Source: Oscillospiraceae bacterium (GTDB lineage Bacteria; Bacillota; Clostridia; Oscillospirales; Acutalibacteraceae). From it: DNA of 36,930 nt. Below the pieces are notes generated by a model, which had not been told where the DNA came from, made no database searches, and was given only the letters and a program-made list of their open reading frames with translations. The stretch is from assembly GCA_015065505.1 (NCBI GenBank), contig SVQE01000023.1:1-36930 (forward strand), in the 5' to 3' direction. The position numbers and the translations under genes are program-made. This document shows, piece by piece, positions 1 to 36,930 of this stretch (position 1 is its first letter; the number at the start of each line of letters is the position of its first letter).

Positions 1-2899
1 CGTCACCGCCGAAGATGAACTGATACTTCTTAGCAGCGTAGTCTGCATCCTTGAGGAAGTCCTCAGCAGCAGCCTTAGCGTCGCCTTCAAGATTTGCATT
101 TTCGATAGCTGCGATAAGAGCCTTAGCATCTGCTTCGTTCTTAGCGCCGTCTTCATAAGTTGCAAGCCAAGCGTCTGCCTCTGCAATGCCTGCTTCTGAA
201 AGTGTTGCAGCGTCTGCAGCAAGTCTTTCACGAATCTGCTTCTGAGCAAGATACATACCGTAACCGAACTCAGCGTTATCCTCGAAGAGTGAGTTAGACC
301 AAGCAGGACCGTGACCGTTCTTATCTACAGTGTAAGGAGTTGAAGGAGCAGAACCACCCCAGATTGATGAACAACCTGTTGCGTTTGCAATATACATCTT
401 GTCGCCGTAGAGCTGAGTAACAAGCTTAGCATAAGGAGTTTCGCCGCAGCCTGCGCATGCGCCTGAGAACTCAAGATAGGGCTTCTTGTACTGAACGCCG
501 ATAAGAGTGTTCATAGCAACATTTGCCTTAACAGGTGTGTCAACAAGTGCATCGAATGCCTTCTGTGAGTCAAGCTGTGAAGCGATGGGCTTCATTGTGA
601 GCGACTTAGTGGGGCAAACATGCGCGCAAGAGCCGCAGCCTGTGCAGTCAAGTGCTGAAATAATAAGTGAATATTTGAAACCTGTGTTCTTCGGAACCTT
701 AAGGTCTACCATCTTTGTTCCTTCGGGAGCTGCAGCAGCCTCTGCCTCGTCAAGAGCAACGGGACGGATAACAGCGTGAGGACAAACCATTGAACATCTG
801 TTACACTGAGCGCACTTCTCTGCTTCCCATTCGGGAACATTGATTGCAACGCCTCTCTTCTCGAATGCAGCAGAACCCTGAGGATAAACGCCGTCAGCGC
901 TGTCAAGGAATGCAGAAACGGGAAGGTCGTCACCGTGAAGTCTGCCAACGGGATCAAGAATGTTCTTAACGAACTTCTTCATCTCTTCTCTGTCTGTATT
1001 AATTTCAAGCTCAGCAGCATCGTCAACAGCATCCTTCCATGAAGCAGGAACGTCGATTTTAACAACTTCCTTAGAACCTCTGTCGATACCGTTGCAGTTA
1101 GAGTTAACGATTGCCTCGCCCTTCTTAGAGAACTTTGCAACAACCTTTTCCTTCATATAGCCGATTGCTTCGTCAACGGGAAGAATTCCGCTGATGGTGA
1201 AGAATGCAGACTGAAGAATTGTTGAAGCACGGCCGGGAAGACCAACCTCTTCAGCAATCTTGATACCGTTGATAGTATAAAGATTGATATCGTTTTCAGC
1301 AATGTATCTCTTCATCTTAGCAGGAAGGTTTGCATCGAGCTCTTCGGGGCTCCAGATGCAGTTAAGAAGGAAGGTTCCGCCGGGAAGAAGGTCCTGAACC
1401 ATATCATACTTATTAACGTATGAAGGATTGTGGCAAGCTACAAAGTTTGCCTTATTGATAAGGTAGGTTGATGTAATCGGTGATGAACCGAAACGAAGGT
1501 GAGAAACAGTGATACCGCCCGATTTCTTTGAGTCATAGAAGAAATAACCCTGAGCGTACATATCAGTGTGGTCACCGATAATCTTGATTGAGTCTTTGTT
1601 AGCACCAACTGTACCGTCCGAGCCAAGACCCCAGAACTTACAGGAGGTTGTTCCTGCAGGTGTTGTGTCGGGAGTTTCGGTAATCGGAAGTGAAAGATTT
1701 GTAACGTCATCCTCGATTGAAAGAACGAATTCCTTCTTCGGCTCGGGAGCATTCATATTAGCATAAACTGCGATAACATGAGCAGGAAGAGTATCCTTTG
1801 AACCAAGACCGTAACGTCCGCCGAAAACGGGAACCTGGTCGAACTTTGTTCCTCTGAGAGCTGCAACAACATCAAGGTAAAGCGGCTCGCCGAGTGAACC
1901 GGGCTCTTTAGTTCTGTCGATAACAGAAATGCTCTTAACTGTTTCGGGAATTGCGTTAACAAGGTGAGAAGCTGAGAACGGTCTGTAAAGATGAACGCAA
2001 ACCATACCAACCTTTTCGCCTCTTGCATTGAGGAAGTCAACAGTTTCTTTAATTGTGTCGCAAACAGAACCCATAGCGATGATAACTCTGTCTGCATCAG
2101 CAACTCCGTAGTAGTTGAAGAGCTGATAGTTTGTTCCGAGTTTCTCGTTTACTTTGCCGAGATACATTTCGGTTGCTGCAACAGCATCGTTATAATATCT
2201 GTTACAAGCTTCTCTGTGCTGGAAGAAGATGTCTGAGTTTTCAGCAGAACCGCGAAGAACGGGGCGCTCGGGATTGAGTGCTCTCTTTCTGAAATCAGCA
2301 ACATCCTGCATATCGATTAACTCTCTGAGGTCTTCATAATCCCATGTTTCAATCTTCTGAACTTCGTGAGAAGTACGGAAACCGTCGAAGAAATGAAGGA
2401 AGGGAACTCTGCTCTTAAGAGTTGCAAGGTGTGAAACAGCACCGAGGTCCATAACCTCCTGAACGTTTGCAGAACACATCATTGCATAACCTGTCTGACG
2501 GCAAGCCATAACGTCTGAATGGTCGCCGAAGATGTTAAGCGCATGAGTTGAAACGCAACGAGCGGAAACATGGATAACACTGGGAATAAGCTCACCGGCA
2601 ATCTTATACATATTGGGAATCATAAGTAAAAGACCCTGTGAAGCGGTGTATGTTGTGGTTAATGCACCAGCTGAAAGTGAACCGTGAACAGCACCTGCTG
2701 CACCTGCTTCAGATTCAAGCTCTGCAACCTTAACGGTTTGTCCGAAAAGGTTCTTTACTCCCTTAGCTGCCATAGCGTCTGTTTCTTCAGCCATGGGTGA
2801 CGAAGGAGTAATAGGATAGATAGCAGCAACTTCGGTAAACGCATAGCTCACGTGAGCCGCAGCACTGTTACCATCCATGGTTTTCTTTGTTCTAGCCAT
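1..2899 (-). CDS. nifJ: pyruvate:ferredoxin (flavodoxin) oxidoreductase, partial (C-terminus beyond window start)
   Basis: Minus-strand open frame from ATG at 2899 (MARTKKTMDGNSAAAHVSYAFTEVAAIYPITPSSPMAEETDAMAAKG...) with ferredoxin motifs CAQCNRCSMVCPH and CTGCGSCAHVCP; RBS AGGAGG upstream. Missing from the ORF track because it runs off the edge. Confidence 0.96.
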   Translation of the reverse strand, partial: MARTKKTMDGNSAAAHVSYAFTEVAAIYPITPSSPMAEETDAMAAKGVKNLFGQTVKVAELESEAGAAGAVHGSLSAGALTTTYTASQGLLLMIPNMYKIAGELIPSVIHVSARCVSTHALNIFGDHSDVMACRQTGYAMMCSANVQEVMDLGAVSHLATLKSRVPFLHFFDGFRTSHEVQKIETWDYEDLRELIDMQDVADFRKRALNPERPVLRGSAENSDIFFQHREACNRYYNDAVAATEMYLGKVNEKLGTNYQLFNYYGVADADRVIIAMGSVCDTIKETVDFLNARGEKVGMVCVHLYRPFSASHLVNAIPETVKSISVIDRTKEPGSLGEPLYLDVVAALRGTKFDQVPVFGGRYGLGSKDTLPAHVIAVYANMNAPEPKKEFVLSIEDDVTNLSLPITETPDTTPAGTTSCKFWGLGSDGTVGANKDSIKIIGDHTDMYAQGYFFYDSKKSGGITVSHLRFGSSPITSTYLINKANFVACHNPSYVNKYDMVQDLLPGGTFLLNCIWSPEELDANLPAKMKRYIAENDINLYTINGIKIAEEVGLPGRASTILQSAFFTISGILPVDEAIGYMKEKVVAKFSKKGEAIVNSNCNGIDRGSKEVVKIDVPASWKDAVDDAAELEINTDREEMKKFVKNILDPVGRLHGDDLPVSAFLDSADGVYPQGSAAFEKRGVAINVPEWEAEKCAQCNRCSMVCPHAVIRPVALDEAEAAAAPEGTKMVDLKVPKNTGFKYSLIISALDCTGCGSCAHVCPTKSLTMKPIASQLDSQKAFDALVDTPVKANVAMNTLIGVQYKKPYLEFSGACAGCGETPYAKLVTQLYGDKMYIANATGCSSIWGGSAPSTPYTVDKNGHGPAWSNSLFEDNAEFGYGMYLAQKQIRERLAADAATLSEAGIAEADAWLATYEDGAKNEADAKALIAAIENANLEGDAKAAAEDFLKDADYAAKKYQFIFGGD

Positions 2900-2969
2900 T
2901 GGATTTTTCCTCCTGTGAAAAAATGTAAAAAATAACGTTATTAGTACATTTCCCAATATACCGTTTAGT

Positions 2970-2998
2970 ATTATAACAAATAAGAGCAGTAATTTCAA
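2970..2998 (-). promoter_or_regulatory. sigma-A type promoter for nifJ
   Basis: Minus strand TTGAAA (2998-2993), 17-nt spacer, TATAAT (2975-2970), upstream of nifJ ATG. Confidence 0.65.
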
Positions 2999-3070
2999 TA
3001 AAAAAATATGTAAATAAGCATATTAAATAAAAAGGCTGAATAAAATGAGAAGTCTATTCATTCACCGAAA

Positions 3071-3128
3071 ATATAATTGGAGCGAAGCGACCCGAAATTC
3101 GTAATTCGTAATTCCTAATTCGTAATTA
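3071..3128. repeat. intergenic heptad repeat module: core GGAGCGAAGCGACCCGA plus five heptads
   Basis: GAAATTC-GTAATTC-GTAATTC-CTAATTC-GTAATTA (3094-3128), exact 7-nt period; core shared with other intergenic regions of this window. Confidence 0.85.
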
Positions 3129-3158
3129 AAAACGCGGTTGGAATAACCAACCGCGTCT
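3126..3158 (-). terminator. rho-independent terminator of htrA operon
   Basis: ACGCGGTTGG / CCAACCGCGT stem (3132-3141 / 3147-3156) followed on the minus strand by a T-run. Confidence 0.8.
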
Positions 3159-3163
3159 TTGTT

Positions 3164-4708
3164 TTATTCTTTGCTTTCAATAAGCTTGCATTTAACTTCA
3201 AATATCTTAAGTGAATTGTTTTCAATTCTCGCAATAGAAAGTGTAACGGTGTCGCCCGGGTCTTTCTTTGAAAGAGCCGAGGTCATAACATCGGTTGATG
3301 TTAAGGTTTTTCCGTCAACTGCAACAATCATATCATACTGTTTAACATTCTTGGATGCGAGGTCGGATTCGCTCTCGATGGTCTGAATAACCATTGTTCC
3401 CTCTGCATTCTTAAAGCCCTTATCTGCAAGTGCATCAAGAATTGCCGAAGCGCTGTTGTAGTTTGCAAGAGTGTTATACTCAATGCCTATCTTAGCTCTT
3501 CCTGCAACATAGCCGTTTTTAATCAGTGAGTTTGCAGTGCTTACAGCTGTTTTGCTCGGAACTGCAAAGCCCATTCCCTCATAATCGGTTGAAGCGATTT
3601 TTGAAGAATTTATTCCGATAACCTGACCCTGCATATTGAAAAGCGCACCGCCCGAGTTACCGGGGTTGATTGCAGCGTCTACCTGAATACATTCGGTGCT
3701 GTAGCCGATTTGCGATGAAACAGGAACATCAAGAGCCGAAACAATGCCCTTTGTTACGCTGTTTTTGAAGGTAAGTCCGCCGGGGCAGCCGATTGCAATG
3801 CATTCCTCGCCCACTTCAATATCCTCGCTGTCGCCGAATTCTGCAACATTGAGTCCGCTTGCATTGATAACAAGTACGCCGATATCGGTCTGGCTGTCGA
3901 AGCCAACCATCTCTGCTTCGTATTCATCGTCATTATCAAGGGTTACGGTGAATGCATCGCCGTCAGAAATAACGTGAGCGCAGGTCATAATGTAGGTTTT
4001 GCCGTTTGATTCGCTCATTATAACGCCCGAGCCCTCGCCCGAAGCAACCTTTTCATCGGAGCCCGAAGCTGAGCCGTAGTTATAGAAATAGCTGTATGAA
4101 TTCTGCTGTGTGTAAACGGTTATTCCCACGCAGGAGCTCTTTGTTTTTTCAACAACGCCTGCTACTGTTAAATTGCCGTTACTGTCCTCTTTTTCAGCCT
4201 CTTCGCTGCCAACAATCTCGGCTACCGCATCGCCGTTTGATGAGTTGCTGCTATTATCGTCCTCATCATCAGAACTGCTCTGCGACTGACTTGAGCTGCT
4301 GCTGTTTGAATCATCCTTATCAAGATTTCCGCTTGATGCAATCATTACGCCTAAAACACCAACAATGGCACACACGATAACAAGACCTATTATCCATGCT
4401 AAAGCATTGTTCTTTTTCGGCGGTTTCTCAGATTTCTGAGGCGAAGTTATCTGGGGCTCAACAAAAACCTGTGGCTGCGGCGGCTGAACCGGCGGTCTCT
4501 GCGGCGGCTGAGGCGGCTGAAAAGGCGGTCTCTGTTGCTGCTGAGGCTGTGCCTGAACAGGTGTTGGCTGAGGAGGCGGAGTCTGATTGCCCGAAGGGGC
4601 AAATCTCTGCGGCTCGCCCGGCTGTGTCGGCGGAACATAAAAACCGCCAACAGGTGTGTTGTTATTCTGTTCATTGTTGCCGTTAATATTGTTATTAAAA
4701 TCGTCCAT
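3164..4708 (-). CDS. HtrA-like trypsin-like serine protease with Pro/Gln-rich N-terminus, one TM and PDZ domain
   Basis: TCAHVI, TDIGVLVI, GNSGGALFN catalytic motifs; TM AWIIGLVIVCAIVGVLGVMIA; C-terminal PDZ-like region. Confidence 0.92.
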   Translation of the reverse strand: MDDFNNNINGNNEQNNNTPVGGFYVPPTQPGEPQRFAPSGNQTPPPQPTPVQAQPQQQQRPPFQPPQPPQRPPVQPPQPQVFVEPQITSPQKSEKPPKKNNALAWIIGLVIVCAIVGVLGVMIASSGNLDKDDSNSSSSSQSQSSSDDEDDNSSNSSNGDAVAEIVGSEEAEKEDSNGNLTVAGVVEKTKSSCVGITVYTQQNSYSYFYNYGSASGSDEKVASGEGSGVIMSESNGKTYIMTCAHVISDGDAFTVTLDNDDEYEAEMVGFDSQTDIGVLVINASGLNVAEFGDSEDIEVGEECIAIGCPGGLTFKNSVTKGIVSALDVPVSSQIGYSTECIQVDAAINPGNSGGALFNMQGQVIGINSSKIASTDYEGMGFAVPSKTAVSTANSLIKNGYVAGRAKIGIEYNTLANYNSASAILDALADKGFKNAEGTMVIQTIESESDLASKNVKQYDMIVAVDGKTLTSTDVMTSALSKKDPGDTVTLSIARIENNSLKIFEVKCKLIESKE

Positions 4709-4751
4709 ATTATGTTCTCCTTATAGTCTGTTAGTCTGTCACGGCTTGTAA

Positions 4752-6254
4752 CTATTTTGCTTTAGGAAGTGTGAAAACAAATTCAGCTTCGTTCGGATTA
4801 TCCGATTTAGCATAAATTCTTCCGCCGTGCATTTCAACTATCATTTTTACTATATAAAGCCCTAAGCCTGCGCCTTTTGCGTCGAGACTTCTGGATTTAT
4901 CAACCTTGTAAAATCTTTCAAATACTCTTGAAAGCTCGGATTCATCAATTCCCTCTCCGCTGTTTTTAATTGTTACCTGAACAAAATCGCCGCTATCCAG
5001 CAGAGAAATATCAATATATCCGTTTTCATTTGTGAATTTAACCGCATTATCAAATATATTGTATATAACCTGATAAATCATATCCGTATCAGCATTAACA
5101 CGGTGCGGTTTTGCATCATCAAGCCCTCTTATTTCAATATTCTTTTTTTCTATTTTCTGCTCGAAGGTTAAAAGAATATGAATTATCTGGTCTGTGATGT
5201 TATAATTTTTCGGTTTCATCTCAAAATCGCCCGATTCCATCTTGCTCATATTGAGCATTGCAACAACCAGACGCGAAAGGCGCCTAACCTCATCGCTTAC
5301 GATTTTAAGATAATAATCCTGCTTATCCTTCGGAATAGTGCCGTCAAGCATTCCGTCGATGAAGCCAGCTATTGATGTCATCGGTGTTTTAAGCTCGTGC
5401 GAAACATTCGCAACGAAGGAACGCCTTGAATTTTCAAGCTTATCGAGCGCATCCGCCATCTCGTTGAAGGCGTAGCCCAAATCCGCAAGCTCATCGTTGC
5501 TGTTGATTTTAACTCTGTAGGAAAAATCGCCGACTGCAAACTGCTTTGCCGCAGCGCTCATCTGCTGAAGCGGCGTTACCATTCGCTTTGTTAAAATCCA
5601 AATCATTATAAATCCTGCAAGCAGGCAGACAACCGCAACGCTTACAAAGATTTTTAAAACAGTGCTTACGATTTCGCTTGTGCCCGATTCAACCGTTGCA
5701 AAAACAGAGCCGATAATATCGCTTGTTCCGTGAGCATAGGTCGGGGCGTATATCGCGGTGCCAACAACATAGTGCTCTTTATCGTCTATGTTGATAACCG
5801 CCATTGCCTCGCCGTCCTCATAAACGCGCTGAATAAGGTTATCATCAACCTTAAAGCTTGAATGCTCGGTGCAAACCATTGATGCATCGTAGTAGGGCGA
5901 AATTCCGACCTGCTCTTTGCAGAGAATTATTTTGCCCTCGTTATCGCAAACAAAAACATCGGATTCAATGCAGTTTGAAACAACCAGAAGCGATTCGCAT
6001 ATAACCTCTTTTTCATATGAATAGCTTGCATTCATATTATTAACAATCAGGGTTGAGGAAACGCTGTTTGCAATGGACTGCGTGTTTTCTTTGAGCAGCT
6101 TTGTTTTTTCGTCAACCGAATACTTGTTAACGAAAATCAGAAGCGCTGTTCCGAGCACGGCAAAGGTTATAAGAAAAATAGAAGCAAACATTATGAAATA
6201 ACTGACAAAAATGTTGCTTCTTTTCCTCTTTCTTTTCAATCCGGAAATAGCCAT
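4752..6254 (-). CDS. sensor histidine kinase (two TM, HAMP, HisKA, HATPase)
   Basis: FVANVSHELKTPMTSIAGFIDG H-box; FDNAVKFTNENG N-box; GAGLGLYIVKMIVEMHGG G-box. Confidence 0.95.
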   Translation of the reverse strand: MAISGLKRKRKRSNIFVSYFIMFASIFLITFAVLGTALLIFVNKYSVDEKTKLLKENTQSIANSVSSTLIVNNMNASYSYEKEVICESLLVVSNCIESDVFVCDNEGKIILCKEQVGISPYYDASMVCTEHSSFKVDDNLIQRVYEDGEAMAVINIDDKEHYVVGTAIYAPTYAHGTSDIIGSVFATVESGTSEIVSTVLKIFVSVAVVCLLAGFIMIWILTKRMVTPLQQMSAAAKQFAVGDFSYRVKINSNDELADLGYAFNEMADALDKLENSRRSFVANVSHELKTPMTSIAGFIDGMLDGTIPKDKQDYYLKIVSDEVRRLSRLVVAMLNMSKMESGDFEMKPKNYNITDQIIHILLTFEQKIEKKNIEIRGLDDAKPHRVNADTDMIYQVIYNIFDNAVKFTNENGYIDISLLDSGDFVQVTIKNSGEGIDESELSRVFERFYKVDKSRSLDAKGAGLGLYIVKMIVEMHGGRIYAKSDNPNEAEFVFTLPKAK

Positions 6255-6274
6255 TTTACACTGTTATTCCTCAA

Positions 6275-6970
6275 TTAGTCTTTTGTTTCAAACTTATATC
6301 CAACGCCCCAAACGGTTTTGAGCGCCCACTTATCCGAAACGCCCTCAAGCTTTTCACGAAGGCGCTTAACATGAACGTCAACCGTTCTTGAATCGCCGTA
6401 GTAATCAAAGCCCCAAACCTCGTCAAGAAGCTGGTCACGGGTATAAACTCTGTTCGGATTTGATGCGAAATGATAGATGAGCTCAAGCTCTTTGGGAGGT
6501 GTGTCAACTGCAACACCCTTAACCTTCATTTCATAGTTTGTGATATTTATTTCAAGATTATCGTAAATAACAACCTTCTTTTCGGTTTCCTTGCTGTCGC
6601 TGTCGTCCTTCGTTCTTCTTAAAACGGCTTTAATTCTTGCCATAACCTCTTTTGCATCAAAGGGCTTAACAACATAGTCGTCTGCGCCGAGCTCAAGACC
6701 GAGAACCTTATCAAAGGTTTCGCCCTTTGCAGTGAGCATAATAATGGGTGTTGAAGAGGTTTTTCTGATTTCTCTGCAAACCTGCCAGCCGTCCATTTTA
6801 GGAAGCATAATATCAAGCAAAACCAAATCGGGGGTTTTGCCGAGGAAGGTGTTAACAGCCTCCTGACCGTCGTTAGCTATAAAAACTGTATAGCCTTCGT
6901 TTTCAAGATATAATTTCAGCAATTCACATATGTTGAGGTCGTCGTCTACAACAAGTATTTTATCTGCCAT
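6275..6970 (-). CDS. OmpR/PhoB-family response regulator
   Basis: MADKILVVDDDLNICELLKLYLENEGY...DLVLLDIMLP...TRDQLLDEVWGFDYYGDSRTVDVHVKRLREKL; ATG at 6970 with AAAGGATG RBS preferred over the 7039 ORF start. Confidence 0.95.
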   Translation of the reverse strand: MADKILVVDDDLNICELLKLYLENEGYTVFIANDGQEAVNTFLGKTPDLVLLDIMLPKMDGWQVCREIRKTSSTPIIMLTAKGETFDKVLGLELGADDYVVKPFDAKEVMARIKAVLRRTKDDSDSKETEKKVVIYDNLEINITNYEMKVKGVAVDTPPKELELIYHFASNPNRVYTRDQLLDEVWGFDYYGDSRTVDVHVKRLREKLEGVSDKWALKTVWGVGYKFETKD

Positions 6971-7082
6971 TGGTTTTTCATCCTTTCTTTTTGCTATTAT
7001 CAAAAGGCTTGCGCCCTGATTTTTGATGTATTCTATCACCTGTTTTTGAACGGGTGATTAATAGACAATTATTTTTCTTTAA

Positions 7083-8303
7083 CTAATCTTTTACCATTTT
7101 TTTGCTTGATTCAAGATAGTCGATATACTGCTTTGCACAGCGCGGCGAGCGTCCGCCCCTGCGCCTTGCCCATTGCTCCGCGCCGCTTAGCAAATCCTCT
7201 TCATCAAAGGAAAAGCTCCTGTCCTGCGCGATTTTTAAAACAATATCAAGATAGTCGTTTTTATCGGGATTCATAAAGTTTATCGCAAGCCCGAATCTGT
7301 CTGAAAGCGAAAGTTCCTCCTGAATTGTGTCGCTCATATGAACATCGTTTTCCCTGTCTGTGAAATTTTCTTTAACAAGGTGGCGCCTGTTTGAGGTTGC
7401 ATAGATAACCGCGTTTTCCTCTCTTTTTGAAAGAGTTCCCTCAAGCGCCGCTTTAAGCTCTGAAAAAGAATCCTCTTTTTTGTCGAAGCTTAAATCATCA
7501 ATGAATATGATAAACTTCATCGGGTTATCAAAAAGCTTATCCCTTATCAGAGTTAAATCGCTGATGTCGCCCTTTGATATTTCAACAATTCTCAGTCCCC
7601 TGCTCTTATATTCATTCAGTATGGCGTGAACGGTTGAGCTTTTGCCCGTTCCCCTGTCGCCGTAAAGAAGAACATTGTTTGCAGGGAAGCCTGCAAGAAA
7701 CGCCAGCGTGTTTTCAACAACCTGCTCCCTCTGCCTGTCGTAATTCTTCAAATCGGTAAGCCTGATTTTATCAACCGAGGCAATCGGTGAAAAATCGCCG
7801 TTTTTCCACGAGAAAGCCGAGTATTTTGCAAAAACGCCCCAGCCGTTTTCCTCGTGATAGGAAATAAGCGCGTCAACGCTGTTTTTCCAGCTTGATTCAA
7901 GCGGATAAATCGCCTTGCCCGTTTCCCAGTCGGGAAGTGAACTCAGGATTTCGCGGTTTGAATCGGTCAGAAAATCGCTCTTTCTGATTTCGCTTACGGC
8001 TTCAAGCTTTTCAAGGTCGCTTTCGGCGCATCTGATTAAAACCTCCGAAACGCCGCCGTTTTTATTTGACGCTGCGGCTCTCGTGAAAGCGTTATCGTTA
8101 AAAACTATGAGCTCGCTGATATAATGCTTAAGCGAATCGCCGTTTTTAGTCAAAGCATTGATGAACTCTGCACAGCACTTGAAAACCTCTTCATTTCCGG
8201 CATTTTCAAGCAGGCAGCGCAGCTTTGAAACAACCTCATCCTCTTTAACATTATACACGCAAAGTGAATCGATATAAAATTTCAGCTTTTTTATTTTATC
8301 CAT
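7083..8303 (-). CDS. DUF815-type AAA ATP-binding protein
   Basis: Walker A LLYGDRGTGKSSTVHAIL, Walker B FIIFIDDLSF, ATSNRRHLV; family recognised from overall pattern. Confidence 0.85.
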   Translation of the reverse strand: MDKIKKLKFYIDSLCVYNVKEDEVVSKLRCLLENAGNEEVFKCCAEFINALTKNGDSLKHYISELIVFNDNAFTRAAASNKNGGVSEVLIRCAESDLEKLEAVSEIRKSDFLTDSNREILSSLPDWETGKAIYPLESSWKNSVDALISYHEENGWGVFAKYSAFSWKNGDFSPIASVDKIRLTDLKNYDRQREQVVENTLAFLAGFPANNVLLYGDRGTGKSSTVHAILNEYKSRGLRIVEISKGDISDLTLIRDKLFDNPMKFIIFIDDLSFDKKEDSFSELKAALEGTLSKREENAVIYATSNRRHLVKENFTDRENDVHMSDTIQEELSLSDRFGLAINFMNPDKNDYLDIVLKIAQDRSFSFDEEDLLSGAEQWARRRGGRSPRCAKQYIDYLESSKKMVKD

Positions 8304-8568
8304 AACAAAACCTTTTTTTCAGCCGTTTAAGCCAAATCGGCGCTTTGGGCTGTTTTTAAATTACTTTGCCATAGTGTAATTTTATACCATTTGTTCACAA
8401 TTTACAATACAAAAATAGAATTCTTATATTAAATGAAGATTAAATACCGCAAATTACACAAATTTTAGTTATTTCTAATCAATTTCCCAATCAATTTTTT
8501 TACATTTTGTTGCAAATAACACTTGCAATATAATGTTAAGAGAATTATAATATTACACGTTCAAATAA

Positions 8569-9717
<1,149 letters not shown>

Positions 9718-9719
9718 AA

Positions 9720-9754
9720 AAATTCTTCCGACTCGCAAGAGTCGGAATTTTTTT
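9720..9754 (+). terminator. ilvC rho-independent terminator
   Basis: TTCCGACTC GCAA GAGTCGGAA then TTTTTTT (9726-9754). Confidence 0.9.
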
Positions 9755-9765
9755 ATTTCTCTGCA

Positions 9766-9936
9766 AATTGTGATTTGTCGAGCCCTTTGGGCTCGCAAAT
9801 CACAATTAAGTGGTCAGTGGTCGGTGGTCAGTGGTCAGTATTTGGTGCTGCGCACGGCAACTATATAACTGGGCACTGTCCACTGGTCACTGGTCACTAA
9901 ATTATGATTTATCGCCTCAGCGATAAATCATAATTT
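9766..9936. repeat. composite element, copy 1: hairpin A - heptads - hairpin B
   Basis: Hairpin A AATTGTGATTTGTCGAGCCC TTT GGGCTCGCAAATCACAATT (9766-9807); interior GGTCAGT-GGTCGGT-GGTCAGT-GGTCAGT ... ACTGTCC-ACTGGTC-ACTGGTC; hairpin B, perfect 17-bp stem AAATTATGATTTATCGC CTCA GCGATAAATCATAATTT (9899-9936). Confidence 0.9.
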
Positions 9937-9952
9937 ATATATTTGTCTAATA

Positions 9953-9981
9953 TTGACATTAAAACCACTCTGTTATATAAT
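9953..9981 (+). promoter_or_regulatory. consensus sigma-A promoter of larB
   Basis: TTGACA (9953-9958), 17-nt spacer, TATAAT (9976-9981). Confidence 0.85.
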
Positions 9982-10013
9982 TTTATCATATTATATATGT
10001 TTCGGTGGTTTTT

Positions 10014-10757
10014 ATGGAAAACGAAATTAAGGTTCTGCTTGAAGGTGTTAAAAACGGAAGCGTTTCGGTTGACGAAGCGTTGCTTAAAATCAAGGCGCAG
10101 CCGTTTGAGGATATAGATTTTGCAAAGATTGATTTTCACAGAAGCGCCCGTCAGGGCACGGGTGAAATTATCTATTGCGAGAGCAAAACAGCCGCTCAGA
10201 TTAATGCCATTATTGAAGCAATGCTTAAAAACAATCAACAAAGAATTCTTTTAACAAGGCTGAGCGCGGATAAGGCAAACGAGCTGAAATGCGAATTTGA
10301 AACAAAATATTATCCCGAGGCGGGAATCGGCATTATCGGCGGTTTTCCCGAGGTTAAAAGCGAGGGAAAAATTCTTGTTGCAACGGGCGGAACAAGCGAT
10401 GTTCCCGTTGCCGAGGAAGCGGCTTTAACCGCAGAATTCTTAGGTAATGATGTAATCAGGCTCTACGATGTCGGCGTTGCAGGGCTTCACAGACTGCTTT
10501 CCCACCTTGATGAAATTATGAGTGCATCGGTTATTATTGCAATAGCAGGAATGGAAGGCGCGCTTGCAAGCGTTATCGGCGGACTTGCAGACTGCCCCGT
10601 TATCGCAGTTCCGACAAGCGTTGGCTACGGCTCATCGTTTGAAGGGCTGTCGGCTCTGCTTTCAATGCTTAATTCCTGTGCAAGCGGCGTTTCGGTTGTT
10701 AATATTGATAACGGCTTCGGCGCAGGATATATATCTAATATGATAAATAAACATTAA
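10014..10757 (+). CDS. larB: LarB, nickel pincer cofactor biosynthesis (NaAD carboxylase)
   Basis: FHRSARQGTGEIIYCESKT..., LVATGGTSDVPVAEEAALTAEFLG, YDVGVAGLHRLL, GMEGALASVIGGLADCPVIAVPTSVGYG: PurE-like LarB motifs. Confidence 0.93.
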   Translation: MENEIKVLLEGVKNGSVSVDEALLKIKAQPFEDIDFAKIDFHRSARQGTGEIIYCESKTAAQINAIIEAMLKNNQQRILLTRLSADKANELKCEFETKYYPEAGIGIIGGFPEVKSEGKILVATGGTSDVPVAEEAALTAEFLGNDVIRLYDVGVAGLHRLLSHLDEIMSASVIIAIAGMEGALASVIGGLADCPVIAVPTSVGYGSSFEGLSALLSMLNSCASGVSVVNIDNGFGAGYISNMINKH

Positions 10758-10880
10758 TTACTAATGACTAATGACGAATTTCGGGGCTTGCAGCCGGCTA
10801 TTATAATCGGAGCGAAGCGACCCGACAACTTGGAGCTCGGCACTCGGAACTCGAAACTTCACTAACCACTTATTAACAAG
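10758..10880. repeat. heptad repeat module between larB and larC (first)
   Basis: TTACTAA-TGACTAA-TGACGAA; core CTTGCAGCCGGCTATTATAATCGGAGCGAAGCGACCCGA; CAACTTG-GAGCTCG-GCACTCG-GAACTCG-AAACTTC; ends with CACTAACCACTTATTAACAAG. Confidence 0.85.
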
Positions 10881-10974
10881 AGAAGAGTTCGTTTCATTCA
10901 TCCGCTATTGTAACAACGGCGTTATTGCAACGGCGCGTCGAGGGCGTCGCGCCCTACAAATTTGTAATTCAAAG

Positions 10975-11028
10975 CCTCACACCTTCCCCTTGAGGGGAAG
11001 GGGGACCGCTTGCGGTGGATGAGGTGTG
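10975..11028. repeat. three-way-junction-like palindromic repeat
   Basis: Outer CACACCT/AGGTGTG enclosing CCTTCCCC TTGA GGGGAAGG and ACCGC TT GCGGT. Confidence 0.75.
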
Positions 11029-11057
11029 TTGCCTTAACAGCACAGTATAAGATTGTT

Positions 11058-11158
11058 CGCCGAAACGGAACTATATAATAGCCGACCGCAGGTCCCGAAA
11101 TTCGTAATTCGTAATTAACTATTCACTATCCACTACCCACTAACCACTTATTAACAAG
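11058..11158. repeat. heptad repeat module upstream of larC (second)
   Basis: CCGAAACGGAACTATATAATAGCCGACCGCAGGTCCCGAAATTCGTAATTCGTAATTAACTATTCACTATCCACTACCCACTAACCACTTATTAACAAG; near-identical 5' part at 13370-13446. Confidence 0.85.
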
Positions 11159-11167
11159 GTGAATATT

Positions 11168-12361
11168 ATGAAAACATTATATTTTGAATGCTCGATGGGC
11201 GCTGCAGGCGATATGCTTTCGGCTTCCCTGCTTGAGCTGATTCCGAACAGCAATTCTTTTTTTGAAAAACTGAATAAGATATTTGCTCCCGAGATAAAAT
11301 TTGAAAGAGAAATTGTTTCAAAGCACGGCATTACGGGAACGCATCTTCATGTTGTTATAAACGGCGAAGAAGAGGGCGAAGAGCATCACCACGAGCATCA
11401 CCATGAGCATCACTCTCACCACCATCACCACCACAACACTCCGCTTGATATAAAAAACATTGTTAACAAGCTTGATATAAGCGAAAAGGTTAAAGGCGAT
11501 GTTTTATCGGTTTATGATATTATTGCCGAGGCTGAAAGCGAGGTTCACGGCGAGCCCGTTTCGCAGATTCATTTTCACGAGGTTGGCGCGCTTGATGCGG
11601 TTGCGGATATAACCGCATTCTGCCTGCTTATTGATGAAATTGGCGCTGAAAACATCTGCGTTTCACCGATTAACACAGGCAAGGGCGGCGTTAAATGCGC
11701 TCACGGCATACTTCCCGTGCCTGCGCCTGCAACGTCAAAAATAATTAAGGGCTTAACCGTTTTCAACGACGATATAACGGGCGAGCTCTGCACCCCGACG
11801 GGTGCGGCGCTTCTGAAGAAATTTGCCTGCCCTGTTTCGTCACTTCCTGCAATGAAGCTTGAAGGCACGGGCTACGGCTTCGGCAAAAAGGATTTTGAAA
11901 GACCTAACTGCGTTCGCGCCTTTCTCGGTGAAAGCGAAGAAAAGAGCGAAATAATTTACGAGCTCACCTGCAATATAGACGATATGACGGGCGAAGAAAT
12001 TGCTTTCGCGGCAGAAAAGCTGCTTGAAGGCGGCGCAAGGGATGTTTACACCCTGCCGATAGGAATGAAAAAATCGCGCCCCGGTGTTCAGATAAATGTG
12101 CTTTGCGATGACGGCAAAAAGGACGCGCTGCTTCACCTTTTATTCAAGCATACAACAACTCTCGGCGTGCGTGAAAGCGTTTTTTCAAGATTCGCGCTTG
12201 AGCGTGAATTTGAAACGGTTTCAACGCCCTACGGCGATGTTAAAATCAAGAAATCAAGCGGTTTTTCGGTTACAAGAACCAAAGCCGAATACGAGGATTT
12301 AGCAAGGCTTGCAAGCGAAAATAATGCAAGCATAAGGGAAATAAAAGACTCTATCAAATAA
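11168..12361 (+). CDS. larC: LarC, nickel insertion protein, single ORF with His-rich stretch
   Basis: MKTLYFECSMGAAGDMLSASLLELI..., FHEVGALDAVADI, TGELCTPTGAALLK, CNIDDMTGE; His run HHHEHHHEHHSHHHHHH. Confidence 0.94.
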   Translation: MKTLYFECSMGAAGDMLSASLLELIPNSNSFFEKLNKIFAPEIKFEREIVSKHGITGTHLHVVINGEEEGEEHHHEHHHEHHSHHHHHHNTPLDIKNIVNKLDISEKVKGDVLSVYDIIAEAESEVHGEPVSQIHFHEVGALDAVADITAFCLLIDEIGAENICVSPINTGKGGVKCAHGILPVPAPATSKIIKGLTVFNDDITGELCTPTGAALLKKFACPVSSLPAMKLEGTGYGFGKKDFERPNCVRAFLGESEEKSEIIYELTCNIDDMTGEEIAFAAEKLLEGGARDVYTLPIGMKKSRPGVQINVLCDDGKKDALLHLLFKHTTTLGVRESVFSRFALEREFETVSTPYGDVKIKKSSGFSVTRTKAEYEDLARLASENNASIREIKDSIK

Positions 12362-12362
12362 T

Positions 12363-13160
12363 ATGGAAGAATTAAAAAGCAAACAAAAAGAGCTTGAAAA
12401 AAGAATAGCAGAGCTCGGCAGAGTAGCCGTTGCATTTTCTTCGGGCGTTGATTCAACCTTTCTGTTAAAAACGGCGCACGATATTCTCGGCGGCAATGCC
12501 GTTGCGATAACCGCAAAGGCACCCTGCTTTATGAAGAGCGAAACCGAAGAAGCAATCGCCTTCTGCAAAAAGGAAGGCATAAAGCAGATTGTTGTTGACT
12601 TCAATCCGCTTGCGGTTGATGAATTCAAAAGCAATGTTAAAAACAGATGCTATTTTTGCAAAAAGGCGCTGTTCACCGAGGTTAAAAGAGTTGCTGCCGA
12701 GAATGATATTTCCTGCATATTTGACGGCACGAATGCTGACGACACAAACGACTTCCGCCCCGGTATGAAGGCGCTTGAAGAGCTTGGAATAATCAGTCCC
12801 CTGCTTGATGCAAAGCTCACTAAAAGTGATATAAGAGCTTTATCGCAGGAAACGGGGCTTTCAACCTTCAGCAAGCCCTCCTACGCCTGCCTTGCATCAC
12901 GCATTGCATACAACGAAGAAATAACCGAAAAAAAGCTTAAAATGGTTGAAAGTGCGGAAGAAATGCTGCATTCCCTCGGCTTTATTCAGGCAAGAGTTCG
13001 TATGCACGGCAAGCTTGCAAGAATTGAGGTTGAAAAAGATTGCTTTATGAACCTGCTTGGGCACGCTGATGAAATAAACGATTATCTCAAATCCCTCGGT
13101 TTCACCTTTGTTTCAATGGATTTAGGGGGCTTTAAAAGCGGAAGCATGAACGTATTATAA
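12363..13160 (+). CDS. larE: LarE, ATP-dependent sulfur transferase
   Basis: VAVAFSSGVDSTFLLK PP-loop; NRCYFCKKALF; SKPSYACLASRIAY; 1 nt after larC stop. Confidence 0.93.
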   Translation: MEELKSKQKELEKRIAELGRVAVAFSSGVDSTFLLKTAHDILGGNAVAITAKAPCFMKSETEEAIAFCKKEGIKQIVVDFNPLAVDEFKSNVKNRCYFCKKALFTEVKRVAAENDISCIFDGTNADDTNDFRPGMKALEELGIISPLLDAKLTKSDIRALSQETGLSTFSKPSYACLASRIAYNEEITEKKLKMVESAEEMLHSLGFIQARVRMHGKLARIEVEKDCFMNLLGHADEINDYLKSLGFTFVSMDLGGFKSGSMNVL

Positions 13161-13201
13161 GGCATAGTGCATAGTGCATAGTGCACAGAGCATAGTTATA
13201 A

Positions 13202-13230
13202 TGTATACAGGGGTCTGACCCCTGTATACA
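13202..13230. repeat. perfect 14-1-14 inverted repeat
   Basis: TGTATACAGGGGTC T GACCCCTGTATACA. Confidence 0.85.
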
Positions 13231-13232
13231 TA

Positions 13233-13330
13233 GCGATATATTGCGCGAGGCGCAATGCGATATTTTGAACTTTATTCAAAGCGATATTGTTTGCTTTGCA
13301 AACAGCGATATTTTTTGCTGTTCACAAAAA
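13233..13330. repeat. 24-nt-period GCGATAT/hairpin array
   Basis: GCGATAT at 13233, 13257, 13281 and 13305 (exact 24-nt spacing); 17-nt spacers ATTGCGC-GAG-GCGCAAT, TTTGAAC-TTT-ATTCAAA, TGTTTGC-TTT-GCAAACA. Confidence 0.9.
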
Positions 13331-13369
13331 GTTTATATAATAACGAGCCGCAAGGATTTTAATTGTAGG

Positions 13370-13446
13370 GCGCCGAAACGAATTATATAATAGCCGACCG
13401 CAGGTCCCGAAATTCGTAATTAACTACCCACTACCCACTATCCACT
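13370..13446. repeat. heptad repeat module downstream of larE
   Basis: CCGAAACGAATTATATAATAGCCGACCGCAGGTCCCGAAATTCGTAATTAACTACCCACTACCCACTATCCACT; shares its 5' part with 11058-11106. Confidence 0.85.
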
Positions 13447-13447
13447 G

Positions 13448-13477
13448 AAAAAAGCAGCAAGTTCGCTTGCTGCTTTT
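13448..13477 (+). terminator. rho-independent terminator
   Basis: GCAGCAAG TTCG CTTGCTGC TTTTT. Confidence 0.85.
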
Positions 13478-13633
13478 TGTTATATTAGACAAAATAATTT
13501 AAATAGTCTATCATCCATCTATTAATATTAGATTAACTTTTATTGATATTATTGTTTTTATAATATTATAGTAGTATAATATACGGGAATTTTGGGCGGG
13601 CATATTCATATGCCCTCATAGAAACGGTGAAAT

Positions 13634-14407
13634 ATGAAAATTTTAGCCATAGGCGACGTTGTTTCAAAGCAGGGATGCGAATACCTCAGAACAACGCTTC
13701 CGAAACTCAAAAAAGACTACGGGGCAGACATAGTTATAGTTAACGGCGAAAACTCAGCCGTTGGCAACGGCATAACGCCAAAAAGCGCTGAATATATTTT
13801 CAACTGCGGTGCGGATGTTATAACTCTCGGCAACCACACCTTAAGGCGTCCCGAAATTGCGGATTATCTTGATGAAAACGAATTCATAATCCGCCCCGAA
13901 AACTATCATAAAAGCGCGCCCGGCAAGGGATACACAATTATTGATAAGGGCTATGCACGCGTTTTGGTTGCAAGCCTGCAGGGTGCGGTTTATCTTGATA
14001 ATATTGAAAATCCCTTTGACGCGGCAGACAGAATTCTGCAAATTGCAAAGGAAGAAAATATTAATATAATCATTATTGATTTTCACGCCGAGGCAAGCAG
14101 CGAAAAAAGGGCTATGGGCTTTTATCTCGACGGGCAAATATCCGTTTTATTCGGAACGCACACCCATGTTCAGACCTCAGACGAACAGATTCTTCCCTGC
14201 GGAACAGGATATATAACCGATTTGGGAATGACGGGGCCGTATTATTCTGTTCTCGGCATTGCGCCCGAAATCGCAATAAGAAAAATGCAGACCAATATGC
14301 CCGTTAAATTCAGGGTTGACGACGGAATCTGCACCGTTGAAGGCTGCTTCTTTGAAATTGATAACAAAACAGGAAAAACCGTTTCAACAGAAAGGTTCAG
14401 ACGATGA
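13634..14407 (+). CDS. YmdB-family metallophosphoesterase
   Basis: MKILAIGDVVSKQGCEYL..., IVNGENSAVGNGIT, TLGNHTLRRPEI, FGTHTHVQTSDEQILPCGTGYITDLGMTGP. Confidence 0.93.
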   Translation: MKILAIGDVVSKQGCEYLRTTLPKLKKDYGADIVIVNGENSAVGNGITPKSAEYIFNCGADVITLGNHTLRRPEIADYLDENEFIIRPENYHKSAPGKGYTIIDKGYARVLVASLQGAVYLDNIENPFDAADRILQIAKEENINIIIIDFHAEASSEKRAMGFYLDGQISVLFGTHTHVQTSDEQILPCGTGYITDLGMTGPYYSVLGIAPEIAIRKMQTNMPVKFRVDDGICTVEGCFFEIDNKTGKTVSTERFRR

Positions 14408-15900
14408 GCAAAAAAATATATGCCATAATTCTTGCGGCAATTATTTTAATCTGCTCGCTGAGCGCGTGTTCTTCATCAAACAAGAATCAGAATAATCACG
14501 AGCTCGTTACGCAGGCAACAACTGAATATGTAACCGATGAAACGGGATTCAAGCTAAGCTACACACAATCCGATTCCCTCAACCCCTATGAATCAGACAC
14601 GCTGAATAATCAGGTTGTTCAGAATCTTGTTTTTGAATCGCTTTTCGTGCTTGATGAGGCATATGAGGCGCAGCCGCTTCTGGCGTCGGGTTATTCTTAT
14701 ACCGACAGCAAAACGCTAAGCGTAACCGTATCGGGCGGCAACACCTTTTCAGACGGCACGCTGATTGACGCCGAAAGCATTATTTACGCCTTCAATCAGG
14801 CAAAGGATTCCTATCGCTGGAAAAATTCCTTGAAGTGCATTGAAAGCATAAGCGCGCCGAGCTCAACGGTTGTTGATTTCAAGCTGAAATATGCAAACCC
14901 CAACGCCCACAAGCTTTTAACCTTTGCAATAGCTAAGAGCGAAAACGATGAAAACGGCTATCCCATCGGCTCGGGCAGATATAAATTCGGCGAAGGCGGC
15001 GGAACGGTTTACCTTGAGGTTAACCCGAACAAAAAGGACTTTAATCCCCATTTCACAAAAATTCCGCTTGTTAATATCGCATCCGCCGAATCGATAGAAA
15101 ACGCAATCAACATCGGCAACATCAGCTTTGCATTCCGCGATTTATCGGAAATCAGCAACATAAAAATTCAGAGTAATAAAAAAGCGGTTAATCTGAATAA
15201 TCTTGTTTATATAGGAATAAATAACAAGGTTGGCATAACAAAAAACGAAAACATCAGGCGCGCCGTTTCACTTGCGACGGACAGGGACGCACTTGTTAAA
15301 AGCGCATATCAGGGATATGCAAAAAGCGCAGCCTCAATTTTCAACAGCTCGTGCTCGCTCGGCAAGCAAACAGTTGTTTTTGATAAAACTGCCGACACCG
15401 CTGCCGCAAAGCAGGCAATAACTCAAAGCGGCTATGACGAAAAGGATTTAAAGCTTGATATTCTTGTTAATTCCAATTCAAACCGCCGAGCTGCAGCAAA
15501 GCTCATAAAGCAGCAGCTTGAAGCAGTCGGCTTCAAGGTTACAATTAACGAGGAAAGCGACAAGGCTTATAAAAACAAGGTTGAAAGCGGAGCTTTTGAT
15601 TTATATATCGGCGAAACAAAGCTTCCGGCAGATATGAATTTAAACAGCTTTTTCACCGCAAAGGGCGCAACGCTATACGGAATAGATGTTAAGAAAAGCG
15701 ATAGCGCAAAGGCATATCAGGGTTATCTTAATTCCGAAAACGAAATAGGAAGCTTCGTTCTGAGCTTCACTCAAGAAATGCCCTTTGTTCCCCTGTTATA
15801 CAGGCAGGGAATGATTTGTTATTCAAAATCACTGCACGGTGATATGCAGGGATATGTTGATAATTATTTTTCAAATATTCAAGATTGGTATTATAACTGA
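14404..15900 (+). CDS. ABC transporter substrate-binding lipoprotein (oligopeptide-type)
   Basis: Lipobox LSACSSS; NPYESDTLNNQVVQNLVFESLF; NIRRAVSLATDRDALV; 4-nt overlap with ymdB-like gene. Confidence 0.85.
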   Translation: MSKKIYAIILAAIILICSLSACSSSNKNQNNHELVTQATTEYVTDETGFKLSYTQSDSLNPYESDTLNNQVVQNLVFESLFVLDEAYEAQPLLASGYSYTDSKTLSVTVSGGNTFSDGTLIDAESIIYAFNQAKDSYRWKNSLKCIESISAPSSTVVDFKLKYANPNAHKLLTFAIAKSENDENGYPIGSGRYKFGEGGGTVYLEVNPNKKDFNPHFTKIPLVNIASAESIENAINIGNISFAFRDLSEISNIKIQSNKKAVNLNNLVYIGINNKVGITKNENIRRAVSLATDRDALVKSAYQGYAKSAASIFNSSCSLGKQTVVFDKTADTAAAKQAITQSGYDEKDLKLDILVNSNSNRRAAAKLIKQQLEAVGFKVTINEESDKAYKNKVESGAFDLYIGETKLPADMNLNSFFTAKGATLYGIDVKKSDSAKAYQGYLNSENEIGSFVLSFTQEMPFVPLLYRQGMICYSKSLHGDMQGYVDNYFSNIQDWYYN

Positions 15901-15915
15901 TAACAGGAGGATATT

Positions 15916-16272
15916 ATGATTAAATTTGAAAATCCCCAAGGATACATTGAAATCACCAACAACTATTTTGCACGCCTTGTAGGCAACACAGCGCAGAGCT
16001 GTTTCGGCGTTACAAGAATGGTTAATCCCAACCCCTATCGCTGGGCAAAGTCGGTAATCAAAAACAAGGCATCGCTTGATAATTCAAATCAGGGCGTTAT
16101 AGTTAAAAGCATTAACGGCGCTCTTGTTATAGATTTGCACATTGCCGTTTCCTACGGCGTTAACATCTCAACAATAACCGACAGCATTGTTAATAAGGTG
16201 CGCTACACTGTTGAATCCGCAACAGGTCTTAAGGTATCAAAAGTCAATGTTCATGTTGATGCGTTAAATTAA
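15916..16272 (+). CDS. Asp23/Gls24 family protein
   Basis: GYIEITNNYFARLVGNTAQSCFGVTRM...; GG AGG RBS at 15905-15909; located before DAK2-domain gene and recG. Confidence 0.88.
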   Translation: MIKFENPQGYIEITNNYFARLVGNTAQSCFGVTRMVNPNPYRWAKSVIKNKASLDNSNQGVIVKSINGALVIDLHIAVSYGVNISTITDSIVNKVRYTVESATGLKVSKVNVHVDALN

Positions 16273-16302
16273 AGAAAAGGCATACTATCTCGGAGGTTGA
16301 CT

Positions 16303-17961
16303 ATGATTACAGGACAAATGTTTCGCGACGGCATTATTTCGGGTGCTAACAACATCACGAACAGCCGTCAGGCAGTTGATGCCTTAAATATATTCCCCGT
16401 TCCCGACGGCGATACGGGAACAAATATGAGTATGACCATCAGCGCCGCTTCAAAAGAGGTTTCATCCCTTGCGGACGACGAGCCCATTTCAGAGGTTTCA
16501 AGGCGTTGCGCTTCGGCACTCTTAAGAGGTGCGCGCGGAAACTCGGGCGTTATTCTCTCGCTGATTTTCAGAGGCTTTTCAAAAGCCTTTAAGGATATTG
16601 ATGAAGCAAATTCAAAGGATATTGCGCGCGCATTCCGCTACGGCTGTGAATCCGCATATAAGGCAGTTATGAAGCCAACCGAGGGAACAATTCTCACGGT
16701 TGTAAGAAAAGCAGCTGAGGCTGCAGAAGAGTCATCACTTACGGAAGAGGAACCGCTTGAGGTTTGTTTTGCGGCACTTCAGGCAGCAAAAGAGGCGCTT
16801 GCCACAACGCCCGAACTGCTTCCCGTTTTAAAGAAAGCAGGTGTTGTTGACGCAGGCGGACAGGGCTTCATTCTTATTCTCGAGGGCTTCCAGAGCGTTT
16901 TTGAAAACGGCGCCATTGTTCAGAGCGTTGACGGCGGAGTTAAGCCCGTTGAAACGCCTTCAAAATCAATCGTCGGTGCTGCAAGCGGAGATATTGAATT
17001 CGGCTACTGCTCGGAATTCCTTATCGAAAAAGCAGACGATGCAAAGGAAAAAGACCCGATTAAGCTTCGCGCTTATCTTGAATCCATCGGCGACTGCGTT
17101 GTTGTTGTTGACGACGACAGCATTATCAAGGTTCATGTTCATTCAAACTGCCCCGGAACCGTTATTCAGTCGGCTCTGAAATACGGACAGCTTATTAATA
17201 TCAAAATTGATAATATGCGCTATCAGCACAGAAATGCGGAAGTCGGCGTTAAAGAAGGCAGCCAGCCCGTTGAGCCGACAATTTCCGAGCCTGAAAACAA
17301 TTACGGCTTTGTTGCCGTTTGTGCAGGCAAGGGCGTTGAGGATTTATTCATAGACCTCGGCTGCGATTCAATAGTCAGCGGCGGTCAGACAATGAATCCC
17401 TCAACCGACGATATATTAAACGCAATTATGCAAACCCCTGCAAAAACCGTTTATGTTCTGCCCAACAACAAAAACATAATTATGGCTGCCGAGCAGGCAA
17501 TTCCTCTTGCAAAGGACAGAGAGGTTCGCGTGCTTCAGACCAAAACAATTCCTCAGGGAATTTCGGCAATGCTTGCCTTTGACGAATCAGTTGACGCTGA
17601 CGAAAACCAGATGGTTATGATGGAAATGGCAGGCGCTGTTGAAACAGGGCTTGTAACCTTTGCCGCAAGAGACAGCGAAATCGACGGCAAGCCGATTACT
17701 CAGGGTCAGATTATGGGAATGACCAACGGCAAAATCAAGTTTATCGGCGACGACAGAGAGGATATTGCCTTCAAAACCGTTGACAAGCTTTTCAAGCGCA
17801 ACACCCATTCAATGGTTACTCTTATCTTCGGCGAGGATGTAAGCGAGGAAGAGGCTTCAAGGGTTGAAGAAAGACTCAGCGAAAAATATAAAAACGATAT
17901 TGAGATAAGTGTTATAAACGGTGCTCAGCCTGTTTACTACTATATAATTTCGGTAGAATAA
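16303..17961 (+). CDS. DAK2-domain fatty acid kinase subunit A-like protein (YloV/FakA)
   Basis: NIFPVPDGDTGTNMSMT, LRGARGNSGVILSLIFRG, DAGGQGFILILEG; ATG 16303 preceded by GGAGG. Confidence 0.92.
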   Translation: MITGQMFRDGIISGANNITNSRQAVDALNIFPVPDGDTGTNMSMTISAASKEVSSLADDEPISEVSRRCASALLRGARGNSGVILSLIFRGFSKAFKDIDEANSKDIARAFRYGCESAYKAVMKPTEGTILTVVRKAAEAAEESSLTEEEPLEVCFAALQAAKEALATTPELLPVLKKAGVVDAGGQGFILILEGFQSVFENGAIVQSVDGGVKPVETPSKSIVGAASGDIEFGYCSEFLIEKADDAKEKDPIKLRAYLESIGDCVVVVDDDSIIKVHVHSNCPGTVIQSALKYGQLINIKIDNMRYQHRNAEVGVKEGSQPVEPTISEPENNYGFVAVCAGKGVEDLFIDLGCDSIVSGGQTMNPSTDDILNAIMQTPAKTVYVLPNNKNIIMAAEQAIPLAKDREVRVLQTKTIPQGISAMLAFDESVDADENQMVMMEMAGAVETGLVTFAARDSEIDGKPITQGQIMGMTNGKIKFIGDDREDIAFKTVDKLFKRNTHSMVTLIFGEDVSEEEASRVEERLSEKYKNDIEISVINGAQPVYYYIISVE

Positions 17962-19982
17962 TGGAAAATTACAGCGAATTTAATATTCAATATATAAAAG
18001 GTGTTGGAGAAAAAAGAGCCCGGCTTTTCAACAAGCTGGGCATTTTTTCCGTTGCGGATTTAATTCACTTCTATCCGAGAAAATATCAGGACTGGAATAA
18101 CTGCGAAACCGTTTTATCCGCGCCCGAAAACGAAAATGTTGCAATAAAGGCAACAATGATAACCCCCGTTAAAGAGCATCTTATAAGAAAGGGTATGACC
18201 CTTTATAAATGCAATTTTTCAGACGGACAAACGGTTATTCATGTAACCATTTTCAACAACAAATATCTTGCAAAGGCGCTCAGAACCTTTGATGAATACA
18301 TTCTTTTCGGCAAGGTTGAAAAAAGCTTTACAAGCGCTTCGATGAGTTCACCGCAAATAGAATGCGCCGAAACAGCTCAGGGCATTCACCCCATATACAG
18401 CGCAACCGAAAATCTCAATTCAAAGGCTATTGCAAAAACAGTTAAAACAGCCCTTGAAAAATTTGAATATTTTGAAGATACCCTTGATGGCGAAATCAGG
18501 GATAAATATAATCTTTGCTCGCTTGATTTCGCACTCAGGCAGATTCATTTTCCGAGTGATGAAAAAAACATTGAAATCGCGCGCAGAAGGCTGATTTTTG
18601 AAGAGCTTTTAACCCTGCAGCTCGGTCTGTTAAAGCTAAAAGATAAAAAAGACACTAAGAATAATTTTCCACTTGAAAAAGACTTCACCGAGGAATTTTT
18701 ATCCCTTTTGCCCTTCACCTTAACAAACGCTCAGAGCAGTGCAATTAAGGACTGCATAAACGATATGCAAAGCAGCAAAACAATGAACAGGCTTATTCAG
18801 GGTGATGTTGGCTCGGGCAAAACGGCTGTTGCGGCTGCTGCTATGTTCAGCGCAATTAAAAACGGCTATCAGGCTGCTATGATGGCGCCCACCGAAATTC
18901 TTGCAAGCCAGCATTTTGAATCGCTTTCAAGGCTGTTTGAAAACACAGATATAAATATTGCCCTGCTCACAGGCTCAACCAAGGCAAAGGAAAAGCGCGA
19001 AATAAAAGAAGCGCTTATGAGCGGTGAAATTGACTTAATCGTCGGCACTCACGCGCTTATTCAGAACGATGTTGAATTTAAGGAGCTTGCCCTTGTTATA
19101 ACCGACGAGCAGCACCGTTTCGGCGTTGAGCAAAGGGCTTCCCTTGCAATGAAAAGCGCCTCACCCCACCTCATGGTTATGAGCGCAACCCCGATTCCGA
19201 GAACGCTCGGGCTTATTATCTACGGCGACCTTGATATAAGCATTTTAAACGAGCTTCCTGCAGGCAGAAAGAAAATAAGAACGGATGTTGTTGACACATC
19301 CTATCATCAGAGAATATATAATTTCATCAAAAAAACCGTTGATGAAGGGCATCAGGCATATATCGTCTGCCCCCTTGTTGAAGAGAGCGAAAGCGATTTA
19401 ATCTCGGCAACGGAATACGCAAATGAGCTTAGCGTTAAATATTTTCAGGGATATAACCTTGCGCTGCTTCACGGAAAAATGAAGGCAAAGGATAAGGACA
19501 GAGTTATGCAGTCCTTTGCAAATAAGGAAACGGATGTGCTTGTTTCAACAACGGTTGTTGAGGTTGGCGTTGATGTTCCAAACGCAACCGTTATGCTTAT
19601 TGAAAACGCCGAGCGCTTCGGGCTTTCACAGCTTCATCAGCTCAGAGGAAGAGTTGGCAGAGGCAGCGAGCAGAGCTACTGCATTCTTGTTTCCGACAGC
19701 AAGGGCGAAGCCTCAAAGGAGCGCCTTGCAATTATGAAGGAAACCAACGACGGCTTTAAGATTGCCGATTATGACTTGAAAACAAGGGGTCCCGGCGACT
19801 TCTTCGGAAAGCGTCAGCACGGACTGCCCAACCTCGTTATTGCAGATATGCTTGAGGATATGGAAACGCTGATGGAATGTCAGGAATGTGCAAAGCAGAT
19901 GATTAAAGAGGATGAAAACCTCGATAATTATCCCCTGCTCTGCGAGCAAATCAGCGATATGTTCCGCAAGGCGGAATACTAA
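17961..19982 (+). CDS. recG: ATP-dependent DNA helicase RecG
   Basis: QGDVGSGKTAVAAAAM, DEQHRFGVEQR, MSATPIPRTLGLIIYGDLD, LHQLRGRVGRG. Confidence 0.97.
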   Translation: MENYSEFNIQYIKGVGEKRARLFNKLGIFSVADLIHFYPRKYQDWNNCETVLSAPENENVAIKATMITPVKEHLIRKGMTLYKCNFSDGQTVIHVTIFNNKYLAKALRTFDEYILFGKVEKSFTSASMSSPQIECAETAQGIHPIYSATENLNSKAIAKTVKTALEKFEYFEDTLDGEIRDKYNLCSLDFALRQIHFPSDEKNIEIARRRLIFEELLTLQLGLLKLKDKKDTKNNFPLEKDFTEEFLSLLPFTLTNAQSSAIKDCINDMQSSKTMNRLIQGDVGSGKTAVAAAAMFSAIKNGYQAAMMAPTEILASQHFESLSRLFENTDINIALLTGSTKAKEKREIKEALMSGEIDLIVGTHALIQNDVEFKELALVITDEQHRFGVEQRASLAMKSASPHLMVMSATPIPRTLGLIIYGDLDISILNELPAGRKKIRTDVVDTSYHQRIYNFIKKTVDEGHQAYIVCPLVEESESDLISATEYANELSVKYFQGYNLALLHGKMKAKDKDRVMQSFANKETDVLVSTTVVEVGVDVPNATVMLIENAERFGLSQLHQLRGRVGRGSEQSYCILVSDSKGEASKERLAIMKETNDGFKIADYDLKTRGPGDFFGKRQHGLPNLVIADMLEDMETLMECQECAKQMIKEDENLDNYPLLCEQISDMFRKAEY

Positions 19983-20182
19983 AAATAATGATTTATCGCT
20001 GAGGCGATAAATCATTATTTGAGTTGCTGGTTGCGAGTGCCAAGTTCCGAGTTCAGGTTACTCGCTGCGCTCAAACAATAATAAAATCGGAGCGAAGCGA
20101 CCCGACAACTCGGAGCTCGGGGCTCGGTACTTGAAACTTTAATTGTGATTTGCGAGCCCAAAGGGCTCGTCAAATCACAATT
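19983..20182. repeat. composite element, copy 2: hairpin B - heptads - hairpin A
   Basis: Hairpin B AAATAATGATTTATCGC TGAG GCGATAAATCATTATTT; heptads; core ATCGGAGCGAAGCGACCCGA; hairpin A 20141-20182. Reverse complement of copy 3. Confidence 0.93.
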
Positions 20183-20210
20183 AAAAAACACGGCTTTTGC
20201 CGTGTTTTTT
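20183..20210. terminator. bidirectional terminator between recG and PrsW-like gene
   Basis: AAAAAACACGGC TTTT GCCGTGTTTTTT. Confidence 0.85.
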
Positions 20211-20218
20211 AATTGTTT

Positions 20219-20668
20219 CTATCTGTATGTATAATTGTTTTGATTCTGATATTGATTCGTGTTTTGATACGGTGCGGGGTTGGGGTTGGGATAGGAATTA
20301 TAATATGCAATATAATTTGCCTGCTGCACCTGCCTAATTCTGTCATAAAGATAGGGATAGCGCTTATAAAGCACGCTTGCAATCATATTTGCCTCGTGGT
20401 TATCGAACTTTGAAACAAGCCTTATTCTTCTGAAACAAATAATATAAAGCGCGATAAGAAAAACAAGGAACAGAATTGTTGCAATAGCGCTTCCGTATGA
20501 GCAGAGGAAATCATATGTACCGTGCGCCGCAATCGGAACAAAGAGCGCAAACAAAAGCAACAATAATGAAAACGGCTCTTTGTCTACCTTGTCTTTTTTA
20601 TAAATATAAATCAGCAAAACCACCGACGGCAGGCACGCTGTTATCAGTATAATTGAAACAGCCGACAT
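20219..20668 (-). CDS. short PrsW-like membrane protein lacking the central catalytic region
   Basis: N-terminus PSVVLLIYIYKKDKVDKEPFSLLL runs directly into C-terminal PrsW-type VPIAAHGTYDFLCSYGSA...; Tyr/Asn/Gln-rich tail. Confidence 0.6.
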   Translation of the reverse strand: MSAVSIILITACLPSVVLLIYIYKKDKVDKEPFSLLLLLFALFVPIAAHGTYDFLCSYGSAIATILFLVFLIALYIICFRRIRLVSKFDNHEANMIASVLYKRYPYLYDRIRQVQQANYIAYYNSYPNPNPAPYQNTNQYQNQNNYTYR

Positions 20669-20692
20669 ATTCTCTCTCCTTCAAATAAACGC

Positions 20693-21163
20693 TTAATAAG
20701 CTTCGGTTATATATTTTAATTCCCCTGCTGAGCTGACTTCATTAAGCATTGCGCCCTCGATTACCTCGGCGCCCTTTGCATAATCCTTAATAAAATCAAC
20801 AGCCTTTTTGAAATCACTGCCGCCCGAGGTTGCAAAAATAACAATCTTTCTGCCCGAAAAATCATAGGCATCAAGAAAGCTTCTGATAATCAGCGGCGCT
20901 GTGAAATACCAAATCGGAAATGCGAGAAAAATAACATCATAATTCTCGATATTCGCATTGTTATCCGAAAGGGCAATTTTAGCCTTCTTTATCCATTCTC
21001 TGTTGCATCTTGCAAGCGGATTTCTCCATTTTACATCCGCTTCGGAATAAGGAACCTCGGGCTGAATTTCATAAATATCTGCGTCCGTCGCTTCTTTGAG
21101 AAGCTCTGCTTTTTTTGCAGTTGTTCCCTCTGCCGAAAAGTATGCTACTAATTTTCTGCTCAT
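20693..21163 (-). CDS. flavodoxin family protein
   Basis: LVAYFSAEGTTAKKAELL, YDVIFLAFPIWYFTAP, FATSGGSDFKKA. Confidence 0.92.
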   Translation of the reverse strand: MSRKLVAYFSAEGTTAKKAELLKEATDADIYEIQPEVPYSEADVKWRNPLARCNREWIKKAKIALSDNNANIENYDVIFLAFPIWYFTAPLIIRSFLDAYDFSGRKIVIFATSGGSDFKKAVDFIKDYAKGAEVIEGAMLNEVSSAGELKYITEAY

Positions 21164-21199
21164 AGTTTTACTCCTTTATCATAATCAAAAATCTTATCG

Positions 21200-21229
21200 A
21201 AAAAGGGGAAGGCGTGGAAGCCCTCCCCT
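21200..21229 (-). terminator. terminator of the PASTA pseudokinase gene
   Basis: Minus strand GGGGAGGGC TTCCAC GCCTTCCCC TTTTT. Confidence 0.75.
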
Positions 21230-21256
21230 GCAACTAACCTGAAACCTGAACCTTAA

Positions 21257-22885
21257 TCAGTTATTATTTTCCGTTGTTGCCTCGGTTGTCTGAACCTCGC
21301 CGTATACCTGAAGAATTACTTCCTCGCCCACTGCTGCGTTTTCGCCTGCTGCAGGTGCCGAAGATGAGGTTGACCTTACGGTTTTCGGTGTATGAGCGCC
21401 GTCGTTATAAACCTCAACGCTTGAAACCTTGAAGCCGAGCGCTTCAAGAGTTTTTGTTGCTTCCTCAACAGTCATATTTGCAACATCGGGTATTGTCTGC
21501 GTCTGAATTCCGCGGCTGACCGTTAAAATAATATCCGAGCCCGACGGAATACTCTCGCCTGCCGAAACACTCTGCTTGAAAATAATTCCCTCTTCAACAT
21601 CGGTTGAATACTCATATTCAAATGAAATTGTGAAGCGCTCGTTCCAGGCGCCGTTGTTTTCAACATCAACCTGGGTGTAGCCGTTTGAAACGAAATCGGG
21701 CACCTCGTAATTAACGCTCTGCGTTGTTGAGGTTGTTTCTTCGGGAGCATTAACCCTGTCTTTAAGAACAACATAAACGCCTGCTGCAATCGCGCCTATA
21801 ATAAGCACAACAAGAATTATGATTATAACCCTTGATTTAACATTTGATTTGTTGTAATCGGGGTAAACATCCTCTTCAATATATTCTGCTTCCGTTTCGG
21901 TTTTTGCAGCCTTTGCAATAACCGCAGGCGCAGCGTCGAGATGCTCTCTGTATTCCGAAATGCTTTTAATTCGCTTTTCGGGATAAATCTGCATTCCGTT
22001 GCCGATTGTTTTAATAACATGCATCGGAATGGTTTCGGCTATTGAGTTGGGAATCATCAGCTTATCGTTTGCTTCCCTTGATTTTGCATCGGGCGGATTC
22101 GTTCCCGAAAGTGCTCTGTAAATACAAGCGGAAAAGCTGTAAATATCCGTTGCAGGGCACATTTTATGGCTGTTTTCATACTGCTCGATTGCGGTATAGC
22201 CGTCGCAGAAATTGAACTCAAGCTCACTTGTTATATCACAAGCCTCCTGAATTGTGAAGGGGCTGAGGCGAACCTTGCCGTCCCTGCATAAAACAAGATT
22301 ATCGGGAGTTAACGAGCCGTGAATAATTCCGTTTGAATGAAGGTTTTCAAGGGTTGTTAATATCGGCATAAACATAAGCCTTGCGTTATCCCAATGAATA
22401 TAACCGTTTTCATTCCTGAGAAGGAATTCTCTGAGTGTTATGCACTCAAGATGCTCGATTATTGCGTAAACCGTATCGTTTTCCTCAAAAACATCATAAA
22501 CAGGAACAACTGCCGAAAGCGAATGGAGCTTTTCAAGGGTTGTCCACAGCTTATAGAAGGATTTTTTATATTTTTCAACGGTTGATGTGAACTTCTGGCG
22601 AACATGAATATCGTTGCTGCCTTCAAGGCGCGAGCACATTCCCTTGGGATAAAACTCTCTGATAATAATTTTCTTATCAAGCTGAGTATCATAACCCGAA
22701 TAGGTTACAGCGTCGCTTTCGTGCTTCTGGAAAGCGCCGACAGCATACTTATTTGCAAGCATTGTTTTCTTTGCAAGATACATTGTGTCGCTCGGAGTAT
22801 CGTTATCATAACCGCATTCAGCGCAAACTGCGCCTTCGGTAAGCTCTTTAAAACAATTAAGGCAAAGATTATCTATATCTTTCAT
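21257..22885 (-). CDS. zinc-ribbon / protein kinase-like (predicted pseudokinase) / TM / two-PASTA protein
   Basis: CLNCFKEL...CAECGY ribbon; kinase fold with DKKIIIREFYP, IIHGSLTPDNLVL, VRLSPFTIQ; TM VIIIILVVLIIGAIAAGVYVVL; two PASTA-like repeats. Start ATG 22885 or TTG 22900. Confidence 0.88.
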   Translation of the reverse strand: MKDIDNLCLNCFKELTEGAVCAECGYDNDTPSDTMYLAKKTMLANKYAVGAFQKHESDAVTYSGYDTQLDKKIIIREFYPKGMCSRLEGSNDIHVRQKFTSTVEKYKKSFYKLWTTLEKLHSLSAVVPVYDVFEENDTVYAIIEHLECITLREFLLRNENGYIHWDNARLMFMPILTTLENLHSNGIIHGSLTPDNLVLCRDGKVRLSPFTIQEACDITSELEFNFCDGYTAIEQYENSHKMCPATDIYSFSACIYRALSGTNPPDAKSREANDKLMIPNSIAETIPMHVIKTIGNGMQIYPEKRIKSISEYREHLDAAPAVIAKAAKTETEAEYIEEDVYPDYNKSNVKSRVIIIILVVLIIGAIAAGVYVVLKDRVNAPEETTSTTQSVNYEVPDFVSNGYTQVDVENNGAWNERFTISFEYEYSTDVEEGIIFKQSVSAGESIPSGSDIILTVSRGIQTQTIPDVANMTVEEATKTLEALGFKVSSVEVYNDGAHTPKTVRSTSSSAPAAGENAAVGEEVILQVYGEVQTTEATTENNN

Positions 22886-23046
22886 CTCATCACTTCTCAA
22901 TTAAAATTAATATATAATATAATATCAACATAAAAGACCGTTGTCAAGAAACGATATGTTAAAATTATTCTCAGCATATTGCCAATAATTTATTAATGCG
23001 TTATAATGATAAATGTTAAATCTCAAATAAATCCCGGAGGGTTAAT

Positions 23047-24021
23047 ATGAATTTCAAATCACTTCCAAACGGGCAGAGCGAGGGCTTTGTCCGTCTGAAA
23101 AAATGCGATGAAAAAACAGCTAAAAACGGCTCAACATATCTTGATATTATTATTGCAGATAAAGACAGCGAAATGAGCGCTAAGATGTGGGATTGCAGCA
23201 GCGGAACTGCTTTTGAAGCTGAATCCATTGTTAAAATCAGAGGCAGCATCGAGCAGTACGGCGGTAAAGACCAGTTCCGCATTCTTCAAATGCGCCCTGT
23301 CAGCAGCACCGACGATTATGAAATATCAGATTTGGTTCCTTCTTCCCAGGTTGGAGGCGATGTTTTATACTATATGATAAAAACAAGAGTTGAGAGCTTT
23401 GAAAATGCCAATTTGAAAACTCTTGTTCTTGCAATTATTGAAGAAAGAAGAGAAAAGCTGGCTTCTTACCCTGCAGCGCTTAAGCTTCATCACGCAGTTG
23501 TTGGCGGACTGATGTATCACACAATGAGCATGGTTCGCATGGCTGAGGAGCTTTCAAAGGTATATAAAAATGTGAACACCGAGCTGCTGCTTTCGGGAAT
23601 AATTCTTCACGATGTTGCAAAAACCTGGGAGCTTGAAACAAACAAAACAGGGCTTGCAAAGGGCTATTCAGTTGAAGGCGAGCTTATAGGTCATCTTGTT
23701 AAGGGCGCAATGTTTGTAAGCGAAAAAGCAAAGGAGCTCGGTATTGAATGCGAAGAGGTTGCGCTTCTTGAGCATATGATAATATCCCACCACGGAATAC
23801 CCGAATACGGCAGCGCCGTTCGCCCGATGTTCCTTGAAGCGATAATTCTTTCAACGCTTGATGAGCTTGATGCAACAATTTATGAGGTCAGCGAAGCAAC
23901 CTCAAAGGTAAATCCGGGCGAATTTTCCGACAGAATCTGGGCGCTTGATAACAGAAAGCTTTATAATCACGGTCTTTCAAAGCCCGAACACAATGTTAAT
24001 CTCTATGGTGACGAGGAATAA
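23047..24021 (+). CDS. YhaM-like OB-fold + HD-domain 3'-5' exoribonuclease
   Basis: YLDIIIADKDSEMSAKMWD OB part; LHHAVVGGLMYHTMSMV, ILHDVAKTWEL, HMIISHHG HD motifs. Confidence 0.9.
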   Translation: MNFKSLPNGQSEGFVRLKKCDEKTAKNGSTYLDIIIADKDSEMSAKMWDCSSGTAFEAESIVKIRGSIEQYGGKDQFRILQMRPVSSTDDYEISDLVPSSQVGGDVLYYMIKTRVESFENANLKTLVLAIIEERREKLASYPAALKLHHAVVGGLMYHTMSMVRMAEELSKVYKNVNTELLLSGIILHDVAKTWELETNKTGLAKGYSVEGELIGHLVKGAMFVSEKAKELGIECEEVALLEHMIISHHGIPEYGSAVRPMFLEAIILSTLDELDATIYEVSEATSKVNPGEFSDRIWALDNRKLYNHGLSKPEHNVNLYGDEE

Positions 24022-24026
24022 GAACA

Positions 24027-24980
24027 ATGGGAATGACAAACGCCGTAAGCGAAGATAAATGGACTGAAATAAAAATCAGCGTTAATTCAAACGATATTGA
24101 AATTGCGGGCAGCATTGCAAATATGGTTGTGCCCTACGGAATATATATTGAGGATTATTCCTCGCTTGAAGAAGAAATTCTTGAAATCGCGCACATAGAT
24201 TTAATTGAAGAAGGGCTTCTTGAAAAAAGCAGAAGCGAAGGCATAATTCATGTTTACATCAATCCCCACGAAAACCCGATGGAAGCCGTTTCTTTCATAA
24301 AGGACAGGTTCGACAGCGTTGGAATAAAGGATTATAAAATTGATATTGCCGACTGCCTTACAGAGGACTGGCAGAACAACTGGAAGCAATACTACCACCC
24401 GATGCCCATAGGCAAAAAGCTTCTTATCCGTCCGCTCTGGGAAAATGAATTCGACGCACAGGGCAGAAAGGTTTTAAATATTGAGCCGGGACTTGCCTTC
24501 GGAACGGGCTCGCACCCTACTACGAAGCTCTGCCTTGAAACGCTCGAGGACTATATAAAAGACGATTCAACCGTTCTTGATATAGGCTGCGGCAGCGGAA
24601 TTCTTTCAATCGCAAGCGTATTGCTCGGTGCAAAAAGTGCTCTCGGCGTTGATATTGATTCGCTTGCAGTTAAAACCGCTGTTAAAAACGCCGAGGAAAA
24701 CAATTATGACGAAAGCAGAATTAAATTCATCAAGGGCGACCTTTCGGACAAGGTAAGCGGAAAATTCAGCGTTGTTGTTGCAAACATCGTTGCAGATATT
24801 ATTATCAGATTCAATTCCCTTGTCGGCGATTTTATTGAGGACGGCGGAATTTATATTACGGGCGGAATCATTGAAAACAGAGAAGAAGATGTGCTTTCTT
24901 CCTTTGCAGAGAACGGCTTTGAGGTGCTTGAAAGAAGAGAAGAGAGCGGCTGGCTTGTTTTCGCGCTCACTAAAAAATAA
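24027..24980 (+). CDS. prmA: ribosomal protein L11 methyltransferase
   Basis: DWQNNWKQYYHPMPIGKKLLIRP, PGLAFGTGSHPTTKLCLE, VLDIGCGSGILSIAS, VVANIVADII. Confidence 0.95.
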   Translation: MGMTNAVSEDKWTEIKISVNSNDIEIAGSIANMVVPYGIYIEDYSSLEEEILEIAHIDLIEEGLLEKSRSEGIIHVYINPHENPMEAVSFIKDRFDSVGIKDYKIDIADCLTEDWQNNWKQYYHPMPIGKKLLIRPLWENEFDAQGRKVLNIEPGLAFGTGSHPTTKLCLETLEDYIKDDSTVLDIGCGSGILSIASVLLGAKSALGVDIDSLAVKTAVKNAEENNYDESRIKFIKGDLSDKVSGKFSVVVANIVADIIIRFNSLVGDFIEDGGIYITGGIIENREEDVLSSFAENGFEVLERREESGWLVFALTKK

Positions 24981-25073
24981 GCCGTTTAGTATTAGACTAT
25001 TGCATATTATCTCGGCTTTTGATATAATATTATAGGCATTAAATCAGATTTTTTCATTTCGGAGGTTATTATT

Positions 25074-25934
25074 ATGAAATATGCTCTTGTAACAGGTGCT
25101 ACAAGCGGCCTCGGTAAAGAAATAGCAAAAAGAGTTGCAGAAAGCGGTTGGTATGTTTTTGCATGCGGAAGAAACGAAAGGTCTCTTGAAGAGCTTCGCA
25201 AAACTACCTATGTTCATCCTCTTTGCGTTGATGTAACAAAGCAGGAAAGCATTGACGCGGCATTTGAAGAGGTTTCAGGGGTAACCGATAAGCTTGATGC
25301 AATAATCAATTTCTCGGGCGTTCAGCAGATGGCTTCACTTGTTGAGGGAAATATAGATATTGTTTCGGATATGCTTGAGGTTAATTTAATGGGTATGGTT
25401 CGTATGAACAAAACCTTCTTCCCTCTTATCAAGAACGCAAACGGAAGAATTATCAACTGCTCCTCCGAATGCGGCTGGATGACTCCTCAGCCCTTCAACG
25501 GACCGTATACTCTTTCAAAATATGCCGTTGAAGCATACAACGATTCACTCAGAAGAGAGCTTATGTTTGTTGATGTTCCCGTTATTAAGATTCAGCCGGG
25601 TTCATTCAAAACCGCTATGCACGGAACAACGGCAAAATCCTTTGACAGACTTTCAAACAGCACAACAATGTATAATGATGTGCTTGAAAAAATGAAGTTT
25701 ATGATGGATATTGAGCTTAAGATGGCAAACGACCCGAAATATCTTGTTGATGCGGTTATGAAGGCGCTTCAGAGCAATAATCCGAAGCAGAAATACAGAG
25801 TTAAAAACTCACCGATTCTCGGCTTCGTTGAAATCTGGCACCCCGAAATCGTTGACACAACCTATAAAAAGGTTCTCTCCTCAAAGCTCGTCGGCGAGGT
25901 TATCAACAAGGTTAAGGATAAAATTGATAAATAA
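25074..25934 (+). CDS. SDR family oxidoreductase
   Basis: ALVTGATSGLGKEIAKRV; NFSGVQ; SSECGW...YTLSKYAVE. Confidence 0.93.
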   Translation: MKYALVTGATSGLGKEIAKRVAESGWYVFACGRNERSLEELRKTTYVHPLCVDVTKQESIDAAFEEVSGVTDKLDAIINFSGVQQMASLVEGNIDIVSDMLEVNLMGMVRMNKTFFPLIKNANGRIINCSSECGWMTPQPFNGPYTLSKYAVEAYNDSLRRELMFVDVPVIKIQPGSFKTAMHGTTAKSFDRLSNSTTMYNDVLEKMKFMMDIELKMANDPKYLVDAVMKALQSNNPKQKYRVKNSPILGFVEIWHPEIVDTTYKKVLSSKLVGEVINKVKDKIDK

Positions 25935-25940
25935 TTATTC

Positions 25941-25968
25941 GAGGATATGTTTAACATATCCTCTTTTT
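25941..25968 (+). terminator. SDR gene terminator
   Basis: GAGGATATG TTTAA CATATCCTC TTTTT. Confidence 0.85.
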
Positions 25969-25972
25969 GTTA

Positions 25973-26001
25973 ATACTATCATCAAAAGGATGTGATAGTA
26001 T
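25973..26001 (+). promoter_or_regulatory. SD-presenting leader hairpin
   Basis: ATACTATCA (25973-25981) and TGATAGTAT (25993-26001), loop TCAAAAGGATG with the SD; right arm reaches into the ATG at 26000. Confidence 0.6.
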
Positions 26002-26449
26002 GAATGAAAAAATGAAAAAAGACGGAGACACCGTTAAGCTTCTTCGCGAATGCGACGCAGGAATAAAAATGGGAATATCCTCAATCGACGATGTTATTTA
26101 TGATGTTAAGGATAAAAGCCTGCGCGATATGCTTGATGAATGCAAACGCCGCCACGAGGTTCTCAGCATTGAAGTTGGCACTCTGCTTGACGACCATTTT
26201 GAAAGCGGAAAAAATCCGAACCCGATGGCAAAAAGTATGAGCTTCATAAAAACAAATGTTAAAATGATGGCTTCCCCGAAGGATTCAACGGTTGCAGACC
26301 TTATGACCGACGGCTGCAATATGGGCGTTAAATCACTCGGCAGATACCTTAATCAGTATAAAAACGCTGACGAAAAATCGCGTGCAATCGCAAAAAACCT
26401 GATTAATCTTGAAAGCAGCCTTGCTGTTGATTTGAGGAACTACTTGTGA
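26000..26449 (+). CDS. DUF2383-like (PA2169/ferritin-like) protein
   Basis: MNEKMKKDGDTVKLLRECDAGIKMGISSIDDVIYDVKDKSLRDMLDECKRRHEVL...; family call by pattern. Confidence 0.65.
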   Translation: MNEKMKKDGDTVKLLRECDAGIKMGISSIDDVIYDVKDKSLRDMLDECKRRHEVLSIEVGTLLDDHFESGKNPNPMAKSMSFIKTNVKMMASPKDSTVADLMTDGCNMGVKSLGRYLNQYKNADEKSRAIAKNLINLESSLAVDLRNYL

Positions 26450-26638
26450 TTTGTCGAGCCCTTTGGGCTCGCAAATCACAATTTAAGTTTCAAGTACCGA
26501 GCCCCGAGCTCCGAGTTGTCGGGTCGCTTCGCTCCGATTTTATTATTGTTTGAGCGCAGCGAGTAACCTTAACTCGGAACTTGGCACTCGCAACTCGCAA
26601 CTCAAATAATGATTTATCGCCTCAGCGATAAATCATAT
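26444..26638. repeat. composite element, copy 3: hairpin A - heptads - hairpin B
   Basis: Near-perfect reverse complement of 19983-20182; contains the TGA stop (26447-26449) of the upstream CDS. Confidence 0.93.
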
Positions 26639-26646
26639 TTTTTTTA

Positions 26647-26675
26647 TGGACATTTTCCCAAAACTATACTATAAT
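26647..26675 (+). promoter_or_regulatory. sigma-A promoter of ddl
   Basis: TGGACA (26647-26652), 17-nt spacer, TATAAT (26670-26675). Confidence 0.75.
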
Positions 26676-26705
26676 ATATTGAATGATTTTTTAGGAGATA
26701 CATAT

Positions 26706-27737
26706 ATGAACATAGTTGTTTTGGCAGGTGGCATCAGCACCGAGCGCGATGTTTCACTGATTACGGGTAAAAATGTTGTTAAGGCATTGAGAGGCGTTGG
26801 TGAAAACGCTGTTCTGCTTGATATTTTTCTCGGCTATAAGGAAGATGCAGCAACATTTTTCAACAGCGCTGACGGCAATATTAACGCAGTTAACGCAATA
26901 GGCATTGTTGACCCGAGCATTGAGGATATCAAAAAAGCAAGGGGCACTGACTCCGATTCCCTTTTCGGTGAAAATGTTCTTGAAATCTGCAAAACAGCTG
27001 ACTTCGTTTTCCTTGCGCTTCACGGCGAGGACGGCGAAAACGGAAAGGTTCAGGCAACCTTCGACCTTCTCGGAATTAAATATTCGGGTTCCGGATGTCT
27101 TGCAAGCGCAATGGCTATGAACAAATACATAACAAAGCAGATGATGGATGCAAACGGCTTAAGAAATGCAAAATACATTGTTGCAAAAAAAGACAGCTTT
27201 GATTTGAAATATGAATATCCCTGCGTTATCAAGCCTGCATCTGGCGGCTCAAGCGTTGGCATTTCAATCGTTAAAAGCGCAGATGATTTCAACAGTGCCG
27301 TTGCAACCGCTTTCAAATACGAGGATGAAATAATCATTGAAGAATATATTGAGGGCAGAGAATTTTCGGTAGGTGTTCTCGGAAACACAGTTCTTCCCCC
27401 GATTGAAATAATTCCCAAAGAGGGATTTTATGACTACAAAAACAAATATCAGGAGGGTATGACGATTGAAATCTGCCCTGCCGAGCTCAGCGAGGAGGAC
27501 ACAAAAAAGCTTCAGGCAGCAACAAAGAGCGTTTTTGATGTTTTAAACCTTGAGGTTTACGGCAGAATTGATTTCATTCTTTCAAAGGCAAACAATGAAT
27601 TCTATTGCCTTGAAGCAAACTCACTTCCCGGGCTTACCTCGCTCAGCCTGCTGCCGCAGGAAGCAAAAGCCGTTGGAATTGACTACCCCTCTCTCTGCAA
27701 AAAAATCATAGAGCTTTCACAGAAAAAATATCAATAA
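26706..27737 (+). CDS. ddl: D-alanine--D-alanine ligase
   Basis: MNIVVLAGGISTERDVSLITG, VFLALHGEDGENGKVQ, CVIKPASGGSSVGI, EANSLPGLTSLSLLPQEAKAVGIDY; RBS AGGAG before ATG 26706. Confidence 0.95.
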   Translation: MNIVVLAGGISTERDVSLITGKNVVKALRGVGENAVLLDIFLGYKEDAATFFNSADGNINAVNAIGIVDPSIEDIKKARGTDSDSLFGENVLEICKTADFVFLALHGEDGENGKVQATFDLLGIKYSGSGCLASAMAMNKYITKQMMDANGLRNAKYIVAKKDSFDLKYEYPCVIKPASGGSSVGISIVKSADDFNSAVATAFKYEDEIIIEEYIEGREFSVGVLGNTVLPPIEIIPKEGFYDYKNKYQEGMTIEICPAELSEEDTKKLQAATKSVFDVLNLEVYGRIDFILSKANNEFYCLEANSLPGLTSLSLLPQEAKAVGIDYPSLCKKIIELSQKKYQ

Positions 27738-27741
27738 CAAA

Positions 27742-27775
27742 ACGGCTGATGAGCAATACTCATCAGCCGTTTTTC
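27742..27775. terminator. ddl terminator, probably bidirectional
   Basis: ACGGCTGATGAG CAATA CTCATCAGCCGT TTTT. Confidence 0.85.
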
Positions 27776-27784
27776 ATTTAACTT

Positions 27785-28408
27785 CTAAACCTTTTCAACA
27801 TCTATAACTGCAATTTTATCAAGAAATTCCTTGGGGCTTACAACCTCGCCCATTTCAAAGAACTCGTCCATATTCATATTAAGATTGTTTACGAAAACAG
27901 GCACATCCTCATATTCAATATCAATGTGAAGCCTTTTCGCATCCTCAATAATTCCCTCTTTATCGTAGGAATTAAAGTCATAAAATCTTTTTGCGCGAAC
28001 CTCGTTATTGCAGATATACTGAAGAATAATATTTCTTGACGACTTTGAAATTGAAACATATTTAGCGTGTTCCTTTGAAATCGCCTGCCCCATAGTCATC
28101 TGGCAAACCTCCTTGCAGGCGCCGCTGTTTAAAAAGAATTCGTTGATGAAAATTGATTCAAGCGGAGTTGTGTCGTCGGGAGTTATTATTGCAAGAATGC
28201 TTTTTGAAAACTTTTTTCCGTATTCTTTTTTGATAAACTGCTTAAAATAATACTGGCACTCCGAAATCTTCTGAGCGAACAGATGATAAAACGGGATATT
28301 GCATATTTCTTCAATCCCGGGCATAACAAAGGAAACGAATTCATCGCTTTCCTTTTTCTTAACGAGTATATCCTTATTTGTTATAATCATCGGTATTGCT
28401 TTAGGCAT
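27785..28408 (-). CDS. uncharacterised protein, 207 aa
   Basis: Coding-like ORF with good start context; no recognised family. Confidence 0.75.
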   Translation of the reverse strand: MPKAIPMIITNKDILVKKKESDEFVSFVMPGIEEICNIPFYHLFAQKISECQYYFKQFIKKEYGKKFSKSILAIITPDDTTPLESIFINEFFLNSGACKEVCQMTMGQAISKEHAKYVSISKSSRNIILQYICNNEVRAKRFYDFNSYDKEGIIEDAKRLHIDIEYEDVPVFVNNLNMNMDEFFEMGEVVSPKEFLDKIAVIDVEKV

Positions 28409-28579
28409 AATAACACCTCAAAATCTAAGTTGCTTATTATTATACATCATATCTTAATTATTTTCAATAGTGTTACAATCGTGTAATATTTATAGATATT
28501 GTGGTGTTTTGTGGTATAATTAACTGAATCTTGTATGAAAGGATAAGAAAAAAGGTTAATTCTTTTTTCGAGTTTTATT

Positions 28580-30259
28580 ATGAGTGATAAAGATATGAAC
28601 AAAATGCCCATCGGTTCCGACAGCGAAATTGACGACATTCTCAATGAAATAAAAATGCATTCCCAGCTTGAGGAAGCCGCAGCAAATGAGCCTGAAATTC
28701 AGGAAGCTGAGGAAGTTATCCCCGAAGTTCAGGAGGCTGAACCCGAAGAAGCAGACACCGTTGACGAGGTTATGAAAATAGTATCCGAAGAGGACGAGCC
28801 TGAAGCTGATGAAGAAAGCGCTGAAACTGAAGTTGCTGTTGAGGAAGAAGGCGCTGAAGAGGAAGCGCCCGAAAGCGAAGCAGAGGAAGATTTTGTTTTG
28901 GATGCACCTGCCGAAGAAGAGCAGATTGCAGAAGATGCAGAGGACGGCAAAACCAAGCAGTTTTCACTCAACGACGCTGACGCTGAAGCCGCTGATGAAG
29001 AAGCCGATGCAAATATTAATTCCGATAAAACTAAGGAATTCAGTACTGTTAAAGAAGGCGAAGCCGGTTTTGATATGATGAGCTTAACAAACGAAACGGG
29101 CAATCCCGACGACACGGAAGATTATTATGAGCCCCCCAAGAAGAAAACGGGCTTGATTATTGCAATTATTGCAGTTTTGCTTGTTGCAATCGGCGCAGGA
29201 GTTTATTTCGGATTTTTCTATAACAAGGAAGAGCCCGAGGAAACAACAACATCAACAACTCAATCAACAACCGAAGCAACAACTGCCGCACCTGTTATCG
29301 GCACTTTAAATCCGCTTACGGGCGAAGCAGGCTATAATGAAGCGGCTCTCGGCAAAAGACCCGTTGCAGTTGTAGTTGAAAACGAATATTCATCATCCCC
29401 CGTAAGACCTCAGTGGGGCTTGAATGAAGCAGATATCGTGCTTGAAGGCGAAAGCGAATATTCAACAAGACTTCTTCTTTTCTGGGCAGACTACACCAAT
29501 ATGCCCGAGCAGATTGGTCCTGCGCGTTCAGCAAGACCGCCCTTCATCCGTTTCAGCCAGCTTTTCGATTCAATATTCATTCACGCAGGTCTTTCAAAAA
29601 CCAAGGGCAACTACACAGGCGCAGACACAGTTTTTGAAACTGATAATGTAGACCACATCAATCTTCTTAAATATTCCGAAAACGGAACTTATTTCGGAAG
29701 AGATAAATCAAGAACCTCAACGATTGAGCATACAGGCTTTTTAAACGGCAAAAACACCGCAGAGCTTATAACAAAAGCGAATATCAACACTTCGCTCAAC
29801 TCTGCAAAATTCACTCAGCTTGAGTTTAACGAAACAGCTCAGCCTCTCAGCGAGCAGCAGGCAACCTCCGTTAATTATGTATGGAGCAATAGATGCCCGA
29901 AAAAAGCAAATTTCACCTACGATGCATCAACAGCGAAATACACAACAACCGATTTCGACTCAAGATTTGGAAAAGCAAATCTTGAATTTGAAAACCTCAT
30001 TTTCCTCAGGGACACAACCGAGTATATAGTTAAAGAAAACTATAAGCACGGCAAGAGCGAAACCTACTGCAACTATAAATTAGCAGGCGGCAGCGGCGCA
30101 GTTCTTTCTCAGGGAACAGCAGTAAACATCAAATGGGGCGTTACAAACGGCAAGCTCTGGATGACCGATGAAAGCGGAAATCCGATAAAGCTTAACCCCG
30201 GAAAGAGCTATATCGGCTACGGTTCATCAAATAACGGCGGTTCAATAACAATAAACTAA
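28580..30259 (+). CDS. DUF3048 (YerB-like) protein with long acidic cytoplasmic N-terminus and one TM
   Basis: ~180-aa Glu/Asp-rich segment, TM GLIIAIIAVLLVAIGAGVYFGFF, then RPVAVVVENEYSSSPVRPQWGLNEADIVLEGESEYSTRLL...IGPARSARPPFI. Confidence 0.88.
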   Translation: MSDKDMNKMPIGSDSEIDDILNEIKMHSQLEEAAANEPEIQEAEEVIPEVQEAEPEEADTVDEVMKIVSEEDEPEADEESAETEVAVEEEGAEEEAPESEAEEDFVLDAPAEEEQIAEDAEDGKTKQFSLNDADAEAADEEADANINSDKTKEFSTVKEGEAGFDMMSLTNETGNPDDTEDYYEPPKKKTGLIIAIIAVLLVAIGAGVYFGFFYNKEEPEETTTSTTQSTTEATTAAPVIGTLNPLTGEAGYNEAALGKRPVAVVVENEYSSSPVRPQWGLNEADIVLEGESEYSTRLLLFWADYTNMPEQIGPARSARPPFIRFSQLFDSIFIHAGLSKTKGNYTGADTVFETDNVDHINLLKYSENGTYFGRDKSRTSTIEHTGFLNGKNTAELITKANINTSLNSAKFTQLEFNETAQPLSEQQATSVNYVWSNRCPKKANFTYDASTAKYTTTDFDSRFGKANLEFENLIFLRDTTEYIVKENYKHGKSETYCNYKLAGGSGAVLSQGTAVNIKWGVTNGKLWMTDESGNPIKLNPGKSYIGYGSSNNGGSITIN

Positions 30260-30269
30260 TAATATTAAA

Positions 30270-30317
30270 CCAAAAAACAGGAGTGTTCCGAATTCGGAAC
30301 ACTCCTAATTCTTTTGG
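30270..30317. terminator. bidirectional terminator between DUF3048 gene and SASP gene
   Basis: Perfect 28-nt palindrome AGGAGTGTTCCGAATTCGGAACACTCCT (30279-30306) flanked by CCAAAA/TTTTGG. Confidence 0.85.
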
Positions 30318-30318
30318 T

Positions 30319-30504
30319 TTATCTCATAGACTCTTCGTAAGCCTTGATCATCTTTTTAACCATCTGACCGCCGACTGAACCTGCCTGCTTAGAAGTAAGA
30401 TCGCCGTTGTAGCCCTGCTTAAGGTTAACACCAACTTCACTAGCAGCTTCCATCTTGAAACGATTGAGAGCTTCTTTAGCCTCGGGTACTGTGTTCTTTG
30501 CCAT
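30319..30504 (-). CDS. alpha/beta-type small acid-soluble spore protein
   Basis: ALNRFKMEAASEVGVNLKQGYNGDLTSKQAGSVGGQMVKKMIKAYEESM. Confidence 0.95.
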   Translation of the reverse strand: MAKNTVPEAKEALNRFKMEAASEVGVNLKQGYNGDLTSKQAGSVGGQMVKKMIKAYEESMR

Positions 30505-30660
30505 TTGTATACACCTCTTTTTTAGTTATTTGCAGGGCGCAAATTATGTGCCCGAACGCTTTCGCTCTGCACACAATTTTCACCTTGCAAGTTTATTGTG
30601 TGTATTTAATTCAAAATAACTAATTGAAAATTTTAGCAAAACTTTTATTTTTTCAGGTTA

Positions 30661-30777
30661 TTCCATAGTGAAGACGTCGAGCATGGTTGAGTCCAGATAA
30701 TCAATTTAATCAAGCGCGTTGATAACGTGAAGTCCCGTAAAATACTGTTTTGTTACGTTTTTGAATTCAATAAGTGC
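30661..30777 (-). pseudogene. short degenerate coding remnant, possibly from an ABC-ATPase N-terminus
   Basis: Minus frame reads ALIEFKNVTKQYFTGLHVINALD*IDYLDSTMLDVFTME*; the IEFKNVTKQY part resembles ABC ATPase N-termini. Confidence 0.3.
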
Positions 30778-31137
30778 CTATACTTTTTTCAATGCCGCTT
30801 TGATTTTGTTCATTGATTCGTCTGAAATAACGTGCTCTATCTTGCAGGCATCCTCGCTTGCAGTAGCTTTATCCACACCTAAAAAGAGTAAAAATTCGGT
30901 TAACACATTATGCCTTTCATATATCTTTTTGGCGTATTCAAGACCCGTTTCGGTCAGCGTTATATAGCCGTTATCGTCAACCTCAATAAAGCCGCCTTCT
31001 TTAAGAATTCTGACAGCTCGGCTGATGCTCGGCTTTGAAAAGCCCATCTCCGCCGCAATATCTATTGAGCGAACGGGCGTATTATTCTTTGATAAAACAT
31101 ATATCGTTTCAAGATACATTTCTCCTGATTCGTGCAT
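30778..31137 (-). CDS. DtxR/MntR-family metal-dependent transcriptional regulator
   Basis: SGEMYLETIYVLSKNNTPVRSIDIAAEMGFSKPSISRAVRILKEGGFIEVDDNGYITLTETGLEYAKKIYERHNVLTEFL. Confidence 0.92.
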   Translation of the reverse strand: MHESGEMYLETIYVLSKNNTPVRSIDIAAEMGFSKPSISRAVRILKEGGFIEVDDNGYITLTETGLEYAKKIYERHNVLTEFLLFLGVDKATASEDACKIEHVISDESMNKIKAALKKV

Positions 31138-31170
31138 AACGTCCTCCTGTTTTATGAAAATAAAGTGCCA

Positions 31171-31448
31171 TAACCACTAAACTCTCGCCCGAACTCGCCT
31201 AAAATGCAGTATTTAAGCGAAATTCGGCATTTTCACTTTTGCCTTGCGCCAGCAAAGCTGCAATCTCAAATACCAAATTTCATCTTAACTCCAAGCATTT
31301 TAGGTGCGCAGCAGTTAAAAACGTGCAGATTTTTACAAGATCAAGGCACAAATTATACGGCATACTTGACGTATGGCGGATGATTTTAACGCAGAGATTG
31401 TGGAAATCCGCCGTGTTTAACCGAGTTTGAGCGAGAGTTCAGTGGTTA
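31171..31448. mobile_element. MITE-like ~278-bp element with 27-bp imperfect terminal inverted repeats
   Basis: TIRs TAACCACTAAACTCTCGCCCGAACTCG (31171-31197) and CGAGTTTGAGCGAGAGTTCAGTGGTTA (31422-31448), 3 mismatches; inner IR CCTAAAATGC/GCATTTTAGG; central CATACTTGACGTATG; no transposase ORF. Confidence 0.7.
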
Positions 31449-31923
31449 ACCATGCTCCTAAGAGCGATATGAAAGGAAATGCAATTAGCTTTGCAATTTG
31501 TGATTTCAGATTGAAGCCGTATTTTTCAAGGCTTTCGCAGCCCTCAATTTCCGGATAGTAATGCTGAAAGAAATGCGATTTCGTCAGCAATAGCCAGTCA
31601 AAGCAAACCATATCAAACGCCTTATAAAGATATAGCATTATTAAAAACCTTGCAAAGAACTGCCAAAACGTAAAGCCGTTTTGTATGCCGTTATACCCTG
31701 CAAAAAAGAATGCTGCGCAAATTGCAATTATGCTTATGATAATCAGCTTCCAGCCAAGCAGTCTTGCGCCCTTAAAGCGTTCGGGCTTGTCCTGAACTGC
31801 CGCCTGCACATCCTTCGGCGCGGAGCTGAAAAGCTTTTTGTTCTGCACCAGCACAACGGCTGAATAAAGCATCAGGCAAATTGATGCAATAAATACTAAT
31901 GATAACAGTATGGTTACTAACAT
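31417..31923 (-). CDS. uncharacterised membrane protein, 168 aa
   Basis: Several TM segments; RBS GGAG upstream; C-terminus LTTELSLKLG lies inside the MITE-like TIR. Confidence 0.75.
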   Translation of the reverse strand: MLVTILLSLVFIASICLMLYSAVVLVQNKKLFSSAPKDVQAAVQDKPERFKGARLLGWKLIIISIIAICAAFFFAGYNGIQNGFTFWQFFARFLIMLYLYKAFDMVCFDWLLLTKSHFFQHYYPEIEGCESLEKYGFNLKSQIAKLIAFPFISLLGAWLTTELSLKLG

Positions 31924-31933
31924 AGCATCTCCT

Positions 31934-32491
31934 CTAACATTTAACTGTTAATTGTAATATATCTCTTGAACCCTCCGCATAAAGTCTTGAATATACCTCA
32001 TGGCATTTTTTGAATTTATTGAACATTTTTATTGCCTCGCACTCGTTGCAGTAAACCTTCCAGCAACCGCTGCACAGGCAGTTTCTTGAACCCTGTTCAA
32101 TAAAGCCTTTCACATCATCAAGCGGATAACTCAGAAATATTCCGATTTCATGCGGAAAATCCGTCTGTTCTTTCAGCCGGGTTCTTAATTTGTCGATTGC
32201 ATAGTCCGTATCAGTGGAGGAGTATCCGTATGTATTCAAAAATTCCGCTACGCCGCTTTTTCTCAAATCTGCACTAAGCATTTTCTTTCGGCAAACATAA
32301 ATGAGCGCTGAATGATTTATTTTTCTCAAAACAAGCAATTCAACGCCCTTATCTCTGAGAAGCTCATTCCAGGCGGATACTGCTGTTTCAAGAGCGCTCT
32401 CATTTTCATAAGCACATGAAAACAAATTTGCCGTTTTGAGCGAAGCCAGAGTTGGCGAACAATGCTCTATCAAATAATTATCTATTGACAT
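31934..32491 (-). CDS. DUF3793 family protein
   Basis: IEHCSPTLASLKTANLFSC, HEIGIFLSYPLDDVKGFIEQG, CWKVYCNECEA. Confidence 0.85.
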   Translation of the reverse strand: MSIDNYLIEHCSPTLASLKTANLFSCAYENESALETAVSAWNELLRDKGVELLVLRKINHSALIYVCRKKMLSADLRKSGVAEFLNTYGYSSTDTDYAIDKLRTRLKEQTDFPHEIGIFLSYPLDDVKGFIEQGSRNCLCSGCWKVYCNECEAIKMFNKFKKCHEVYSRLYAEGSRDILQLTVKC

Positions 32492-32512
32492 ATTAATCAC
32501 CGTCTTTTTGTT

Positions 32513-33148
32513 TTATTTCGATTTCTTTTTATAACCGCAGTCGCAATAGGGGCCACCGCTTGCAAGGGTATATTCTCTGATGAAGTCGCTTGTTTCGCTC
32601 GCCTCGGTCATATTATAGTCAAGGCGGCACATTGCAGGCGTGTATTCAAACAGCCCGTATTCCTTCATCATCGTGCATATTCCGCATTTGAAAAAGCGTG
32701 CCTCGTAGCCGCTGCCGTCGGGATAAGGAAGGAACTCCATATTCCATGAATACGGATTTCTGTCCGCTGCATTCAGCTTTGCAGTTGCCTTCATACCGTC
32801 AATATCCTTTTGCGAAAACTTGCTCTTACCGCCGAGCCTGCAAAACAGAACCGTAGGTTTTGTCATCATTGATTTGGCATAGTATTCCGTAAGCTTTTCG
32901 ACGGTCGGCTTTGGCTCCATAAAGGTCAGAAACGCAATAAACACAGCGCAGTTGACAGCGTTCATCTTGAAGCGGTCTGCCTTTTCAAATTCGCGAAGCT
33001 TTGCAATAATCTCCCTGTATTTCGGCAGTGCCTTTTCGGTTACCCTTTTTGCCGTTTTCTCGTCAAAGCCGAGGACATACACCATATTCTTCTTAAATGA
33101 GTTTTTATATAACAGCCACATACCCTGCGGCATTCCTGCATATTTCAT
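32513..33148 (-). CDS. L-2-amino-thiazoline-4-carboxylate hydrolase-like protein
   Basis: FFKCGICTMMKEYGLFEYTPAMCRLDYNMTE...CDCGYKKK pattern. Confidence 0.75.
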   Translation of the reverse strand: MKYAGMPQGMWLLYKNSFKKNMVYVLGFDEKTAKRVTEKALPKYREIIAKLREFEKADRFKMNAVNCAVFIAFLTFMEPKPTVEKLTEYYAKSMMTKPTVLFCRLGGKSKFSQKDIDGMKATAKLNAADRNPYSWNMEFLPYPDGSGYEARFFKCGICTMMKEYGLFEYTPAMCRLDYNMTEASETSDFIREYTLASGGPYCDCGYKKKSK

Positions 33149-33154
33149 AATTAT

Positions 33155-33925
33155 CTACCCAAAATAAACATCTAAAATCATCATTGTTACAAAGCCGACG
33201 GCAAGACCTATCGTTGCAATATTTGAATGCTTGCCGAGCTGTGAGTCGGGAATTAATTCCTCAACCACGACATATATCATTGCACCTGCCGCAAACGAGA
33301 GAAGATATGGCAGCGCCGTCAGTATTGTACTTGTAATCAGAACGGTAATAAATCCAAATACGGGTTCAACCGCGCCCGAAAGTGTGCCGAGCAAAAATGC
33401 CTTTCCTTTGGAGGCACCCTCGCTTTTCAGCGGCATAGAGATAATTGCGCCCTCGGGAAAATTCTGTATGGCAATACCTGCCGAAAGTGCCGTCGCCGCC
33501 GCTATTGTAATACCCGATTTGCTGTTCAGCGCCGCCGCAAGCGTTACGCCGACAGCCATTCCCTCGGGTATGTTGTGAAGTGTTACGGCAAGCACCATCA
33601 TAGTGGTTTTTTTCAGCTTGTTGGTCTTAATACCCTCCTGCGATTTGTCGATGTGCAAATGCGGAATTATGCTGTCAAGCACGAGCAGAAATGCAATGCC
33701 AAACAGAAAGCCGATAGCCGCAGGGAAAAACTTAAATTTATACCCCTCAGACATCTCAATTGATGGTAACAGCAGCGACCATACCGACGCCGCAATCATA
33801 ACCCCAGAGGCAAAACCGAGAAGCAGCTTTTCAAGTTTTTCGTTTATTTTGTTTTTCATCAGGAATACCATTGCCGCACCGAGCGTGGTACCGGCAAACG
33901 GTATTAACAGTTCCAATGCCAACAT
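33155..33925 (-). CDS. ZIP family metal transporter
   Basis: TLHNIPEGMAVG and IQNFPEGAIISMP; polytopic. Confidence 0.92.
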   Translation of the reverse strand: MLALELLIPFAGTTLGAAMVFLMKNKINEKLEKLLLGFASGVMIAASVWSLLLPSIEMSEGYKFKFFPAAIGFLFGIAFLLVLDSIIPHLHIDKSQEGIKTNKLKKTTMMVLAVTLHNIPEGMAVGVTLAAALNSKSGITIAAATALSAGIAIQNFPEGAIISMPLKSEGASKGKAFLLGTLSGAVEPVFGFITVLITSTILTALPYLLSFAAGAMIYVVVEELIPDSQLGKHSNIATIGLAVGFVTMMILDVYFG

Positions 33926-33940
33926 AATAACACCTTCCTG

Positions 33941-34723
33941 TTATTTCTTTCCTACCAGTAGTTTTGAAGCGTCAAGCATTAAGAGCTTTGCCTCTTTGCT
34001 TTCAAGGAACAAGCCGTCCGTCGTGTCGAGCAGTTCGACCTTTTCATAACCCATATCGTAAAGCTTTTTGATAAACGACTCCATATCGCCGTATTTTTGT
34101 TTGCTGAATATATCATGGATGGCGAAGGTGCCGCCCTTTTTCAGTGTGCGCAGCGTTTCAAGCAAAATCGCCTGACGGTCGTTTGTCGGGATGTTGTGAT
34201 AAACATAGTTGCTCATTACCGCGTCAAAGGTTTCGTCCTCAAACGGCAGAGCGGTTGCGTCGCCCTTCCGGAATTTGATATTTTCAATGCCCTCGGCTCT
34301 TGCGTTTTCTTTGCAGAGCAGTTTTGAAAACGAAGCATATTCCTTGCCCCAGCGGTCACAGCCGATAACGTTTGCATTCGGATTTTTCTTTGCAACCGCG
34401 ATTGCAAGCGCGCCGCTGCCACAGCCAACATCAAGTGCAGCCCCGCCGTCCGGTATATCAATATATCCTGCAGTACCGTCAATGATTCGTTTGGACACCT
34501 TGCGCTTGCCGTCACACGAAAAAGCATTGTAGGCAAATACGCTCCATGCAAGATATACGCACATTAATACTGCTGCAATCGCAAATATTACGCATAAAAC
34601 TATTTTTGCAACGCCGTGCAGTACAAGTGCAAACACCACGAGCAATATAAGTGATAATGCCACGCCAATAATTCCTGCGGTAAGCATCCATTTCGGAATC
34701 CAGTTTTTATAATCGGGTTTCAT
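33941..34723 (-). CDS. membrane-anchored class I SAM-dependent methyltransferase
   Basis: Two N-terminal TMs, then ALDVGCGSGALAIAVAKK, DAVMSNYVYHNI, LKKGGTFAIHDIF. Confidence 0.9.
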   Translation of the reverse strand: MKPDYKNWIPKWMLTAGIIGVALSLILLVVFALVLHGVAKIVLCVIFAIAAVLMCVYLAWSVFAYNAFSCDGKRKVSKRIIDGTAGYIDIPDGGAALDVGCGSGALAIAVAKKNPNANVIGCDRWGKEYASFSKLLCKENARAEGIENIKFRKGDATALPFEDETFDAVMSNYVYHNIPTNDRQAILLETLRTLKKGGTFAIHDIFSKQKYGDMESFIKKLYDMGYEKVELLDTTDGLFLESKEAKLLMLDASKLLVGKK

Positions 34724-34725
34724 CT

Positions 34726-35574
34726 CTATTCTCCTTTGAATTCTATTCTTACAATATCAAGCTTAATCAGCTTGTCGCACATTCTTGCCATAAGCCTGTT
34801 AAATGTGCCGAAGCGTTTATCAATTTCGCGGTAGCCGTTCATATAGCTTTTTGTTATTACCGAGGCAAATGCGTTGCTCCATAGGGCAAGCTCTGCGGAA
34901 GCGTCGCTTGTTGAAAAGTAAGCGCTGACATCTGTAATACCGACTTCCTTGAGCCACGTTTTTGTCATCATCTTTGCGCCGATTTTGTTGCAGGAATCAA
35001 AGACGAGCCTGACGCCCTTAAAATGCTTTGCCATAGCATCGAACAAAGTCTTAAGCTGCTCTGTCTTAAAGTAGTAAAACACGCCTGCTGCATAGAATAC
35101 CGCGCCCTTGCTTTCGTCAAATTCAATCTTGTCAAACCACGAAAAATCGTTGAGGTCGAACGCGATATTCCGTTCTCTTTCACTTGCGGGAAGCAGTTCG
35201 TTTCGTATGTCAATCACGTCGGGCAAATCAAGGTTGTAACCTCTGCATCTGCCGTTATCCACCCGCTTGAAAGTGGTGTCAAGTCCGCAGCCGAGATTAA
35301 CTACTGCCGCTTCGGGATGCGTTTTCAGATAATCCTCAACCTCGCATCCCAAATCGTAATATCTCTGCGCCGCTTCAAGTGCACCGAACAGTCCCGCTTT
35401 CGTTTCCATAAGCTTGCCTTTTTCGGAGAAGTCGTAATCAAGCATATCGCAAATGCACTTGGCTTCCTCGTCATTGAGCATCTCGGGATAATGATCGGCG
35501 CAAACCTTGCGCCCGTAAAGCGAAATAATCAGCGTTTCCTGAACCGTGTTCTTTTCAATATGATATTTATTCAT
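34726..35574 (-). CDS. leucine carboxyl methyltransferase (LCM)-type SAM methyltransferase
   Basis: VVNLGCGLDTTFKRVDNG, YNLDLPDVIDIRNELLP, FYAAGVFYYF. Confidence 0.87.
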   Translation of the reverse strand: MNKYHIEKNTVQETLIISLYGRKVCADHYPEMLNDEEAKCICDMLDYDFSEKGKLMETKAGLFGALEAAQRYYDLGCEVEDYLKTHPEAAVVNLGCGLDTTFKRVDNGRCRGYNLDLPDVIDIRNELLPASERERNIAFDLNDFSWFDKIEFDESKGAVFYAAGVFYYFKTEQLKTLFDAMAKHFKGVRLVFDSCNKIGAKMMTKTWLKEVGITDVSAYFSTSDASAELALWSNAFASVITKSYMNGYREIDKRFGTFNRLMARMCDKLIKLDIVRIEFKGE

Positions 35575-35576
35575 TA

Positions 35577-36200
35577 TTATGCCTTCTTTGCAGTAACGTT
35601 CAGCCAGGGCTTGTCGCCGTGCTGATGTATTTCAATATCCGTAAAGCCTGCGTTTTCAAGCAGCTTTTTCAAATCGTCGCCCGTGTAAAGATTCATTCCG
35701 TCAATGATTTGTGAAAACTTTACGGAGGTTTTATCCGTGCCCGTTGACTCGTTTGTAATGGCAAAGGTGCCGCCTTTTCTCAAAACTCTGAACATCTCGG
35801 CAAACGCCTTGTCAATCTCCTGCCAGAAGTAAACCGTTTCAAACGCAGTAACCGCGTTGAACGAATCGTTATCAAAAGGAAGTGAGCGAACATCGCACTG
35901 ATATATTTCACAGCGACCTTTTGCAATATCCGCCGCATTAACCTCTTTGGACTTTGCAACGCTTACTTCGGAATAGTCAATACCGTATGCCTTGTCGCAT
36001 TTTGAAAGCAGACGCTTTACATTTGCACCGCCGCCGCAACCGCAATCAAGGGCTGTGTCGTTACGGTTTATATCCACAAAGCTGAAGCCCCATTCGGCAA
36101 GCGTACTGTGTCCGCCGGAGTTCATACCGTTAACCATTATCTTTCCAAGAAAGCCCTCGGGTTTTCTTGTGTTGTTAAAAAACTTACTCATTAAGCTCAT
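35577..36200 (-). CDS. class I SAM-dependent methyltransferase
   Basis: ALDCGCGGGANVKRLLSK, FNAVTAFETVYFW, LRKGGTFAITNE; AGGAGG RBS. Confidence 0.92.
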   Translation of the reverse strand: MSLMSKFFNNTRKPEGFLGKIMVNGMNSGGHSTLAEWGFSFVDINRNDTALDCGCGGGANVKRLLSKCDKAYGIDYSEVSVAKSKEVNAADIAKGRCEIYQCDVRSLPFDNDSFNAVTAFETVYFWQEIDKAFAEMFRVLRKGGTFAITNESTGTDKTSVKFSQIIDGMNLYTGDDLKKLLENAGFTDIEIHQHGDKPWLNVTAKKA

Positions 36201-36246
36201 AATGTTCCTCCTAAATATAAAACGGCAGATAATTATCCGCCGTAAA

Positions 36247-36498
36247 TCACTTTCTGAAAAAGCCCTTCTTTACAAACGGCTCTGATTTTATGCCTTTGAA
36301 TTCGTATCCCGTTTCGGCTATTGCTGCCTTGAGAGCAGACTCGTCAGCCTCGCCGTCAAGCAAAAAAGTGGTTTCGCCCTTTGAGTGAGAGGAGGCGACC
36401 TTCTTTGCCCCCGGATAAACCTTTCTGATAGTATCGTTGATATGCGCCTCGCACATACCGCACATCATACCGTCAATTTTTAATGTAATCTTGTTCAT
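36247..36498 (-). CDS. HMA-domain metal-binding protein (CopZ-like)
   Basis: MNKITLKIDGMMCGMCEAHINDTIRKVYPGAKK (MxCxxC); ATG 36498 after GGAG. Confidence 0.88.
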   Translation of the reverse strand: MNKITLKIDGMMCGMCEAHINDTIRKVYPGAKKVASSHSKGETTFLLDGEADESALKAAIAETGYEFKGIKSEPFVKKGFFRK

Positions 36499-36579
36499 AT
36501 CATTTCTCCTTATCACGGTGCGGCGGCTAACTGATAAATATGGGGAAAAGAAACAGGAATAGGAATAAGGAAGAAGTCT

Positions 36580-36666
36580 GAGTTAGATATATCTAACTCA
36601 TATGGCAAATATAAAGTTAGACACGTCTAACTCACATGGCAAATATAATAGTTAGCCACCGCTAAC
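36580..36666. promoter_or_regulatory. three tandem palindromic operators GTTAG-N6-CTAAC
   Basis: GAGTTAGATATATCTAACTC (36580-36599), AGTTAGACACGTCTAACT (36615-36632), GTTAGCCACCGCTAAC (36651-36666); linkers TCAYATGGCAAATATAA also repeated; spacing 34-35 nt. Confidence 0.85.
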
Positions 36667-36673
36667 CAACTAT

Positions 36674-36701
36674 ATTATATACCATCGATTTCAAATGTCA
36701 A
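36674..36701 (-). promoter_or_regulatory. consensus sigma-A promoter of the metal/methyltransferase cluster
   Basis: Minus strand TTGACA (36701-36696), 16-nt spacer, TATAAT (36679-36674), directly upstream of the operators. Confidence 0.8.
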
Positions 36702-36908
36702 GCCCTTTTCTTGACTTTTGAATAATTCAAAATACAATATCGTCGTCAACAGTAGGTACAACCGTCATCATATTCGTTCCGCTCAATAGGTTACCGGACA
36801 CCACCTTTCAACCACAACAAGTATCACATATCGCCCTAAAGGGTGGGCAACTAAGGGATTTAATAGATTTTGAAATGCTCTTTTCCGCTATAACAGCTTC
36901 AAAACAAG

Positions 36909-36930
36909 GGTTAAGGCGCCAGCCTTAACC
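36909..36930. repeat. hairpin at window edge
   Basis: GGTTAAGGC GCCA GCCTTAACC. Confidence 0.6.

Follow-up and report, generated by a model that had tools for sequence, protein, structure and literature searches.

A GCGATAT box-and-hairpin ladder in an Oscillospiraceae genome is a dispersed repeat with sister arrays beside PF05635 genes

We found that the ladder of GCGATAT boxes and hairpins at positions 13233-13330 of a 36,930-nt stretch of Oscillospiraceae DNA (referred to below as the window) is a dispersed repeat with sister arrays across Clostridia, many of them from the gut and rumen; and that related arrays occupy the stretch directly 5′ of PF05635 genes, or flank these genes. The general rule of the format is a 7-nt box (near RYGAWWT, and nearly constant within an array) that alternates with 7-20 nt palindromes of differing sequence. 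On balance, the ladder is probably a solo, non-autonomous array that descends from PF05635 elements and acts at the DNA level, and it shares the format of the Rfam family Gut-1 (RF01706) with another box; the derivation from PF05635 elements is well supported, but indirectly. In a literature search, we found no account of such arrays of hairpins in these bacteria.

All parts of the ladder are on the forward strand. Its four boxes are exact GCGATAT matches (13233-13239, 13257-13263, 13281-13287, and 13305-13311) that start at steps of 24 nt, and the three spacers between them are 7-3-7 hairpins of unrelated sequence: ATTGCGC-GAG-GCGCAAT (13240-13256; common to six copies in the genome), TTTGAAC-TTT-ATTCAAA (13264-13280; one mismatch, at the innermost pair), and TGTTTGC-TTT-GCAAACA (13288-13304), each identified by its fold and by the genome copies. 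Box 4 is succeeded by an imperfect 19-nt terminal hairpin (TTTTTGC..CAAAAA, 13312-13330), after which there is no fifth box. The original prediction had described this layout correctly, including the mismatch, and the 14-1-14 inverted repeat that it placed on the left is exact: TGTATACAGGGGTC-T-GACCCCTGTATACA at 13202-13230. This perfect 29-nt palindrome (TGTATACAGGGGTCTGACCCCTGTATACA) does not belong to the ladder unit: it is a dispersed repeat of its own, with 27 sites in the genome, most of which lack a ladder and which are often near contig ends.

The immediate surroundings of the ladder contain further repeats. A degenerate heptamer tandem repeat, (GCATAGT)n, can be read at 13162-13195 (forward strand), and another, ACTACCC/ACTATCC, lies at 13423-13446 (forward strand) and is of the type that ends a PF05635 element of the same genome (locus L389, G000:C95). 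The latter repeat ends a 67-nt module common to 11068-11134 and 13380-13446, with about 35 relatives in the genome. Elsewhere in the window, a 203-nt inverted repeat (19981-20183 and 26441-26643, 96% identity) is composed of hairpins and heptamer repeats, and pieces related to it are found at 8568-8682, 10745-10859, and 20079-20139. Judging from the sequence, the ladder comes after a putative larE, the last of three consecutive look-alikes of nickel-pincer cofactor synthesis genes (larB, a His-rich larC, and larE; 10005-13160). No ORF of at least 80 aa is present in 13161-13446, so that no S23/IVP gene lies within the ladder element, and no PF05635 remnant was found adjoining the ladder.

Searching the 2.3 Mb host genome for GCGATAT-N17-GCGATAT returned 21 occurrences (the reversed control returned none). 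Six near-identical copies carry the hairpins in identical order between unrelated flanks: the ladder itself (contig C8), one each in C9, C22, and C47, and two in C92. Their similarity starts at box 1 (preceded by ATA in several copies) and stops after GCAAAAAGTTAA; we detected no target-site duplication around the six solo copies, and no common flank of at least 6 nt. Arrays in C6, C76, and C91 of the same genome use the GCGATAT box with other hairpins. The copies resemble MITEs in being short, non-coding, dispersed, and apparently derived from gene-bearing elements, but differ from them in that the solo copies have neither a clear terminal inverted repeat nor a target duplication, and we do not classify them as such. 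They are also distinct from CRISPR arrays, since the constant part of the ladder is 7 nt, as compared to about 23-47 nt for CRISPR repeats, whose spacers are foreign and non-repetitive, and since the variable parts of the ladder are palindromic and common among copies.

The box-motif search of this and related genomes, proposed in the original prediction, did return other instances with palindromic spacers. For example, two congeners (Eubacterium sp. MAGs RGIG3418 and RGIG4979) contain GCGATAT arrays with 9-19 nt palindromes. The predicted constancy of length holds for the copy family of the ladder but not elsewhere, where spacers of 7-20 nt remain palindromic; fixed 24-nt spacing was thus rejected as a general rule, which makes a protein array phased at 24 bp, one of the functions originally suggested, unlikely. 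Over all fetched arrays, about 0.7-0.9 of the pairs in 9-18 nt spacers are formed (0.3 in shuffles), and 148 of the 183 good units have the same box on either side. With palindromic spacers in hundreds of arrays, a constant box with a variable palindrome is a real and recurrent format, beyond chance. When we searched de novo for 7-mers of any sequence that recur around two perfect palindromes unrelated to each other, we found only a tight box family comprising GCGATAT, GTGAAAT, GTGATAT, TCGATAT, ATGATAT, GTGAATT, ATGAATT, and close variants (roughly RYGAWWT), a vocabulary that may be wider because the searched loci were chosen partly by GATAT boxes. The arrays are intergenic, many form inverted pairs around a centre, and dozens of copies may be present in one genome; triple-box matches reach 73 per genome in the bacterial family and are also seen in several further families within the class. 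Among GTDB genomes, triple GCGATAT matches have palindromic spacers almost only in Clostridia, whereas those in other phyla are nearly always non-palindromic. One GCGATAT array (1579-1700 of L087, G018:C166) abuts what appears by eye to be a candidate FMN riboswitch.

We then considered the genes next to the arrays. No dominant family was found among 126 array-flanking proteins; the commonest was PF05635 (n = 4), the family of the 23S rRNA intervening-sequence protein (IVP/S23). The array-linked PF05635 proteins carry the NCBIfam name four helix bundle protein, and their nearest solved structure is 2rld. At the level of genomes, 57 of 59 array-rich genomes have PF05635, as compared to 35 of 150 array-poor ones (odds ratio 94, p 3e-24, uncorrected for phylogeny, in a comparison that drew on 300 genomes of the family and in which the array counts include some coding matches); three array-rich genomes (at least eight triple-box matches) lack PF05635. 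Inspection of 40 PF05635 loci revealed a boxed-hairpin array in 10 and plain heptamer tandem repeats on both sides in 11, and about half of the PF05635 loci have no boxed array. Within the same genus, arrays lie beside the gene in 15 of 20 chosen PF05635 loci, which are not independent because several are orthologous. The two flanks of PF05635 genes are also related to each other: upstream and reverse-complemented downstream flanks have at least three common 9-mers in 34 of 63 loci (4.7 expected), and direct sharing is high as well.

The box of the ladder itself is found in such positions. In a related genome, intact PF05635 genes have GCGATAT arrays on their flanks (L153 and L154), as does an internally deleted PF05635 gene in the same genus (L079), so the ladder falls within the class of end arrays that adjoin PF05635 genes. 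The host genome provides a further example with the box ATGAATT, in C19 (L392), where the order is array, PF05635 gene, array, an 11-codon remnant of a PF05635 gene, and array.

The same genomic comparison bears on whether the arrays could be REP/BIME-like elements that an HUH (Y1) transposase has spread, the box being a recognition tag comparable to those of GTAG- and CGTC-tagged REPs. PMC3733652 describes REPs with end tags, and the arrays resemble REPs in having a short constant tag adjoining a palindrome, high copy number, intergenic dispersal, and clusters in two orientations. However, stems within one genome are unrelated, and vary freely even within an array, which is unlike REP families; the box, at 7 nt, has another sequence; and we saw no requirement for a Y1 transposase. 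A PF01797 (Y1) match is absent from 18 of the 59 array-rich genomes (some of them incomplete), and the association of this control family with array-richness gives an odds ratio of 2.8, against 94 for PF05635. We therefore rejected the Y1 transposase as the partner of the arrays, its association being weak, and regard the REP/BIME explanation as very unlikely.

Evidence for mobility comes from PF05635 elements that end in plain heptamers. Some PF05635 genes have inverted heptamer repeats at their borders, and three heptamer-ended elements at tRNA-Leu genes (L376, L385, and L387) lie between direct duplications of tRNA-Leu sequence of 45, 39, and 23 bp, respectively (null maximum 15); in L387, the duplicated tRNA-Leu stretch abuts heptamer arrays on both sides. 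For the heptamer-ended type, these duplications are a mark of insertion. In the boxed type, the direct repeats that we found are the arrays themselves (L153, L154, and L392). The plain heptamer at L415 is GTGAAAT, identical to the Gut-1 box, which suggests that box and heptamer are one unit, with and without hairpins. In the Coxiella 23S intervening sequence, which has long been suspected to be mobile, heptamer repeats also precede the S23 gene (PMC4990558), and both there and here a PF05635 gene is carried in a small element with complementary ends. The elements described here differ in being located outside 23S rRNA in the loci examined and in that many have box-and-hairpin arrays; the ladder copy further differs in having no gene.

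The layout of the ladder, four 7-nt boxes parted by three variable hairpins, is also that of Gut-1, which was described in its source paper as a candidate noncoding RNA found only in the human gut (Weinberg et al., 2010; PMC2864571). Gut-1 occurs in the bacterial family of the ladder; its consensus consists of GUGAAAU boxes around variable hairpins, and thus differs from the ladder in its box. The covariance model (gathering score 50 bits) matches two sister arrays, L142 and L162, at 67.6 and 51.8 bits, scores above the cut-off in 43 of the 120 genomes of the family that were scanned, often many times, and has one match in the host genome (68.7 bits; G000:C11:34511-34583). There is no match in the window, the ladder included, so the ladder is by the Rfam test a sibling with the same layout and not a member. 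Whereas Rfam lists Gut-1 as an sRNA gene, in these genomes it has the look of a DNA repeat that is present in many copies and linked to PF05635 genes.

That Rfam typing, together with the stable RNA fold of the ladder region (-53.2 kcal/mol for 13198-13345, z -7.6; none of 200 shuffles was as good), would fit arrays that are structured RNAs, either sRNAs or mRNA elements, in which a protein binds the single-stranded boxes between hairpins. Several observations argue against this, in addition to the dozens of copies per genome and the failure of the Gut-1 model to find the ladder. Array orientation relative to neighbouring genes is unbiased (32 vs 27 downstream, 29 vs 24 upstream); and, in 9 of 10 leaders, the stretch that separates the PF05635 gene from the nearest box contains an extended -10-like motif, which would put the array upstream of the transcript. 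Triloops predominate in the arrays, and tetraloops show no preference for GNRA (48 of 96). We consider a structured RNA unlikely, and the strand-specific small-RNA ladder that had been among the proposed functions is disfavoured by the lack of gene-relative strand bias and by the position of arrays upstream of the promoter-like -10.

The loop sequences of the class favour a DNA-level reading. On the box strand, about 55% of loops read T-N-C or T-N-N-C and about 1% read G..A, with C-G closure in 91% of triloops; the opposite strand therefore reads C-GNA-G or C-GNNA-G, and GNA/GNNA with C-G closure is an extraordinarily stable DNA mini-hairpin motif (PMC4686876). The ladder's own hairpin loops are not GNA/GNNA, and the two strands have equal computed DNA folding energies; the DNA reading is therefore drawn from the class and not from the ladder copy. 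Inverted loops, which hairpin flipping should leave behind, were no more frequent than chance predicts (6 reverse-complement loop pairs vs 4.1 expected). Covariation in orthologous leaders, for which there are few sequences, amounts to one clear double change along with several broken pairs, and we gave it no weight. Overall, the original interpretation is partly supported: among the options it listed, a DNA-level hairpin substrate is the best fit.

The strand asymmetry of the loops is likewise relevant to the idea that the arrays are passive repeats, in which palindromes arise within a tandem heptamer and are then maintained through replication slippage or palindrome correction, without a dedicated mobiliser or a function. 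Such an origin would agree with the hairpin-free heptamer tandems that share their unit with boxed arrays (GTGAAAT, at L415), and with solo copies that lack a duplication. It is less easily reconciled with this strong asymmetry, with the narrow box vocabulary, or with the consistent placement of arrays beside PF05635 genes, and we judge it quite unlikely.

Returning to the derivation of the ladder from PF05635 elements, we infer that PF05635 genes with their end arrays would act as small mobile elements, and that lone arrays such as the ladder may have arisen from them by deletion or as solo copies and have spread in trans or through recombination. The hairpins would be structural DNA marks that are read jointly with the box, most probably in single-stranded form while the DNA is being replicated or transposed, with stem shape and the strand-specific loop weighing more than stem sequence; recognition by hairpin shape and box would leave the stem sequences free to diverge. 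Such a scheme would need no function for the neighbouring genes of the ladder. More tentatively, boxed-hairpin arrays in general, Gut-1 included, might form the DNA ends of mobile elements of a class that is widespread but undescribed; PF05635 four-helix-bundle proteins would drive these elements, and recognition would be via single-stranded hairpin shape and the 7-nt box.

If this is true, the orphan Rfam family Gut-1 would no longer be read as an RNA gene but as a mobile-element end, and the many unassigned four-helix-bundle (PF05635) genes would gain a role to test. The long-standing suggestion of mobility for 23S rRNA intervening sequences would likewise gain a testable basis, in the form of defined ends and direct duplications of tRNA-Leu; and a large share of the puzzling intergenic repeats in rumen and gut Clostridia would be explained.
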